From contig NZ_JAMOHZ010000001.1 in assembly GCF_024448715.1 (NCBI RefSeq), positions 124,001-188,000 of the forward strand: a stretch of 64,000 bases of DNA. The letters are read 5' to 3'. The notes below the pieces were generated by a model, which had not been told where the DNA came from, made no database searches, and saw nothing but the letters and a program-made list of their open reading frames with translations. The position numbers were made by a program, and so were the translations under genes. Positions 1-64,000 of the stretch are shown here, piece after piece (position 1 is the stretch's first letter; every line of letters starts with the position of its first letter). The DNA is from Stutzerimonas stutzeri. GTDB taxonomy: Bacteria > Pseudomonadota > Gammaproteobacteria > Pseudomonadales > Pseudomonadaceae.

Positions 1-1
1 G

Positions 2-529
2 GCCAAGGAGAAGCCCGGGCGGATCACCGTTGGCAATTCCGGTATGGGCGGCGATGACTTCTTCACCACGCTATTGCTCGAGAAGGCCACGGGTCTGTCG
101 TTCCAAAAGGTGCCATTCCAAGGCGACGGTCCGTCGTCCACCGCTGCGATGGGTAACAAGATCGATGTCAGCTTCAACAACGTCGGCACCGTCTACAGCC
201 AGGTCAAAAGCGGCAACCTCAAGGCGTTGGCGGTCTTTGCGGACAAGCGGGTCGACAGCCTGCCCGACGTGCCAACTCTGAAAGAGAGGGGCGTCGATGT
301 GGTCGCTGGCTCCTCGCGCGGTTACAGCGCACCGGCCGGGATTCCCGACGAGGCGCGTGACCAGTTGATCGCCGCCTTCGCAGCGCTGAAGAACGACCAG
401 GCGTTCCTGGCAGATGCGAAGAAGCGCGCCCTCAACATCGACATCGTCACCGGCGAAGACTACGGCCAGATGTTCGAGCGCATGGAGAAGGAGTTCCAAG
501 GTATTTGGCAGGAAGTCGACGCCAAGTAA
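2..529 (+). CDS. TTT (Bug/TctC) family solute-binding protein, 5'-partial
   Basis: This is the C-terminal 175 residues of a periplasmic Bug/TctC-type binding protein; the reading frame is open to the left window edge, so the start and signal peptide lie outside. Family traits visible are the GNSGMGGDD segment, the stretch with NKIDVSFNNVGTV, and SLPDVPTLKERGVDVV, which matches the typical Bug motif that precedes the last domain. It captures a small carboxylate for the TctB/TctA permease encoded immediately downstream (568 and 1071). The ligand cannot be told from sequence; the adjacent lyase, dehydrogenase and FMN oxidase suggest a hydroxy or sugar acid. Family assignment is firm, ligand unknown. 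Confidence 0.9.
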   Translation, partial: AKEKPGRITVGNSGMGGDDFFTTLLLEKATGLSFQKVPFQGDGPSSTAAMGNKIDVSFNNVGTVYSQVKSGNLKALAVFADKRVDSLPDVPTLKERGVDVVAGSSRGYSAPAGIPDEARDQLIAAFAALKNDQAFLADAKKRALNIDIVTGEDYGQMFERMEKEFQGIWQEVDAK

Positions 530-567
530 CGGTGATGCGATCGCGAACGTAACGAGGGGAAGCGCAG

Positions 568-1035
568 ATGAACAAGAATAGGCTGGCACTCGGGCTCTTC
601 GGTATGGCTCTGGCTGCGGTGTTTTTCGTCAATGCCCAAGGTTATCCGGAGGCGGCCGCGCAGATGCCACTGATTTACTCCGTGGCGGTTGGGCTGCTTG
701 CCTTGGCGATGGTGTGTACGGAGTTGCTGCGCTGGCGTTCCGCAAGCGGACTTGATGCTGAGCCGCAGGTCGCTACCGAAGAGGGTGCGCCCAAGCCGCG
801 CTACGCAGTAACCGCCCTGGTCTTCGCCCTGGCCGCGGCCTACGTCGCGGTCATCGGCCCGCTCGGCTATCTATTGTCGACTGCGCTATTCATGGCGCTG
901 GCGCTGTTAGTGATCCGTACGGTCTCGGTGCGTTTCGCGGTGATCGGCACGGTAGTGCTGGTGGCAGTCGTGTGTCTGGTGTTCGTCCAGTTCCTTGGGC
1001 TTCCCATTCCATTGCTTCCGCCGGCGCTCTCCTGA
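568..1035 (+). CDS. TTT transporter small permease, TctB family
   Basis: A 155-residue integral membrane protein with about four hydrophobic segments (residues near 5-20, 30-48, 80-100 and 115-145) separated by a short charged loop, the TctB layout. It forms the small membrane subunit of a secondary tripartite tricarboxylate-type transporter together with TctA (1071) and the binding protein that ends at 529. A purine-rich AGGGGAAG lies about 10 nt before the ATG. TctB proteins are poorly conserved, so the call rests largely on size, topology and its place between the TctC and TctA genes. Confidence 0.85.
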   Translation: MNKNRLALGLFGMALAAVFFVNAQGYPEAAAQMPLIYSVAVGLLALAMVCTELLRWRSASGLDAEPQVATEEGAPKPRYAVTALVFALAAAYVAVIGPLGYLLSTALFMALALLVIRTVSVRFAVIGTVVLVAVVCLVFVQFLGLPIPLLPPALS

Positions 1036-1070
1036 GCGCCATCCTTCCACTCTTCGGTGAGGCCTTTTCC

Positions 1071-2579
1071 GTGGAAAGTTCGATCGTCATGACAGGGTTG
1101 ATCAACGTATTGACCCTCACCAACTTCGCCGCGATTTTCGGCGGCATCCTGCTTGGGCTATTCGTCGGCGCCATGCCTGGGTTGTCCGCCACCATGGCGC
1201 TGGCGCTGTTGCTCCCGCTAACTTTTGGGATGGATCCCGCGACCGGCCTGAGCATGCTGGCCTCGCTCTATGTCGGCGCCTCTTACGGTGGCTCCATTGC
1301 CGCCATCCTGCTGCGCACGCCTGGCACCCCCTCGGCCGCCGCGACCGTGCTCGACGGTTTCCCGATGTGTCAGAAGGGCCAGGCGGGAAAGGCGCTGGGC
1401 ATTTCGCTGTTCGCCTCCTTCATTGGCGGCACCATCAGTGCGTTAGCCCTGCTTATGGCCGCGCCCTTGCTCGGCACCATCGTGGTGGAATTCGGGCCGG
1501 TCGAGCTGTTCGCCATCGCCGTGCTCGGGATCACCATCATCGGCTCGCTGGCGCAAGGGTCGGTAATCAACGGGTTGTTCTCCGGCGTCCTGGGACTGCT
1601 GATCAGCACCGTGGGCATGGACCTGACCACCGGTACGCCACGCATGGCTTTCGGCAACATTAATCTGTTCTCCGGCATCGACTTCACCGTCGCCCTGATC
1701 GGCCTATTCTCGGTTCCGCAGGCGCTGGCGCTGGTGGAAAACTCTAACGCCGCCACTAAGGTCGCCAGCCGCATCACTGACCGGCTGATTCCCAAGCTCT
1801 CCGAACTGAAGGCGTTGATGCCCAACATCCTTCGTTCGAGTGGAATCGGCATCGTGGTCGGTCTGATTCCAGGTACCGGCGGCGATACCGCCAGCTGGTT
1901 CGCCTACAACGAGGCCAAACGCTTCGCCAAGGACAAGAGCGGCTTCGGTAAAGGCGATCCAGCCGGTGTCGCGGCACCTGAGTCGGCGAACAATGCGGTG
2001 GTTGGCGGTGCGCTGATTCCTACCATCGCCCTTGGCATTCCAGGCAGTTCCGCTACCGCGATCCTGCTCGGCGCGCTAATGGTGCAGGGGATTCTGCCCG
2101 GCCCGAACCTGCTGAGCGAATATGGCGACGTGACCTACACGCTGATCTGGGCGGTGCTGTTCGCCAACATCGGCCTGCTCGGCGTTGGCTTGATGTTCAC
2201 CAAGGCCAGCGTGATGGTCACCAAGATCCCGGACGGCTTCGTCGCCTGCGGCATTATCGCGCTGTGCATCATCGGCGCCTACGCGATGAACAACAGCCTG
2301 TTCGAAGTGGGCCTGATGCTCGGCTTCGGCCTGTTCGGCTACTGGTTGGCCAAGGCTGGCGTGTCACCGGCCCCCATGGTCATTGGCTTGATTCTCGGAC
2401 CCGTCATGGAGAACGGTTTTCACCAGTCGATGCTCATCGGCAACGGCGATTACGGCATCTTCCTGTCCAGTCCCATTGCCGTAGTACTGCTGTGCATCGC
2501 TGCGTTTTCGATACTGCAGGCAACGCCGGTATTCCGCTGGCTGCTAGCACCCCTGCGCCGGCGCACCCGGCTGGCCTGA
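1071..2579 (+). CDS. TTT transporter large permease, TctA family
   Basis: A roughly 500-residue permease with around a dozen membrane helices. It carries the TctA signatures AMPGLSATMALALLLPLTFGM near the N-terminus and IPGTGGDTASWFAYNEAKR in the middle, then GVAAPESANNAVVGGALIPTIALGIPGSSATA. It is the translocating subunit for the acid bound by the TctC protein upstream. The open frame extends back to 972 inside tctB, but the GTG at 1071 is preceded by GGTGAGG at 8 nt spacing and follows the tctB stop, so I prefer it; an ATG at 1089 is the alternative. The homologue at 35571 belongs to the aldarate cluster and is a separate system. Confidence 0.93.
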   Translation: MESSIVMTGLINVLTLTNFAAIFGGILLGLFVGAMPGLSATMALALLLPLTFGMDPATGLSMLASLYVGASYGGSIAAILLRTPGTPSAAATVLDGFPMCQKGQAGKALGISLFASFIGGTISALALLMAAPLLGTIVVEFGPVELFAIAVLGITIIGSLAQGSVINGLFSGVLGLLISTVGMDLTTGTPRMAFGNINLFSGIDFTVALIGLFSVPQALALVENSNAATKVASRITDRLIPKLSELKALMPNILRSSGIGIVVGLIPGTGGDTASWFAYNEAKRFAKDKSGFGKGDPAGVAAPESANNAVVGGALIPTIALGIPGSSATAILLGALMVQGILPGPNLLSEYGDVTYTLIWAVLFANIGLLGVGLMFTKASVMVTKIPDGFVACGIIALCIIGAYAMNNSLFEVGLMLGFGLFGYWLAKAGVSPAPMVIGLILGPVMENGFHQSMLIGNGDYGIFLSSPIAVVLLCIAAFSILQATPVFRWLLAPLRRRTRLA

Positions 2580-2589
2580 AACCAAAAAA

Positions 2590-2613
2590 CCGGCAGCCCG
2601 CTTGGGTTGCCGG
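2590..2613. terminator. Hairpin between tctA and the lyase gene
   Basis: An inverted repeat CCGGCAGCCC-gctt-GGGTTGCCGG (one mismatch) is preceded by six A residues and not followed by a T-run. On the plus strand it is therefore more likely an intra-operon stabilising or processing hairpin than a full terminator. On the minus strand it would look like an intrinsic terminator, but no minus-strand gene ends there. Confidence 0.4.
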
Positions 2614-2639
2614 ATTATCAGAACAGAAAGGAAAGCACC

Positions 2640-3560
2640 ATGAGCCAAACCATGGGTCGTGTCTGGTCCCCGGTGATCACACCCTTCACAACGGAGCTCG
2701 CGCCTGACCGGGAACGCTTTGTTGCACAGTGCCGCTGGCTGCTTGCCAACGATGTCGGGCTGGCAGTGTTCGGCACCAACTCGGAAGCCAACTCGCTCTC
2801 GGTCGAGGAGAAGATTCGGTTACTCGATTTTCTGATCGAAGCCGGTATTCCGGCCGAGCGGTTGATGCCCGGCACGGGTGCCTGCGCGCTGCCCGATACC
2901 GTGGCGCAGACCCGTCACGCAGTATCCAAAGGCGTGGAGGGCGTGCTGATGCTGCCGCCGTTCTACTACAAGGGCGTGTCCGATGAGGGCCTGTTCCGCT
3001 ATTTCAGTGAGGTGATCGAGCGAGTCGGCGATGACCGTCTGCGCATCTACCTCTATCACATCCCGCCGGTCTCCCAGGTGCCGCTCTCGCTGGCATTGAT
3101 AGAGCGTCTGCTCAAGGCCTATCCGAACAACATAATAGGGGTGAAGGACAGTTCCGGTGATTGGGCCAACACGCTGGCGATGATCGACAACTTCAGCGCC
3201 GACGGTTTCCAGGTCTACGCCGGGAGCGAGCATTTTCTGCTACAGACCCTGCGTGCCGGCGGCGCCGGGTGCATCAGTGCCACTGCCAACGTCAATCCAG
3301 GGCCGATCGCCACGCTTGCAAAGACTTGGCACGCGGCGGATGCCGACGACCAGCAAGCCGCGTTGACGGGTACGCGAAAGCTGTTCGAGCGCTTCCCGAT
3401 GATCCCGGCTCTCAAGGCCGCTACCGCCCGCTACAGCGACATCGAGCATTGGTCTCGGGTGCGACCGCCATTGCTGGAACTCAACGAGCAGCAGCGCGGT
3501 GAACTTTTTGTCCTGCTCGACGAGGCGGGTTTCGATATGCCCGGCCTCGCGCCCGACTGA
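2640..3560 (+). CDS. DapA-family lyase/aldolase (DHDPS superfamily)
   Basis: A 306-residue (beta/alpha)8 class I aldolase-type enzyme. The Schiff-base lysine is K169 in IIGVKDSSGD and the catalytic tyrosine is Y139 in YLYHIPP. The usual GTTGE loop reads GTNSEA here, typical of the branch linked to Bug/TTT transporters rather than of lysine biosynthesis. It probably cleaves or dehydrates a 2-keto acid derived from the imported compound, giving pyruvate or a keto acid. ATG at 2640 follows a GAAAGGAAAG ribosome site; an upstream in-frame ATG at 2607 overlaps the hairpin and is unlikely. Exact substrate unknown. Confidence 0.85.
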   Translation: MSQTMGRVWSPVITPFTTELAPDRERFVAQCRWLLANDVGLAVFGTNSEANSLSVEEKIRLLDFLIEAGIPAERLMPGTGACALPDTVAQTRHAVSKGVEGVLMLPPFYYKGVSDEGLFRYFSEVIERVGDDRLRIYLYHIPPVSQVPLSLALIERLLKAYPNNIIGVKDSSGDWANTLAMIDNFSADGFQVYAGSEHFLLQTLRAGGAGCISATANVNPGPIATLAKTWHAADADDQQAALTGTRKLFERFPMIPALKAATARYSDIEHWSRVRPPLLELNEQQRGELFVLLDEAGFDMPGLAPD

Positions 3561-3575
3561 TAGGGGAGTGTGTAG

Positions 3576-4595
3576 ATGGAGAGGGAGATGAAACGAGTCG
3601 TTGCCCTGCGCCGGTTGAAGGCGTCGCATCTGCAACGCCTTCGCGAACACTTCGAAGTTACGTACTTCGAGGAGCCGGAGCGGCAGCCAGAGGCAGTAGC
3701 CGTCGCGCTGCGCCAGGCGCATGGGCTGATTGGCGGAAAATTGCAGGTTACCTCTGCGATGTTGGACGAAGCGCCAGGACTGGAAGCCATAGCCACCATT
3801 TCGGTGGGTTACGACAACCTCCCGGTGGACGAGCTGAGCCGTCGTGGCATCCTGCTGACAAATACTCCGGACGTGCTCACCGAAACCACTGCCGACACCG
3901 GCTTTATGCTCATCATGGCCAGCAGTCGGCGCCTGGTCGAGCTGGCCAACATGGTCCGCGAAGGCCGCTGGACGCAGCATGTAGGCGAGCCTCAGTTCGG
4001 TCACGATGTGCACGGCAAGACCCTCGGCATGGTCGGGCTCGGACGCATCGGTCGAGCCATTGCCCGCCGTGCACTGGGGTTCAACATGCGCGTGCTTTAC
4101 AGCAATGCCTCGTCCAAGCCCGAGCTTGAGGCGGAGTGGGGGCTGGAACACCGTACCTTCGAGCAGTTGTTAGCCGAGTCGGACTTCGTCTGCCTGACCG
4201 TGCCGCTGACCGAGCAGACCGAACACTTGATTGGCTACGAGCAGTGCAGGGCAATGAAGCGTTCGGCCTTTCTGATCAACATTGCCCGAGGACGAGTAGT
4301 CGATGAAGCTGGTCTGATTCGCGCGCTGAACGATGGCCTGATCGCCGGGGCGGGGCTGGACGTCTTCGAGCGTGAACCGCTGCAGGACTCACCGCTGCTG
4401 CGCATGGATAACGTGGTGACCTTGCCGCACATCGGCTCGGCTACGCACGAGACCCGTGAAGCCATGGCCAACTGCGCGGTGGAGAATATCTGTCAGGCCT
4501 TGCAGGGCGAACGCCCGCGGGATCTGGTCAATCCGCAGGCCCGCCCGAGCGGGTTTTCAGAACAACAGCAGGAACAGTCTGTAGATGCCAAGTAA
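3576..4595 (+). CDS. D-2-hydroxyacid dehydrogenase (glyoxylate/hydroxypyruvate/2-ketogluconate reductase type)
   Basis: A 339-residue NAD(P)-dependent oxidoreductase of the GhrB/GyaR type. Visible motifs are the dinucleotide loop GLGRIGRAIARRA, the catalytic arginine segment INIARGRVVDE, the FEREPL glutamate region and the catalytic histidine in LPHIGSATHETR. It interconverts a 2-keto acid (glyoxylate, hydroxypyruvate or similar) and the D-2-hydroxyacid in the cytoplasm. ATG 3576 is chosen because AGGGGAG lies 7 nt upstream; a second ATG at 3588 abuts another purine run. It overlaps the next gene by 11 nt, so they are translationally linked. Confidence 0.88.
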   Translation: MEREMKRVVALRRLKASHLQRLREHFEVTYFEEPERQPEAVAVALRQAHGLIGGKLQVTSAMLDEAPGLEAIATISVGYDNLPVDELSRRGILLTNTPDVLTETTADTGFMLIMASSRRLVELANMVREGRWTQHVGEPQFGHDVHGKTLGMVGLGRIGRAIARRALGFNMRVLYSNASSKPELEAEWGLEHRTFEQLLAESDFVCLTVPLTEQTEHLIGYEQCRAMKRSAFLINIARGRVVDEAGLIRALNDGLIAGAGLDVFEREPLQDSPLLRMDNVVTLPHIGSATHETREAMANCAVENICQALQGERPRDLVNPQARPSGFSEQQQEQSVDAK

Positions 4596-5763
4596 CCATT
4601 CGCGACGCTTGGCGTCGATCCTGAACCTGCACGATCTCGATCGCGCTGCGAAGCGCCATCTGCCGCGGCCGATCTACGGCTACATTGCCAATGCGGCCGA
4701 AGACGGGCACACCGCCCGCGCCAATCGCAGCGCCTTTGACGCCTATTCATTCCTGCCGCGGGCGCTGGTAGACGTCTCGAACATTTCGCTGGAAACCGAA
4801 CTGCTCGGCCAGCGCTACGCCTTGCCGATCGGCATCGCGCCGATGGGCATCAGTGCGCTGTCGGCCTATCGCGGCGACCTGGTCCAGGCGCAGGCGGCGG
4901 CCAAGGCCGGCATTCCGATGATTCTCAGCGGCAGCTCGTTGATCCGCATGGAAGACGTGCTCAATAACGGCCAGACCGACTGGTTTCAGGCCTACCTGCC
5001 CGGTGATCACGCCGGTATCGAGGCGCTGATCGAACGCGTCCGCACAGCCGGCTTCGACAAGCTGGTGATCACCGTCGATTACCCCGTACCGCCGAACAGC
5101 GACAACAACACTCGTTCGGGCTTTTATTCGCCGCTTCGCCCCAATTTGCGTCTCGCCTTTGACGGGTTGATGCGGCCTCGCTGGCTGTTCGGAACCTTTC
5201 TGCGCACGCTGCTGAACCACGGCATGCCGCACTTCGAAAACAACTACGCCACCCGCGGCATCGCGGTGATCTCGCGTAACGTGAAGCGTGATTTTTCTGG
5301 CCGCACTCACCTCAACTGGAGCTATCTTGAACTGGTCCGAAAGCTTTGGCCGGGCAAGCTGGTGGTCAAAGGGATTCTCCATCCGGACGATGCTCGCAAG
5401 GCCCGTGACTGTGGAGCCGATGCGCTCATTGTTTCCAACCACGGCGGGCGTCAACTCGACGGCACTCTGTCGGCGCTGGAAGCGTTGCCCGGTATTGTCG
5501 AGGCGGTCAACGATCTTCCGGTGATGGTCGATAGCGGTTTTCGTCGCGGTACGGATGTATTGAAGGCATTAGCGCTGGGTGCGCGCATGGTGTTCATCGG
5601 TCGACCATTCAATTACGCCGCGGCGTATGCGGGCGAAGCGGGCGTATCACATGCGATCGAGCTGTTAGGTGCCGAGTTGCAACGTGACATGGCGCTGCTA
5701 GGCCTGACGCGGATTGAGGACGTTACCAAGCACTGCCTGGTGAATAACAAAAATAAAAGCTAG
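4585..5763 (+). CDS. FMN-dependent alpha-hydroxy-acid oxidase/dehydrogenase (LldD/GOX family)
   Basis: A 392-residue TIM-barrel flavoenzyme. The N-terminal IYGYIANAAEDGHTARANRSAFD, the LPIGIAPMGISAL flavin-binding segment, the catalytic histidine in VSNHGGRQLDG and the phosphate-binding MVDSGFRRGTDVLKALALGARMVFIGRP are all diagnostic. It oxidises an L-2-hydroxyacid (lactate, glycolate, mandelate class) to the keto acid. With the preceding D-hydroxyacid dehydrogenase it could act as an oxidation/reduction pair or an epimerising couple; that is inference. The start lies inside the previous gene. No membrane anchor is evident, so cytoplasmic or peripheral. Confidence 0.9.
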   Translation: MPSNHSRRLASILNLHDLDRAAKRHLPRPIYGYIANAAEDGHTARANRSAFDAYSFLPRALVDVSNISLETELLGQRYALPIGIAPMGISALSAYRGDLVQAQAAAKAGIPMILSGSSLIRMEDVLNNGQTDWFQAYLPGDHAGIEALIERVRTAGFDKLVITVDYPVPPNSDNNTRSGFYSPLRPNLRLAFDGLMRPRWLFGTFLRTLLNHGMPHFENNYATRGIAVISRNVKRDFSGRTHLNWSYLELVRKLWPGKLVVKGILHPDDARKARDCGADALIVSNHGGRQLDGTLSALEALPGIVEAVNDLPVMVDSGFRRGTDVLKALALGARMVFIGRPFNYAAAYAGEAGVSHAIELLGAELQRDMALLGLTRIEDVTKHCLVNNKNKS

Positions 5764-5780
5764 ATCGTATCGGAGGGCTT

Positions 5781-6230
5781 ATGGGACGCGGATTCCTGTC
5801 AGGACTGTGGGACGTAGAAGCCGCCATTTACGCTGGGCCTCCTCCCGTGGAGGATCGTTACCAACTCGGTGCGCATGGGACGGAAGCCGTGTTGAGCGCG
5901 GCGCGCGCTGAGGCTGAACGTAATGGCTGGGCGGTATCTATTGCTATCGTCGATTCCACGGGGGAACCGCTCGGGCTTGTCAAACTGGACGGCAGCCCGC
6001 CAGACAGTGCTCGATGCGCGATCAAGAAGGCTCAACAAGCAACGGCTGTCGAGCAATGCGGCCTGATGGACGATGCGCTACTGACGACTCACTCCCAACA
6101 TCCGCAAGCGTCCACAGAAGCCATACCCCTCTACGTGGATAACCGGTGCATTGGTGCGGTTGGAGTCCACGGGGCCCATCGGAGCGAGGCCGCGCAAGTG
6201 GCGTATGCGGGTGCGAAGGCTGCTGAATAG
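5781..6230 (+). CDS. GlcG/HbpS (DUF336) family protein
   Basis: A 149-residue protein of the heme-degrading/GlcG family. The recognisable core is AVLSAARAEAERNGWAVSIAIVDSTGEPLGLVKLDG, then SARCAIKKAQQA and, near the C-terminus, CIGAVGVHGAHRSEAAQVAYAGAKA. Members often sit in glycolate and hydroxyacid oxidation operons (glcG in E. coli), which fits the FMN oxidase 17 nt upstream. The molecular function of the family is unsettled. No signal peptide is seen. GGAGG precedes the start at 5781. It is the last gene of the plus-strand operon. Confidence 0.8.
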   Translation: MGRGFLSGLWDVEAAIYAGPPPVEDRYQLGAHGTEAVLSAARAEAERNGWAVSIAIVDSTGEPLGLVKLDGSPPDSARCAIKKAQQATAVEQCGLMDDALLTTHSQHPQASTEAIPLYVDNRCIGAVGVHGAHRSEAAQVAYAGAKAAE

Positions 6231-6278
6231 AATGTATGAAGCTTCGGCCTCATCCATCCATAGAACGTCCGCTTCCTT

Positions 6279-7469
6279 TCAAGCCTCTCGCATCCTGGGA
6301 TGCAAGAAGAACCACACGGCCACCGGCGAGGCGACGGCGATCACGCATAGGCCCAGTATCGTTATTGCGGTGGGCAACCCGTAATGGTCGGCGATCCAGC
6401 CGACGGCGATCAGAGGAAGAATACTGCCGACATAACCGCATACCAGATAAGTCGAGATCAGCCCCGAGCGTTCTGTTGGGCTGGCGATGCGATTGACCAT
6501 GCTGATGCCCGCCAACAGGCACATGCCATGACTCGCCGCCGCCGCGCAGACGCCGATCATGAAGATGACTGACGAGCCAACCTTGAAGTTGAAAACCAAC
6601 ATGGCGTTGCTCAGGACAACCGCCAGCAGGCCGAAAAAGCCGCACCAGCGCGCACTCATTTTTGCGGACAGCAGCTGCACCATCGCCGAAGCCATCAAGA
6701 TGACGCCGATCGCCGTGCCGCTCACGATCGGTCCGTGCCAGGGCACCATTTTGTCGAGGAACAACGGGGCCATCGAGGCGTAGATCCCAAAGACGCCGAA
6801 CGCGAAGAACGGGCAGGCACAGGTAAGGGCGAACGCCAGCGAATCGTGGCGGGCGGCCCAGGCCAGACGCGGAACGAACGCGCGCCAGCCCAGCGGTACT
6901 TTGCCGGCGTGGGGCTTTACCTCGGCTCGCATCAGGGCATAAACGGCCAGCACACCCAGTACCAGCGACGGTATATAAGTGGTGATCAGCGGATGGGGCA
7001 GCCACTGGCCGGTGATGCCGCCAGTAATGGGCCCAAGGCCGAAACCGAAGGCGAGCAGAAAGCTGGTGATCATCGCAATGCGCTGTGAAGCCCCGTCGCG
7101 GGAGATATGCACCAACCCCACCGAGGCGCTGGTGACGATCAGGCTGGAAGACAGACCCACAGCAAAGCGACCGATGTTCAGGCTCGGCAGGCTCCAAGCG
7201 ATCATCGTCAGCAGCGTGCCGCCCCAGCCGAGCAGCAACCCCGCCATCATCACTGGGCGGAAACCCAGCGTATCCGATAGGCGCCCCATGAACAGCAACC
7301 CGAACAGCGCCCCAAGCATATAAACGACGTAGATCATCGAAATATCACTGGTACGAAGCTGCCAGGCTTGCTGGTAGAGCGGATACAACGGCGATATCAG
7401 GGCCGTGCCCATCACGCCCACGCACATTGCAAAGCAAACCCAGGGAAACGGGGACCACGTCTCTTTCAT
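6279..7469 (-). CDS. MFS transporter
   Basis: A 396-residue, 12-helix major facilitator. The conserved cytoplasmic loop between helices 2 and 3 reads GRLSDTLGFRP, and long hydrophobic helices run to the C-terminus. Substrate cannot be predicted. It stands alone, convergent with the GlcG-like gene, with 48 nt between stops. The ATG at 7469 (MKETWSPF) is used; an in-frame GTG five codons upstream at 7484 is possible, and neither has a strong ribosome site. Confidence 0.8.
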   Translation of the reverse strand: MKETWSPFPWVCFAMCVGVMGTALISPLYPLYQQAWQLRTSDISMIYVVYMLGALFGLLFMGRLSDTLGFRPVMMAGLLLGWGGTLLTMIAWSLPSLNIGRFAVGLSSSLIVTSASVGLVHISRDGASQRIAMITSFLLAFGFGLGPITGGITGQWLPHPLITTYIPSLVLGVLAVYALMRAEVKPHAGKVPLGWRAFVPRLAWAARHDSLAFALTCACPFFAFGVFGIYASMAPLFLDKMVPWHGPIVSGTAIGVILMASAMVQLLSAKMSARWCGFFGLLAVVLSNAMLVFNFKVGSSVIFMIGVCAAAASHGMCLLAGISMVNRIASPTERSGLISTYLVCGYVGSILPLIAVGWIADHYGLPTAITILGLCVIAVASPVAVWFFLHPRMREA

Positions 7470-7731
7470 CCGAAATGCCTGCACTGGATAGGATGTTTGC
7501 GGCTTCAGTCAAGCCATCAGCTCGTGCTCTTGGCTGAAGCCTTTCACCAATAGCTGCTTACTGTATCGGCTCAGCCTCAGCCACGTGCCGCAATTTGCGC
7601 CGTGAGTACCTGCTTATGAGCCGCGGCTGTCTTGACGGATCAGCCGCCGCCACGCTCTTCATAGAGACTGGGCGCGCCTAGCGCACAGCTCTGCAGCAGT
7701 CCTGAGGCGATAATAACTTGGCGTTCAATCA
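7470..7731. other. Intergenic stretch upstream of the MFS gene
   Basis: No gene, RNA or clear repeat is supported here. It separates the divergent MFS gene from the promoter region at 7732 and presumably holds the MFS promoter, which I cannot place. Confidence 0.4.
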
Positions 7732-7789
7732 TTGACGGTTTTCAATGTAAGTTGTACAAGATGCGCCGGTTTATGTCTTGTTGTACAAC
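7732..7789 (+). promoter_or_regulatory. Sigma70-like promoter with paired TTGTACAA dyads
   Basis: TTGACG (7732-7737) and TACAAG (7755-7760) are separated by 17 nt. The -10 hexamer is part of GTTGTACAAG (7751-7760), and a perfect palindrome GTTGTACAAC follows at 7780-7789, its centre 29 bp (about three helical turns) further on. This resembles a repressor operator pair covering the promoter. It is followed by GAGGTGG and an ATG at 7804 that opens only a short frame before the chemotaxis-receptor remnant. Which regulator binds is unknown. Confidence 0.5.
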
Positions 7790-7807
7790 TTTTGAGGTGG
7801 CGCATGA

Positions 7808-8140
7808 TTGGAAATCGAGCAGCTGATCGGGGCGCTGCAGAGTGGCGCCGAAAGCGCGGTTGAAGTCATGGGCAAGAGCTGCGGTCTGGCAGACCAAACG
7901 GTCGAGGCGGCGCAATTGGCTGGAGAAGCGCTCAATGCGATCAATGCCGCGGTATCGAGCATTCAGCAGATAAACCAGCAGATTGCGACCGCTTCGGAAC
8001 AGCAGAGCGCCGTCGCGGAGGAAATCAATCGCAGCGTTTCGAACATCCGCGACGTGGCCGATCAATCGGCTGCTGCCACTGAGCAAACCTCCGCGGCCAG
8101 CGCCGACCTTGCGCGGTTGGGCAGCGAATTGCAGTCGTAG
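7808..8140 (+). pseudogene. 3' remnant of a methyl-accepting chemotaxis protein gene
   Basis: This 110-codon frame encodes only the last part of an MCP signalling domain: AVSSIQQINQQIATASEQQSAVAEEINRSVSNIRDVADQSAAATEQTSAASADLARLGSELQ is the canonical C-terminal coiled-coil. A full receptor is usually 500-700 residues, and the ligand domain, membrane helices and hairpin tip are missing. An in-frame stop lies at 7805-7807 just before it. An ATG at 7804 with a good ribosome site is in another frame and ends after 19 codons. The arrangement looks like a deletion that joined a foreign promoter and start to the tail of an MCP gene. Confidence 0.8.
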
Positions 8141-8183
8141 GTCGGTCGATTCCGCCTCGTCTGAAACGCTCGTCAGCACAGCC

Positions 8184-8210
8184 AAGGCGCCGATGATCGG
8201 CGCCTTTTTT
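8184..8210 (+). terminator. Intrinsic terminator of the MCP remnant
   Basis: Stem AAGGCGCC-gatgatc-GGCGCCTT followed by a run of T residues, 44 nt after the remnant's stop codon. It is presumably the original terminator of the chemotaxis gene. Confidence 0.8.
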
Positions 8211-8303
8211 ATGCCGCCTAACGACCAACTATCGTGCGTTTCGAACTCCGCTGTGTGTAAGGTCCTCAGATTCAGCACAACCTGGCCTGACGAGGAATCA
8301 CCG

Positions 8304-9422
8304 ATGCCCGTATTGTTCGAACCCGTTCAATTGAATCAGCTGCGCTTGCGCAACCGCGCTGTGCTGGCGCCGATGACCCGTGTCAGCGCCGAGCCGGACG
8401 GCTGCGCCAACGAGCTGATGCGCGACTACTACCAGGCGTTCGCAAAGGGTGGCTTCGGGCTGCTGATCACCGAAGGTACCTACACCGATACGGCATACAG
8501 CCAGGGCTATTTCAACCAGCCGGGGCTGGCGACAGAAGGCCAGCGCGACAGCTGGGTGCCCATTGTCAGCGCCGTACACGAAGAGGGCGTCGCGATCATC
8601 GCGCAGCTCATGCACGGCGGTGCACAGACTCAGGGCAACATCCATCATGCGCGCCATGTCGGGCCTTCCGCTGTGCAGCCCGACGGTCGGCAGCTGAGTT
8701 TTTATGGCGGAGAGGGGCCTTATGCCACACCAGCGGAAATGACCGAGACTGAAATCCAGGAAGCCATTGCCGGGTTTGTACAGGCCGCGCGACACGCGAG
8801 TGATGCCGGGTTCGACGGCGTCGAACTGCACGCCGCCAATGGCTATCTGTTGCACGAATTCATCACTGCCGAATTCAACAAACGCACCGATCGTTGGGGT
8901 GGCGATTTCAAAGCCCGACTGGCCTTGCCGCTGGAAGTCATTCGCGTCGTGCGAGAAGCCGTCGGAACTAATTTCGTCGTCGGCATGCGGATGTCGCAAG
9001 GAATGGTCACTGACAGCCGATTGAAGTGGGACGGTGGCATCGATGCGGCGCGTTATCGGCTCGCTACGCTGGCGTCGGCCGGCCTGGATTACCTCCACGT
9101 CACTGAATACGACGCCAGCGCACCTGCTTTCGACGAGGGGCCGAGCCTGGCTGCTATCGCGAAGAGCAGCGTGACCATTCCTGTCATGGTCAACGGCGGC
9201 ATCGGTACCGAGGCGCAGGCTCGAGCGTTGCTGGATAACGGCGAGGCAGATCTGTTGGTGATCGGCAAGGCAGCACTTGCCAACCACGATTGGCCGATCC
9301 GTATTCAAGAAGGCGTGGCGTTGACAGAATTCAATTACGAGATGTTATCGCCGATGGCGACGCTCACCAACGAGCTCGGCTGGCGTGGCACCCATGGCCG
9401 TTCGGCTACCCGGCAACCCTGA
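8304..9422 (+). CDS. Old Yellow Enzyme family NADH:flavin oxidoreductase
   Basis: A 372-residue FMN TIM-barrel ene-reductase. The N-terminal LFEPVQLNQLRLRNRAVLAPMTR is the family flavin-binding start, and GFDGVELHAANGYLLHEF carries the conserved His and Asn that hold the substrate's electron-withdrawing group. The C-terminal VMVNGGIGTEAQARALLDNGEADLLVIGKAALANHDWP binds the FMN phosphate. Members reduce activated C=C bonds or nitro compounds. ATG 8304 follows GAGGAA; the frame runs back to 7983 through the terminator and MCP remnant and is not used. Physiological substrate unknown; it is probably unrelated to PQQ synthesis although it precedes pqqA. Confidence 0.88.
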   Translation: MPVLFEPVQLNQLRLRNRAVLAPMTRVSAEPDGCANELMRDYYQAFAKGGFGLLITEGTYTDTAYSQGYFNQPGLATEGQRDSWVPIVSAVHEEGVAIIAQLMHGGAQTQGNIHHARHVGPSAVQPDGRQLSFYGGEGPYATPAEMTETEIQEAIAGFVQAARHASDAGFDGVELHAANGYLLHEFITAEFNKRTDRWGGDFKARLALPLEVIRVVREAVGTNFVVGMRMSQGMVTDSRLKWDGGIDAARYRLATLASAGLDYLHVTEYDASAPAFDEGPSLAAIAKSSVTIPVMVNGGIGTEAQARALLDNGEADLLVIGKAALANHDWPIRIQEGVALTEFNYEMLSPMATLTNELGWRGTHGRSATRQP

Positions 9423-9587
9423 CAGATGGTCGCAAGGCTCTGTTATGCGGGCTGCAACGCTTTACGGACAAGGCACTACTAACGCAGGACGCTGTCTCCT
9501 TCCAAAGTACCATTCCGCTTTTGGCGGATCAGGGTGCTTAATGGGACGTCGGAATATTTCCGTCGCCATATAGAGAGGAATTTATCC

Positions 9588-9659
9588 ATGTGGACTAAAC
9601 CCGCTTTTACCGACCTGCGCATTGGTTTCGAAGTCACCATGTACTTTGCCAATCGCTGA
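9588..9659 (+). CDS. pqqA: PQQ precursor peptide PqqA
   Basis: A 23-residue ribosomal peptide, [20 protein letters not shown] followed by ANR. It carries the two residues that become PQQ, E15 and Y19, in the conserved E-V-T-M-Y context. PqqE with PqqD crosslinks the glutamate and tyrosine side chains; proteolysis, then PqqB and PqqC, complete the quinone. AGAGGAA lies 8 nt before the ATG. A perfect short inverted repeat CGGAA-tat-TTCCG upstream may be regulatory. A strong hairpin directly follows, a common way of making more pqqA than downstream message. Confidence 0.97.
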
Positions 9660-9667
9660 TTGATCTG

Positions 9668-9697
9668 CCCCGGCCCCGGTCGGGGTTTCGTTTTTTT
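9668..9697 (+). terminator. GC-rich hairpin with T-run between pqqA and pqqB
   Basis: CCCCG repeats paired with CGGGG, then TTTCG and seven T residues, 9 nt after the pqqA stop and 12 nt before pqqB. It probably acts as a partial terminator or attenuator so that the peptide transcript exceeds the enzyme transcript. Confidence 0.75.
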
Positions 9698-9709
9698 ACG
9701 GAGCTGCCC

Positions 9710-10621
9710 ATGTTCATCCAGATTCTCGGTTCGGCTGCTGGCGGCGGCTTCCCTCAGTGGAACTGTAATTGCGCCAACTGCGCCGGGCTACGTGCCGGCA
9801 CGCTGCGCGCTCAACCACGCACTCAGTCGTCCATCGCCATCAGTGACAACGGCGAGGATTGGATTCTGTGCAACGCGTCGCCGGATATCCGTGCCCAGCT
9901 GGAGTCCTTTCCGAAGCTGCAGCCAGCTCGCGGACCGCGCGATACCGCGATTGGCGCCATCATTTTGCTCGACAGCCAGATCGACCACACCACCGGGCTG
10001 CTGACCCTGCGTGAAGGTTGCCCGCATGAGGTCTGGTGCACTGAGATGGTTCACCAAGATCTCACCACCGGCTTCCCACTGTTCAACATGCTCAAGCACT
10101 GGAATGGTGGCCTGCGCTGGAACCCGATTGAGCTGGAAGGTAGTTTCTCGATTCCGGTTTGTCCGAACCTGAACATCACGCCGATCCCGTTGCGCAGCTC
10201 GGCACCCCCGTATTCGCCGCACCGCAACGATCCGCATCCGGGCGATAACATTGGCCTGCTGATCGAAGACCGTAATACCGGCGGTAAGCTTTTCTATGCG
10301 CCGGGCCTGGGCAAGGTCGGTCCAGAGCTCCTTGAACTCATGCGCGGCGCCGACTGCCTGTTGGTCGACGGCACGCTCTGGCGTGATGACGAAATGCGCG
10401 TGCGGGAAGTAGGGACCAAGCTTGGTTCAGAGATGGGCCATCTTTCGCAGAGCGGACCTGGCGGCATGATCGAAGTGCTCGACGGCCTACCTGCGGCTCG
10501 CAAAATCCTGATCCATATCAATAACACCAACCCGATCCTCGACCAGGACTCTGCCGAGCGCGGAATTCTCGACGCGCATGGGATCGAGGTGGCGTTCGAT
10601 GGCATGAGCATCGAGTTGTAG
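9710..10621 (+). CDS. pqqB: PQQ biosynthesis protein PqqB
   Basis: A 303-residue metallo-beta-lactamase-fold protein. The N-terminus [25 protein letters not shown] has the paired cysteines of the PqqB zinc site, and [15 protein letters not shown], with [10 protein letters not shown] and the [10 protein letters not shown] segment, supply metal-site residues. It acts in the cytoplasm on the crosslinked tyrosine part of the PqqA product as a hydroxylase-like step. Length and motifs match the family fully. It lies 12 nt beyond the pqqA hairpin and 63 nt before pqqC. Confidence 0.97.
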
Positions 10622-10684
10622 CCTGCGCATGGCGAAACGCATGCGCCGCCTATAGACAATCGCACCACACCGTAAGGAAGCCCC

Positions 10685-11437
10685 ATGACCCTGCCAGCCA
10701 TGTCCCCCGCCGAGTTCGAGCAGGCGCTGCGCGCCAAGGGCGACTATTACCACATCCATCATCCTTTCCATCGGGCCATGTACGAGGGGCGTGCCACGCG
10801 CGAACAGATCCAGGGTTGGGTGGCGAATCGTTTCTACTATCAGGTCAGCATTCCACTGAAGGATGCAGCGATCATGGCCAACTGCCCGGACCGTGAAGCA
10901 CGGCGCGAATGGGTCCAGCGAATCATCGACCATGACGGTGCGCCGGGCGAGGAGGGTGGTATCGAGGCCTGGCTGCGACTGGCCGAGGCGGTGGGGCTGG
11001 ATCGCGAGCAGGTGCTTTCACAGGAACTGGTTCTGCCCGGCGTGCGCTTCGCCGTCGATGCCTACGTCAACTTCGCCCGCCGTGCCGTTTGGCAGGAGGC
11101 GGCCAGCAGCTCGCTGACCGAGCTGTTTGCGCCGACCATTCACCAGTCGCGACTGGAGGCATGGCCGCAGCATTACAGCTGGATCGACGTTTCCGGCTAC
11201 GACTATTTCCGCAAGCGCCTGAAAGAAGCGCGCCGCGATGTGGAGCACGGCCTGCGCATCACACTCGAGCATTACACGACCCGTGAAAGCCAGGAGCGCA
11301 TGCTGAACATTCTTCAATTTAAACTCGATGTTTTGTGGAGCATGCTGGACGCCATGAGCATGGCCTACGAGCTGGACCGCCCGCCCTACCACACGGTGAC
11401 CCGCCAGCGTGTCTGGCATAAAGGGATCACGTTCTGA
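10685..11437 (+). CDS. pqqC: Pyrroloquinoline-quinone synthase PqqC
   Basis: A 250-residue all-helical, cofactorless oxidase that performs the last step, ring closure and eight-electron oxidation of AHQQ to PQQ. The family segments [15 protein letters not shown] and [22 protein letters not shown] are present, as is [21 protein letters not shown] with active-site His and Arg. The C-terminus [14 protein letters not shown] is intact. It is followed by a 112-nt gap with a REP-like repeat before pqqD, a looser spacing than elsewhere in the cluster. Confidence 0.97.
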
Positions 11438-11477
11438 CCTGTCGGAAGAACGCCTGGACCGCGGAGGGTTGCGGTCC

Positions 11478-11516
11478 GTAGGGTGGGCCGGGGCGGCGCT
11501 CCGCTTCAGCCCACCG
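11478..11516. repeat. REP-like palindromic repeat between pqqC and pqqD
   Basis: GTAGGGTGGGCC opens an imperfect inverted repeat closed by CAGCCCACC, with CGGCGCTCCGCTT in the loop. Closely similar units recur at 44656-44880 in the gudD-garD interval. Such elements in pseudomonads stabilise upstream mRNA or mark RAYT-type dispersed repeats. Confidence 0.7.
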
Positions 11517-11549
11517 CCCCCACCTGATAATCGGCGAGACAAAAGGACC

Positions 11550-11828
11550 ATGAGCAACATCCAACTGACCCATATCCCTGCCTTCCGCCGCGGCTTTCGC
11601 TTTCAGTGGGAACCGGCGCAAAACTGCCATGTACTGCTCTATCCGGAAGGCATGATCAAGCTCAACGAGAGCGCTTCGGCCGTACTGAGTGAAGTGGATG
11701 GCGCTCGCACCGTCGGCACCATCGTCGCCGATCTGCAGGCGCGCTTCCCGGATGCAGAAGGGATCGAGGAAGACATCGTCGCGTTTCTGGAGGTAGCCGT
11801 TGAGCGGTTCTGGATCGAGCTTCGCTAA
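11550..11828 (+). CDS. pqqD: PQQ peptide chaperone PqqD
   Basis: A 92-residue RiPP recognition-element protein that binds PqqA and presents it to PqqE. The winged-helix core is recognisable: [35 protein letters not shown], followed by [17 protein letters not shown] 11550 follows AAAAGGA. It overlaps pqqE by 29 nt, in keeping with the tight PqqD-PqqE partnership (the two are fused in some bacteria). Confidence 0.95.
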
Positions 11829-12954
11829 GCCCGGCTTCGAACCCGGTCCGCCGCTTTGGCTGCTGGCGGAGCTGACCTATCGTTGCCCGCTGCAATGCCC
11901 CTACTGTTCCAATCCGCTGGACTTCGCTCGCAGTCACGATGAACTGAGCACTGCGCAATGGGTCGACGTATTTCGCCAGGCGCGCGAGATGGGTGCGGCG
12001 CAGCTGGGCTTCTCCGGTGGCGAGCCGCTAGTCCGGCAGGATCTGGCTGAGCTGATCAAGGCGGCGCGGGATCTAGGCTATTACACCAACCTGATCACCT
12101 CGGGTATCGGTCTTACCGAGGAAAAGATTGCCAGTTTCGCCGATGCCGGACTCGACCATATCCAGATCAGCTTTCAGGCCGCCGATGAAGAGGTAAACAA
12201 CCTGCTCGCCGGCTCGAAGAAGGCCTTCGCCCAGAAGCTCGCTATGGCGCGAGCGGTAAAAGCCCATGGCTATCCAATGGTGCTCAATTTCGTTACCCAC
12301 CGCCACAACATCGACAATATCGAGCGCATCATTCAGCTGTGTCTGGAATTGGAAGCCGACTTCGTGGAACTCGCCACTTGCCAGTTCTACGGCTGGGCGG
12401 AGCTCAACCGTGCCGGCTTGCTGCCGAGTAAGGAGCAGTTGGTGCGCGCCGAGCGCATCACCAATGAATGGCGCGACAAGCTCGCCGCCGAGAATCATCC
12501 CTGCAAGTTAATCTTCGTCACGCCCGACTACTACGAAGAGCGCCCCAAGGGCTGCATGAACGGGTGGGGCAATCTGTTTCTGGACATCACGCCCGACGGT
12601 ACAGCGCTGCCTTGCCACAGCGCGCGGCAACTGCCGATCACCTTTCCCAACGTGCGCGAACAAAGCATCGAGCAAATCTGGAAGCACTCGTTCGGCTTCA
12701 ACAAGTTTCGTGGTTTCGACTGGATGCCCGAGCCTTGCCAGTCTTGTGATGAAAAGGAAAACGACTTCGGCGGCTGCCGCTGCCAGGCTTTCATGCTCAC
12801 TGGCGATGCGGCCAATGCCGATCCGGTGTGTAGCAAGTCCGCGCATCACGGCAAGATTCTTGCGGCGCGCACCGAGGCCGAGCAGGCGCCGCGCGGACTG
12901 GATGAACTGACCTTCCGCAACGAGAAGGCCTCGAAGCTGATCCTCAAGGTGTAA
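11800..12954 (+). CDS. pqqE: Radical SAM PqqA glutamate-tyrosine crosslinking enzyme PqqE
   Basis: A 384-residue radical SAM/SPASM protein. The SAM cluster cysteines are C29, C33 and C36 in [17 protein letters not shown] is the SAM-binding loop; and the C-terminal cysteines around [16 protein letters not shown] and [18 protein letters not shown] hold the auxiliary clusters. It forms the C-C bond between Glu and Tyr of PqqA. The start is a TTG at 11800, supported by TGGAGG about 6 nt upstream within pqqD; no ATG fits the conserved N-terminus. Confidence 0.96.
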
Positions 12955-12989
12955 GGTCGGCTCAAACCTGACGGACCGGAGTCGAACGG

Positions 12990-14885
12990 ATGACCAAGAC
13001 CGCAATCCCCTATGGCTTCTGGCCCAGCGACTGGACGGCAGCCGACGCCGCTTCTGCCAGTTGTGATTTCGCCGAGCTTCGCGCCGGTCATGATGGTCTG
13101 TTCTGGATTCAATACGATCCGGCTGATGCGCGTTCGACGTTGTGGTACTGGCGCGCCGACGTTTCGCGCTGTTTGACGCCGTCCGGATTCTCGCTTCGCA
13201 GTCGCATATATGAGTACGGCGGTGGTGCCTTCTGTCTGACCGACGAGGGAATCGCCTTCGTCAACGAGCATGATCAGCAGATCTACCTGCAGGACCTATC
13301 TACGGACGCAGCGACGCCGCCCATTGCGCTTACTGTTAATGACGCTTGCCGGTACGGTGATCTGCAGTTCGACACGCGCCACCGGGCCGTTCTCGCCGTG
13401 GAAGAAACCGCTGAAGAAGCTCGCTCAGAACATCGTCTGGTCAGTGTTTCGCTGATGGACGGCAGCCGCAGCGTATTGGCCGAGGGAAGCGATTTCTACT
13501 CGTCACCGACCTTGGATACGACCGGGCAACGCCTGGCCTGGATCGAATGGCAACGCCCCGAACAGCCATGGACCGCTACGCGTCTCTGGACCGCCGAACG
13601 CACCGAAAGTGATTGCTGGGGAGCACCGCGGTGTCTGGCCGGCGCAGCGGGAAATGAATCGCTGCAACAGCCGCGCTTCGCTGCGGATGGCGCCTTGTAT
13701 TGCCTGAGTGACCGCGAAGGCTGGTGGCAACCCTGGAGAATGCAAGGTGACAGCCTTGTTCCGGTAACGGACACGGCTGGGTTCGCCCAAGCACGTTGTG
13801 ATCATGCACCGGCGCCTTGGCAGCTGGGCACGGTGAGCTATCTGCCCCTAGCGGATGGCGCCTTGCTGATGACGCGCATGGTGGATGGCTACGGACTGTT
13901 GTTCGAGCAAGACAGCCAAGGCAACGAACGACAGCTTGCAATGGCGTTCAGTCGCTGTCGCCAGCTTGCTGTCGATGAGCGGCATTTCTATTGCATTGCC
14001 GGGTCTGCTGATAAGACGTCTGCCGTACTGGCGCTCGATAGGGTCACTGGCGTCGTCGAAATTCTTGCCGGAGGCCAACAGCCTTTGGCAGCCGACCAGT
14101 TGTCGCGCCCACAGCCGTTCAGCTTCTCTACCGGGCACGGCGAGGTGGCGCACGCTTTTTTCTACCCGCCGAGCAATACGCAGTGCCAAAGCCTCCCGCT
14201 GGAAAAGCCACCATTGGTGGTGTTCATGCATGGCGGGCCTACGTCTGCTAGCTATCCGGTTTTCGATCCGCGGATTCAATACTGGACCCAACGCGGTTTC
14301 GCCGTTGCCGATATCAACTATCGCGGCAGCAGCGGCTTCGGACGGGCATATCGGCAACGGTTGCGTGGCGAATGGGGCGTGGTTGATGTGGAAGACGCCT
14401 GCGCAGCGGTGCAGGCGCTTGCAACAAACGGCCAGATCGACCCAGCGCGAGCCTTCATCCGTGGATCGAGCGCGGGCGGTTACAGCGCGCTCTGCGCACT
14501 GGCTGCTAATGCTGGTTTCAGCGGCGGTGCCAGCCTCTACGGCGTGAGTGATCCATTAGCGTTGCGCCGGGTTACACACAAGTTCGAGGCCGATTATCTG
14601 GATTGGTTGATAGGCGATCCGGCGGTCGACGCCGAGCGCTATCGACAGCGAACGCCGCTACTCAATGCGGGGCTGATTCGGGTGCCGGTGATTTTTTTTC
14701 AAGGCGGGCAAGACGCGGTCGTGCTACCTGAGCAGACCGAGTCCATGGTCGCAGCTCTGCGCGAACGTGGCGTGACGGTCGAATATTGTCTCTATCCGCA
14801 AGAGCGCCACGGCTTCCGGCAGGCGGCCAACCTGGCCGATGCGCTGGAACGGGAATGCCGTTTCTATCAGCGTCTGCTTCGCTGA
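12990..14885 (+). CDS. pqqH: S9 prolyl-oligopeptidase family peptidase (PqqH type)
   Basis: A 631-residue serine peptidase with an N-terminal beta-propeller region and a C-terminal alpha/beta-hydrolase. The catalytic triad reads as S494 in RGSSAGGYSA, D575 in FQGGQDAVV and H607 in QERHGFRQ. HGGPTSASYPVFDPRIQYWTQRGF is the typical oxyanion region. P. aeruginosa has an equivalent gene after pqqE, called pqqH. It may contribute to cleavage of the crosslinked peptide, since no M16-type pqqF is seen in this window; that role is inference. It starts 35 nt after pqqE. Confidence 0.85.
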   Translation: MTKTAIPYGFWPSDWTAADAASASCDFAELRAGHDGLFWIQYDPADARSTLWYWRADVSRCLTPSGFSLRSRIYEYGGGAFCLTDEGIAFVNEHDQQIYLQDLSTDAATPPIALTVNDACRYGDLQFDTRHRAVLAVEETAEEARSEHRLVSVSLMDGSRSVLAEGSDFYSSPTLDTTGQRLAWIEWQRPEQPWTATRLWTAERTESDCWGAPRCLAGAAGNESLQQPRFAADGALYCLSDREGWWQPWRMQGDSLVPVTDTAGFAQARCDHAPAPWQLGTVSYLPLADGALLMTRMVDGYGLLFEQDSQGNERQLAMAFSRCRQLAVDERHFYCIAGSADKTSAVLALDRVTGVVEILAGGQQPLAADQLSRPQPFSFSTGHGEVAHAFFYPPSNTQCQSLPLEKPPLVVFMHGGPTSASYPVFDPRIQYWTQRGFAVADINYRGSSGFGRAYRQRLRGEWGVVDVEDACAAVQALATNGQIDPARAFIRGSSAGGYSALCALAANAGFSGGASLYGVSDPLALRRVTHKFEADYLDWLIGDPAVDAERYRQRTPLLNAGLIRVPVIFFQGGQDAVVLPEQTESMVAALRERGVTVEYCLYPQERHGFRQAANLADALERECRFYQRLLR

Positions 14886-14928
14886 AGCGTCTGCAGACTT
14901 TATTGGTGCTGCAACAATTCCATGCAGT

Positions 14929-16143
14929 TCAAAGGTGTGCCCCGACGTGCCGGGGCAGGCCAAGCGATATCAAGGCTGCCAACAGCACGAAGGCGCTGGA
15001 AATCCATAGGCAAGCTTCAAGGCCATGCGCCTGATAAACCCAGCCCGACAGCAACGTACCAACCAGCCGGCCCAGGGCGTTGGACATGTAGTAGAAGCCC
15101 ACATCCAGCGACACCCCGTCCTCCTTCGCGTAGGAAACGATCAGGTAGCTGTGCAGCGAAGAGTTGACGGCGAACAGAGCGCCAAACAGCGTCAGCCCGC
15201 CGATCAGCACCAGCTGCGGCGAATGCCCGGTATACAGGCCAAGCGCGATCAGTGCGGGGAGGCCGGCGAGGAGCAGCGCCCAAATGAACGCGGCGCGCCC
15301 ATCCGGAACATGGCCGCGCGTCTTGCCGGTCAACGACGGGGCCACTGATTGTACGAACCCGTAGCCTATTACCCAGGCGGCGAGAAAGCCGCCGACTTGC
15401 CAGAAATCCCAGCCAAAAACTGCGGAGAGATACACCGGCAGCGCCACCACGAACCAGACATCACGGGCACCGAACAGGAAAAGCCGCGCGGCGGAGAGCA
15501 CATTAATCGCTCGACTCTTGGAAAGCAGGTCGCGGAATTTCGGCTTTGCCTTGGCTTTGCCCAGATCTTTCTTTAGCAAGAACAGGCTGGCAACCCAGAT
15601 CATGGCGAGCGCGCCGGCCATCGCCAGCAGTGAGCCGCGGAAGCCGATCACGGCGAGCAGGGCGCCACCGATGAAAAAGCCAACACCCTTGAGCGCGTTC
15701 TTCGAGCCGGTAAGAATCGCCACCCATTTGTACAGCGTGCCTTGCTGATCACCCGGCACCAGCAGCTTGATTGAGCTCTTGGCGCTCATCTTGTTCAAGT
15801 CCTTGGCGATGCCGGACAGCGCCTGTGCGCCCATCACCCAGGGAATCGTCAGCCACGTAGCGGGCACCGTCAGCATCAGCAGCGCCACCACTTGCAGCGC
15901 CAGTCCAATGTTCATGGTGCGGTTCAGGCCCAACCGGGCACCTAAATATCCACCAACCAGATTGGTGATAACGCCAAAAATCTCGTAGAAGAGAAACAGC
16001 GCGGCGATCTGCAGCGGGGTATACCCCAGCGTGTGGAAATGCAGCACCACAAGCATGCGCAACGCGCCGTCGGTAAGGGTGAAGGCCCAGTAATTGCCAG
16101 TAACGATCAGATACTGGCGGATGGCGGGGGAGAGCGGCGGCAT
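14929..16143 (-). CDS. arsJ: Organoarsenical efflux MFS permease ArsJ
   Basis: A 404-residue, 12-helix MFS protein with the ArsJ-specific N-terminal half: RQYLIVTGNYWAFTLTDGALRMLVVLHFHTLGY and KDLNKMSAKSSIKLLVPGDQQG. ArsJ exports 1-arseno-3-phosphoglycerate, the product of GAPDH acting with arsenate, which then falls apart outside the cell. The paired GAPDH gene lies directly upstream (16247). The open frame extends to 16200, but ATG 16143 matches the family N-terminus. Last gene of the minus-strand ars operon. Confidence 0.93.
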   Translation of the reverse strand: MPPLSPAIRQYLIVTGNYWAFTLTDGALRMLVVLHFHTLGYTPLQIAALFLFYEIFGVITNLVGGYLGARLGLNRTMNIGLALQVVALLMLTVPATWLTIPWVMGAQALSGIAKDLNKMSAKSSIKLLVPGDQQGTLYKWVAILTGSKNALKGVGFFIGGALLAVIGFRGSLLAMAGALAMIWVASLFLLKKDLGKAKAKPKFRDLLSKSRAINVLSAARLFLFGARDVWFVVALPVYLSAVFGWDFWQVGGFLAAWVIGYGFVQSVAPSLTGKTRGHVPDGRAAFIWALLLAGLPALIALGLYTGHSPQLVLIGGLTLFGALFAVNSSLHSYLIVSYAKEDGVSLDVGFYYMSNALGRLVGTLLSGWVYQAHGLEACLWISSAFVLLAALISLGLPRHVGAHL

Positions 16144-16246
16144 GGTGGGCCCTGGATGTGAATGGTGGTGGGTATCGCGAGGTTGTGCGACGCACGACAT
16201 ACTGGCCGCAGAACATCTTCAGAACCCGCCACGGAGTTCGACCAAT

Positions 16247-17251
16247 TCAGGCCAGACCAACCTTTCTTGCCAGCTCCACGGTGCGATTGGCATATCCCCA
16301 TTCGTTGTCATACCAGGCGTATAGCTTCACCTGGGTGCCGTTGACGACCTTGGTCGAGAGGGCGTCGATGATCGATGAGCGCGGATCGGTGCGGTAGTCG
16401 ATGGATACCAATGGCCTTTCCTCGTAGCCCAGAATGTTTTTCAACGGACCGTGCGTTGCGGCGTTTTTGAGCAGTTGATTGACTTCGTCGACGCTAGTGG
16501 CGCGCTCCACCTCGAATACGCAGTCCGTCAGCGAAGCGTTCGCCAGCGGCACACGTACGGCATGGCCGTTGAGCTTGCCTCGCAGCTCTGGAAAGATTTC
16601 TGCGATAGCGGTGGCCGAGCCGGTGGTGGTCGGTATCAGGCTCATGCCCGACGCCCGTGCTCGGCGCAAATCCTTGTGCGGCTGATCGAGAATGCTCTGG
16701 GTGTTGGTGAGGTCGTGAATGGTGGTGATTGAGCCGTGGCGGATGCCCAGATGCTCATGGATCACCTTGACCACCGGCGCCAGGCAGTTGGTTGTGCAGG
16801 AGGCAGCGGTGACGATGCGGTGCTGCGCCGGATCGAACAGCTGATCGTTTACGCCCATCACCACATTCAGCGCGCCAGCTTCCTTGACCGGCGCGCTGAC
16901 TACCACGCGTTTCACACGTTGTTCCAGATAGCCCTGCAGCACTGCAACGGTCTTCATCTTGCCGCTGGCTTCGATCACCAGATCGCAGCCGGACCAGTCG
17001 GTATCGGCAATGGCCTTGTTGGCGGTGATCTTGATGCGCTTGCCATTGATGACGAGCTGTTCGTCGTCATGACCGGCCTCGTGCTGCCAGCGGCCATGGA
17101 CCGAATCGAAGTTGAGCAGGTGTGCATGGGTCGCCGCGTCGCCTGCCGGGTCGTTGATTTGTACGAACTCCAGCTCCGGCCAATCCCAGGCCGCGCGCAG
17201 AGCCAGACGTCCGATGCGGCCGAAGCCGTTAATGCCAACTTTGATGGTCAT
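16247..17251 (-). CDS. Arsenic-operon glyceraldehyde-3-phosphate dehydrogenase
   Basis: A complete 334-residue GAPDH with the NAD-binding [15 protein letters not shown] and the catalytic C152 in [12 protein letters not shown]; the C-terminal [15 protein letters not shown] is intact. In ars operons this enzyme uses arsenate in place of phosphate to make 1-arseno-3-phosphoglycerate, the substrate of ArsJ. Placement between ynfA and arsJ on one strand marks it as the detoxification copy rather than the glycolytic one. Biochemistry is known from Pseudomonas arsJ operons; it is inferred here from context. Confidence 0.93.
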
Positions 17252-17282
17252 GCCATTATTTCCGTAAAGAATGAAGGACAGG

Positions 17283-17609
17283 TCAGCTACTGCGTGGTGC
17301 GAACATGATGATCGCCATGCCCAGTAGGGCTATTGCGGATCCAAGCAGGTCCCAGCCGGTCGGTCGGATTTTGTCCACCAACCACAGCCAGAGGATTGCC
17401 GTGCCGATATAAACGCCGCCGTACGCGGCATAGACGCGTCCAGCGGCGGTCGGGTGCAGCGAAAGCAACCAGGCAAACAGCGCCAGCGACAACGCGGCCG
17501 GCAGCAGTAGCCAGGCGCTCTTGCCCTGTCGCAGCCAGAGATAGGGCAGGTAACAGCCGACGATTTCCGCGACGGCGGTCAGTGCGAACAAGGTGAAAGT
17601 CTTGAGCAT
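17283..17609 (-). CDS. ynfA: YnfA family (UPF0060) small membrane protein
   Basis: A 108-residue protein with four hydrophobic helices and family motifs [41 protein letters not shown] and the C-terminal [17 protein letters not shown]. YnfA proteins resemble small multidrug resistance transporters. Its place inside the ars operon suggests a part in arsenical or oxyanion tolerance, but no such function is established. ATG 17609 gives the family length; the frame's longer 5' extension lacks family similarity and is rejected. Confidence 0.88.
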
Positions 17610-17691
17610 GGAGTGGTCGGCCTTCAATCGAGTTGGGCTGTCTTCAGCGTTGCGCGGTAGGGAGGCGCCACGCCGCGCGTCTTTGGGCTGA

Positions 17692-18423
17692 TCAAATGGA
17701 GTGCTGGTTGACCCGTCGGGATAGCAATTCCGCGGATTCCTTGCGCTCGGAATAACGATCGACGAGGTAATCCTGACGATCACGCAGCAGCAGCGTGAAC
17801 TTCATCAGCTCTTCCATGACGTCCACCAAACGGTCATAGAATGCCGAGGGCTTCATGCGCCCGGCCTCGTCGAATTCGAGAAAGGCCTTGGGCACCGAAG
17901 ACTGGTTGGGGATGGTGAACATGCGCATCCAGCGACCCAGTACTCGCAGCTGGTTGACCACGTTGAACGACTGCGAGCCGCCGCAGACCTGCATGACCGC
18001 TAGAGTCTTGCCCTGAGTCGGGCGGATTGCGCCCATGGCCAGCGGCACCCAGTCGATTTGCGCTTTGAATACCGCGCTCATGGACCCGTGACGTTCTGGC
18101 GAGCACCAGACCTGACCTTCTGACCATTGCATCAGCTCACGGAGCTCCTGCACTTTCGGGTGGCTGTCTGGCTGGTCGTCTGGAAGCGGAAGGCCCGACG
18201 GGTTGAATACCCGGGTCTCGGCGCCGAGCTGTTGCAGAAGCCGCTCGGCTTCTTCAGTCATCAAGCGGCTGAACGAACGTTCGCGATTGGAGCCGTAGAG
18301 CAACAGAATGCGCGGCGCATGGGTCGTGTCGCCAGGGCCACTCAACCGCTCGATGTCGGGCCGTACAAGCAACTGCTCATCGATGTTGGGCAGGTCGAGC
18401 GGGATGGCTTGGTCATCGGACAT
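17692..18423 (-). CDS. arsH: Arsenical resistance flavoprotein ArsH
   Basis: A 243-residue NADPH-dependent FMN reductase. The flavodoxin-like phosphate loop is [47 protein letters not shown] and [36 protein letters not shown] are ArsH hallmarks. ArsH oxidises trivalent methylated and aromatic arsenicals to less toxic pentavalent forms. ATG 18423 has AAGGAGAG 7 nt upstream, so it is preferred over 18447, which lies against arsR. Confidence 0.95.
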
Positions 18424-18443
18424 GGCGGAACTCTCCTTGTTGG

Positions 18444-18800
18444 TCAATCGCAGCGGGTGTTGCGTTCAGGGCGGTTGCGCATGTTTTCCAACCGCCGGCT
18501 ATTGGGTGCGAGCCATTGCTGGTTGGCGTTGAGAGCGGCCTGCAGCATCTGGTGAATCCAGTCGGGCAGATGAGGGTGCAGACGGTAATAAACCCATTGG
18601 CCCTGCCGACGGTCTTCCAGCAACCCGCAACTGCGCAGTTGAGCGAGATGTCGCGATACTTTCGGTTGGATCTCGTCGAGCGCACAAGTCAACTCGCAAA
18701 CGCACAGCTCGCCTTCGTGAGCGATCAGCAGCGTCATTCGAGCGCGGGTCTCGTCAGATAGGCATTTGAAAACTGTGGCGGGAGTCAGGTGCTCGGTCAT
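18444..18800 (-). CDS. arsR: Arsenite-responsive repressor ArsR
   Basis: A 118-residue winged-helix repressor of the SmtB/ArsR family. The metalloid-sensing cysteines C33 and C35 lie in [11 protein letters not shown] at the DNA-recognition region, and [17 protein letters not shown] is the recognition helix. When As(III) binds, it should release the operator upstream and induce arsH-ynfA-gapdh-arsJ. It is the first gene of the minus-strand operon. The unusually long C-terminal tail ([25 protein letters not shown]) is common in the Pseudomonas ArsR branch. Confidence 0.95.
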
Positions 18801-18820
18801 GGCGGGGCGGCAAGCTTAGA

Positions 18821-18856
18821 CATATGGTTTGGCGAATATATTGCCCTCCGCATATG
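18821..18856 (-). promoter_or_regulatory. Candidate ArsR operator/promoter
   Basis: Two identical CATATG hexamers (18821-18826 and 18851-18856) lie 30 bp apart with AATATATTG between them, 20-56 bp upstream of arsR. AT-rich dyads of this sort form ArsR operators overlapping the promoter. The -35 and -10 boxes are not certain. Confidence 0.55.
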
Positions 18857-19030
18857 AAGTAAAGCGCAAGATCGAGCGCGCGCGGAAGCGTTGGATTGAT
18901 AAAGGTGAGCGATTTCTTGCGGGAACTTAGCTACCCGGCTTGAAATACGGATTCGATATCAGATCGGCGCAGCCGCGGCGAGTAGAACCGGGCCTTGCCG
19001 TAAGCATGGAATCTGCCACGGCACAAATGG

Positions 19031-19759
19031 CTATCCGCCTTGGACACTGAGTAGCAGCATCGAATAGCCGATCGAGCCCAGCAGGAACGCGCCGAAACGG
19101 CTGTTACGCTCTTCCGGTAGTTCCTCCTTGAGGACGTTCAAGATGATCGAGCCACCAACGAAAGCCGTCACCGCTGAAACCGCCAGCTCGGAAATTTCGG
19201 TAGTGGTACCGAGGGCCCAGCCAACCACGGGCATTACCGAAAGTAGCCAGCGACCGCGGCGGCTGAATAGGTCCTTATGGTCGCTCTGAAGCGCGAAGTC
19301 ATTAACCAAAAAGTGCAGGCCCATCGCGATGCAATAGAGCACCAAAGTGGTCGTATTGTTGTTTTCGCCGTGGACCAGCAGGTAGCCAATCAGCCCGTTG
19401 TATATGGCGAACGCCGTGATGTGCAGCCAGAACACGCCGGAATGAGGTTCTTCGTGCTCCCGCAGCTCGCGCCGGCGTTGCTTGATGAGGCGCTCCAGGC
19501 CATAAAAGATGGCGAGGCCAAGCAACGCGAGCAGATAAGCATGGTGCTCTAGGTAGCTGAGCAATTGAATATCGCTACCGTCTATCACCTCTTGACCACG
19601 GGCCAGTTCGGGAAGCAGATGGACAAATACGTAAGCCACCGAAACACCGCCAGCCATAGAAAGCCAGCGGCTGCGGGGTAAGCGGTTGAGCATACGCAGG
19701 CGCGCCGCAAACAGGTGGACGGCGGCTAGAACGAGAGCTGCAATGAGACTTGCTGTCAA
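19031..19759 (-). CDS. ZIP-like integral membrane protein
   Basis: A 242-residue protein with about eight hydrophobic segments. VAYVFVHLLPEL and the later HFLVNDFALQSDHKDLF and TTEISELAVSAVTAFVGGSIILNVLKEELPEE carry the His/Glu/Asp-rich membrane pattern seen in ZIP divalent-metal transporters, though it is shorter and divergent. The start is a TTG at 19759, which retains the first helix; the next in-frame ATG (19693) would remove it. It stands alone between arsR and gacA on the opposite strand to gacA. Substrate unproven. Confidence 0.65.
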   Translation of the reverse strand: MTASLIAALVLAAVHLFAARLRMLNRLPRSRWLSMAGGVSVAYVFVHLLPELARGQEVIDGSDIQLLSYLEHHAYLLALLGLAIFYGLERLIKQRRRELREHEEPHSGVFWLHITAFAIYNGLIGYLLVHGENNNTTTLVLYCIAMGLHFLVNDFALQSDHKDLFSRRGRWLLSVMPVVGWALGTTTEISELAVSAVTAFVGGSIILNVLKEELPEERNSRFGAFLLGSIGYSMLLLSVQGG

Positions 19760-19979
19760 AAGTGATACCGGCGAGTAGGATTCAATTTGGTTGATGAGTC
19801 AGACGTTCGTATGCGCGTTCAGGTTCAGCCAAACTGCCCATAAGCCGGGCGCGTGGGGTGCTGTCACCTAGCCATAAATGACGTGCGGTCTGGGTAACCC
19901 GGCCAGTTTTTGTTAGAGTTCTCCGCTTGTGAAGCGAGCAGCCAGCCAGCTTTGAATTTGCACTGAAAGAGGTGTCTGC

Positions 19980-20624
19980 TTGATTAGAGTGCTGGTGGTT
20001 GACGACCACGATCTGGTGCGCACAGGCATTTCCCGCATGCTCGCCGACATAGACGGCTTGCAGGTGATTGGTCAGGCGGAATCTGGCGAGACCGCGATAA
20101 AGAAGTCGCGTGAACTCAAGCCGGACGTGGTTTTGATGGATGTAAAGATGCCCGGAATCGGTGGCCTTGAAGCTACCCGCAAACTCCTGCGTAGCCATCC
20201 GGACATTAAGGTCATCGCCGTAACCATTTGCGAAGAAGATCCTTTCCCGACGCGCCTTCTGCAGGCAGGCGCCGCCGGTTACCTGACCAAGGGCGCGGCG
20301 CTCGAGGAGATGATCCAGGCGATTCGCATGGTGTTCGCTGGCCAGCGCTACATCAGCCCTCAGATTGCTCAGCAGCTTGCGCTCAAATCGTTTCAGCCGA
20401 AGGTCAACGGCTCGCCGTTCGATCTACTGTCCGAGCGGGAAATCCAGATCGCTCTGATGATTGCCAATTGTCAGAAGGTACAGACCATCTCTGACAAGCT
20501 TTGCCTGTCGCCCAAGACCGTCAATACCTATCGATACCGCATATACGAAAAGCTTTCGATCACCAGTGATGTCGAGCTCGCGTTGCTGGCGGTCCGTCAC
20601 GGCATGGTCGATACCATCAATTGA
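19980..20624 (+). CDS. gacA: Global response regulator GacA (UvrY)
   Basis: A 214-residue NarL/FixJ-type response regulator. The receiver has the acidic pair D8/D9, phospho-acceptor D54 in VLMDVKM, and the switch lysine in [10 protein letters not shown]; the C-terminal LuxR-type HTH is [43 protein letters not shown]. Phosphorylated by GacS, it activates the Rsm small RNAs. The start is TTG at 19980, preceded by AAAGAGGTG, and the protein begins exactly at the conserved [13 protein letters not shown]-started gacA is familiar in Pseudomonas. Its stop overlaps uvrC (TGATG). Confidence 0.97.
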
Positions 20625-22444
20625 TGAGCGGCTTCGATTCCTCTGCGTTCCTGGCTTCTTGTAGCGGGCGTCCCGGCGTCTATCGGATGTTCGATGCCGA
20701 TTCCAAGCTGCTTTACGTCGGCAAGGCGAAAAATCTCAAGAAGCGCCTGGCGAGTTATTTCCGCAAGACCGGCCAGGCGCCAAAGACCGCCGCGCTGGTC
20801 GCAAAGATTGCCCAAGTCGAAACCACCATCACGGCGAACGAAACTGAAGCGCTGCTGCTCGAGCAGACGCTGATTAAACAGTGGCGCCCGCCTTACAACA
20901 TCCTGCTGCGTGACGATAAGTCGTACCCCTACGTGTTTCTTTCCAGCGGAGATTTTCCACGACTGAGCATTCACCGTGGCGCCAAGAAGGAATCCGGTCG
21001 CTACTTCGGTCCGTATCCGAGCGCCGGGGCGATCCGTGAAAGCCTTAGCCTGTTGCAAAAGGCTTTCTTCGTTCGCCAATGCGAAGACAGCTATTACCGC
21101 AATCGCACCCGGCCTTGCCTGCAATATCAAATCAAGCGCTGCAAGGCGCCCTGCGTAAAACTGGTCGACCCAGAGGAGTACGCTGAAGACGTTCGGCACT
21201 CGGTGATGTTTCTTGAGGGGCGCAGTAATGCCTTGGCCGAGGAACTGTCGAAAAATATGGAAAACGCTGCGATGGCGCTTGATTTTGAGCGCGCCGCGGA
21301 AATTCGCGACCAGATTGGAATCCTTCGCCGGGTCCAGGATCAGCAGAGCATGGAAGGCGGCAGTGGCAACGTCGATATTGTCGCGGCCGTGGTGAGCCCA
21401 GGCGGCGCCTGCGTGCATCTGATCAGCGTGCGTGGTGGACGGGTGCTGGGCAGCAAGAATTTCTTCCCGCAAGTGGCCATTGAGGAAAGCGTCAGCGAGG
21501 TGTTGCAGGCGTTTCTCGAACAGTACTACCTCGGCTCCATGGAACGCGATCTGCCGTCCGAGTTGATCGTCAATACCGTCCATGAAGACTTTGAAACGCT
21601 GATCAGTGCAATTGTGGAATTGCGTAGCGTCGAGTTGACCATAACCCATCGCGTACGTGGAACTCGTGCGCGATGGCAACAGCTGGCGCTAACCAATGCC
21701 GAACAGGCGCTTGGGGCACGCCTGGCAAATCGTCAGCACCTGGCCGCGCGCTTCCAAGCCTTGGCCGAGGCGCTGGACCTGGACGAGCCACCGACACGGC
21801 TGGAATGTTTCGATATCAGCCATTCCAGCGGCGAAGCCACAGTCGCTTCCTGTGTGGTATTCGGTCCGGAAGGACCGCTGAAGTCCGATTATCGCCGTTA
21901 CAACATCGAAGGCGTCACCGCCGGTGATGACTATGCAGCAATGCATCAGGCACTTTCTCGACGGTTCAAAAGGGCTGCCGAAGGGGAGGGGAAACTACCG
22001 GACATCTTGCTGGTGGATGGCGGAAAAGGGCAGCTCAACATGGCCCGTGAGGTGCTACAGGAGCTTGCCGTGCCCGAGCTGATCCTGCTTGGCGTCGCCA
22101 AGGGCGTGACGCGCAAGCCGGGTTTGGAAACGCTTTACCTAAACGATGCGGCGCATGAATTTACCTTGCCAGGGGATTCGCCAGCGCTGCACTTGATCCA
22201 ACAGGTGCGCGACGAAGCGCACCGTTTCGCTATCACGGGCCACCGTGCACGGCGCGGGAAAGCTCGGACCACCTCGACGCTGGAGGGCGTGCCCGGCATC
22301 GGACCGAAGCGCCGTCGCGAACTGCTCAAGCATTTTGGTGGTCTTCAGGAACTGTGCCGCGCCAGCCTTGAGGAAATCGCCAAGGCTCCCGGGATCAGTA
22401 AAAAGCTTGCCGAGGCGATTTATGCCGCTCTGCACAGTGAGTAG
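20624..22444 (+). CDS. uvrC: Excinuclease ABC subunit C
   Basis: A 606-residue nucleotide excision repair nuclease. The N-terminal GIY-YIG domain ([28 protein letters not shown]) makes the 3' incision, the UVR segment near residue 205 ([20 protein letters not shown]) contacts UvrB, the RNase H-like domain ([31 protein letters not shown]) makes the 5' incision, and two helix-hairpin-helix motifs end the protein ([21 protein letters not shown]). It is translationally coupled to gacA by a 1-nt overlap, the classic gammaproteobacterial arrangement. Confidence 0.98.
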
Positions 22445-22478
22445 AATCACCTCCTAAATCCGCGGATCAGTGGTATCG

Positions 22479-23036
22479 ATGAACATTCCAAACATTCTCA
22501 CCGTGCTGCGCGTACTGCTGATACCGATCATCATCCTGCTGTTCTATCTTCCCTTTCAATGGAGCTATCTAGCGTCGAGCGCAGTGTTCGCCATTGCCGC
22601 GATAACCGACTGGCTGGATGGCTACCTTGCGCGACGTTTACAGCAGAGCACGCCATTCGGCGCCTTTCTCGACCCGGTGGCTGACAAGCTGATGGTGGCG
22701 GTTGCTCTGGTGCTACTGGTCGAAGAACATTCGAATCTTTGGTTGACCCTGCCGGCGGCGATCATCATTGGGCGGGAAATAGTGGTGTCGGCCCTGCGCG
22801 AGTGGATGGCGGAACTGGGCGCACGCGCGCAGGTAGCGGTATCCAACCTGGGCAAGTGGAAGACGGCTGCACAAATGGTGGCGCTCGTCATCTTGCTGGC
22901 CAACCCACCCCTGGCAACTTTCTGGGTAGGGCTCGGCTATGCATTGCTGATCATCGCCGCGGCGCTGACATTGTGGTCGATGGTCAATTACCTGATGGCT
23001 GCCTGGCCCCATCTCAGCCCTACGGAAAAGAAATAA
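22479..23036 (+). CDS. pgsA: CDP-diacylglycerol-glycerol-3-phosphate 3-phosphatidyltransferase
   Basis: A 185-residue membrane enzyme that makes phosphatidylglycerol phosphate, the committed step to PG and cardiolipin. The CDP-alcohol phosphotransferase motif D-G-x2-A-R-x8-G-x3-D-x3-D is complete in [27 protein letters not shown] 22479 gives the conserved [12 protein letters not shown] start; a GTG at 22470 is upstream. It lies 34 nt downstream of uvrC and just before the tRNA cluster. Confidence 0.97.
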
Positions 23037-23104
23037 GACTTTTTTAATCAAAGGCTTGACGGGGCGTGCTGAAGTTATAGAATGGCGCCCGTCATCAAGA
23101 CGAC

Positions 23105-23180
<76 letters not shown>

Positions 23181-23224
23181 ATTTGTTGACGATGGCGCCG
23201 CGGTATGCGGCGTCTTCGTTTTGA

Positions 23225-23298
23225 GGCCGGTTGGCAGAGTGGTTATGCAGCGGATTGCAAATCCGTGTACGCCGGTTCGATTCCGACATCGGCCTCCA
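23225..23298 (+). tRNA. tRNA-Cys (GCA)
   Basis: A 74-nt cloverleaf with acceptor GGCCGGT/ATCGGCC (one G-T pair), anticodon loop TTGCAAA (GCA), T loop TTCGATT and encoded CCA. It is second in the Gly-Cys-Leu cluster. Confidence 0.98.
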
Positions 23299-23306
23299 GT
23301 ATGAAG

Positions 23307-23336
23307 AAACCGCAAGCGCAAGCTTGCGGTTTTTTT
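23307..23336 (+). terminator. Intrinsic terminator after tRNA-Cys
   Basis: Stem AAACCGCAAGC paired with GCTTGCGGTTT and followed by T residues, 9 nt after tRNA-Cys. It suggests that tRNA-Leu has its own promoter. Confidence 0.85.
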
Positions 23337-23446
23337 ATGCCTGCGATTCGGCTTTCGGTCATACGTGGCGGCCGTTCGGGTTGCACCTCGGCGGGCGGCT
23401 GGTTATAGTCCTGCGCCGCGATCGAGCATCGCGCATTTCCGTCCTT

Positions 23447-23534
23447 GCCCGGATGGCGAAACTGGTAGACGCAAGGGACTTAAAATCCCTCATCCGAAAA
23501 GGGTATGCGGGTTCGATTCCCGCTCCGGGCACCA
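23447..23534 (+). tRNA. tRNA-Leu (TAA)
   Basis: An 88-nt class II tRNA with acceptor GCCCGGA/TCCGGGC, anticodon stem GGGAC/ATCCC region around CTTAAAA (anticodon TAA), a long variable arm (CATCCGAAAAGGGTATG), T loop TTCGATT and encoded CCA. Its 3' end is a frequent island integration site in pseudomonads, but no integrase or repeated 3' end is seen downstream here. Confidence 0.97.
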
Positions 23535-23566
23535 TGGACGTATTTTGGCTATTGTTTGCTGTACCT

Positions 23567-23594
23567 TAAAACCGACCTCGGCGTCGGTTTTTTC
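23567..23594 (+). terminator. Intrinsic terminator after tRNA-Leu
   Basis: Stem AAAACCGAC-ctcg-GCGTCGGTTTT followed by a T-run, 33 nt beyond the tRNA. Confidence 0.85.
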
Positions 23595-23710
23595 GTATTT
23601 ACGATAATTGAACGCGTTGCTTGCCATATGACCAATGGCAGCCCATCTACCTGAACGCAGTGGCTCCTCAATCCTCTTATCGGTACAAGGCAACTGAACG
23701 GAGGTGGACG

Positions 23711-23986
23711 ATGAGCATCCAGAGCGACGATCGGCAACCGTTGGGCGAAACTCGCAGCAGCGCTGAGGTCAGCGATGACGATGGAATTCTGATTCCCGGC
23801 TCTGCACCGCCGTTAAGCCCAGGGCGCACTGACGTGAATCCAGATGATCAACCGGGCGTCGATGAATTACCGGGAGATGGCCTTGGGGTACCGCGGGTTA
23901 ATGGGAACGACAATCCAGTCGAGCGTGAGACGCCGGATATGGACGTCGACAATGCCGAAATGGACGACGCACCGAACCCGCGCTAG
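23711..23986 (+). CDS. Small acidic hypothetical protein
   Basis: A 91-residue protein very rich in Asp, Glu, Pro, Asn and Gly with no hydrophobic segment, so probably soluble and disordered (for example DDDGILIPGSAPPLSPGRTDVNPDDQPGVDELPGD and MDVDNAEMDDAPNPR). ATG 23711 has a strong GGAGGTGG ribosome site 3-10 nt upstream; the longer frame from 23621 overlaps the terminator region and is not used. I do not recognise a family. The codon choice and ribosome site argue that it is expressed. Confidence 0.6.
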   Translation: MSIQSDDRQPLGETRSSAEVSDDDGILIPGSAPPLSPGRTDVNPDDQPGVDELPGDGLGVPRVNGNDNPVERETPDMDVDNAEMDDAPNPR

Positions 23987-24132
23987 AGCCAGGCGCACCC
24001 AAACCCGACACGTACCAACTCAGTACCCAACTATCGTACCGGCAGTTGCACTTGTCCTGCGTAGTTGGGCATCAAGTTGCCGTTAGCTCGTGTCAGTGTT
24101 GTGAGAATCAAGGCTGCAAGGGGGCCTCGTTT

Positions 24133-24387
24133 ATGCGTCGAGTCAGACTGCCATTCGTACAATGTGGCGCTATCGCCGGACTAACGGGACTTCTAACCAG
24201 TTGCAGCGGCATAGAAACGGTGCCGCCTGCAGACGGAATCGATGAATACGTGTTTGCATGTACGAAGGATACCGGACAGCCTGTTTGCGAGACCCAGGCG
24301 CGTGAAGTCTGTCCTGAGGGTTACGAAACCCTGAGCAGCGAAGAAAATTTCGACCGCAAGGAACTGCGCGTCCGTTGCTCGAAATGA
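24133..24387 (+). CDS. Small cysteine-containing lipoprotein, hypothetical
   Basis: An 84-residue precursor: positively charged N-terminus MRRVR, hydrophobic core, and lipobox LLTSC with lipidation at C24. The mature part of about 60 residues has four further cysteines (FACTKD, PVCETQ, EVCPEG, VRCSK), suggesting two disulfides in the periplasm. The charged residues after the lipid Cys (SGIETV) do not give an Asp+2 retention signal, so outer-membrane sorting is likely. The function is unknown. The frame runs back to 24046, but the signal sequence fixes the start. Confidence 0.65.
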   Translation: MRRVRLPFVQCGAIAGLTGLLTSCSGIETVPPADGIDEYVFACTKDTGQPVCETQAREVCPEGYETLSSEENFDRKELRVRCSK

Positions 24388-24420
24388 GGTGGCTCTAGCG
24401 AAGACACCTGATCGCCAGCC

Positions 24421-24458
24421 CACCGAGTAATCGCCACAAACACGGCAGTTACTCGGTG
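24421..24458. terminator. Long inverted repeat between convergent small genes
   Basis: Perfect 10-bp arms CACCGAGTAA (24421-24430) and TTACTCGGTG (24449-24458) with an 18-nt loop, placed between the stops of the lipoprotein gene and the minus-strand gene at 24476. No T-run follows, so it may be a weak bidirectional terminator. Confidence 0.5.
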
Positions 24459-24475
24459 AATGGAGAACGATAAGT

Positions 24476-24721
24476 CTATTGCTCGGCGTCGAGCAGTTCC
24501 TGTGCCTGACCCAATACTTCAAGAGACTGTTCGTGATCGCCGGCCTTGTGCAGTTTCTCGCCTTCTGCGCGGAGCTCTTTCACTCTGGTCAGGATTGCCG
24601 GATCGCTTGGTGGGTTGGCTTGCAGCTCTTCGTCGATCCTGGCCATGTCCTGCGGGCAATGCATTGCCCAAAGTGGCGTGCTGACGGCGACAGTTGCGAG
24701 GAATAGCAATGTGCGGCGCAT
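24476..24721 (-). CDS. Small periplasmic helical protein, hypothetical
   Basis: An 81-residue precursor with a signal peptide (MRRTLLFLATVAVSTPLWA, cleavage after WA) and a mature chain of about 62 residues predicted helical, MHCPQDMARIDEELQANPPSDPAILTRVKELRAEGEKLHKAGDHEQSLEVLGQAQELL. The KLHKAGDHEQSLEVLGQA segment resembles a single TPR-like hairpin. ATG 24721 follows a GGGAG. I recognise no named family; similar small proteins occur in pseudomonads. Confidence 0.65.
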   Translation of the reverse strand: MRRTLLFLATVAVSTPLWAMHCPQDMARIDEELQANPPSDPAILTRVKELRAEGEKLHKAGDHEQSLEVLGQAQELLDAEQ

Positions 24722-24829
24722 GATACTAGTCTCCCGATTAGATGGCTTCATCAGTATAGGAAGCATCTGGAAGCCGTGCGGATTTCGGACACAAGGTCGC
24801 CGGACAGCCAAACGATGAGGCTGCGGATA

Positions 24830-24842
24830 GTTATCGTACAAC
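24830..24842. promoter_or_regulatory. Operator-like site GTTATCGTACAAC upstream of the GntR regulator
   Basis: The reverse complement, GTTGTACGATAAC, is identical base for base to the site 60 bp upstream of kdgD (40675-40687). It lies 50 bp before the start of the FadR-type regulator at 24892, as expected for autoregulation. It fits the FadR-family pattern TNGT-N3-AYNA. Confidence 0.75.
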
Positions 24843-24891
24843 CGCTGGGCTATGATACGGGTTACTTCGCTTCATAGAGATCGATCTGCCC

Positions 24892-25644
24892 ATGGAAAAC
24901 CAGAGCGTCCAGCCTCGTGTCCGCCGAAAGCATCGCAGCCTTGCCCAGGAACTGGTGACGGAGCTGTCTCAGCAGATACGCGACGGCGTTATCAAGCGCG
25001 GCGACAAGCTGCCGACCGAATCGGCAATCATGCAGGCGCAAGGCGTGAGCAGGACGGTTGTGCGCGAAGCAATTTCACGACTGCAGGCGTCCGGATTGGT
25101 CGAAACGCGCCACGGTATTGGCACGTTCGTGCTCGACACACCTAGTACTACGGGCCTTCGCATCGACCCGGCGACCATCGGTACGCTGCGCGACGTGTTG
25201 TCGATACTTGAATTGCGCATCAGCCTTGAAGTCGAGTCGGCCGGGCTAGCAGCGATGCGTCGCTCCGCAGAGCAGCTAGCGGCAATGCGAGCCTTTCTGG
25301 ATTCGCTGCAGCAGAGCACAGCGCTTTCCAGCGAGGCCGCCGTATCGGACTTCCAGTTCCATCTGCAGATCGCCGAGGCGACCGGCAATCGCTATTTCAC
25401 CGACATCATGAATCACCTGGGCACGGCGATCATTCCTCGCAGTCGGCTCAACTCGGCGCGTTTGGCGCACGACGACCAGCCGCATTATCAGCAGCGCCTC
25501 GGTCGCGAACACGAGCAAATTTATGACGCCATCGCCCGCCAGGATGCTGAGTCTGCCCGAGCGGCTATGCGCCTGCATCTGACCAACAGTCGCGAGCGTC
25601 TGCGCCAGGCGCATGAAGAGGCTGAAACCGACAAGGTCGACTGA
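24892..25644 (+). CDS. FadR-subfamily GntR regulator of uronate/aldarate genes
   Basis: A 250-residue repressor-type protein. The N-terminal winged helix (about residues 17-85) has the GntR signature RGDKLPTESAIMQAQGVSRTVVREAISRLQASGLVETRHGIGTFV; the rest is an all-helical FCD ligand domain with metal-type residues in DFQFHLQIAEATGNRYF, REHEQIYDAI and MRLHLTNSRERL. It opens the catabolic region, and a matching operator lies before it, before udh, gudD, kdgD and a talarate dehydratase, and before the porin gene. The inducer is probably a uronate, aldarate or keto-deoxy intermediate; this is inference from context. Confidence 0.88.
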   Translation: MENQSVQPRVRRKHRSLAQELVTELSQQIRDGVIKRGDKLPTESAIMQAQGVSRTVVREAISRLQASGLVETRHGIGTFVLDTPSTTGLRIDPATIGTLRDVLSILELRISLEVESAGLAAMRRSAEQLAAMRAFLDSLQQSTALSSEAAVSDFQFHLQIAEATGNRYFTDIMNHLGTAIIPRSRLNSARLAHDDQPHYQQRLGREHEQIYDAIARQDAESARAAMRLHLTNSRERLRQAHEEAETDKVD

Positions 25645-25892
25645 ACATCTGCCCTGGCGCACGTCTGTGACGCATACTGCGGCGAACGGCTCGTGGTGTA
25701 GTGGCGCGCTGTGCCGGGGTTCATGGAAGGTGCCGAGTCGGCAATCAGCTGCTCCCCGAATGTCAAACACACGCTTTGCTAGCCCCGTCCGGCAGCTCAA
25801 GCGTTCCGTCATGTAGCGACTTGGCTGAAGGGCGGTGCGCCAAGCCCACTATTCTCAGCGGGCCGAGCGCCAGGCCGTTTGTTCCTCTCGCC

Positions 25893-26801
25893 TCAGTGCT
25901 TGCGGTAAGCCAGCAGAACGATGCCGCTGACCACGATCAGGCCGCCCAGCACCTGCCAGGGTCCAAGCAACTGGCCGAGCACTAGCCAGCCCAAGAGCAT
26001 GCCAGCGACCGGTTCCACGTTCATTACCGGAGCATTGCGTGCGATATTCAGGCGCGGCATGCAGATGAACAGCGTCGAAAAAGCCGCCCCATAGAGTAAT
26101 ACCAAGCATCCCAGGGCGATCCAGCCGGCTCTCGCGCTGGGCAAGCCCAGGCCACCCGGTATCAGGTCGCTGGCGCCAAGCAGGGCGGAGGTGCCGAATA
26201 CGACGATCAGCGTCAGCATGCTGCGCACCGAGCCCGCCATATTCGATAGCTTGTGCTCGGTGATCCACAGTGCGATCGCGAATACCGCAGCTGCGGTCAG
26301 GCCGAACAGGATGCCGGCGATCCACTGGCCATCCGGCGCCTCGCTGCTGATCAGGCGTGCCGGGACGTCCAGCACCAGCACCAGGCCGAACAGGATCACG
26401 CCCATGATCGCCAGCGCCTGGTGGGTCGGTCTTGGGCCGCCTAGCAACCAGGTCAGCAGCGCCAGCATGATGGGCGATAGATTCACCACCAGTAGGGCCA
26501 GCGCCACCGGAATGCGCGCCACCGCCGAATAGATGCAGAAGCTCTGTACCGCGATCAGCAGGCCGAGCAGGATCTGCCATCGCCAGGTAGCGCCGCTCAG
26601 GCGCAGGGATTCGCGCCGCCAGAAGACCAACGCGCCCAATGCCAGCAGGGTCACTCCGGCACGGCAGAGCATGGCCAGCAGCAGGCCTGTGTCATGATCG
26701 AAGGCAATCCGGGCAGCGATATGATTGCCCGCGAACGAGCAGGCCAGGGTGGCCAGAATCAGTACGGCGATATGGCGTGGGAATGGAGCGGCAGTTTGCA
26801 T
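25893..26801 (-). CDS. EamA/DMT family transporter
   Basis: A 302-residue protein with ten hydrophobic helices made of two EamA repeats; the second repeat includes RLNIARNAPVMNVEPVAGMLLGWLVLGQ, which matches the conserved end of this family. It most likely exports a metabolite or amino acid. It lies between the GntR gene and the TRAP operon but no copy of the operator motif is seen upstream, so membership of the uronate system is doubtful. Confidence 0.8.
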   Translation of the reverse strand: MQTAAPFPRHIAVLILATLACSFAGNHIAARIAFDHDTGLLLAMLCRAGVTLLALGALVFWRRESLRLSGATWRWQILLGLLIAVQSFCIYSAVARIPVALALLVVNLSPIMLALLTWLLGGPRPTHQALAIMGVILFGLVLVLDVPARLISSEAPDGQWIAGILFGLTAAAVFAIALWITEHKLSNMAGSVRSMLTLIVVFGTSALLGASDLIPGGLGLPSARAGWIALGCLVLLYGAAFSTLFICMPRLNIARNAPVMNVEPVAGMLLGWLVLGQLLGPWQVLGGLIVVSGIVLLAYRKH

Positions 26802-26912
26802 AGGGTCAGTCCTGTCCTGGGCGGAATCCGTTCCGTTTGGCGGTGTACCTACGGCACCGGTGGCTTTTTAGTGTCTACGGTTGGCGAATTGTTTGTTGGC
26901 TTTCAAAGTAAA

Positions 26913-26937
26913 ACGCCGCCCGGGTGGGCGGCGTCTT
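26913..26937 (-). terminator. Intrinsic terminator of the udh-TRAP operon
   Basis: Stem ACGCCGCCC-gggt-GGGCGGCGT with A residues on its left flank (T-run on the minus strand), 20 nt beyond the stop of the TRAP large permease. Confidence 0.8.
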
Positions 26938-26956
26938 TGTTCGTGCGATGAGACTC

Positions 26957-28237
26957 TCAGAGCACCACGCTTGGCAACCAGAGCGAGATCGCCGGAATGT
27001 AGGTAACGACCATCAGAACCAGGAACAGAGCGCCATAGAAGGGCAGCAGCGCCTTGACGGTGTTCTCGATGGTCACCTTGCCAACCGCAGCACCGACAAA
27101 CAATACCGCACCTACCGGTGGAGTTATCAGCCCGATTCCGAGGTTGACCAGCATAATCATGCCAAAGTGCACCGGGTCCACACCGATGCCTGTAATTACC
27201 GGCATCAAAATCGGCGTGAGGATCAGGATCAGTGGCGCCATGTCCATCAGCGTGCCTAACACCAGCAGCATCATATTGATGCACATGAGGATCACGTAAC
27301 GATTATCCGACAGGGTGAGGAACATCGTCGTGATTTTTGACGGGATTTGCATCAGCGTCATGATGTAGCCGAAGCTCCCGGCGAAGGCGATCAGAATCAT
27401 CACCACCGACAGAGTGCGGACCGTGCGGTGCAGCAGCTTGGGCAGCTCACGCCACTTGTAATCGCGGTAGATGAACATGGTCACGAAGAAGGCCCAGACA
27501 ACGGCGATCGAGGCGGACTCAGTAGCCGTGAACACGCCCGAGAGAATGCCGCCAAGAATGATGACCATCGTCATCAAGCCCCAGAGTGCATCGACACAGA
27601 TCTTCAGCGCCTGCTTGAGCGGGATCACTTCCCCCTTGGGGTAATTGCGTACCCGAGCGAAGATCAAACACATTGTCATCATCACAGCGCTCAGCAGCAG
27701 TCCTGGACCGATGCCGGCAATGAACAGCGACGAAATCGAGACAGTACCGCCGGCGGCCAGCGAATACAGCACCGAGTTATGACTGGGTGGCGTCAGGAGT
27801 GCCTGAACCGAACCACTGACCGTAACCGCCGTAGAAAACTCGCGCGGATAGCCCTTTTTTTCCATTTCCGGAATCAGAACCGAGCCTACCGAAGCGGTGT
27901 CCGCCAGTGACGAGCCGGAAATAGCGCCGAAGAAGGTGGAGGCCATGATATTGACTAGGGAAAGTCCGCCACGGACGAAACCGACCAGCACGCCAGCGAA
28001 AGCAACCAGCCGCCGCGACATACCCCCTTCGGCCATGATGGCGCCAGCCAATACGAAGAAGGGAATCGCCAAAAGAGAGAACTTGTTAACGCCGCCGACG
28101 ACTTGAATCATTATCGCGTCGAATGGAATGTCGATCCACCAAGCGCCAATCAAGGCAGACAGGCCAAGGGCGTAGGCCACCGGAACACGCAGGAGAAACA
28201 GGACGGCAAAGCTGCCGAGAAGAATCAGGGCATCCAT
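26957..28237 (-). CDS. TRAP transporter large permease (DctM type)
   Basis: A 426-residue DctM/SiaM-like subunit with about twelve helices; VLAGAIMAEGGMSRRLVAFAGVLVGFVRGGLSLVNIMASTFFGAISGSSLADTASVGSVLIPEM is the family's defining stretch, and FGMIMLVNLGIGLITPPVGAVLFVGAAVGKV is the second. With the small permease and binding protein it forms a sodium-driven high-affinity importer. The ATG directly abuts the stop of the small permease. The operon starts with uronate dehydrogenase, so hexuronates are the likely substrate; TRAP systems next to udh have been shown to bind galacturonate and glucuronate. Confidence 0.93.
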   Translation of the reverse strand: MDALILLGSFAVLFLLRVPVAYALGLSALIGAWWIDIPFDAIMIQVVGGVNKFSLLAIPFFVLAGAIMAEGGMSRRLVAFAGVLVGFVRGGLSLVNIMASTFFGAISGSSLADTASVGSVLIPEMEKKGYPREFSTAVTVSGSVQALLTPPSHNSVLYSLAAGGTVSISSLFIAGIGPGLLLSAVMMTMCLIFARVRNYPKGEVIPLKQALKICVDALWGLMTMVIILGGILSGVFTATESASIAVVWAFFVTMFIYRDYKWRELPKLLHRTVRTLSVVMILIAFAGSFGYIMTLMQIPSKITTMFLTLSDNRYVILMCINMMLLVLGTLMDMAPLILILTPILMPVITGIGVDPVHFGMIMLVNLGIGLITPPVGAVLFVGAAVGKVTIENTVKALLPFYGALFLVLMVVTYIPAISLWLPSVVL

Positions 28238-28765
28238 TTACACTGCCTCCTTACTGTCTTCAACCAGCTCGTAATTAACCACGCGTCTTTGGCTTTGGTC
28301 GCCAAAGAACAATCGCTCGATAACGAACAGCAATGTGATTGCACCCCCGATCGGGACGGGAGAATAGGTAATCCCGACGCGCAGAGTGGGCAGAGTGCTC
28401 ATGAACTGGTTCCAGGTCGCTATGCAGAGCTTGGTGCCCCAGATGGTCATGAACAGGCAGATGATGCCCATCAGGATTTGCACCAACAGCTCAACGTAGC
28501 GGTGCATGTGCTCCGGTAGGCGATCGGTAAACATGTTCACTGCCATATGCGCTGCGGCTCGATAGCTCGCCGCAGCGCCGAGAAAAGTAAAGATCACCAT
28601 CAACAGGATAGCCACGGGTTCAGGCCAGCCGGCTCCGGTGCCTAGCACGTAGCGCGCGAAGATCCCCCAAGGGATGATCAGGGACATGACCACGATGGCC
28701 AGGCCCGCGATCCATATACAACTCATGTAGATCGCGTCGTTGACGCGCAGCAGCGTGTTTTTCAT
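28238..28765 (-). CDS. TRAP transporter small permease (DctQ type)
   Basis: A 175-residue membrane protein with four helices; WGIFARYVLGTGAGWPEPVAILLMVIFTFLGAAASYR is the DctQ signature (R-Y-x-L-G...W..E). It sits next to DctM with no gap. ATG 28765 (MKNTLLRVND) has GGTGGAG 5 nt upstream; an ATG-less extension to 28780 is rejected. It couples the binding protein to the large permease. Confidence 0.92.
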   Translation of the reverse strand: MKNTLLRVNDAIYMSCIWIAGLAIVVMSLIIPWGIFARYVLGTGAGWPEPVAILLMVIFTFLGAAASYRAAAHMAVNMFTDRLPEHMHRYVELLVQILMGIICLFMTIWGTKLCIATWNQFMSTLPTLRVGITYSPVPIGGAITLLFVIERLFFGDQSQRRVVNYELVEDSKEAV

Positions 28766-28832
28766 CAGGCTCCACCACAAGCGCGGCGACGGGCGAAGGC
28801 CCGCCGCCGCGAGGTTTTTCAGAGGGAACGAA

Positions 28833-29807
28833 TTACTGGACGGCTTCGATACGCTTGATCAGCTCGGCGTAAGGTGCGCCGTACTTCTCGCGAACCGGAG
28901 CAGTGGCATCGTAGAAGGGCTTCTTGTCCACTTCGATGAAGGTCACACCTTCGGCCTTGAGCTTGGCTTCACTGCTGGCGGTCTTCTCGTCCCACAGCTT
29001 GCGCTCTTCCATCTGCGCTTCCTTGGCGTACTTCTTGACGATGTCCTGCTGCTCAGGCGTCAGCTTGTTCCACGTCGTCTTGGACATCACGATGGGCTCG
29101 GGAAGTATCAGGTGACCAGTTAGCGAGTAGTTCTTGGCAGCACGGAAGTGGTTGTGCTCGAGCATTGTTGGCGGGTTGTTCTCGGCACCGTCGACCACAC
29201 CGGTCTGCAGGGCGCTGAAGATTTCGCCGGTATTCATCGCCACGCCCTGCGCGCCCATGGCATTCAGGGTGTCGATGAACAGCGGGTTACCCATCACGCG
29301 AATTTTCATGCCCTTGAGGTCTTCAAGATTATGCACCGGCTCTTTGGTGTAGAGGTTGCGCACACCGCCGTCCATCCATGCCAGACCGACCATGTTGAAT
29401 TCGGAGTTGGTGATCTTGTCGAGGATCTCCTGACCGATCTCGCCGTCAATGACCTTGCGCATGTGCTCGTGGTCACGGAACACGAAGGGCATGTTGAACG
29501 CGTTGACATCTGGCACTACCGGGCCGAGCGTACCGAGGCTCACACGAGTCATCTGCACTGCACCGATTTGGACCTGCTCGACGACTTCCTTCTCCGAGCC
29601 AAGCACGCCGCCGGAGAACATGCGGAACTTGAGCTCACCGTTGGTGGCTTTTTCAATCTTCTCGCCCATGTGTTCCTGCGCCACGACGGTCGGGTAACCG
29701 GCCGGGTGGATTTCGGCGATCTTCAACGTCATGTCCGCGTAGGCGGCATTCGACAGGCAGAACGCGAAGGGAAGTGCAGCGAGGAGCAACTTGCGTTTGA
29801 AGTTCAT
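28833..29807 (-). CDS. TRAP transporter solute-binding protein (DctP type), probable hexuronate
   Basis: A 324-residue periplasmic protein with a signal peptide (MNFKRKLLLAALPFAFCLSNAAYA). Family features are LGSEKEVVEQVQIGAVQMTRVS, the ligand-contacting arginine in LKGMKIRVMGNPLFIDTLNAMGAQGVAM, and FSALQTGVVDGAENNPPTMLE. It captures a monocarboxylate sugar acid; udh and lactonase directly upstream point to galacturonate or glucuronate. ATG 29807 follows GGAGA; the frame extends to 29864 without a signal sequence. Confidence 0.92.
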   Translation of the reverse strand: MNFKRKLLLAALPFAFCLSNAAYADMTLKIAEIHPAGYPTVVAQEHMGEKIEKATNGELKFRMFSGGVLGSEKEVVEQVQIGAVQMTRVSLGTLGPVVPDVNAFNMPFVFRDHEHMRKVIDGEIGQEILDKITNSEFNMVGLAWMDGGVRNLYTKEPVHNLEDLKGMKIRVMGNPLFIDTLNAMGAQGVAMNTGEIFSALQTGVVDGAENNPPTMLEHNHFRAAKNYSLTGHLILPEPIVMSKTTWNKLTPEQQDIVKKYAKEAQMEERKLWDEKTASSEAKLKAEGVTFIEVDKKPFYDATAPVREKYGAPYAELIKRIEAVQ

Positions 29808-29893
29808 GTGGTTCTCCATCTTGTTGTTGTTGGTGTGCAGCGTTAAAGCTTCAAGACCGGGCAACTACAGGCCTGTCTTTGATGGGTGAATCG

Positions 29894-30793
29894 TTAGCGA
29901 AAGCGTGTTTCCTCCAGTCCGGCGACGCCGGGTTGCAGGGCGAACACGCCGCCAGCCAGGGGCTGTTCGGAAAGGTCACCGCCTGGGCGAATGGATGTGA
30001 CGAATAGGGTGTCCAGACCAGGGCCGCCAAAGGCGCACATAGCCGGTTTCTTCACCGGCACCTGGAGCGAGCGGTCAAGGCGACCGTCCGGTGTGAAACG
30101 ATGAATCAGTCCGGCGTCGTTGCCGCAAATCCAGTAGCAGCCATCGATATCCACCGCGGCGCCGTCAGGACGGCCTGGGTGCTGATTCATGTCGACGAAT
30201 ACACGGCGGTTGCTCGGCGTACCGCTGTCGATGTCGTAATCGAAGGCCCAGATGCATTGCACGCTGGGATGCGAATCAGATAGATACATCGTGCGGCCGT
30301 CCGGGCTGAAGCCCAAACCGTTGGGGACGACGAAATCATTCAGATGAGCACCGAGCGCTTCATCGCTGGCCGATCCGTCGAGCCGATACAACGCACCAGC
30401 CGGAATACCGGCTGCCATGTCCATCACCATGGTACCGGCCCAGAAGCGTCCCTGGCGGTCGCAACGGCCGTCATTGAAGCGCATGCCCTGGTGGCCATGT
30501 TGCACGTCGGCGAGCCGGGTTGCGCTGAGCGTGCCGTCATCCTGCGGGACGATATCGAAAATGCCGTCTTCCATGCCGGCAACCCATCGATTCGCGTCTC
30601 CCTCGCGGCGCGCGATGCAGGCGATCATCTGATCGCCTGTCCAGCGGGTCACAGAAGCGTCAGCTGCCTTCCAGCGCAGCAGCTGACGATTGGGAATATC
30701 GACCCAGTACAACGCCTGCTCGGAGGCGACCCAGACCGGGCTTTCTCCAGTTGCGTTCTGCGCATCGACTATCAGTTCTGCTTGGTTTGCCAT
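29894..30793 (-). CDS. SMP-30/gluconolactonase family lactonase
   Basis: A 299-residue six-bladed beta-propeller. Likely metal ligands are the glutamate in GESPVWV, the asparagine in VPNGLGFSPDGRTMYLSDS and the aspartate in GRPDGAAVDIDG. It should hydrolyse the aldarolactone released by uronate dehydrogenase (glucaro- or galactarolactone) to the open aldarate. It is second in the udh operon, 41 nt after udh. Substrate is inferred from neighbours. Confidence 0.88.
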   Translation of the reverse strand: MANQAELIVDAQNATGESPVWVASEQALYWVDIPNRQLLRWKAADASVTRWTGDQMIACIARREGDANRWVAGMEDGIFDIVPQDDGTLSATRLADVQHGHQGMRFNDGRCDRQGRFWAGTMVMDMAAGIPAGALYRLDGSASDEALGAHLNDFVVPNGLGFSPDGRTMYLSDSHPSVQCIWAFDYDIDSGTPSNRRVFVDMNQHPGRPDGAAVDIDGCYWICGNDAGLIHRFTPDGRLDRSLQVPVKKPAMCAFGGPGLDTLFVTSIRPGGDLSEQPLAGGVFALQPGVAGLEETRFR

Positions 30794-30834
30794 GGCGATT
30801 CTCTTGTTGTTGTTCGCGGCGTGGCGGGAGGAGG

Positions 30835-31659
30835 TCAGTCGTCGAACGGACCTGCTTCGCAGAAGGCTCCGCCCTGATAGATCAAGGCTGGGTCATTGGG
30901 CGCGTAGGGCGGCTGGGTTTCGATCTTGTCGCGGAAGACTTCGGAGGTGTCCTTGGGCTTGAAGCCCAGGTGCGCCGCCATGTGGTTATCCCACCACTGG
31001 TCACGGTTTGCCGAGGCGCCGTAGACAACGGTGTGCCCGACATTCGGGGTGAACAGCGAACGCTCGATCAGGTTGGTCAGGTCGCGATAGCTGAGGTAGG
31101 TGGCCATCATCCGGCGGTTGAGCGGCTCGGGGAAGGAAGAGCCGATGCGGATGCTGACGGTTTCGATGCCGTAACGGTCGAAATAGAAGCTCGCCATATC
31201 TTCGCCGTAGGATTTCGACAGGCCGTAGTAGCTGTCCGGGCGGCGTGGGGCGCTAGCATCGATGGTCTCGGTCTGCTTGTGGAAACCGATGACGTGATTG
31301 GAACTGGCAAAGATTATGCGCTTGATGCCGTGCTTACGTGCCGCCTCGTAGATATGGAAAACGCCACGGATGTTGGCTTCGAGAATCTCTTCGAAAGGCC
31401 GCTCGACTGATACCCCGCCAAAATGCGCAATGGCGTCGACGCCTTCGCAGAGCGCGTGTACGGCTGCTTTATCAGAGAGATCACAAGGCATCACCTCTTC
31501 GTGCGGACCGGCGGCGGGCTCCATCGAGGCAATATCGGAAAGGCGAAGGATGTTGGCGTAGGGGCGAAGCGTTTCGCGTAACACCTTGCCCAATCCCCCT
31601 GCCGCGCCTGTCAGCAGGAGGCGATTGAAGGGTGTGGGAGTGGTCGTCGTGCTTGTCAT
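30835..31659 (-). CDS. udh: NAD-dependent uronate dehydrogenase
   Basis: A 274-residue short-chain dehydrogenase/epimerase-fold enzyme close to bacterial uronate dehydrogenases. NAD binding is LLTGAAGGLGKVLRE; the catalytic serine lies in IIFASSNHVIGFH and Tyr-x3-Lys is in DSYYGLSKSYGED. It oxidises D-galacturonate or D-glucuronate at C1 to the aldarolactone. It is the first gene of the operon udh-lactonase-TRAP, with a sigma70 promoter and operator 30-90 bp upstream. Length equals characterised Udh proteins. Confidence 0.92.
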   Translation of the reverse strand: MTSTTTTPTPFNRLLLTGAAGGLGKVLRETLRPYANILRLSDIASMEPAAGPHEEVMPCDLSDKAAVHALCEGVDAIAHFGGVSVERPFEEILEANIRGVFHIYEAARKHGIKRIIFASSNHVIGFHKQTETIDASAPRRPDSYYGLSKSYGEDMASFYFDRYGIETVSIRIGSSFPEPLNRRMMATYLSYRDLTNLIERSLFTPNVGHTVVYGASANRDQWWDNHMAAHLGFKPKDTSEVFRDKIETQPPYAPNDPALIYQGGAFCEAGPFDD

Positions 31660-31689
31660 TCTGGTCTGCCCGTCGCTTATTGTTTTGAT

Positions 31690-31747
31690 GTCATCGGTTG
31701 TCGGATGACTTGAGTCGATTATTTCTGCCGCCCTTCAACTTTGTCAA
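31690..31747 (-). promoter_or_regulatory. udh promoter with FadR-type operator
   Basis: On the minus strand TTGACA (31742-31747) and AATAAT (31718-31723) are 18 nt apart. The operator-like element with arms GTCATC/GATGAC (31690-31709), containing GTTGTCGGATGAC, lies 8 nt beyond the -10 over the expected transcription start. The rest of the udh upstream region (to 31960) shows no gene. Confidence 0.78.
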
Positions 31748-31965
31748 CCCGGGGGGCGATTTTCTTGCTGCTGCTCAAGTAGCTGCTCAACGATCAGAAA
31801 AGCCTTTTCATCCCTCTGTATGTAGCATCCTGTCTAGCGTTAGCGCGTTCAGAGGCGCTCCCAAAGCACCACGCTAGCGGGCGGAGCTTGGCAATTACAT
31901 TCCACTAAAGTCGAGTGGGATCCTTGCATGATGAAAGGATGGGTGTGACAGGCAGTGTGTTCATG

Positions 31966-31978
31966 GTTGTATGATGAC
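31966..31978. promoter_or_regulatory. Operator-like site GTTGTATGATGAC upstream of talarate dehydratase
   Basis: The site matches the motif found before udh, gudD and kdgD at 11 or more positions of 13. It is 211 bp before the dehydratase start at 32189; I cannot read a confident promoter there. The stretch 31979-32188 holds no gene that I can support. Confidence 0.6.
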
Positions 31979-32188
31979 TAGTCCGTGCGTAGAACGCTTG
32001 TCAAGCCTGCCATAACACAATTTCCAGGCGGCTTGGTACTACGTGACGGTCAGCGGTTATGTGCGCGATTTGGTCGCTGGAACGTTGGCTAGCAGTCGCA
32101 GCCGACTGGTAGCGATCTTCGCCAACCATCGATTGCGCAGCCAAGTTTCGCTCGAGCAAGCCGTCGGGTTCTATCATCAGGAGATTCT

Positions 32189-33346
32189 ATGAACGACAAG
32201 CCCGCTATGATCTGTGCTGACGACGACCGTATCGCCTGGCTGCGATTGCGATCGGTGGCACTGCCACTAGCCAACCCTATTAGCGATGCAAAGGTGCTTA
32301 CCGGCCGGCAAAAGCCGATGACGGAGATCGCCATCCTGATAGCCGAGATCGAAACCCGCGATGGCCAACAAGGGCTGGGTTTTAGCTATTCCAAGCGCGC
32401 CGGTGGTGCTGGGCAGTTTGCTCATGCCTTGGAAGTCGCACCCAACCTTATCGGTGAGAACCCCAGCGACATCGCCAAGCTGTGGGACAAACTATGCTGG
32501 CCTGGCGCCTCAGTGGGTCGCAGCGGCCTGGCCACCCAGGCTATTGGTGCCTTCGACGTGGCCCTATGGGATCTCAAAGCACGCCGTGCCGGGTTGTCAC
32601 TGGCGCGTTTGCTCGGGGCTCAGCGCGATTCGGTACGCTGCTACAACACCTCCGGCGGCTTTCTGCACACGCCGCTGGATCAGCTGTTGAAGAACACCGA
32701 TCTTTCGCGAGACAAAGGCATCGGTGGTATCAAGCTCAAGGTCGGCCAGCCGGACTGGGCGTTGGACTTGCATCGGGTCGGTACGGTGCGCCAGCACTTG
32801 GGTGAAGCCTTCCCACTAATGGTCGATGCCAACCAGCAATGGGACCGACCGACGGCCCGACGTATGTGTCGACGCCTGGAGCCATTCGACCTGATATGGA
32901 TCGAGGAGCCGCTGGACTGCTACGACGCCGAGGGGCACGCCGAGCTGGTGCGCCAGTTCGATACGCCGATCGCCACTGGCGAGATGCTTACCAGCCCGGC
33001 CGAACACTGGGAGTTCATTCGCCAGCGTGCTGCCGATTTCCTGATGCCGGATGCTCCACGCGTCGGTGGTATCACGCCGTATATGCGGGTGCAGACATTG
33101 GCCGAGCAGGCCGGCATGACCCTAGCGCCTCACTTCGCCATGGAGCTGCACGTCCACTTGGCGGCGACCCATATCCGCGAGCCCTGGGTCGAGCACTTCG
33201 AGTGGCTGGAGCCATTGTTCGAGGAACGTCTGGAAATTCGCGACGGGCGCATGCTGGTACCCAATCGGCCAGGTCTCGGCTTGAGCCTGAGCGAACGGGT
33301 GGCCGGTTGGACCGTGCAGCAGGCCGAGGTGGGTCAGCGCGCCTGA
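32189..33346 (+). CDS. L-talarate/galactarate dehydratase, enolase superfamily (copy 1)
   Basis: A 385-residue mandelate racemase-subgroup enzyme. The capping-domain segment SDAKVLTGRQKPMTE and the barrel segments GGIKLKVGQP (catalytic Lys), LMVDANQQWD, IWIEEPLD, IATGEMLT (metal ligands D, E, E) and LAPHFAMELHVHL (catalytic His) match the Salmonella talarate/galactarate dehydratase very closely. It removes water from L-talarate or galactarate to give 5-keto-4-deoxyglucarate. GGAGATTCT precedes the ATG. It converges with the LysR gene, overlapping by 13 nt. This copy looks closer to the Salmonella enzyme than the paralogue at 34349. Confidence 0.9.
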   Translation: MNDKPAMICADDDRIAWLRLRSVALPLANPISDAKVLTGRQKPMTEIAILIAEIETRDGQQGLGFSYSKRAGGAGQFAHALEVAPNLIGENPSDIAKLWDKLCWPGASVGRSGLATQAIGAFDVALWDLKARRAGLSLARLLGAQRDSVRCYNTSGGFLHTPLDQLLKNTDLSRDKGIGGIKLKVGQPDWALDLHRVGTVRQHLGEAFPLMVDANQQWDRPTARRMCRRLEPFDLIWIEEPLDCYDAEGHAELVRQFDTPIATGEMLTSPAEHWEFIRQRAADFLMPDAPRVGGITPYMRVQTLAEQAGMTLAPHFAMELHVHLAATHIREPWVEHFEWLEPLFEERLEIRDGRMLVPNRPGLGLSLSERVAGWTVQQAEVGQRA

Positions 33347-34239
33347 GCAGTTTCGTTGGCCGAGTGGCGCACCGCTTCGCGAAGCGCGGCAACGGCGGGG
33401 TTGTCGTTGTCGTCGCGCCAGGCCAAATGCAGCTCGCTGTGCACCCCTGTGGGCAGCTCGATTCCCCTCCAGCGCACATGCTCGAAGCTCACCGCGCTGG
33501 CGCTGCGCGGCACCAACGCCACGCCCATGCCGGCGTTGACCAGCGACAGAATGGTCAATGTATTGCCGAGCGACTGAACGTAGTCCGGTTGCACACCACT
33601 GGAGCGAAACATGCCGGTAAGCAGCTCGTTGAACGGCTGCCAGGCCGCATGCGAGTAAATGATGAACGGCTGGCCATGCAAAGCAGCAAGCCCAAGCGGT
33701 TCCTGCGTCGCCAGTGGATGCTCGCAGGGCACGGCCAGAACGAAGGGTTCGCGCACCAGACATTCGTTGATCAACCCTGGCTGGTTCAGTGGTGCACGCA
33801 CGATGGCCAGGTCGATGCGTCGGGTGTGCAGGGCTTGAAATTGGTCAAAGGTCGTCATTTCCTGCAAGGCAATCTGCACACCGGGGCGGTCGCGTCTGGC
33901 CTGTGCCACCACTCGAGGCAGGAAATCGTACACCGCGCTAGCGACGAAGCCGATGCTCACCGTCCCGCTTTCCCCCTGAGCGGCCAGACGGGCGGCCTGG
34001 GCTGCACGGTGGGCCTGTTCGAGCAACGCTTGCGCGTCGACAAAGAAGGCGCGGCCCGCGGCAGTCAAGGCCACCGCGCGAGTACTGCGGGTGAACAGGG
34101 CGACGCCCAGCTGATGCTCCAGCAACTGTATCTGCCGGCTCAGTGGCGGCTGGGTCATGTGCAGACGCTCGGCGGCGCGACGGAAGTTCAGTTCTGCGGC
34201 CAGCGCGGTGAAGCAGCGCAGTTGGGCTAAGTCGAACAT
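33334..34239 (-). CDS. LysR-type regulator between the two talarate dehydratases
   Basis: A 301-residue LTTR. HTH at residues 1-60 (LRCFTALAAELNFRRAAERLHMTQPPLSRQIQLLEHQLG), then a two-domain effector-binding region. It is divergent from the second dehydratase gene (34349), 109 nt apart, and so probably controls it; it may respond to an aldarate. Its 3' end overlaps the first dehydratase by 13 nt in antisense. Confidence 0.9.
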   Translation of the reverse strand: MFDLAQLRCFTALAAELNFRRAAERLHMTQPPLSRQIQLLEHQLGVALFTRSTRAVALTAAGRAFFVDAQALLEQAHRAAQAARLAAQGESGTVSIGFVASAVYDFLPRVVAQARRDRPGVQIALQEMTTFDQFQALHTRRIDLAIVRAPLNQPGLINECLVREPFVLAVPCEHPLATQEPLGLAALHGQPFIIYSHAAWQPFNELLTGMFRSSGVQPDYVQSLGNTLTILSLVNAGMGVALVPRSASAVSFEHVRWRGIELPTGVHSELHLAWRDDNDNPAVAALREAVRHSANETAQAR

Positions 34240-34293
34240 TGATCCATTTCCGGTATCAATCGAGTGACTGATTAGATTAGACCCGTATCAATC
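34238..34293. promoter_or_regulatory. Candidate LysR binding region in the divergent interval
   Basis: ATTGAT-N11-ATCAAT (34238-34260) is an inverted repeat of the T-N11-A kind, and the sequence GTATCAATC occurs twice (34253-34261 and 34285-34293), 32 bp apart. It covers the regulator's start codon and the space before the dehydratase promoter. This arrangement suits a LysR recognition/activation pair. Confidence 0.55.
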
Positions 34294-34348
34294 TTGCCGT
34301 CCATCATGCCGCTTCGGCCTTATAGCGCCTGCTCTGGAGCAGCACATC

Positions 34349-35488
34349 ATGAATCCATACATTCCCGATCGCATCACCTGGATTGGCTTGCGCTCGGTAG
34401 AGCTACCGCTGTCGCAGGCGGTGAGCGACGCCAAAGTGGCGACCGGACGACAGAAACCGCTCGAGTCGGTCAGCCTATTGTTTGCAGAAATCGAAACCAG
34501 CCAGGGTCATTCCGGCCTTGGCTTCAGTTACAGCCTGCGTACGGGTGGGCCGGCGCAATACGCTCATGCCCAAGAGGTTGCACCGCTGCTGATCGGGGAA
34601 GATCCCAACGACATTAGTCGACTCTGGAGCAAAATGGCCTGGGCGAGTGCGTCGGTAGGGCGCGGTGGGGTGGCCGCGCAGGCAATCGCGTCCATCGACA
34701 CGGCGCTATGGGATCTCAAGGCACGGCGTGCCGCTCTGCCGCTATCCAAACTGCTTGGGGCACGCCGCAGCGCGGTACCTTGCTACAACACGTCGGGCGG
34801 TTACCTGCAGGCGTCTATAGAGGAGATTGTGGACAAGGCCACCCAATCGCGGGAACTCGGTATTGGCGGCATAAAGATAAAGGTCGGTCAGCCCGATCGG
34901 CGAACGGACCTGCAACGCGTCGAAGCCTTGCGCAAGCACCTGGGGGAACAGGTGCCGCTGATGGTCGACGTCAATCAGCAATGGGATCGGATCACCGCGC
35001 TGCGCATGGGGCGAGAGCTGGAGCAGTACCAACTGGAGTGGATCGAGGAGCCGCTGGATGCACATGATGTGGCCGGACACGCCGCGCTCGCCGCTCAGCT
35101 GGACACGCCGGTGGGCACCGGTGAAATGCTTACAAGCGCCGCCGAAGCGCTGGGCTATGTCGATAGCGGCGCGGTGGACGTAATCATGCACGATGCCCCG
35201 CGGCTGGGCGGCATCACGCCGTTCCTCAAGGTTGCGAATGCAGCGGAGCAGCGCGGAATGATTATGGCGCCGCACTTCGTCATGGAGATTCATCTGCATC
35301 TGGCTGCCGCTTATGAGCACCAGACGTGGGTCGAGCACTTCGAATGGCTGGAGCCAGCGTTCAACGAGCGGCTGGAAATACGCGACGGTCAGATGATTGT
35401 CCCGGATCGGCCAGGGCTGGGCCTCAGCCTGAGCGAGAAGGTATCCGGATGGACACAGGCGCAGATCGAAATCGGTAAACGCGCCTGA
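34349..35488 (+). CDS. L-talarate/galactarate dehydratase-like enolase superfamily enzyme (copy 2)
   Basis: A 379-residue paralogue of the enzyme at 32189, with the same order of motifs: SDAKVATGRQKPLES, GGIKIKVGQP, LMVDVNQQWD, WIEEPLDAHD, GTGEMLT, APHFVMEIHLHL and the shared C-terminal GLSLSEKVSGWTQ. The Lys, Asp/Glu/Glu and His needed for chemistry are kept. Small changes beside the metal site (DAN to DVN, FLMPDAPR to VIMHDAPR) hint at altered specificity, perhaps another aldarate diastereomer. It is divergent from the LysR gene. No strong copy of the FadR-type operator precedes it. Confidence 0.87.
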   Translation: MNPYIPDRITWIGLRSVELPLSQAVSDAKVATGRQKPLESVSLLFAEIETSQGHSGLGFSYSLRTGGPAQYAHAQEVAPLLIGEDPNDISRLWSKMAWASASVGRGGVAAQAIASIDTALWDLKARRAALPLSKLLGARRSAVPCYNTSGGYLQASIEEIVDKATQSRELGIGGIKIKVGQPDRRTDLQRVEALRKHLGEQVPLMVDVNQQWDRITALRMGRELEQYQLEWIEEPLDAHDVAGHAALAAQLDTPVGTGEMLTSAAEALGYVDSGAVDVIMHDAPRLGGITPFLKVANAAEQRGMIMAPHFVMEIHLHLAAAYEHQTWVEHFEWLEPAFNERLEIRDGQMIVPDRPGLGLSLSEKVSGWTQAQIEIGKRA

Positions 35489-35537
35489 ACGAAAAACCGC
35501 GCGAAAGCGGGCACGGTCTTGTTTGTTCTTAGAACCA

Positions 35538-35564
35538 CCAGCCCGCCTAAGCGGGCTGGTTTTG
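35538..35564. terminator. Bidirectional terminator between dehydratase copy 2 and tctA
   Basis: Stem CCAGCCCGC-ctaa-GCGGGCTGG with T residues on the right and an A-containing left flank, between two convergent stops (35488 and 35571). Confidence 0.85.
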
Positions 35565-35570
35565 ACGACC

Positions 35571-37091
35571 TCAGGTTTCTTGCAGCTTGCTGGCCACCTC
35601 CTTGCGGCTGCGTAGCGAGCTGTAAAAATGCCAACCAACCGAAGCCACTGCCATCAGCAGAAAAACCGCCGAGATCGGGTCGGTGAGAAAGCCCATGAAG
35701 TTGCCATCGGACAGCATCAAGCCGCGGCGCAGGTTGGTTTCAGCCATCGGCCCGAGGATGAAGCCAATGATGAACGGCGCCGCGGGCATTCCACCTTTGA
35801 CGAAGCCGTAGCCGATGAAGCCGAACAGCAGAATAGTCCAGACATCGAACACCCTGCTGCTGAGGCCGAACGCACCCACTACACAAAGCACAAGAATGAT
35901 CGGCAGCAGAATGTGCTTGGGCACCGCCAATAGCTTGATGAAGATGCGCAGCCCGTAAAACTCCATCACCAGCATGACCACCGAGGCGAGAATCAGCGCG
36001 GCGAAGATAGTGTAAACGAGCGAGCCCTGGCTGATGAACAGCAGCGGGCCAGGCTGAATGCCGTGGATCATGAAGCCGCCAAGCATGATGGCGGTGACCG
36101 TATCGCCCGGAATACCGAGCGTCATCAACGGAATCATGGCGCTGCCGATACCGGCGTTGTTGGCAGTCTCACTGGCCACCACGCCGTCGATCACACCCTT
36201 GCCGAACTTCTCAGGGTACTTGGAACGTTTCTTGGCGATGATGTAGGAAACGATGTTCGACGTGCCGGCCCCGATGCCTGGCAGTATCCCGATGCCGATA
36301 CCGATCAATGACGAACGGAAGGCGTTGGGCAGCTGCCCGAAGAACTCCTTGATTGAAAAACCGAAGCCCTTGACGCCCTTCATGCTGACCGTGGCGATCT
36401 TGCTCTTGTGCATGGAGCGACCGGTTTCGGCGATCTTGATCACTTCCGCCACAGCGAACATGCCGATCATCACCGTCAGCATGGCGAAGCCGCCATTAAG
36501 GTTCGGTGAATCGAAGGTGAAGCGGCGAATCGCGTCGACGGGTGCGATACCAACGGTGGAAAACGCGAAACCCAAGGTGCCGGCGTAAATGCCCTTGACC
36601 AGGGAGCCGGTGGACAGGGTAGCGATAAGCGTCAGCGAGAAGATCGCAATGGAAAAGTATTCGTGCGGCCCGAAGCGCAGGGCTACCTTGGCCAGTGACG
36701 GTGCAATCGACATCAGCGCAACGATGCTGAAGATCGTGCCGAGAAAGGAGAACACCACGCCGACGCCCAGCGCCTTCATGCCTTCGCCTTTCTCCATCAG
36801 CGGTCCGCCGTCGAAGACGGTGGCGATGGATGCGGGCGTGCCGGGAATCTTCAAAAGAATCGCCGATATCAGGCCTCCTGATGTCGCCCCGACGAACAGC
36901 GCTACGAGCAATGAAAGCCCGGCAGCGGGACCCATTGTGTATGTCAGCGGCAGGCAAAGCGCGATCGCCATGGTGGCCGAAAGGCCTGGCACGGCGCCGA
37001 AGACGATGCCGACGGCAACACCAAGGGTGATCAGGATAAAAATGTAGGGTGAGAAAACCGCGCCAAAGCCGGCCTGCAGTAGATCGATCAT
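35571..37091 (-). CDS. TTT transporter large permease, TctA family, aldarate cluster
   Basis: A 506-residue permease with about a dozen helices. VPGLSATMAIALCLPLTYTMGPAAGLSLLVALFVGATSGG and GIGIGILPGIGAGTSNIVSYIIAKKRSKYPEKFGKGVIDGVVASETANNAGIGSAMIPLMTLGIPGDTVTA are the TctA signatures. It is last of the minus-strand unit gudD-tctC-tctB-tctA, so it is likely to import glucarate, galactarate or a related diacid. Distinct from the permease at 1071. Confidence 0.92.
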   Translation of the reverse strand: MIDLLQAGFGAVFSPYIFILITLGVAVGIVFGAVPGLSATMAIALCLPLTYTMGPAAGLSLLVALFVGATSGGLISAILLKIPGTPASIATVFDGGPLMEKGEGMKALGVGVVFSFLGTIFSIVALMSIAPSLAKVALRFGPHEYFSIAIFSLTLIATLSTGSLVKGIYAGTLGFAFSTVGIAPVDAIRRFTFDSPNLNGGFAMLTVMIGMFAVAEVIKIAETGRSMHKSKIATVSMKGVKGFGFSIKEFFGQLPNAFRSSLIGIGIGILPGIGAGTSNIVSYIIAKKRSKYPEKFGKGVIDGVVASETANNAGIGSAMIPLMTLGIPGDTVTAIMLGGFMIHGIQPGPLLFISQGSLVYTIFAALILASVVMLVMEFYGLRIFIKLLAVPKHILLPIILVLCVVGAFGLSSRVFDVWTILLFGFIGYGFVKGGMPAAPFIIGFILGPMAETNLRRGLMLSDGNFMGFLTDPISAVFLLMAVASVGWHFYSSLRSRKEVASKLQET

Positions 37092-37100
37092 GGCCGCCTC

Positions 37101-37589
37101 CTAGATTTTCAGAAAGCCGGTGGGAAGCATCAGATCGAAGCCCTGCCGGAAGAGGTAATAGATGATTGCGGAAGTGATGACCGCGATAACGACGTAACTG
37201 ATGTGGTTGATCTTCTGCTCTCGCGGCGTGATCACGATGAACTGCACGTACAGGTACAACGCCGTCATGATGGGAAAGCCGACCTTTTGCAGCAGGGCAA
37301 CATACACCGCGATCAGCCCCAGGGTTTTGAACACGGTGGGGTAGTCCGGTGGAATATCGTTGCCAGGCCCGGCGTCTTCGTCGGGGTCGGCCGCCGCTGG
37401 CGTAGCCTTCCTTGCCGCCAGCAGCTGCAGCACGCCGAGCAGGCATAGCCCGAACGACAAGACGTAGGGAACGGTGGAGGCGTCAATGGTGCCTTTGCGC
37501 GGAAGGTTGATGGTCAGGAACAGGTAAAACAGGCCGGCGCCCAGCATCAAGGCTCCGACCAGTAGCTCCTTTCTCTTATAGGTATCCAT
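37101..37589 (-). CDS. TTT transporter small permease, TctB family, aldarate cluster
   Basis: A 162-residue membrane protein with four helices and a charged central linker (ARKATPAAADPDEDAGPGNDIPPDYP). It lies 9 nt before tctA and belongs to the same transporter. ATG 37589 (MDTYKRKELLVGA) is used; a GTG three codons upstream (37598) is possible. No distinct ribosome site is visible for either. Confidence 0.85.
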   Translation of the reverse strand: MDTYKRKELLVGALMLGAGLFYLFLTINLPRKGTIDASTVPYVLSFGLCLLGVLQLLAARKATPAAADPDEDAGPGNDIPPDYPTVFKTLGLIAVYVALLQKVGFPIMTALYLYVQFIVITPREQKINHISYVVIAVITSAIIYYLFRQGFDLMLPTGFLKI

Positions 37590-37662
37590 GGGCGGCACTC
37601 ATATTTGAAGGAAGAAAGATTGCCGGGCGCAGGGGCGCGCGCCCGGCATCGTGTTGCGGTGC

Positions 37663-38631
37663 TTATTTGTTTTGGCGCAACTCTTCCTTGTATTCCATGA
37701 AGTCTTCGCGGGTGTTTTTCAGGCGTTCGACGGACGCTTCAGTGCCGAAGTAGCTGACCGGCTGCTTGAAGGTCTTGCGCAGCTCTTCGCCGTATTCCGG
37801 CATCTCGGTAATCTGCTTCACGATACCTGCCATCTTTTCGATGATGGCCGGATCGGTGCCGTCCGGGAACGCCACCACGTACGGCTTCTCCATGACGAAA
37901 TCGACGCCTTGTTCCTTGAAGGTCGGCACGTCGCCGAGCAACGGATTACGCTCGTCGTTGGGCTGCCCAAGGGCGACCATCTCGCCGCTGGTTACATAGT
38001 CCTGGACGGACCCGTAGCTGATCGCGGCGAGGTCGATACGATTGCCCAATAGCGCGACGACTTTCTCGGATACGGTGCCGGCATCGACCATCTTCAGCTT
38101 GGTGTCGGTCAGTCCTTCGAACATCAGGCCCTGCAGGTGGGAATAACTACCCATCTCGGTGCCATAGGTCACGCTGCTCGGTTCGGCCTTTGATTTCGAA
38201 ATCAGGTCTTCCAGCGAAGTAAGTCCCGATTCCTTCGACGCGACGAACACGGTGCCCTTGTCCACGCCGGCGATGCAGCAGATATCGAAGGCATCGAGGC
38301 TGTCTTCGGTCAGGCCCGCCACTTCATTGACGATCAACTGCCCTGTGTGGGTGAAGAGGATGGTGTTGCCGTCAGGGTCGGCCTGCTTGACCTGCTCGGC
38401 AGCGAGGGTGCCGCCGCCACCGGCAACGTTGGTGACGACCATCGCTTCGCCGGTGATCTTGGTGAAGTACTTGGCCATGGTGCGGGCATTGAAGTCGGTA
38501 TCACCGCCAGCGTTGGCGATAACCACGACTTGTACCGGGCGAGTGGGCCATTCGGTCTCGGCGGCAAACGCGCCGCTAACGGCAGTTGCCAATATGGCGG
38601 ACACAAGGGAGGCGCTAATTGCTTTTTTCAT
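37663..38631 (-). CDS. TTT (Bug/TctC) solute-binding protein, aldarate cluster
   Basis: A 322-residue periplasmic binding protein with signal peptide MKKAISASLVSAILATAVSGAFA. Family traits are WPTRPVQVVVIANAGGDTDFNARTMAKYF, GGGGTLAAEQVKQADPDGNTIL and VPTFKEQGVDFVM. The first glycine loop reads ANAGGDTDFNAR, where tricarboxylate binders usually have PFAAGGxTDxxAR. It follows gudD by 71 nt and presumably binds glucarate or another aldarate. Substrate is inference. Confidence 0.9.
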   Translation of the reverse strand: MKKAISASLVSAILATAVSGAFAAETEWPTRPVQVVVIANAGGDTDFNARTMAKYFTKITGEAMVVTNVAGGGGTLAAEQVKQADPDGNTILFTHTGQLIVNEVAGLTEDSLDAFDICCIAGVDKGTVFVASKESGLTSLEDLISKSKAEPSSVTYGTEMGSYSHLQGLMFEGLTDTKLKMVDAGTVSEKVVALLGNRIDLAAISYGSVQDYVTSGEMVALGQPNDERNPLLGDVPTFKEQGVDFVMEKPYVVAFPDGTDPAIIEKMAGIVKQITEMPEYGEELRKTFKQPVSYFGTEASVERLKNTREDFMEYKEELRQNK

Positions 38632-38702
38632 TGTTGAGTCTCTCCGGTTGTTGGGGTTGCGGGCGCTTCGTTTTATCGTTCTGGTTGTAGCTCAAGTTGA
38701 GG

Positions 38703-40097
38703 TTATGGGCGTCCCAAGCTGGGTTGCTTGGGATCGTATTTCCAGCCTGGCACCAAATACTGCATGGCCATGGCGTCATCGCGGGCGCCAGTGGCGACCT
38801 TGTTATAGAGCGCATGGGCCGCCAGGATCCGATCCATGTCCGGCTCGATGCCGAGGCCGGGCTTGTTCGGTACTTGCACCTCGCCGCCAACGATCTGCAG
38901 CGGGTCGCGGGTCAGGCGTTCCTGACCTTCCTGCCAGATCCAATGGGTATCGATCGCTGTGATGTTGCCCGGCGCGGCCGCGGCTGCGTGGGTAAACATC
39001 GCGAGGGATACATCGAAGTGATTGTTGGAGTGCGAACCCCAGGTCAGGCCGAACTGCTCGCACAACTGAGCCAGTCGCACCGAACCCTGCATCGTCCAGA
39101 AATGCGGATCGGCCAGCGGAATATCGACGGCGTCCAGGCGGAACGAGTGGCCCATCTGCCGCCAATCCGTGGCGACCATGTTGGTGGCGGTCGGAATGCC
39201 GGTGGCGCGCTTGAATTCAGCCATGATCTCGCGGCCGGAGTAGCTGTTTTCCGGTCCGCAGGGGTCTTCCGCATACGCAAGGATATGGCCTTGGCCCTTG
39301 CACAGCTCGATGGCCTCGGCCAATGACCAGGCGCCGTTGGGGTCGAGGGTGACGCGCGAATCAGGGAAGCGCGCCTTGATGCCGGCAACCGCCTGCATCT
39401 CCTCGCTACCGCGCATCACTCCGCCCTTGAGCTTGAAATCCTTGAAGCCATAGCGCGCCGTGGCGGCCTCGGCCAGTCGAACGATGGATTCGGGCGTCAC
39501 CGCCTGCTGATGACGGAGGTGGTACCAGTCATCGGCCGAGCCGGTGCCGGCGAGGTAGGGCAGGTCGGTGCGGTTGCGATCACCTATATAGAAGAGGTAC
39601 GCCAGCATTGGCACGCTGTCACGTTGCTGGCCGCTGCCGAGTAGCTCTGCCACAGGCACGTCGAGGTGCTGGCCGAGCAGATCGAGGAGGGCGGCCTCGA
39701 CCGCGGTGATGACGTTATCCAGCCGCAGGTTGATCTCGTGCGGTTGTTTCAACACCGCGGCTTCTGCTTCAGAGGTCACTTGATGCTGAGTGGTCTGCGG
39801 ACCGCCGGCCGAACCGCCGGCGATGGCACGGCGCAACGCATTCAGCACACCGTTGTAGCGACCGATCTGCTGGCCTATTACCAGGCCCTTGGTACGTTCG
39901 AGCGCTTGGCGAATGCCTTCGCCGCCGGGCACCTCACCGATGCCGGTGCGACCGGCGCTGTCCTTCAGAATAACCAGATTGCGGGTGAAGTAAGGGGAGT
40001 GAGCGCCGCAGAGGTTGAGCAGCATGCTGTCATAGCCCGCTACCGGTATGACTTGCATCTCCTTTACTACCGGTGTCGCCATCTTTGCATCTAGCAT
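38703..40097 (-). CDS. gudD: Glucarate dehydratase, enolase superfamily (copy 1)
   Basis: A 464-residue glucarate dehydratase. The N-terminal [27 protein letters not shown] is characteristic; catalytic [11 protein letters not shown] (Lys pair), metal-site [16 protein letters not shown] and TNMVATDW, and the catalytic His in SNNHFDVS are all present. It makes 5-keto-4-deoxyglucarate from D-glucarate (or L-idarate). Compared with the copy at 43305 it has an extra insertion ([21 protein letters not shown]) and a different C-terminus, [13 protein letters not shown]. It heads the operon with tctCBA. The promoter appears to lie about 365 nt upstream. Confidence 0.92.
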
Positions 40098-40433
40098 CTG
40101 CTGTCTTGCTCCTGCTTATTGTTGTGAGCGAGGGATTGTCAGTAGCGCGGCATAGAAAGGGCGGTCAGCGTCCTTCCTTTTTGCCGAGCTAGTGGAATAA
40201 AGGGCTGCCTTGAGCCTTGGATGCAGAAGGCGCACTTCTGATCTGAGAGTGCGGCTTATGTAGCCTTGGCAATGTCTGCACGGATGACAGAGCTTCATCG
40301 AGATGGGGGCAAACGCATGATTGCTCACCTGCACAGGCCGTAGCAGTCTGCGTAGAGCGACATAGGGCTGGCGCTGCGGGGCGCAAGTAAGGTGCGGAAA
40401 CATCATGGCTTTTTGAGCTCTGGTTGTTTTGGT
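40098..40433 (-). other. Long untranslated leader of gudD
   Basis: If the promoter read at 40463-40491 is used, about 350 nt of transcript precede gudD. I see no riboswitch or convincing gene in it; the 120-codon frame here is Arg, Cys and His rich with no family and starts upstream of the likely transcription start. What the leader does is unknown. Confidence 0.4.
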
Positions 40434-40491
40434 GTCATACGTTGTCGTATGACTTGTTGGGATTTTTATCAGCGCCAATGTTGGATGTCAA
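40434..40491 (-). promoter_or_regulatory. gudD promoter with perfect 20-bp operator palindrome
   Basis: GTCATACG-TTGT-CGTATGAC (40434-40453) has perfect 8-bp arms. On the minus strand TTGACA (40486-40491) and TAAAAA (40463-40468) are 17 nt apart, and the operator begins 9 nt after the -10. This is the same geometry as at udh and the porin gene. The divergent kdgD gene is about 290 bp to the right. Confidence 0.82.
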
Positions 40492-40674
40492 ATCACTGAG
40501 GTAATTAAAAATCGCTTGTGTGGCCCTTTGGCCGTGCTCCCGTTTCGCTTCTTGCTCGTGAAAGACGTCAAAAAATGATTCGTCGGAATTCGCTAGATAG
40601 GTGCTTGAACGTTCGTAGATATTTGGCCGATCCAATGACGAGAGATCTTGAACAAACAGGTAGCATCTCTCGAT

Positions 40675-40687
40675 GTTGTACGATAAC
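40675..40687. promoter_or_regulatory. Operator-like site GTTGTACGATAAC upstream of kdgD
   Basis: This 13-mer is identical to the reverse complement of the site before the GntR gene (24830-24842). It lies 60 bp before the kdgD start. The kdgD promoter hexamers are not clear; TTGAAC at about 40649 could be a -35. The region 40492-40674 is AT-richer than its surroundings and holds no supported gene. Confidence 0.75.
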
Positions 40688-40746
40688 GTATCTCCAAGGC
40701 TGCGGCCCTACCTCACATACCGATAGCTTCACAGGATGCTCGAACA

Positions 40747-41658
40747 ATGAATCCACAAGAACTGAAGGCCATCCTCTCTTCTGGTCTGCTGTCCTTTCCG
40801 GTTACTGATTTCGACCAACAGGGCGACTTCAGCCGTGCCGGCTATATCAAGCGACTGGAATGGTTGGCGCCTTATGGCGCAACGGCGCTTTTCGCCGCGG
40901 GCGGCACTGGCGAGTTCTTCTCGCTGACACCTCAGGAATATCCGGATGTCATCAAGACCGCCGTAGATACCTGTGCGGGCCAGGTACCGATCCTCGCAGG
41001 CGTCGGCGGCCCGACTCGTCAGGCCATCGCCTACGCACAAGAAGCCGAGCGTCTGGGTGCGAAGGGCCTGCTGCTTCTGCCGCATTACCTGACTGAAGCC
41101 AGTCAGGAAGGCGTTGCCAAGCACGTTGAGGAAGTGTGCAAATCGGTCAATATTGGCGTCGTGGTCTACAACCGCAACGTCTGCCGTCTGACCGCGCCGC
41201 TGCTCGAGCAACTGGCCGAGCGTTGCCCGAATCTGATCGGCTACAAGGACGGTCTGGGTGACATCGAATTGATGGTCTCGATCCGCCGCCGCCTCGGCGA
41301 GCGCCTGACCTACCTGGGCGGCCTGCCTACCGCCGAAGTTTACGCTGCTGCCTATAAGGCCCTAGGCGTCCCGGTTTATTCCTCGGCCGTATTCAACTTC
41401 GTTCCGAAGATGGCGATGGATTTCTACAAGGCCATCTCCCGAGATGATCATGAAACTGTCGGCAAGCTGATTGACGATTTCTTCCTGCCGTACCTTGATA
41501 TCCGCAACCGTTGCAAAGGTTACGCCGTGAGCATCGTCAAGGCTGGTGCGCGTATCGCTGGCTATGACGCCGGCCCGGTCCGCGCGCCGCTGACCGATCT
41601 GCTGCCAGACGAGTACGAAGCGCTCGCAGCGCTGATCAAGAAGCAAGGTGCTCAATAA
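40747..41658 (+). CDS. kdgD: 5-dehydro-4-deoxyglucarate dehydratase (decarboxylating)
   Basis: A 303-residue DHDPS-fold enzyme that dehydrates and decarboxylates 5-keto-4-deoxyglucarate to 2,5-dioxopentanoate (2-oxoglutarate semialdehyde). The Schiff-base lysine is K167 in [32 protein letters not shown] and [12 protein letters not shown] are typical of KdgD. All the dehydratases in this window feed it. It heads the plus-strand operon, followed by the semialdehyde dehydrogenase. Confidence 0.95.
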
Positions 41659-41752
41659 CGGCCCGCCCGACCTATCACTCGCCCCACCCGCCAACAGTGG
41701 CAGCCTGTTCGGGCTTGCCCCTGTTAGCGGACATCACCAAGGAGAGCGTTCC

Positions 41753-43195
41753 GTGGCAGACGTAAAGCGTTACGACAATTACATCGATGGCCAGTGGGTA
41801 GCTGGTAACAACTACCAGGCCAACATCAATCCGTCCGATTTGTCGGATGTCATCGGCGAATATGCCCAGGCGAACGCTGCCCAGGTTGAATCCGCCATCG
41901 CTGCAGCCCGCAAGGCATTCCCCGCTTGGTCGACTTCCGGTATTCAGGCTCGCGCCGATGCGCTGGAAAAGGTCGGTCTGGAAATCCTTGCCCGCCGCGA
42001 AGAGCTCGGCGCGCTGTTGGCCCGCGAAGAGGGCAAGACCCTTCCCGAGGCAATCGGCGAAGTCGCACGCGCCGGCAACATCTTTAAGTTCTTTGCGGGT
42101 GAATGCTTGCGCCAGGCGGGCGAGACCTTGCAATCGGTGCGTCCGGGTGTGAGCGTGGAAGTAACCCGCGAGCCGCTGGGCGTAATTGGCCTGATCACCC
42201 CGTGGAACTTCCCGATCGCCATTCCGGCATGGAAGATCGCTCCGGCTCTGGCCTTCGGCAACTGTGTGGTGATCAAGCCTGCTGATTTGGTTCCCGGCTG
42301 TGCCTGGGCCATTGCCGAGATCATCTCGCGCTCCGGCTTCCCGGCCGGCGTGTTCAATCTGGTGATGGGCAAGGGGCGCGAAGTCGGCGAAGTCATCGTC
42401 AACGACAAGCGTGTCGACGGCGTCAGCTTCACCGGCTCGGTAGGCGTTGGTCGCGGCATCGCCAACACGTGCGTCAACCGTGGTGCCAAAGTTCAATTGG
42501 AGATGGGCGGCAAGAATCCGCAGATCATCCTCGATGACGCCGATCTCACCACCGCTGTCGAGCTGGCTACCCAGAGCGCCTTTTATTCGACTGGCCAGCG
42601 TTGCACCGCATCCAGCCGCATCATCGTGACTGAAGGCATCTACGATCGTTTCGTCGAAGCCATGATCGAGCGCGTCAAGAAGATCAAGGTCGGTTCGGCA
42701 CTGGAGAAGGGCGTCGATGTTGGCCCTGTGGTTTCTCAGGCGCAGCTGGATCAGGATCTGAGCTACATCGCGCTCGGCAAGGAAGAGGGCGCACGCCTGG
42801 CGTGCGGCGGCGAGCGTGTCAGCTTTGGCACTGAAGGTTACTACTTGGCGCCGACCCTGTTCGTCGACAGTACAGCCGATATGCGCATCAGTCGTGAAGA
42901 GATCTTCGGGCCGGTGGCCAACGTGGTTCGCGTCAAGGACTACGACGAAGCGCTTGCCATGGCCAACGACACCGAGTTTGGCCTTTCTGCCGGCATCTGC
43001 ACCACGTCGCTGAAGTACGCCAATCACTTCAAGCGCCATTCCCAGGCAGGCATGGTGATGATCAATCTGCCGACCGCAGGCGTGGATTACCACGTGCCGT
43101 TCGGCGGTCGCAAAGGCTCGTCCTACGGCCCACGCGAGCAGGGGCGCTATGCGCAGGAGTTCTACACCACGGTGAAGACCACCTACATCGGCTAA
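41753..43195 (+). CDS. 2,5-dioxovalerate (2-oxoglutarate semialdehyde) dehydrogenase
   Basis: A 480-residue aldehyde dehydrogenase; N152 in TPWNFP, E250 in LEMGGKNPQ and nucleophile C284 in STGQRCTASSR form the catalytic set. It oxidises the KdgD product to 2-oxoglutarate, which enters the TCA cycle. Start is GTG 41753, with AAGGAGAG 6 nt upstream; the open frame extends into the kdgD end (41648) but lacks a ribosome site. The closing PTAGVDYHVPFGGRKGSSYGPREQG is typical of the KGSADH branch. Confidence 0.94.
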   Translation: MADVKRYDNYIDGQWVAGNNYQANINPSDLSDVIGEYAQANAAQVESAIAAARKAFPAWSTSGIQARADALEKVGLEILARREELGALLAREEGKTLPEAIGEVARAGNIFKFFAGECLRQAGETLQSVRPGVSVEVTREPLGVIGLITPWNFPIAIPAWKIAPALAFGNCVVIKPADLVPGCAWAIAEIISRSGFPAGVFNLVMGKGREVGEVIVNDKRVDGVSFTGSVGVGRGIANTCVNRGAKVQLEMGGKNPQIILDDADLTTAVELATQSAFYSTGQRCTASSRIIVTEGIYDRFVEAMIERVKKIKVGSALEKGVDVGPVVSQAQLDQDLSYIALGKEEGARLACGGERVSFGTEGYYLAPTLFVDSTADMRISREEIFGPVANVVRVKDYDEALAMANDTEFGLSAGICTTSLKYANHFKRHSQAGMVMINLPTAGVDYHVPFGGRKGSSYGPREQGRYAQEFYTTVKTTYIG

Positions 43196-43304
43196 TAGGG
43201 CTGCGCTCGGCACGCGGCACGATCCGGAATAATCGGGTCGTGCCTACTGCCGACTCGTTACGTTTTTCCGCAAGTCAGACCATAAAAACAATAGAGAGAC
43301 GCGT

Positions 43305-44648
43305 ATGAACAACCCAGTGCATCAAGGCGCTCCGGTAATTACCGAACTACAAGTGGTGCCGGTCGCCGGTCAGGACAGCATGCTGCTCAATCTGAGTGGC
43401 GCACATGGTCCGTATTTCACCCGCAACATCCTTATTCTCAAGGACAGCGCCGGCAATACAGGTGTTGGCGAAGTCCCCGGTGGCGAGGCGATTCGTCAGA
43501 CGCTTGAAGACGCTCGCGCCATTCTTGTCGGCCAGTCGGTCGGCAACTACAACGGCCTGTTGAATCAGGCGCGCAAAGCCTTTGCTGGCCGCGATGTTGC
43601 CGGCCGCGGGCTGCAGACCTTCGATCTGCGCATTGCCATCCACGCCATCACCGCGCTCGAATCGGCCATGCTCGATCTGCTCGGCCAGCACCTCGGCGTG
43701 CCGGTTGCGGCCCTGCTCGGTGACGGCCAACAGCGCGACGAAGTCGAGATGCTCGGCTACCTCTTCTACATCGCCGACCGCAACAAGACCGACCTTGGCT
43801 ATCGCGACGAATCGGATGCCAGCGACGACTGGTTCCGCGTGCGCAACGAAGAGGCATTGACGCCCGAAACGGTTGTTCGCCAGGCCGAAGCGGCTTACGC
43901 GCGTTACGGCTTCAAAGACTTCAAACTCAAGGGCGGCGTGTTGCCGGGCAGCGAAGAGGTCAAGGCAATCCGTGCCCTGGCCGAGCGCTTCCCCGATGCG
44001 CGCATCACCCTCGATCCCAACGGCGCTTGGTCCCTGGCCGAAGCCATAGACCTATGCAAGGATCTGCACGGCGTACTGGCCTACGCCGAAGATCCATGCG
44101 GTGCAGAGAACGGTTACTCCGGTCGCGAAGTGATGGCCGAGTTTCGCCGTGCCACCGGTCTACCGACCGCCACCAATATGATCGCCACCGACTGGCGGCA
44201 GATGGGCCACACAATCCAGCTGCAGTCCGTGGACATTCCGCTCGCCGATCCACATTTCTGGACGATGAGCGGTTCGGTGCGTGTGGCTCAGATGTGCAAC
44301 GACTGGGGCCTGACCTGGGGCTCGCACTCCAACAACCATTTCGATATCTCGCTGGCGATGTTCACCCATGTGGCCGCAGCGGCACCAGGCAAGATCACCG
44401 CTATCGACACCCACTGGATCTGGCAGGACGGTCAATACCTGACCCGCGAGCCGCTGCAGATCGTGGGTGGCAAGGTCGCTGTGCCGGCCAAGGCCGGTCT
44501 GGGCGTTGAGCTGGATCGGGATGCGCTGCAAAAGGCCCACGAGCTGTATCTGGAAAAAGGCCTGGGCGCGCGCGACGACGCCATCGCCATGCAATACCTG
44601 ATTCCCGAGTGGACCTTCAACAACAAGCGGCCATGCATGGTGCGTTGA
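43305..44648 (+). CDS. gudD: Glucarate dehydratase, enolase superfamily (copy 2)
   Basis: A 447-residue enzyme almost the length of E. coli GudD (446). [86 protein letters not shown] and [12 protein letters not shown] give a complete active site, and the C-terminal [15 protein letters not shown] matches the enteric enzyme. It makes 5-keto-4-deoxyglucarate from glucarate/idarate. Third gene of the kdgD operon; 109 nt separate it from the dehydrogenase. Of the two copies this is the more orthodox. Confidence 0.94.
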
Positions 44649-44655
44649 TTACCCT

Positions 44656-44880
44656 GTAGGTGGGCTTTAGCCCACCAACGGAGCGCACAACGGTGGGCTG
44701 AATCCACCCTACTGTCATCGCGGCTGCATAGAGTGGACTGGGCGGTACTCCGCTTCAGCTCGCCAGCTGGCCTGTGGACTTTGGTGGGCTGAAGCCCACC
44801 CTACGATGTCGAGTTCACCATCTGACCCAGCCCGCTCTGAGCGGCTTAGTAGGGTGGGCTTCAGCCCACCAACGGAGCGA
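44656..44880. repeat. Cluster of REP-like palindromes between gudD and garD
   Basis: Four related units occur: GTAGGTGGGCTTTAGCCCAC (44656-44675), GGTGGGCTGAATCCACCCTA (44692-44711), GGTGGGCTGAAGCCCACCCT (44783-44802) and GTAGGGTGGGCTTCAGCCCA (44849-44868), in alternating orientation, two followed by CAACGGAGCG. They fill most of the 351-nt interval, which holds no gene. The pqqC-pqqD repeat is the same family. Alternating units resemble BIME-type arrays that protect or attenuate mRNA. Confidence 0.85.
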
Positions 44881-44999
44881 GTAAATGGTGGGGCTAACGC
44901 GGATCGCCCGGCCCACCCACAACCGCGGCTCGAGCCATGTCTGGAAGATCCATTCGACGAGCGTAAGACAACAATAACCGGGCCATACCGGAGACCTAA

Positions 45000-46565
45000 A
45001 TGAACGAAACCGTGGAACTGATTCAGCATCAAGATTCGCCTCGTTACATCCGTTTGAACGAGGCGGACAACGTAGCAGTGGTGGTCAACGACGGTGGTGT
45101 GCCGACCGGTGCCCGCTTCGAAGACGGTTTGGTCACAGTCGAATCGGTGCCGCAGAGTCACAAGGTCGCGCTGGTGGACATCGCCGTCGACCAGCCGGTA
45201 CGCCGTTATGGCCAGATCATCGGTTACGCGCTCGAACCCATCGCATGCGGTTCCTGGGTGAAGGAAACCCAACTGCGCATGCCTTCGGCGCCGCCGCTCG
45301 ACAGCCTGCCCATGGCCGACGCCGTGCCACAACGGCTCGAGCCGCTCGAAGGTTTCACCTTTGAAGGGTATCGCAACGCCGACGGCACGGTGGGTACGCG
45401 CAATGTGCTCGGTATCACCACCACGGTGCAGTGTGTGACCGGCGTGCTCGATCATGCGGTCGCGCGCATCCGCAAAGAACTGCTGCCTAAATATCGCAAC
45501 GTCGATGATGTGGTGGCGCTGACGCACAGCTATGGCTGCGGCGTGGCCATCAATGCAAAGGATGCCTACATCCCCATCCGCACCGTGCGCAATCTGGCGC
45601 GTAATCCGAATCTCGGTGGCGAAGCGCTGGTCATCAGCCTCGGTTGCGAAAAGTTGCAAGCCGAACAGGTAATGCATGAAGGCGATGCATCGGTCGATCT
45701 CAGCGAGCCCTGGCTCTACCGGCTGCAGGAGTCCAATACCGGTTTCAGTGAAATGATCGAACAGATCATGGCACTGGCAGAGACTCGCCTAGAGAAGCTC
45801 AACCGCCGCCAGCGTGAGACCGTTCCGGCTTCCGAGCTGATACTCGGCATGCAATGCGGTGGCAGCGACGCCTTCTCCGGCATCACTGCCAATCCGGCGC
45901 TGGGCTATGCCTCGGACCTGCTGATTCGCGCCGGTGCTACGGTGATGTTTTCCGAGGTCACCGAGGTTCGCGACGCCATCTACATGCTCACCTCCCGCGC
46001 TGAAACGACGGAAGTGGCCGAGGCGCTGGTGCGCGAGATGGACTGGTACGACCAGTATCTGGAGCGCGGTGCGGCTGACCGCAGCGCCAACACTACGCCA
46101 GGCAACAAAAAGGGTGGCCTGTCGAACATCGTCGAAAAATCCCTCGGTTCCATCGTCAAATCCGGCAGCAGCGCTATCAATGGCGTACTCGGCCCTGGCG
46201 AGCGCTTCAGCGGCAAGGGCCTGATCTATTGCGCAACGCCTGCCAGCGATTTCGTCTGCGGCACGCTGCAACTCGCGGCGGGTATGAATCTGCACGTGTT
46301 CACCACCGGGCGTGGCACGCCTTATGGCCTGGCCATGGCACCGGTTGTCAAAGTTTCCACCCGCACCGAGCTGGCCGAGCGCTGGCCCGACCTAATCGAC
46401 GTGGACGCCGGGCGCATCGCCACCGGCCGCTCCAGCATCGAGGAGCTGGGCTGGGAGCTGTTCCATTACTACCTGGACGTTGCCAGCGGCCGCAAAAAGA
46501 CCTGGGCCGAACAGCACAGGATTCACAACGACATCACCTTGTTCAATCCGGCACCGATCACCTGA
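45000..46565 (+). CDS. garD: Galactarate dehydratase GarD (UxaA family)
   Basis: A 521-residue protein very like E. coli GarD (523). [27 protein letters not shown] starts the SAF-like domain; [39 protein letters not shown] and [10 protein letters not shown] follow; [42 protein letters not shown] is the metal-binding core. It is an iron-dependent dehydratase unrelated to the enolase-type enzymes, converting galactarate to 5-keto-4-deoxyglucarate. It follows the REP array in the kdgD operon direction. Confidence 0.95.
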
Positions 46566-46605
46566 CCGCGATGCGCTGCACGATGATCAATTGCAGGAGG
46601 ATGTG

Positions 46606-48024
46606 ATGAGTACGCTGCCGGACGAATTCATTCGCGAAATCGAGACCATCGTCGGGGCATCCGGCATCGTTCGCGATGCAGAACGCATGCAGAGCTATCT
46701 GAGCGACTGGCGCAACGCCTACCGCGGCAAGGCTACTCTGGTGGTGCGCCCGGCCAGTACCGATGAGGTTGCGGCGGTGGTGCGGCTGTGCCATGAACAC
46801 CAGGTCGCGCTGGTTCCGCAGGGCGGCAACACTGGCCTGTGCGGCGGCTCGATCCCGGACGTCAGCGGAACCCAGGTGGTGCTGTCACTGACCCGCATGA
46901 CACGTATTCGCGAAGTGGACCCTGCGAACGAGACCATCACCGTCGAGGCTGGGGTGGTTCTGCAGACGCTGCAGGAGGCGGCAGTGGAGGTCGGGCGGCT
47001 GTTTCCGCTGTCGCTGGGCGCGGAGGGAAGTTGCACCGTTGGCGGCAACCTCGCCACCAACGCTGGTGGCACCGCGGTGCTGCGTTACGGCAACATGCGC
47101 GATCTCGCCCTTGGCCTGGAGGTCGTGCTGCCGGATGGGCAGATCTGGAATGGCCTGCGCGGACTGCGCAAGGACAACACCGGCTACGATCTCAAGCACC
47201 TGTTCATCGGATCGGAAGGCACCCTCGGCATCATCACCGCGGCGGTGCTCAAGCTGTATCCAGCGGTGCGCAGCGTGACGACGGCGTGGGTCGCTTTGCC
47301 CAGCGCGCAGGCAGCAGTCGAATTGATCGGCTTGATTCGCGGGTTGTGCGGTGATCGCCTGACCGGCTTCGAACTGATGTCGCGGCAGAGCGTGGATTTT
47401 GTGCTGCATCACGTTGTTGGGTGCAACGATCCGTTCGCCGACGTGCATCCTTGGTACGTGCTGATCGAACTCAGCGATACCCAACCGGAAGCGCCGCTTC
47501 ATGATCTGCTAGAAATCGGGATCAGCGAGGCGCTGGAGGGTGAATGGGTGACCGACGCCGTGCTCGCCAGTAGCGAAGCCCAGGTAGCGGCGCTGTGGGC
47601 CATGCGCGAGGGCATTTCCGAGGCGCAGAACCATGAGGGGCCGAGCCTCAAACACGATATCAGCGTGCCGGTGAGCTGCATTCCGGAATTCGTCGAGACC
47701 ACCAATCGGCGCCTTCTCGAGCAATTTCCCGGCGTGCGCATCGTCGCCTATGGCCATGTCGGCGACGGCAATCTGCATTACAACATCAGCAAGCCAATCG
47801 ACTCCGAAGATGCTGCGTTCAAGGCGCAGCAGGAGGCGATCATGGAGGTCATCTACGACGCCACCGTCAGTTTCAAGGGCAGCATCAGCGCTGAGCATGG
47901 CCTCGGCCAGGCCAAGCGCGCCGCAGCCCTGCGCTACAAGGACCCGCTGGAACTCGAGCTGATGCGCGCGCTCAAGGCAACATTCGACCCCAAAGGACTG
48001 ATGAATCCCGGCAAGGTGCTCTAA
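46606..48024 (+). CDS. FAD-binding D-2-hydroxyacid dehydrogenase/oxidase (GlcD/D2HGDH family)
   Basis: A 472-residue VAO-fold flavoprotein. VPQGGNTGLCGGSIPDVSGTQVVLSLTRM and GSEGTLGIITAAVLKLYP bind FAD; AYGHVGDGNLHYN and the final SAEHGLGQAKR close the active site, as in D-lactate, glycolate and D-2-hydroxyglutarate dehydrogenases. CAGGAGG lies 5 nt upstream of the ATG at 46606. It follows garD by 40 nt. In this cluster it may re-oxidise a D-2-hydroxyacid side product; a role in 2-hydroxyglutarate recycling is speculative. Confidence 0.85.
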   Translation: MSTLPDEFIREIETIVGASGIVRDAERMQSYLSDWRNAYRGKATLVVRPASTDEVAAVVRLCHEHQVALVPQGGNTGLCGGSIPDVSGTQVVLSLTRMTRIREVDPANETITVEAGVVLQTLQEAAVEVGRLFPLSLGAEGSCTVGGNLATNAGGTAVLRYGNMRDLALGLEVVLPDGQIWNGLRGLRKDNTGYDLKHLFIGSEGTLGIITAAVLKLYPAVRSVTTAWVALPSAQAAVELIGLIRGLCGDRLTGFELMSRQSVDFVLHHVVGCNDPFADVHPWYVLIELSDTQPEAPLHDLLEIGISEALEGEWVTDAVLASSEAQVAALWAMREGISEAQNHEGPSLKHDISVPVSCIPEFVETTNRRLLEQFPGVRIVAYGHVGDGNLHYNISKPIDSEDAAFKAQQEAIMEVIYDATVSFKGSISAEHGLGQAKRAAALRYKDPLELELMRALKATFDPKGLMNPGKVL

Positions 48025-48054
48025 CCGAATCGTTCACCCAATCGAGGTAATTCT

Positions 48055-48984
48055 GTGACCTGCATTCTCCAGCTCGGTCCCCTTACCGACCGTTTCAACC
48101 GCGGCCTGGCTGCGGAGCATGAAGTACTGCGCATCTGGGACCAGGACGCCGATGCCTTGCTCGACCAGCACGCCCAGCGCATCGAAATCGTGGTGACCTC
48201 GGCGCGCTTCGGCTGCACGGCGGAATTGATCGGGCGGCTGCCTAACCTTAGAGCGATCATCAGTTCCGGTGTTGGTTACGACTCCATCGCCGTAGGGGCG
48301 GCGCGGGCACGGGGTATTCCAGTGAGCAATACGCCAGACGTGCTCAACGACTGCGTCGCGGACCTTGCCTTCGGTTTGGTTATCGACTGCGCTCGACAGA
48401 TGTCGCGTGCCGACCGTTTCGTCCGCAACGGCGAATGGCCCTCAGGCGGCCTCCCGCTGGCGAGAAAGGTCTACGGCAAGCGACTGGGCATCGTCGGTCT
48501 AGGCCGCATCGGTGAAGCCGTCGCCAAGCGCTCCAGCGGTTTCGACATGCAGGTGCGCTATCACAATCGTCGGCCGGTCGTAGGTTGTGAGTATGGCTAT
48601 GAATCCGACCTGATCGAGTTGGCGCGCTGGAGTGATTTTCTGGTGCTGACTTGCCCAGGCGGGGAAAGCACCCGCAACCTGATCAACCGCGCAGTGCTGG
48701 ATGCGCTTGGCTCGAAAGGCATGCTGATCAACGTCTCGCGCGGCTCGGTGGTGGACGAACCGGCATTGGTCGAAGCACTGCTTGAGGGGCGTCTGGGAGG
48801 CGCCGGCCTTGACGTCTACGCCCGAGAGCCAAGCGTGCCTCAAGCCTTGCTCGATCTTCCGAACGTCGTTCTGCTACCCCACATCGCTAGCGCCACGGAA
48901 GAAACCCGGCTGGCGATGGAAGAATTGCTGTTAGCCAATCTGCGCACGTTTATCGAGCGCGGGGAGTTGGTGACGGCTGTTTGA
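48055..48984 (+). CDS. D-2-hydroxyacid dehydrogenase (NAD(P)-dependent)
   Basis: A 309-residue enzyme with GLGRIGEAVAKRSSGF as dinucleotide loop, catalytic Arg in INVSRGSVVDEPAL, Glu in YAREPSVP and His in LLPHIASATEETR. It is of the glyoxylate/hydroxypyruvate/2-ketogluconate reductase type. GTG 48055 follows CGAGGTAA. It lies 30 nt behind the FAD oxidase and probably shares its transcript, pairing a reductase and an oxidase for one hydroxyacid. Distinct from the homologue at 3576. Confidence 0.87.
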   Translation: MTCILQLGPLTDRFNRGLAAEHEVLRIWDQDADALLDQHAQRIEIVVTSARFGCTAELIGRLPNLRAIISSGVGYDSIAVGAARARGIPVSNTPDVLNDCVADLAFGLVIDCARQMSRADRFVRNGEWPSGGLPLARKVYGKRLGIVGLGRIGEAVAKRSSGFDMQVRYHNRRPVVGCEYGYESDLIELARWSDFLVLTCPGGESTRNLINRAVLDALGSKGMLINVSRGSVVDEPALVEALLEGRLGGAGLDVYAREPSVPQALLDLPNVVLLPHIASATEETRLAMEELLLANLRTFIERGELVTAV

Positions 48985-49163
48985 GTGCGCTTACCGGCGC
49001 GTTCAAACTTCGGCTTCGGCCGTTCTGGAACCATGGCCACAAGCTCTGGTTCTGTTCCTTGCATACCCAGGCGTCACACCCGCGCAGCGAGCCACAAGCG
49101 CGTTTGCGCGGGACTTCACGTCTCTTCGTGTATTCGCAAGTCCAACTTGCCTGAGGATTCCGC

Positions 49164-50075
49164 ATGCAACACCAGCCGTCAGATCTGTCTGAAACGCATC
49201 TGCAAAAAGGCCCGCTTCGGCTGTCAATCTGCCCGGCACTCGGCGGTGCGATTACTCGACTGACGTTTGACGGTATCGATCTGCTGCGCCCATGGGACGG
49301 CTCCGACAGCGTGCGTCGTACCGGCTGCTTCGTTCTGGCGCCGTTCTCCAATCGAGTTGGCAACGGCGGCTTCGAGTTTGAAGGCGAGCGCTATTCGTTG
49401 CGCAACCTGTCGCCTGATCACGCTCTGCCGATTCATGGTGTCGCCTGGAAGCGCAGTTGGATGTTGACTGCACAGAGTGAGACTGAACTGACGCTGCGGC
49501 TGACTCATCAGCCGGAAGGCGAGGGCAGGTCTGACTGGCCGTTCGCCTTCGAACTCGAACACGAACTGCGCTTGAACGAGCAGGGCGTCGAGTTGAGCCT
49601 GAATCTGCGCAACACCGACACGCGATCGATGCCCGCAGGGCTCGGTTGGCACCCCTATTTCGCCCGTCACGACGACTGCGTGCTGCAATTCGCCGCGCAA
49701 TCGGTGTGGCTCAACGATGAACGAAATCTACCCGCTGAGTTGGTGAGCGTTCCGGCTCAGTGGGATTTTCGGCAGCCAGAACGCCTGGCAGAGCCCGGCC
49801 TGGACAATTGCTTCGTCGGCTGGGACGGGCGGGCATGGATTCACTGGCCAGAGAAGGGAATCGCGCTGACTATGACCAGTGCGCTCCAGCATTTAGTGGT
49901 ATTTACGCCGCCAGCGGAGATGGGTTTTTTCGCAGTGGAACCGGTCTCTCACGCCAACAACGCGCTCGGCATGCACGACCCGATGACGAACGGAATACGC
50001 ATCTTGGCGCCCGGCGAGGCCATGACGGCCAATTGCCGAATTAGCATCGAACGTACGACTCGTCCCGGACCGTAG
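49164..50075 (+). CDS. Aldose 1-epimerase family protein
   Basis: A 303-residue galactose mutarotase-fold protein. Conserved histidines occur in PIHGVAWKRSW and AGLGWHPYFARHDD, and the C-terminal FFAVEPVSHANNALGMHD gives the catalytic glutamate. It equilibrates the anomers of a sugar, probably uronate, so that uronate dehydrogenase gets its preferred anomer. The 179-nt gap from the previous gene suggests it may have its own promoter. Confidence 0.85.
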   Translation: MQHQPSDLSETHLQKGPLRLSICPALGGAITRLTFDGIDLLRPWDGSDSVRRTGCFVLAPFSNRVGNGGFEFEGERYSLRNLSPDHALPIHGVAWKRSWMLTAQSETELTLRLTHQPEGEGRSDWPFAFELEHELRLNEQGVELSLNLRNTDTRSMPAGLGWHPYFARHDDCVLQFAAQSVWLNDERNLPAELVSVPAQWDFRQPERLAEPGLDNCFVGWDGRAWIHWPEKGIALTMTSALQHLVVFTPPAEMGFFAVEPVSHANNALGMHDPMTNGIRILAPGEAMTANCRISIERTTRPGP

Positions 50076-50119
50076 GAGACGAAACGTTTCTGGCGCGTCA
50101 AAAACACATCCGCCCGGGC

Positions 50120-50146
50120 AAAAAAAAGCCCGTCATAAGGACGGGC
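50120..50146 (-). terminator. Intrinsic terminator of the oprD-family gene
   Basis: Stem GCCCGTC-ataag-GACGGGC (50128-50146) with eight A residues on its left side, read as a T-run on the minus strand, 50 nt beyond the porin stop. Confidence 0.88.
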
Positions 50147-50196
50147 GAAAGTTTCCGCAACAGGAGCGAGGAGTGTTGCGTCCAGCGTGGTGACGC

Positions 50197-51462
50197 TTAC
50201 AGAATCGAGATCGGGTAGTTGAAGATCAGGCGGTTCTCGTCGAACTCGCTGGCACTGAAGTCGCGACGAATGCTGGAATTGCGCCATTTGACGTTCAGGT
50301 TTTTCAGCACACCGCTCTGTACGGTATAAGCCAGCTCGGACTCGCGACCCCATTCCTTGCCGTCGTCTACACCACCGGCTTCGATGTTGTCGCCGCTGAT
50401 ATAGCGGTTCATCAGGGTAAGCCCAGGGATGCCAACACCAGCGAAGTTGTAGTCATGACGCAGTTGCCAGGAGCGTTCGTTGGCATTGTCGTAGCTGGAG
50501 TTGAAGCTATCGTTCGCCAAGGTGCCGCCACTGGTGCCGTTGACGCGCATCCAGCCATTGTCCCCGCTTACTTTCTGCAGGCCGACATAGAAAGTGTTGG
50601 CACCGAACTGCAGCCCGAACAGGCCCGAGTAGGTCTTGTTGTCCAGGTCGCCAGCCAGGGCGCTGCCTTCTTCCTTACCGGTGAAGTAGCCAAGGTTCGC
50701 GGTCAGCGCCAAGTCGTCGCCCAGAGGCTGGGTATGCAGAATCTGGAAGTAGTTCTGCTGGTAAATGTCTTCCAGGCGCGCATGCCAAACGCCAACCTTG
50801 GTCTTGTCGGTAAAGGAATATTCACCACCAGCGAAGTTGAAACGGTCCGAACTGGCGCCGCCGTAGATCATGTCTTCCATGCTCCCGTCGTCACGGGGGC
50901 TGTTCTGGCGCATCTGGCCACCGTACAGGGCCAGGTTGCTGATTTCCTTGGAGGTGATCATCCCGCCCTGGAAAGTCTGCGGTAGCGAACGGCCGTCGTC
51001 CGAACGGAGGATCGGCAACACCACCATCCATTCACCAACACGCAATTCGGTTTCGGAGAACTTTGCTTTGGCTGCAACCGCTACACGGCCATAGTCATCA
51101 GCCGGATAACGGTCGTCACCAGAGCCACGGACTGGAAGCAGTCCGGTTCCATAGGTACCGCCACCACCGTCGAGCTTGACGGCCAGACCGGCAAGCACGT
51201 CGACACCAAAGCCAACCGGGCCAGGGGTGTAGCCGGACTGGATATTGAGAATGAAACTCTGCGTCCATTCCTCGCCTTTGTTCTGGCCATCGTTATAGGC
51301 CGGATCGACGAAGTTACGGTTGATGTAGAAGTTACGCGCACCAAGCGAGACCTTCGTACCTTCAACGAACCCGTCCGCGGCGTGAGCAACGGCCGGGACG
51401 CCAAGCGCCAGCGACAGGGTGCCTGCGAATACGGCGGCAGATAGGGGATTGCGTGGGGTCAT
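50197..51462 (-). CDS. OprD-family outer-membrane porin
   Basis: A 421-residue precursor with signal peptide MTPRNPLSAAVFAGTLSLALGVPAVAHA. The mature chain starts DGFVEGTKVSLGARNFYINRNF, the OprD opening, and ends FDENRLIFNYPISIL with a C-terminal hydrophobic residue. It makes an 18-strand channel selective for small carboxylates; the presence of the same operator as the uronate/aldarate genes upstream suggests those acids are its cargo. ATG 51462 is set by the signal peptide; the frame continues to 51591 with no ribosome site. Confidence 0.93.
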   Translation of the reverse strand: MTPRNPLSAAVFAGTLSLALGVPAVAHAADGFVEGTKVSLGARNFYINRNFVDPAYNDGQNKGEEWTQSFILNIQSGYTPGPVGFGVDVLAGLAVKLDGGGGTYGTGLLPVRGSGDDRYPADDYGRVAVAAKAKFSETELRVGEWMVVLPILRSDDGRSLPQTFQGGMITSKEISNLALYGGQMRQNSPRDDGSMEDMIYGGASSDRFNFAGGEYSFTDKTKVGVWHARLEDIYQQNYFQILHTQPLGDDLALTANLGYFTGKEEGSALAGDLDNKTYSGLFGLQFGANTFYVGLQKVSGDNGWMRVNGTSGGTLANDSFNSSYDNANERSWQLRHDYNFAGVGIPGLTLMNRYISGDNIEAGGVDDGKEWGRESELAYTVQSGVLKNLNVKWRNSSIRRDFSASEFDENRLIFNYPISIL

Positions 51463-51583
51463 TGTTGTTGTGCTCCCTTTTTTAAGTAGTCCGCTACGTG
51501 CTGCCATGAGGCTAAAAACGAAGCGGGGTGTAGCGCGGTAGCCAACAGGCGGCGCGTGTCGAGGCGACCGATATCTGTTATCA

Positions 51584-51631
51584 GTCGTCATACGACATCA
51601 GGGATTATGGCTACGGGTAGAGCCTTGTCAA
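51584..51631 (-). promoter_or_regulatory. Porin promoter with perfect operator GTCGTCATACGAC
   Basis: GTCGT-CAT-ACGAC (51584-51596) is a perfect palindrome and fits the FadR-family pattern TNGT-N3-ACNA. On the minus strand TTGACA (51626-51631) and CATAAT (51604-51609) are 16 nt apart, with the operator 8 nt after the -10. About 120 nt of leader precede the porin. The remaining 51632-51772 shows nothing further. Confidence 0.82.
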
Positions 51632-51772
51632 TGCAATTTGTAAAGAAATGTCAGGAGTCAGACTTTCGTCTAACTCGCAGATTGCAGCTCGATGAAACGG
51701 AATCGAGATGTTTCCGCTATTTGGCTAACGTCGGCCAAGGGAAACGGGGAGGTGTGATGACTGCAAGCCGGG

Positions 51773-54037
51773 TTAAACCGCATCGCTCCACCAATCAGGC
51801 AAGAGACGTCTGACTTGTGGACGCGCGAAGCGGTCGTCAATCAGATGAACCACGCCGTGATCGTCCGTGGTGCGGATTACCCGTCCGGCAGCCTGTACGA
51901 CTTTCTGCAAGCCTGGGTAGAGATAGGTGTAGTCGTAGCCAGTGCCAAATAGCTCATCCATCCGCGCTTTCATTTGCTCGTTGACAGGATTGACCTGCGG
52001 CAGGCCCAAGGTGGCGATGAAGGCGCCGATCAGCCGGTCACCGGGCAAGTCAATGCCCTCGGAAAAAGCGCCGCCCAGCACAGCAAAACCGATGCCATGA
52101 CCCTCGCAAGTGAAGCGCGCAAGAAAAGCACTGCGAGCCGTTTCATGCATGCCTCGCGTCTGCTCCCAGAAGGGCAACTCGGGATGCTGAGCCGCCAGCA
52201 GAGCGGTCACTTGCTGCAGATAATCGAAGCTGCTGAAGAATGCCAAGTAGTTGCCGCGACGCTGGTGATACTGCTGTGCAAGCAGGTCGACGATCGCCTG
52301 CAGCGAGGCCGCACGATCCTGATAGCGCGTGGAGATGTGCCGCGCCAGGCGGACCTGCAACTGCTCTGCACGGAACGGCGATTCCACATCGACCCAGACG
52401 TGGTTTGGCGGTACGCCCAAGGTGTCGGAATAGAACCGCTGCGGGTTGAGCGTGGCGGAGAACAGCACACAAGATCTCGCCTCGAGGAAGCGGGGCGCAA
52501 GAAACGGCGCAGGCAAAACATTGCGCAGGCAGAGCACCGAGCTGCGCCCGTTTTGTCGATTCCGTGACGGCAGCAGCGTGCAATCGAACAGCGAATGCGC
52601 GCCGAACAGTTCAGCCAGGCGGCAGAGGTGCATCGCATCGAAATACGCCGACTGCAATCCGGGATCGAGACCTGACGGGTTTTCACCGAGGTAATCGGTG
52701 ATCGCGCTGATGGCTTGCTGCAAAGCGCTGATGAGTTTGTGTGGTAGCTCCGGCTGAACCTGATAGTTATCTTCCTGCAGCCGATGCACATCGCTCCAGC
52801 AGCGCAGAATACGTTCGAGCGGCTTCTTCAGAGCTGCTGGAGCTATCGTCCGTAAAGCTCTGAAATTCCTGATATCTAGTTCCGCGGTATACATGCTTCG
52901 GCCACGTTCGAGCAGATTGTGCGCCTCATCTACCAGCACACTGACACGCCACTGATTGACCAGCGTGAGGCTGTAGAGCAGGGCGCTAAGATCGAAGTAA
53001 TAGTTGTAGTCGCCGACCACCACATCGGCCCAGCGAGCGAGTTCCTGGCTGAGGTAATAAGGGCAGACCTGGTGCGCCAACGCCACTTCGCGCAGCGTCG
53101 CCTGGTCGAGAAACTGGCAGGTGACGGCTTCTGCACGGGCGGCCGGGAGCCGGTCGTAGAAGCCGCGGGCGAGTGGACAGGACTCGCCATGACAGGCTTT
53201 GTCCGGATGCTCACACGCCTTATCGCGAGCGATCAGTTCCAGCACCCGTACCGATGGCGTCTGGGTGTCGTTCTTCAGGCTGGTCAGCGCATCCAGTGCC
53301 AGCTGGCGGCCGGACGTCTTCGCGGCGAGAAAGAACAGTTTGTCCAGCTGCTGGCCTGGAAACGCTTTCAGCTGGGGAAACAGCGTGGCGAGCGTTTTGC
53401 CGATGCCGGTTGGCGCCTGCGCCATGAGGTGCGTGCCGGTACAGGCGGCCTTGTATACCGCCTCTGCGAGTTGCCGTTGACCGCTGCGAAACTCGCCGTA
53501 AGGAAACTTCAGATTGATGAGCGCCTCGTCGCGCTCAGCCCGGTGCGCCAGTTCCTGTTCAGACCAGGCGATGAAGCGCTGACACTGGATTTCGAAGAAG
53601 GCTCGCAACTCTGCGGCGCTAAGGGTTTCGACCAGCAGGGTTTCCTTTTGGCTGACAACATCGAAGTACACCAAGGCAACATTCAGCGATGCCAATCCGC
53701 GCGATTCACAGAGCAGCCAGCCGTAGACCTTGGCCTGGGCCCAATGCAAGTGACGATGGTTTACCGGTTGCCGTGAGAGGTCGCCACGATGGGTCTTTAT
53801 CTCTTCCAGACGATTCTGCGCCGGGTCGTAACCATCGGCGCGGCCGCGGACCAGCAGATCGAGGTACTGTCCTTCCAGCGACACCTCGCGCTCATAGCCT
53901 TCGGCTCGGCGAGCGGTAACTGTGGAATGCCCGGCGATACCTTCAAGCGCGGTGGGTGCAGGGGTGAAGCGCAGGTCCAGATCGCCTTCTTTGGCGGTGA
54001 ACTCGCACAGGGCGCGCACCGCGACCCGATACTTCAA
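51773..54037 (-). CDS. XPD/DinG-type superfamily 2 helicase with N-terminal nuclease-like domain
   Basis: A 754-residue protein. An N-terminal region of about 150 residues has a PD-(D/E)XK-like core (RADGYDPAQNRLEEIKTHRGD). The helicase has Walker A in APTGIGKT, DEAH in VDEAHNLLERG, cysteines that could hold a 4Fe-4S cluster (ACEHPDKACHGESCP and QVCPYY), and motif VI in VVQAAGRVIRTTDD. It is likely a 5'-3' repair helicase. It overlaps the upstream FAN1 gene by 4 nt (ATGA) and should act with it. Confidence 0.88.
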   Translation of the reverse strand: MKYRVAVRALCEFTAKEGDLDLRFTPAPTALEGIAGHSTVTARRAEGYEREVSLEGQYLDLLVRGRADGYDPAQNRLEEIKTHRGDLSRQPVNHRHLHWAQAKVYGWLLCESRGLASLNVALVYFDVVSQKETLLVETLSAAELRAFFEIQCQRFIAWSEQELAHRAERDEALINLKFPYGEFRSGQRQLAEAVYKAACTGTHLMAQAPTGIGKTLATLFPQLKAFPGQQLDKLFFLAAKTSGRQLALDALTSLKNDTQTPSVRVLELIARDKACEHPDKACHGESCPLARGFYDRLPAARAEAVTCQFLDQATLREVALAHQVCPYYLSQELARWADVVVGDYNYYFDLSALLYSLTLVNQWRVSVLVDEAHNLLERGRSMYTAELDIRNFRALRTIAPAALKKPLERILRCWSDVHRLQEDNYQVQPELPHKLISALQQAISAITDYLGENPSGLDPGLQSAYFDAMHLCRLAELFGAHSLFDCTLLPSRNRQNGRSSVLCLRNVLPAPFLAPRFLEARSCVLFSATLNPQRFYSDTLGVPPNHVWVDVESPFRAEQLQVRLARHISTRYQDRAASLQAIVDLLAQQYHQRRGNYLAFFSSFDYLQQVTALLAAQHPELPFWEQTRGMHETARSAFLARFTCEGHGIGFAVLGGAFSEGIDLPGDRLIGAFIATLGLPQVNPVNEQMKARMDELFGTGYDYTYLYPGLQKVVQAAGRVIRTTDDHGVVHLIDDRFARPQVRRLLPDWWSDAV

Positions 54038-55677
54038 GGCGCATCCTCAGCCCACTGCACATAGCAGACGGCGATGGGCATGTCATGACGCAGCGCGAAG
54101 TCGATCCAGCGCTTCTGGTTGTCTTGCAAGCGATCACCGGGGCCTTTTACCTCGATCATCCGGTAGCGCTGCTCGCCGGGCCAGAATTGAATCAAGTCCG
54201 GCAAACCGCTGCGATGGTTGGGCACGTCCCGCAGGATTCGCTGGAAACAAGCCTGTAGATGCGCGGCGGATAAACAGTCGAGCGCCTGCTCAAGCAATTG
54301 GCCGTCGAACAGCCCCCAGCTGACGAATTGCGACTGAACACCGAATTTTTCCTGAAACCTCCGGCGAATGCAGTCGCGGTATTCGCCCGTTCCCAACTTG
54401 GCCAGGCATGCATCGAACAACCCGGCACGCCGGCTGTAGAAATCCGGGCGGGCGAGATCCGCCGGTGCCGCATGGAATGGATGGAAGAAGGCCCCCGAAA
54501 GCGGCGCGAAAATCGCCTCCCAGCACAGCAGGCCAAGAAGCGAATTGATCAAAGCATTTTCAACGTAGTAAACCGGCGCTTCGCTACGAGACAGATGTTC
54601 CCGCACCGCCTGCTCGACACTCATGCCAACCTGGCGGGGCAAAACCAGATCGATGCGCTCCGCTTCGACCACGGCGCTACGGCGTGTAGCGGGCGCGCCG
54701 AGGACACGCCGCAGGCGTGGGAGGATGCGCTGTAGCTGCTGAGCTTCATGTTCGCTTTCAGGCGCGGTTTGCGCCTCACTCGCCAGATGCAAAGCGGCCT
54801 CAGGCTGGCCGCACCGTTCGAGCACTCTGATGGCACGTTCTCGCGCGCCGGGATAGCGATTGACCGCGTGCAGGCGTAACGCCTGCGGCAGATTACCGAT
54901 ACGCTCGTATTGACGACCAATGTTCAGCAGTAGCTTGCCGCGTCGGTTCTCCAACCATTCGTTGGCGTAGGGCGCGCACGGTATATCGGCTAGCACCTCG
55001 TCCAGCATTTCACCCGCCTCGAAACGCTCGCGGCAACGATGCATATATAGATAGGCATCCACGTCGTCGCGGCTGTGAAACGCGCGGGAAGCGGGGGAGA
55101 AGCTCACTTGCTCGTAACGAAAGATGCCCAGATCGGCGAGCACGAATTCGGTCCAGTCCTGATGGATATTGCCGAAGAACATCAGCCGCAGCCGATCGCA
55201 AAAGTCGCTGATGTTCAGGCTGAAGGCCGCTTCGCCGAGCGCTTCGCACCAAGTGGCGAAAGGTTTGGGCTGTGCATGCTCGGTCATCAAGGCCTGTAGC
55301 AGGTCGCTTTTGCGCTGGCTACTGGAGGCCATAGGTCCGAGCACTTTGATCAGCTCGTCCTTCTTAAGCAGACCGAACAGCTGGGCCAAATCCAGCGTCG
55401 GGTTGGCGTCGATCCAACCTTGCTCGACGAGCGCCGCCGCGGCAGCTAGCGGGCAGCCGATCTCGGCATAACGCAACTTACTGGCCCGAAACAAAGATCC
55501 CTTGCGCATCACCATACGAACCAGCAACGCTTGGGATGTCTGCGGCACATCCTTAAAGCTCTGCAAAAATGATCGCTCACGGTCATCCAGCAGATCGCCA
55601 TGGCGTTCACCAACCCAGGCGAGCACCTGCCGAAAGTTTTCAAGGTAATAGAGGGGATTTTCCAAAGCCTGGCGCAT
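54034..55677 (-). CDS. FAN1-type structure-specific nuclease (VRR-NUC domain)
   Basis: A 547-residue bacterial FAN1. The N-terminus ENPLYYLENFRQVLAWVGERHGDLLD and the SAP-like region (FGLLKKDELIKVLGPMASSSQRKSDLLQAL) bind DNA; a helical-repeat region follows; the C-terminal VRR-NUC core has GLPDLIQFWPGEQRYRMIEVKGPGDRLQDNQKRWIDF with the PD-ExK residues. FAN1 unhooks interstrand crosslinks by 5' flap cleavage. A LexA box lies 45 bp upstream. The start ATG 55677 has no obvious ribosome site. Confidence 0.9.
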   Translation of the reverse strand: MRQALENPLYYLENFRQVLAWVGERHGDLLDDRERSFLQSFKDVPQTSQALLVRMVMRKGSLFRASKLRYAEIGCPLAAAAALVEQGWIDANPTLDLAQLFGLLKKDELIKVLGPMASSSQRKSDLLQALMTEHAQPKPFATWCEALGEAAFSLNISDFCDRLRLMFFGNIHQDWTEFVLADLGIFRYEQVSFSPASRAFHSRDDVDAYLYMHRCRERFEAGEMLDEVLADIPCAPYANEWLENRRGKLLLNIGRQYERIGNLPQALRLHAVNRYPGARERAIRVLERCGQPEAALHLASEAQTAPESEHEAQQLQRILPRLRRVLGAPATRRSAVVEAERIDLVLPRQVGMSVEQAVREHLSRSEAPVYYVENALINSLLGLLCWEAIFAPLSGAFFHPFHAAPADLARPDFYSRRAGLFDACLAKLGTGEYRDCIRRRFQEKFGVQSQFVSWGLFDGQLLEQALDCLSAAHLQACFQRILRDVPNHRSGLPDLIQFWPGEQRYRMIEVKGPGDRLQDNQKRWIDFALRHDMPIAVCYVQWAEDAP

Positions 55678-55721
55678 CGAACGTCCGGTTCGGTAGTACG
55701 CGAGCGTAGTCGCCCGTAAGA

Positions 55722-55737
55722 CTGTTTATTTATACAG
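55722..55737 (-). promoter_or_regulatory. LexA (SOS) box upstream of the FAN1-helicase operon
   Basis: CTGTTTATTTATACAG matches the LexA pattern CTGT-N8-ACAG exactly, with an AT-only centre and flanks GA/TT close to the E. coli consensus. It lies 45-60 bp before the FAN1 start, where LexA would cover the promoter. Confidence 0.85.
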
Positions 55738-56070
55738 TTGCAGGCTGATTTGGCAATGATGGGACGATCAATGGCATAACGCGCCGCATTAGCTACGAAC
55801 GACAGCAGCTCAACGAACCGACACTTATTTTGCTCGCCTACTTGGCAAGTAATCCCGCTCAGATCAGGCTATGCACACCGCGGAAGTCAATGACCATCGG
55901 TCAGAATCAGCCGACGGAGAAGGCCTGGATTCGCTGCGACAGCATGCGAACCCATCGTCGTTTCGGTGGTCGTAGCCTCTAGTCAGCCGCTGTCGGCGGG
56001 ACATGCAGGGTATGGCTGTTGACCGATCAGGCGCAGTGCATCAACTGGAACATTCTTTTCAAGGACTCAC
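55738..56070. other. Intergenic region upstream of galU
   Basis: No gene or RNA is supported. It must contain the galU promoter, which I cannot place with confidence. Confidence 0.4.
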
Positions 56071-56910
56071 ATGATCAAGAAATGCCTTTTTCCTGCGGCC
56101 GGATATGGCACGCGCTTTCTCCCTGCAACCAAGGCCATGCCCAAGGAGATGTTGCCGGTAGTAAACAAACCCCTGATTCAGTACGGGGTTGAAGAGGCAC
56201 TGGCCGCCGGGCTGAGCCAGATCTCGATCGTTACCGGTCGCGGCAAGCGTTCCCTCGAAGATCACTTCGATATCAGCTACGAACTCGAGCACCAAATCCG
56301 CAATACCGATAAGGAAAAATATCTGGTCGGTATCCGCAAGCTGATCGACGAGTGCAGTTTCTCTTATACCCGCCAGGTGGAAATGAAGGGCTTGGGCCAC
56401 GCGATTCTCAGCGGGCGCCCGCTCATTGGCGACGAACCCTTCGCTGTAGTCCTGGCCGATGACCTTTGCATAAACCTCGACGGTGACCCGGTGTTGGCGC
56501 AGATGGTCAAGCTGTACAACCAGTTCCGCTGCTCGATCGTAGCGATTCAGGAAGTGCCGCCGGAAGAAACCAGCAAATACGGTGTGATCGCTGGCGAAAT
56601 GATCCGTGACGACATCTTCCGGGTCAGCCACATGGTGGAAAAACCCAAGCCGGAAGATGCACCTTCTAACCTGGCGATCATTGGCCGCTACATCCTCACT
56701 CCGGATATCTTCGACCTTATCGAGCAGACCGAACCGGGCAAGGGTGGTGAGATCCAGATTACCGACGCCTTGATGCGTCAGGCGCAGGATGGCTGCGTGC
56801 TGGCTTACAAGTTCAAGGGGCAACGTTTCGATTGCGGTAGTGCCGAGGGCTATATCGCGGCGACCAATTTCTGCTATGAGAACTTCTATCTGACCGGCAA
56901 GGCATTCTGA
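56071..56910 (+). CDS. galU: UTP-glucose-1-phosphate uridylyltransferase
   Basis: A 279-residue nucleotidyltransferase. The N-terminal AAGYGTRFLPATKAMPKEMLPVVNKPLIQYGVEEA, the DD pair in AVVLADDLCIN, EKPKPEDAPSNLAIIGRYIL and GGEIQITDALM are all GalU hallmarks. It makes UDP-glucose for lipopolysaccharide, trehalose and exopolysaccharide. It is monocistronic with its own terminator. Confidence 0.97.
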   Translation: MIKKCLFPAAGYGTRFLPATKAMPKEMLPVVNKPLIQYGVEEALAAGLSQISIVTGRGKRSLEDHFDISYELEHQIRNTDKEKYLVGIRKLIDECSFSYTRQVEMKGLGHAILSGRPLIGDEPFAVVLADDLCINLDGDPVLAQMVKLYNQFRCSIVAIQEVPPEETSKYGVIAGEMIRDDIFRVSHMVEKPKPEDAPSNLAIIGRYILTPDIFDLIEQTEPGKGGEIQITDALMRQAQDGCVLAYKFKGQRFDCGSAEGYIAATNFCYENFYLTGKAF

Positions 56911-56928
56911 TTCACGCCGCGTCGATCA

Positions 56929-56952
56929 CAAAGCCACCTCAGGGTGGCTTTG
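56929..56952. terminator. Bidirectional terminator between galU and the VOC gene
   Basis: Stem CAAAGCCACC-tca-GGGTGGCTTTG lies between the convergent stops of galU (56910) and the minus-strand gene ending at 56958. Confidence 0.85.
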
Positions 56953-56957
56953 TTCGT

Positions 56958-57380
56958 TTAGGGAGCCGGCATTTCTTCGGCGCCCGGTCCCAGCGGCTGG
57001 CCATAGCTGAACTCGACGTAATTGCCTGCCGGATCCCGTACGCCGCAGTAATAGCCGACCGGGTAGGACTCGTCGCGCGGCTCCCATATCAGGCACCCAG
57101 CCTGGCGAGCACGCACCGCGATCGCATCGACTTCACCACGACTCGCAAGTGCAAAACCAAAATGGCTGTAATCGTCGTCAGCCAGGGCCCGATCCTGACC
57201 GCCCGGCATGATGACGAAGATGAATTCTCGCTCCTTGCCGGGTTCGGCCATCCAGACGATGCGCGAGCCTTTTCCGGCACGCTCGTGAAACACATGCATG
57301 CCGCAAAACTGCTCATAGAACGCGATGCAGGCGTCCAGGTCGGGCACATGCAAGGCGAGATGGGTCAGGGTAGGGCGCAT
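56958..57380 (-). CDS. VOC (glyoxalase/bleomycin resistance) family protein
   Basis: A 140-residue single-domain protein with two beta-alpha-beta-beta-beta modules: [28 protein letters not shown] and [24 protein letters not shown], ending [20 protein letters not shown]. Putative metal ligands are the His in THLALHV, His in YSHFGFA and Glu in YVEFSYG. Possibly a lactoylglutathione lyase-like enzyme. It is divergent from gor, 71 nt apart, so a glutathione-linked role is attractive but unproven. Confidence 0.82.
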
Positions 57381-57451
57381 GCGGCACTCCTTCGGTGAAC
57401 AGGCGAAAAGCCTGGGTTATGCTGTGTGTTCTACAAGGGAGACAACAGTAC

Positions 57452-58810
57452 ATGGCTTACGACTTCGATCTATTCGTCATCGGCGCGGGTTCCGGTGGCG
57501 TCCGTGCCGCCCGTTTCGCCGCAAGCTATGGCGCCCGCGTGGCGGTAGCCGAAAGCCGTTACCTGGGCGGCACCTGCGTGAATGTCGGCTGCGTGCCGAA
57601 GAAGCTGCTGGTCTACGGCGCCCACTATGCCGAAGACATTGGCCAGGCCCAAGGCTATGGCTGGACCATCGATGGCGCGACGTTCGATTGGAAGACCCTG
57701 ATCGCCAACAAAGACCGTGAAATTCAGCGCCTTAACGGCATTTATAAGAATCTTTTGATCGATAGCGGCGTCACCCTGTTGCAAGCGCATGCGCGCCTGG
57801 TTGATGCCCATACCGTCGAAGTCGAAGGCAAGCATTACACTGCTGAGCACATTCTAATCGCCACCGGTGGATGGCCTTTCGTTCCAGAAATCCCTGGTCG
57901 CGAACACGCCATCACATCCAACGAAGCCTTCTATCTCGATAAGCTGCCGCGCCGCGTGCTGGTGGTCGGTGGCGGCTACATTGCTGTCGAATTCGCCTCG
58001 ATCTTCCACGGCTGCGGCGCCGATACCAAGCTGTTGTATCGCGGCGAGTTGTTCATGCGCGGCTTCGATGGTTCGCTACGTGATCACCTTAAAGACGAGA
58101 TGATCAAGAAGGGCGTCGACTTGCAGTTCAATGCCGATATTGCCCGCATCGACAAGCAGGCAGACGGTACCTTGCTGGCAACGCTGAAAGATGGCCGTAC
58201 GCTGGAGGCCGACTGCATCCTCTACGCCACCGGTCGGCGCCCGATGCTAGACGGCTTGGGGCTCGACAACCTTGATGTCGCACTGGATGAACGCGGGTTC
58301 ATTGCTGTCGATGACCAGTTCCACACCTCGGTACCGTCAATTCTGGCCATTGGTGACGTTATCGGACGCGTGCAGTTGACTCCGGTTGCGCTTGCAGAAG
58401 GTATGGCCGTTGCGCGTCAGCTGTTCAAGCCGGAGGAGTATCGCCCGGTCGATTACAACACTATCGCCACGGCTGTGTTCAGCCTGCCAAACATGGCTAC
58501 GGTTGGGCTGACCGAAGAAGAGGCGCGCAAGCAGGGACACAAGGTGATGCTATTCGAGAGTCGCTTCCGGCCGATGAAGCTGACCATGACCGACAGCCTC
58601 GAGCGCAGCCTGATGAAGCTGGTGGTCGATGCCGAAACCGATAAGGTGCTGGGCTGCCATATGGCAGGGCCGGATGCCGGCGAGATCATGCAAGGCATGG
58701 CCGTAGCGTTGAAGGCCGGCGCCACCAAGCGAATCTTCGACGATACAGTCGGCATTCATCCGACTGCCGCGGAAGAGTTCGTCACCATGCGAACGCCAAC
58801 GGGAATCTGA
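57452..58810 (+). CDS. gor: Glutathione-disulfide reductase
   Basis: A 452-residue flavoprotein disulfide reductase. FAD loop [19 protein letters not shown], redox-active disulfide in [18 protein letters not shown] loop [15 protein letters not shown], second FAD segment [21 protein letters not shown], and C-terminal [11 protein letters not shown] with the catalytic His-Glu. ATG 57452 is preceded by AAGGGAG; the frame extends upstream to 57395 without family similarity. Confidence 0.96.
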
Positions 58811-58872
58811 TCCGCATGCGCGGGAGTATTGGTTCGGCTGTCGTCTTATCAGGAAGAAGGTAGCTATGGAGG

Positions 58873-58901
58873 AGGGGGCCGGTTACTCGAACCGGCGCCC
58901 C
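58873..58901. terminator. GC-rich hairpin after gor
   Basis: GGGGGCCGGTT-actcg-AACCGGCGCCCC forms a strong imperfect stem 62 nt after gor, without a T-run. It could be a 3'-end stabilising or weak termination structure. Confidence 0.5.
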
Positions 58902-58981
58902 GAATGTTTTGCGAATCGGTAGCTTTCTGAAGCAGGACGGCAAGCTGATCGAAATCAGCCGAAGTCTAAACTCGCCAATCC

Positions 58982-59479
58982 TCAATGATGCTTGTGGGCG
59001 TGTCCGTTCGATTCCGGCGCCTGCTCCTGAATAGAGACATCGACGGTCACCTCACCGGCGTTCTCAAAAATCAGTGTCACAGGGAAATGCTCCCCAGCCA
59101 CCAGCGGCTCGCTGAGTTCGAAGAGCATCACGTGGCTACCGCCAGGCTTGAACTCCACATGACCGCCGGCCGGAACTTCGACCGAGTCGATCTGCTGCAT
59201 GCGCATGATCTCGCCTTCGTGTACGTGGGTGTGCAGCTCGGCTTTTTTTGCGCGTGATGTCTGTACGCCGACCAAGCGATCCTGCTTGTCGCTGGGGTTG
59301 TTCAGCGTGAAATACACCGCGCCGGTAGGGGCGCTCGGCGGCATGGCGCGAGACCAAACCTGCGTAACAGCTGGCGCCGTCGGGCCAGCCGTCTGGTGGT
59401 GCGCATGGGTGTGGTCGTCTGCAACGGCAATGAGCGTGGCAGTTCCGAGGGCGAGGGCGGTTACCAGGCGAAGCAACAT
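58982..59479 (-). CDS. Periplasmic copper chaperone PCu(A)C
   Basis: A 165-residue precursor with signal peptide (MLLRLVTALALGTATLIAVA), an N-terminal His cluster (DDHTHAHHQ) and a C-terminal one (GHAHKHH), surrounding the PCu(A)C core VWSRAMPPSAPTGAVYFTLNN, ELHTHVHEGEIMRMQQIDSVEVPAGGHVEFKPGGSHVMLF, with the Met and His ligands of the Cu(I) site. It delivers copper to CuA centres of cytochrome oxidase and possibly N2O reductase. ATG 59479 with GGAG upstream is preferred to a TTG at 59491. Confidence 0.92.
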   Translation of the reverse strand: MLLRLVTALALGTATLIAVADDHTHAHHQTAGPTAPAVTQVWSRAMPPSAPTGAVYFTLNNPSDKQDRLVGVQTSRAKKAELHTHVHEGEIMRMQQIDSVEVPAGGHVEFKPGGSHVMLFELSEPLVAGEHFPVTLIFENAGEVTVDVSIQEQAPESNGHAHKHH

Positions 59480-59613
59480 AGAGGTCTCCAAGAAAATACC
59501 AGTGCCAGGACATTACCACGTGAGCTGATTGCATTGGCGCAATGGAACCTGCAAGGCGGCGGCGTTTCTGTTTGAATGCTTGGAAACAATCCGATCGGAG
59601 ATGCATTAGCACA

Positions 59614-59982
59614 ATGGAACGCAGTCGTTGGAGTCACCGGTTGTTATCTGGCGGAAAGGAACCTGACCCGCGGTTCACCTTAGCCAACGAACGAACCTTT
59701 CTCGCCTGGATCCGCACGTCACTCGCATTACTGGCCGGCGGTGTCGCAGTGGAGGCCTTTGCTGGCGACATCTTTGTCCTAGAAGTCCGCAAGGTTCTTT
59801 CGATTTCGCTGTTGCTGCTGGCCATGTTTATTAGCTCTACGGCCTGCGTTCGCTGGCTGACGATCGAACGTGCCATGCGTCACAGCGGCCCGCTGCCGTT
59901 TCCGCTGCTGATCCCGATCCTATCGATCGGCGGCACCCTGGTGACCTTGGTACTAATCAGTTTCGTTGCGCTGCGCGGCTAA
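59614..59982 (+). CDS. DUF202 family membrane protein (YidH-like), first of a pair
   Basis: A 122-residue protein with the DUF202 start DPRFTLANERTFLAWIRTSLALLAGGVAVEAF and three hydrophobic helices. The function of the family is unknown. It is followed after 2 nt by a second DUF202 gene, a pair seen elsewhere in bacteria. ATG 59614; the frame runs back to 59542 without similarity. Confidence 0.85.
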   Translation: MERSRWSHRLLSGGKEPDPRFTLANERTFLAWIRTSLALLAGGVAVEAFAGDIFVLEVRKVLSISLLLLAMFISSTACVRWLTIERAMRHSGPLPFPLLIPILSIGGTLVTLVLISFVALRG

Positions 59983-59984
59983 CC

Positions 59985-60359
59985 ATGCACATTTCCTTTC
60001 GTCGTCGACTGGCCCCCAAGACACCGTCGCCGCCGCTGCATGAAGATCCTGGCTTACAACCAGAACGCACCTCGCTGGCCTGGGGGCGAACGCTGCTCAC
60101 GATGATCACTGTAAGCGCGCTTTTTCTACGTTGGATGCCGTACCACGGCTTTTTCGTAGGTGCGCTCGTGGCGGTTTCATTGATCACCGCGCTGGGCATC
60201 TGGACGACTCAACAGCGGCGTTATGCACGCAGCGCCAGCGGAGTTAAAAGTGGAAGAATCCATGCCGATGCGCTCTCAGTTCTATGGCTGGGCGCCTCGG
60301 TGTCCGTGCTCGGCGCGCTGGGGCTCTACACTGTGATTTTTCTGCCGATCAGTAGCTGA
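59985..60359 (+). CDS. DUF202 family membrane protein, second of a pair
   Basis: A 124-residue membrane protein. The conserved segment here reads DPGLQPERTSLAWGRTLLTMITVSALFLRW, a divergent DUF202 motif (ERTSLAWGR in place of ERTFLAWIR). Three hydrophobic segments follow. It starts 2 nt after its partner's stop, so the two are probably made together as a hetero-oligomer. Function unknown. Confidence 0.83.
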   Translation: MHISFRRRLAPKTPSPPLHEDPGLQPERTSLAWGRTLLTMITVSALFLRWMPYHGFFVGALVAVSLITALGIWTTQQRRYARSASGVKSGRIHADALSVLWLGASVSVLGALGLYTVIFLPISS

Positions 60360-60384
60360 AGCAGCAACCTATAAAGAGGTTTAG

Positions 60385-61431
60385 ATGAGCACCGCCAATC
60401 AGCAATTTGCCAGCGACAACTACTCGGGTATTTGTCCAGAGGCCTGGGAGGCCATGGCCAGTGCGAATCAGGGACACGACCGCGCCTATGGCGACGACCA
60501 GTGGACCGCGCGTGCGGCCGATCACTTCCGCCAGTTGTTCGAAACCGATTGTGAAGTGTTCTTCGCATTCAACGGTACCGCAGCCAACTCCCTGGCGTTG
60601 TCGTCCCTTTGTCAGAGCTATCACAGCGTTATTTGCGGTGACATTGCGCATATCGAGACTGACGAATGCGGCGCGCCGGAGTTCTTTTCCAACGGCTCCA
60701 AGCTTCTGGTTGCACGCACCGAGCAGGGTAAGTTGACCCCGACGGCGATCCACGAGATCGCTCTGAAGCGCAAGGACATCCATTACCCCAAGCCGCGCGT
60801 CGTCAGCATCACCCAGGCCACCGAAATCGGCACCGTCTACCAGCCTGACGAGCTTCGAGCGATCAGCGATACCTGTAAAGAGCTGGGATTGCATCTACAC
60901 ATGGACGGCGCACGTTTCGCCAATGCCTGTGCGTTTCTCGGCCTGTCTCCAGCGGAGCTGAGCTGGAAGGCCGGTGTGGACGTGCTTTGTTTCGGCGGAA
61001 CCAAGAATGGCATGGCCGTGGGCGAAGCGATCCTGTTCTTCAACCGGGAGCTGGCCGAAGACTTCGAATACCGTTGCAAACAAGCCGGCCAGTTGGCATC
61101 CAAGATGCGCTTTCTATCCGCGCCATGGGTCGGGCTGCTGGAAAACAACGCCTGGATGAAATACGCACAGCACGCCAACAATTGCGCACAGCTGCTCGCC
61201 AAATTGATCAGCGACGTTCCGGATGTGGAGCTGATGTTTCCGGTGCAGGCGAACGGCGTCTTCGTGAGCATTCCGCCGTTGGCGCTGGAAGCGCTCAGAA
61301 GTCGGGGTTGGATGTTCTACACATTTATCGGTGTCGGTGGTGCGCGCTTCATGTGCTCATGGGATACCAGTGAAGAGCGTGTTCGCCAATTGGCTGATGA
61401 CATACGCAGCGTCGTGATGCAGAACAAATAG
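60385..61431 (+). CDS. ltaE: Low-specificity L-threonine aldolase
   Basis: A 348-residue fold-type I PLP enzyme. FASDNYSGICPEAWEAMASANQGHDRAYGDD starts the family; the PLP lysine lies in LCFGGTKNGM and the Asp contacting the pyridine nitrogen in LHLHMDGARFANA. It splits threonine or allo-threonine to glycine and acetaldehyde. It lies 25 nt after the DUF202 pair and converges with nosR, only 35 nt between stops. Confidence 0.93.
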   Translation: MSTANQQFASDNYSGICPEAWEAMASANQGHDRAYGDDQWTARAADHFRQLFETDCEVFFAFNGTAANSLALSSLCQSYHSVICGDIAHIETDECGAPEFFSNGSKLLVARTEQGKLTPTAIHEIALKRKDIHYPKPRVVSITQATEIGTVYQPDELRAISDTCKELGLHLHMDGARFANACAFLGLSPAELSWKAGVDVLCFGGTKNGMAVGEAILFFNRELAEDFEYRCKQAGQLASKMRFLSAPWVGLLENNAWMKYAQHANNCAQLLAKLISDVPDVELMFPVQANGVFVSIPPLALEALRSRGWMFYTFIGVGGARFMCSWDTSEERVRQLADDIRSVVMQNK

Positions 61432-61466
61432 GAGCTGAGCAGACGCCGTGCTTGTCGCTGAAAAGG

Positions 61467-63641
61467 TCAGCCTTGTTGGTGCTGAACGTGTATTCCTGTT
61501 CCCCCTACAAGGCCTGCTGAGGACGCTGGAGTGGGCTCCATGGCGTCGGTGGCGATCAGCTCGCTGCCAGGATGCCGCCCGGCCTTCTCCGCCTTTTTTC
61601 GCGCACTGATGGTCGCGACGCACTGGTCATCGTTATTAAGAATGACGATGCACTCCAGGCACTGGATGCACTCGTCATAGTCGATGCCCCCGTCGCGCTT
61701 GATCGCCCCGATCTCGCAATGATTCTTGCAATGCTGGCAGGGCTGGCCACAGGCGTCGATGCGCTTGAGCCATGAAAACAGATGAAATCTGCCGAGCATT
61801 GCTAGCCCGGCGCCCAGCGGGCAGACGTATCGGCAGTAGAACTTATGCACGAACAGGCCGAGCCCGAGCAGGATCACCGCGTAAAGCACGAACGGCCAGG
61901 ACCGCACGAAGAACAGCGTGATGCTGGTCTTGAACGGCTCCACCTCAGCGAGCCGCTCGGCCAGCGTCAGCGAGTAGAAGGCCACCGGCACCAGCCCAAT
62001 GAGGATCAAGTACTTCAGCCATTGCAGGCGCAGATGAAGGCGATCGGACACTTTCCACTGTCGGATGCGTAGACGCTTGGCCACCCAACCGAGCATTTCC
62101 TGTAGCGCGCCGAACGGACAGAGCCAGCCGCAGAACACACCGCGGCCCCAGATGAACAGGCTGACAAAAGTGAAGCTCCAGAGGACGAAGATCACCGGAT
62201 CCATTAGAAACACACGGATATCGAAATCCTTCCCCAGCGCCAGGAACATGGTGAAGATATTTACCACCGACAGCTGACCCTGGGCGTAAAGGCCAACGAA
62301 CGCCAGAGTGAACAAGAGAAAGCCGGCCCGAAATAGGTGAAAGCCACGGCTATGACTGCTGATGCGGTGTTGCCAGATGAATACGCAGGTCAGCACAAGC
62401 AGCGACAGGCCAAGCAGGCCGGTCTGCCACCAGCGCTCCTGCCACATGCGTAGCCAGATGGGCGTCGGCTCGGCCGCGATCTGCGCTTTTTCGATATCGA
62501 AAAGGTCGCGGTCAAGCTGGAAATCCCGCATGAAATGCGTGTTGCTTTCCACAAGAGGGTTGCGCCGCAGGTTCACGTTCAAACGTAACCCGGCAGGCTC
62601 TGCGGGGTTGAAGGCGTTATGCGCCTTGATGCGGAAGACGTTCGCCTCGAAACCATCGAGCGGGATGTCGAGCATCTCCATCACCGCGCCATTGTTGAAA
62701 TTCATGTCGTGCAGTTCGATGGCGTGGTCGTTCTGCATCAGTACCAGGCGACTCGGTGCTGTGGCGGGCACGAAGTCGCCCGGCACATGGTGGTACATGC
62801 CGGAAGAGAGCACCAGCACGGCCTGTTCGTTGGGCTTCAATTCTTCGTTGAGCTTGGCGAAACCGGCCTCGCCGAGCAGGTTGCGGCCGATGCTCGGTGC
62901 ATTCAGGTAAGCGAAATAGAGGTCGCTGAACGGCGCGTCGCTTCCAGCCTTGATCTCCAGATAACGATCGAGTGGCCCAAGGGCCTGTTCTACCTCGTCG
63001 CGACTGATGGTCCAGTGCTGGAGATATCCGCTTTCGAGTAGCTGCGTCCAGTCGAGCGGCTCATAGAGGTCGGTTTTTGCAGTGGCCAAGGAACCACTGG
63101 CGAAGCCTTCGAGCAGCTTGCGCGCGACGCCCAAGGCTGACAGCAGGACGGTTTCGTTGAGAATCACCACTGACACGGTTGCCTTGCTCACTCCGTCGAT
63201 GCGGGTCACCGAATCGCTTGCGCCCGCCGCACTCTGCCCGCCTACCACGATTGGTTTGCCGATCGACGTGTTCCGGTATTGCTCGACGAAATCGAACAGC
63301 GACTGCTCGCCAAGTCCATGCAAGAAGACCGGTTCATGGTGTTCCAACACCGTGACGCCGACGAGCACGCCCTCGGTGTCCATACCGATCAACAGCCGTA
63401 TCGGCTTGCCGGAGAACCCCTGCAAGTTGGAGTAGTCAGTGGACTCGAAGGCGTAGCCAAGCAATTCGTCGAGTTGATAGACGCTGTGCACCGGCGGGTT
63501 GTCCTGCTTCGGCTCGATGCGAGTGGCCTTGGGAAACAGCTGCTGGATCTGCGTATCCAGCGCTTGGGCGAAAAGCGTCGGGCTGGCGAGCACGCATACC
63601 ACCAGTAGCAAGCGCGATAGGAGGCCGGCGCTGCGTTTCAT
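61467..63641 (-). CDS. nosR: NosR, membrane flavo-iron-sulfur protein for N2O reductase
   Basis: A 724-residue protein. Signal/anchor at 1-25; periplasmic FMN-binding domain with S152-K-A-T155 in IDGVSKATVSVV at the flavin attachment position; membrane helices from about residue 410; two CxxxCP motifs, CGWLCPFG and CRYVCPLG; and a cytoplasmic ferredoxin-like end, CGQPCQHCKNHCEIGAI and CIQCLEC. It supplies electrons for, and is needed for expression of, NosZ. The gene is intact, but nosZ, which normally follows, is absent; ltaE lies there instead. Confidence 0.93.
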   Translation of the reverse strand: MKRSAGLLSRLLLVVCVLASPTLFAQALDTQIQQLFPKATRIEPKQDNPPVHSVYQLDELLGYAFESTDYSNLQGFSGKPIRLLIGMDTEGVLVGVTVLEHHEPVFLHGLGEQSLFDFVEQYRNTSIGKPIVVGGQSAAGASDSVTRIDGVSKATVSVVILNETVLLSALGVARKLLEGFASGSLATAKTDLYEPLDWTQLLESGYLQHWTISRDEVEQALGPLDRYLEIKAGSDAPFSDLYFAYLNAPSIGRNLLGEAGFAKLNEELKPNEQAVLVLSSGMYHHVPGDFVPATAPSRLVLMQNDHAIELHDMNFNNGAVMEMLDIPLDGFEANVFRIKAHNAFNPAEPAGLRLNVNLRRNPLVESNTHFMRDFQLDRDLFDIEKAQIAAEPTPIWLRMWQERWWQTGLLGLSLLVLTCVFIWQHRISSHSRGFHLFRAGFLLFTLAFVGLYAQGQLSVVNIFTMFLALGKDFDIRVFLMDPVIFVLWSFTFVSLFIWGRGVFCGWLCPFGALQEMLGWVAKRLRIRQWKVSDRLHLRLQWLKYLILIGLVPVAFYSLTLAERLAEVEPFKTSITLFFVRSWPFVLYAVILLGLGLFVHKFYCRYVCPLGAGLAMLGRFHLFSWLKRIDACGQPCQHCKNHCEIGAIKRDGGIDYDECIQCLECIVILNNDDQCVATISARKKAEKAGRHPGSELIATDAMEPTPASSAGLVGGTGIHVQHQQG

Positions 63642-64000
63642 AGATGCCTCTAGGCGTATTGTTATACACCCATGCTATCCAGCGCTCGCCCCGCCGCCAT
63701 GCGACTTGATGATTGAAATGGCAGCACTTCAGTCTAATAACCTCGTCTGCCAGCCGCGCTGGGCACGGCCGTCATGCGGACCAGGTATGACGTGATGCTT
63801 ATTACATCCAAAGCGCGACGGCGTACTACCTAAGCGCTGCTCCTTCCGGCTCGACTGTCACCTGCTTACAGCGCAAGACGGCAATCGCCGCCAAAGCAGT
63901 AGCCAATCGCCGCCATCGCAGTGTATGGCCGACCCGTTGTGCTTTCGATAATCCGCCTCGACACGACTGCCCGTCGTCACATCAGCGGAGAGCGCCATGC
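63642..64000. other. Region upstream of nosR
   Basis: No gene is supported to the window end. It should contain the nosR promoter. I looked for a TTGAT-N4-ATCAA FNR/DNR box and found none; TTGATGATTGAAAT (about 63707) is only a half match. Confidence 0.4.

Follow-up and report, generated by a model that had tools for sequence, protein, structure and literature searches.

Does the FAN1-type nuclease gene of Stutzerimonas stutzeri belong to the SOS response and, together with the helicase gene that follows it, serve the repair of interstrand crosslinks? The question arises in a 64,000-nt stretch of contig NZ_JAMOHZ010000001.1 (the window, to which all coordinates refer), where a preliminary description had noted a LexA box, a FAN1 gene and an overlapping iron-sulfur helicase gene, and had read them as a dedicated, damage-induced crosslink repair unit.

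A FAN1 nuclease and an EndoDinG helicase-nuclease in tandem

The two genes and their junction are as follows:

54034-55677, minus strand: fan1, FAN1 homologue, 547 aa (open reading frame, Pfam and structure match)
54034-54037, minus strand: fan1 stop and helicase start overlapping by 4 nt, TTGA (open reading frame list and sequence)
51773-54037, minus strand: endoDinG, 754 aa from a TTG start, an Fe-S helicase of the XPD/DinG type with a PD-(D/E)XK nuclease domain at its N-terminus

The first product contains the Pfam domains FAN1_HTH, FANC_SAP and VRR_NUC, all above curated cut-offs, and thus has the N-terminal HTH and SAP and the C-terminal VRR-NUC of the FAN1 family. Residues E373, D494, E509 and K511, which we take to be catalytic, are invariant in seven sequences, leaving the PD-(D/E)XK active-site set intact. 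The protein also matches the solved P. aeruginosa FAN1 (PA1865; 4r89, 5y7g) over its full length (E about 1e-198), sharing its domain set and catalytic-type residues, and its naming as FAN1 in the preliminary description therefore stands, as do the 4-nt overlap and the description of the second product as an Fe-S helicase with a PD-(D/E)XK-like N-terminus.

This second protein carries the Pfam domains DEAD_2 and Helicase_C_2, the SF2 motor motifs GIGKT (211-215) and DEAH (370-373), four Fe-S cysteines (C275, C282, C287 and C325) and the nuclease residues H37, E51, D68, E79 and K81, with the cysteines and nuclease residues invariant in eight sequences. Judged by these features, it is a member of the EndoDinG subgroup described in section 3.7 of PMC11981726, with which, as with Finegoldia magna DinG (PDB 9kqh), it has in common the H/E/D/E/K motif, the four cysteines and the XPD-type core. 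The match to 9kqh is full-length, and 9kqh is also the best fold match (TM 0.80) of an AlphaFold model of moderate confidence (mean pLDDT 75.1) that was used for fold matching only; D68 is Ala in the aligned 9kqh, which may be an engineered mutant. In the locus described here EndoDinG is paired with FAN1 downstream of a LexA box, whereas a text search of PMC11981726 for FAN1 returned no hit.

The helicase gene adjoins fan1 in 113 of 118 loci, which supports a two-gene unit. Both genes were found in 36 of 398 genomes of the phylum and were adjacent in 35 of these 36, the two 398-genome draws being taken as one set on the strength of their common handles. A near-identical, probably mobile segment bears a disrupted fan1 together with part of endoDinG.

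Defence systems often pair a nuclease with a helicase, which lends some weight to the idea that fan1-endoDinG is mainly an anti-phage or anti-plasmid system, SOS-induced by happenstance, as do the probably mobile segment and the match of the helicase part to the PADLOC typeIV_DinG model for type IV CRISPR DinG (E 2e-129). The neighbour here is fan1, and this match may reflect the common helicase family. Moreover, FAN1 has no PADLOC match and no match among 50,697 phage records, and the distribution of fan1, with matches in 206 of the 234 Pseudomonadaceae genomes of good quality, is not patchy; a chiefly defensive role is therefore very improbable.

A LexA box overlapping the putative fan1 promoter

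Two further features lie upstream of fan1:

55722-55737, minus strand: LexA box CTGTATAAATAAACAG, likely operator of fan1-endoDinG (exact match and conservation)
55729-55756, minus strand: putative sigma-70 promoter, TTGCCA at 55756-55751, 16 nt, TATAAA at 55734-55729 (sequence reading; weak call)

The exact CTGT-N8-ACAG reported before the FAN1 gene was recovered at 55722-55737 and was the sole match without mismatch in a pattern scan of the whole 64-kb window; 44 bp, rather than the 45 bp originally given, separate it from the ATG of fan1, and the box is close upstream as claimed. When one mismatch was allowed, 20 sites were found in the window against a chance mean of 18.1, which is chance level. 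Across the genome the exact pattern has 29 sites and its reversed control 21; on its own the pattern thus carries little weight, and it was rejected as evidence. An 8-base core with 6 or more A/T is found at only six of the 29 sites: those before fan1, recA, lexA, one imuA and a PA0069-family gene, and one between topB and another open reading frame. The form of the fan1 box also precedes lexA, recA, recN and imuA in this genome, where SOS genes were named by NCBIfam on fragments; for example, CTGTATAAATAGCCAG, which is common before fan1 in loci of the genus Stutzerimonas, lies upstream of recN here. The promoter of lexA itself carries two CTG-N10-CAG boxes in all 10 genomes inspected; CCAG or CTGG occurs as a half-site in 8 of them.

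As read from the sequence, the TATAAA −10 hexamer falls within the box; the consensus promoter scanner reported no fan1 promoter.

Conservation of the box in the Pseudomonadaceae

The preliminary description had named loss of the box in close relatives as one finding that would refute SOS control; the box is present in all 41 same-genus loci (40 genomes). Across the family, CTG-N10-CAG precedes fan1 in 92 of 98 loci (97 genomes, 13 of 14 genera), a set in which 60 loci were hand-picked among the matches listed and one positive locus (L097) passes only via a doubtful second site. The six loci in which the motif is absent include both of genus g38, whose genomes also lack EndoDinG. An AT-rich form (at least 6 of 10 A/T) occurs in 92 of 100 distinct Pseudomonadaceae fan1 upstreams; shuffles of the same 100 that kept A/T content gave a mean of 1.4 and a maximum of 4 over 20 rounds, and gene-body windows gave 1 in 500. 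The box is thus not a product of chance, given 92 of 100 against 1.4 in the shuffles. In an even draw of the phylum sample, 17 family genomes had a fan1 match and every one of them had CTG-N10-CAG, and a later scan found it in 26 of 27 loci, the remaining one being an alphaproteobacterial locus with the alphaproteobacterial LexA operator instead.

Exchanged operators and separated genes in distant loci

Outside the family, 35 of 39 places were fetched, together with five loci from another search and nine of 12 plasmid matches (H7-H9, from Vibrio, being left out). Loci of betaproteobacterial type carried CTG-N10-CAG in seven of seven cases, against 15 of 3,500 shuffles with 7 or more A/T, and then in three of three further named Burkholderia records. 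Loci of alphaproteobacterial type carried GAAC-N7-GAAC in six of six cases and in one further named Bradyrhizobium record (1/1), corresponding to the GTTC-N7-GTTC motif given for alphaproteobacterial LexA in the excerpts of PMC3323433; this pattern occurred in 65 of 3,000 shuffles, in none of 120 other windows and in none of 38 other distant loci. Loci were assigned to classes by kinship label and by resemblance to the Burkholderia (L160) and Bradyrhizobium (L163) loci. This grouping followed the first scan of distant loci, and the named records were added later as a check. That the operator changes from one proteobacterial class to another points to selection acting on SOS control as such.

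In each of four genomes in which the pair is split, CTG-N10-CAG precedes both fan1 and endoDinG, with two of the four endoDinG sites weak (4 and 5 A/T); where fan1 is missing, endoDinG has a site in only three of seven genomes. The fan1 box has the form found at known SOS genes and is conserved before orthologues, save in family f24 (present in one of eight loci, missing in seven) and the Vibrio-type loci, which are without it. Among other distant loci, the AT-rich form occurs in only 3 of 31.

That the motif is a promoter −10 element only, with CTG/CAG ends that form no LexA operator, would account for TATAAA lying within the site in many loci and for the overlap of −10 and box. In genus g31, however, the half-sites persist around a core other than TATAAA (for example, CTGGATGCCTATACAG), shuffles that retain A/T content yield the box in just 1.4 of 100 upstreams, alphaproteobacterial-type loci have another LexA operator, and a box common before fan1 in the genus precedes recN here, all of which render this explanation very improbable. 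LexA control of fan1-endoDinG, by comparison, is strongly supported across relatives and very likely, because the box is conserved, the operator is swapped in alphaproteobacterial-type loci, split genes keep their boxes and SOS genes of the same genome match.

Relation to published regulons

In excerpts of PMC12796719 (2026), P. aeruginosa FAN1 is PA1865, and PA1865 and PA1866 are damage-induced yet outside known regulons, including the 15-gene LexA regulon of Cirz 2006 as counted there; UV-C and ciprofloxacin induce PA1865 and peroxide represses it. In contrast to this placement, orthologues here have a conserved predicted LexA box, and among the searched genomes, none of which is P. aeruginosa judging by FAN1 identity, the closest (G174, loci L093/L148; 91-92%) carries CTGTATGCATGAACAG. 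By analogy, the box suggests an explanation for the induction of PA1865/PA1866. The known LexA targets PA1044/PA1045, the latter called DinG, were considered as orthologues and ruled out, as FAN1 is PA1865 (PMC12796719).

LexA sites have also been predicted before betaproteobacterial ‘Helicase c2’ genes (PMC3323433, 2012), which share helicase superfamily and operator kind with the locus described here and which we infer to be EndoDinG; a text search of that paper for VRR returned nothing, and its sections on ‘Helicase c2’ leave fan1 unnamed. Save for that prediction, no LexA-fan1 regulatory link was found in the open-licence PMC papers searched, nor was a crosslink phenotype for fan1-endoDinG or a link of EndoDinG to crosslinks. 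The protein families themselves were already known.

Proposed role in crosslink repair

Comparative evidence makes it likely that fan1 and endoDinG form a two-gene, LexA-repressed SOS operon whose products are made upon damage. LexA at 55722-55737 would cover the likely −10 region and repress both genes, and RecA filaments on damaged DNA would trigger LexA cleavage, allowing FAN1 and EndoDinG to be made. FAN1 would then cut branched DNA near 5' flaps and, as reported for the P. aeruginosa homologue in works cited in PMC12796719, may unhook interstrand crosslinks, while EndoDinG, a 5'-3' helicase by family, would probably open the duplex and present or trim a strand for FAN1. Gene content, intact motifs, the conserved box and the alphaproteobacterial operator are observed; that LexA binds, that damage induces the genes, that their products act together and that crosslinks are the chief substrate is what we infer.

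Alternatively, the operon, likewise under SOS control, may process stalled or broken forks in general, dealing with flaps, R-loops or ends after many kinds of damage, with crosslinks one substrate among several. FAN1 is specialised for 5' flaps, which speaks against such breadth. The crosslink unhooking tied to P. aeruginosa FAN1 does so too, whereas the published inducers of PA1865, UV-C and ciprofloxacin, include no crosslinkers (excerpts of PMC12796719), and DinG relatives work in replication stress. General fork processing is accordingly a real possibility, if somewhat short of even odds. That crosslink repair is the main task of fan1-endoDinG is about evenly balanced, and a dedicated interstrand-crosslink repair unit, as originally proposed, is plausible.

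In humans, FAN1 and the XPD-type Fe-S helicase FANCJ act in crosslink repair. The bacterial pair comprises the same kinds of protein, a VRR-NUC nuclease and an XPD-type helicase, a parallel of kind with descent not shown; in contrast, the human proteins have neither operon nor LexA, and EndoDinG has an extra nuclease domain. Tentatively, FAN1 may belong to the core of the SOS response in proteobacteria and have been overlooked there, with LexA control kept across a change of operator and with EndoDinG or a fused 3'-5' exonuclease domain as partner in a crosslink-unhooking pathway. If this is true, FAN1 and its partner would provide dedicated, damage-induced crosslink unhooking, a bacterial counterpart of FAN1 with FANCJ. 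Bacterial FAN1 has been used as a structural model for a human crosslink nuclease; the conserved predicted LexA operator would place it in the SOS response, with EndoDinG named as its conserved helicase-nuclease partner.

Operon structure and encoded proteins

On the minus strand between 51773 and 55737, a putative LexA-type box is followed by the gene for a FAN1 nuclease homologue (fan1) and then by a helicase gene (endoDinG):

55722-55737, minus strand: putative LexA-type box, CTGTATAAATAAACAG
54034-55677, minus strand: fan1
51773-54037, minus strand: endoDinG helicase gene, TTG start, overlapping the fan1 stop by 4 nt

The preliminary description of this operon was correct in what it observed: the exact CTGT-N8-ACAG box is present, 44 bp from the fan1 start codon rather than the 45 bp claimed, and the reported 4-nt overlap is formed by the helicase TTG start lying on the fan1 stop. 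A possible promoter is readable in the sequence (TTGCCA and TATAAA, 16 nt spacing), with its putative -10 element within the box, and was not called by an automatic promoter scan.

Both proteins belong to known families. FAN1 contains FAN1_HTH, FANC_SAP and VRR_NUC domains, each exceeding Pfam cut-offs, aligns over its full length with the solved P. aeruginosa FAN1, and retains E373, D494, E509 and K511, which are unchanged across seven sequences; PADLOC returned no match for it. The helicase matches DEAD_2 and Helicase_C_2 in Pfam and aligns full-length with structure 9kqh, named in the fold search as Finegoldia magna DinG. Its nuclease residues (H37, E51, D68, E79 and K81) and four cysteines (275, 282, 287 and 325) fit the EndoDinG subgroup as described in section 3.7 of PMC11981726, bearing out the proposed iron-sulfur helicase with a PD-(D/E)XK-like N-terminus. 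The alanine that 9kqh has in place of D68 is perhaps an engineered change. A PADLOC match of the helicase part to the type IV CRISPR DinG model probably reflects a common helicase family.

The box in its own genome

Exact CTGT-N8-ACAG occurs 29 times in the genome versus 21 times for the reversed control, and as a bare pattern the box could therefore be due to chance. Core composition is more discriminating: only six of the 29 sites (27 were fetched for reading) have at least six A/T in the eight-base core, and these lie before fan1, recA, lexA, one imuA and a PA0069-family radical-SAM gene, with one between topB and another ORF. As only the fan1 site and the AT-rich imuA site have cores of eight A/T, the fan1 box equals the genome's own SOS boxes in quality. 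Possible further SOS members are topB, which encodes DNA topoisomerase III, and a radical-SAM gene with a putative role in DNA repair (rSAM_link_UDG); loci L242 and L045 contain exact LexA-type boxes close to the first and upstream of the second. The genome also has two imuA-like genes (L243 and L245), each with its own exact box, of which NCBIfam named only that of L245.

Conservation in the Pseudomonadaceae

Of 248 Pseudomonadaceae genomes, 209 had a fan1 match; among the 234 of good quality the figure was 206. We scanned 118 loci (38 same-genus, 20 named and 60 chosen across the family, some sharing a genome), with the helicase adjoining fan1 in 113. Many relatives have CCAG in place of ACAG, and some CTGG in place of CTGT. 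The lexA promoter itself has two CTG-N10-CAG boxes in all ten genomes checked, including a CCAG/CTGG variant in eight, and CTGTATAAATAGCCAG, frequent before fan1 in the window's genus, is also present in the window's genome 22 bp upstream of recN. Among the 100 upstream regions left once identical ones were removed, the looser CTG-N10-CAG form occurred in 94 (92 with at least 6 of 10 A/T). By comparison, 20 rounds of dinucleotide shuffling gave 1.4 on average and never more than 4, and 1 of 500 gene-body windows had one. With named loci left out, it preceded fan1 in 92 of 98 loci from 97 genomes (AT-rich in 90) and in 13 of 14 genera; the pass of L097 is doubtful, being counted via CTGGCCTAGTAATCAG when its LexA-like site has a CAC end. 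All 41 loci of the window's genus have the site, in keeping with the conservation before orthologues that had been proposed as a check.

The six loci lacking it were L082, L088, L131, L133 and two from genus g38 (L079 and L080). The g38 genomes (G111 and G099) have fan1, no box and no EndoDinG match at E 1e-60, and by sequence represent a natural uncoupling of box and EndoDinG from fan1.

A later check covered 55 previously unscanned loci, 27 with upstreams new to the analysis (G065 and G080 twice each). An AT-rich CTG-N10-CAG was present in 26 of the 27, the exception being Bradyrhizobium sp. 172, which has the alphaproteobacterial form GAACAAAAATAGAAC. The boxless loci of this check (L186, L188, L189, L190, L192 and L193) repeat loci of families f24 and f26, whose failures were already counted. 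In an even draw across the phylum, all 17 Pseudomonadaceae genomes with a fan1 match had the box, even G002, a divergent member of the window's genus (51% identity).

Separately, a segment that six genomes from two genera share at 99% identity (L142:5973-14655, matching in L143-L147; aligned length 7.3-9.8 kb) looks recently mobile. It includes a second copy of fan1, which has about 50% identity to that of the window and a frameshift at one position common to all six genomes; behind it, EndoDinG is reduced to its first 196-212 residues. In L142 a UvrA-like ORF was also judged present by eye.

Putative operators in distant Proteobacteria

Of 398 phylum genomes, 55 had a fan1 match at E 1e-15 and 43 an EndoDinG match at E 1e-80; 36 had both genes (side by side in 35), 19 fan1 only and seven EndoDinG only. 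We fetched 44 distant loci: five from another search, four from a plasmid collection, and 35 out of 39 places that the fan1 search located outside the family. All seven loci of betaproteobacterial type had an AT-rich CTG-N10-CAG 12-58 bp upstream (15 of 3500 shuffles had a site with at least seven A/T), as did three of three further named Burkholderia records, at 18 bp. All six loci of alphaproteobacterial type (five from four genomes and one Bradyrhizobium plasmid) instead had GAAC-N7-GAAC 27-130 bp upstream, a pattern found in 65 of 3000 shuffles and in none of 120 other windows or 38 other distant loci; Bradyrhizobium sp. 172 makes this seven of seven. Read on the opposite strand the pattern is GTTC-N7-GTTC, the alphaproteobacterial LexA motif given in PMC3323433. 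That paper argues, for splB, that a gene with LexA sites in each of two groups whose motifs have diverged is a functional SOS member, and the same argument applies to fan1.

The other 31 distant loci had any CTG-N10-CAG in six and an AT-rich one in three (L195, L226 and L212, where it falls within the gene start). Family f24 had the site in one of eight loci; the other seven (L200-L203, L205, L207 and L208) share ATGGATNNATGA(A/C)CAG, which overlaps the probable start codon of fan1 and may represent a decayed LexA box. Vibrio-type loci among the 44 had neither box nor helicase.

Split operons and fused FAN1

The two genes lie apart in genomes G507, G064, G224 and G245, each preceded by CTG-N10-CAG, though in G224 and G245 the endoDinG site is weak, with A/T at only four and five of its ten positions, respectively. 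In genomes without fan1, endoDinG had a site in three of seven.

In two loci examined by Pfam (L224 and L163), the alphaproteobacterial-type FAN1 carries a C-terminal RNase_T exonuclease domain. The loci with a fused FAN1 are:

FAN1-RNase_T fusions and the source of the assignment
L224:2907-5063, Pfam
L163:3956-6133, Pfam
L283:2971-5127, annotation
L287:2851-5016, annotation

In the gammaproteobacterium Pseudoalteromonas xiamenensis, the FAN1 match is covered by a gene annotated 'exonuclease domain-containing protein', with the gamma-type box CTGTTTAAAAAAACAG 12 bp upstream. Given the alphaproteobacterial operator in the alphaproteobacterial fusions, the fused type apparently carries the operator of its own class, judging from these few cases. 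In L224 and L283 the gene immediately upstream, in the same orientation, encodes an SOS-associated peptidase (SRAP).

Proposed mechanism and relation to published work

SOS regulation of the fan1-endoDinG operon is well supported by these sequence comparisons. LexA would occupy the promoter until RecA on single-stranded DNA promotes its cleavage, whereupon FAN1 and EndoDinG would be produced together. As a predicted 5'-3' helicase, EndoDinG could open the duplex towards the lesion, providing the substrate that FAN1 requires to nick near 5' flaps and past crosslinks, and its nuclease domain could trim back the displaced strand. We infer both this joint mechanism and its crosslink specificity.

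In the open-licence literature searched, no title or displayed abstract stated SOS control of bacterial FAN1, and a text search of the EndoDinG paper (PMC11981726) found no mention of FAN1. Partial precedent for the operon's box comes from PMC3323433 (2012), which predicts LexA sites upstream of 'Helicase c2' genes in Betaproteobacteria. Within the literature searched, the broad conservation of predicted SOS control of fan1, and its persistence through a change of LexA operator, are new.

According to PMC12796719, the P. aeruginosa LexA regulon comprises 15 genes after Cirz 2006, and PA1865 (FAN1) and its neighbour PA1866 are UV-C-induced yet outside the three known damage regulons. PA1865 is further described there as induced by ciprofloxacin, repressed by peroxide and tied to crosslink unhooking (citing Gwon 2014 and Jin 2018); from gene order, PA1866 would be its EndoDinG partner. 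The paper adds that more regulation is still to be found, a question that the predicted, conserved SOS control of fan1 makes directly testable.
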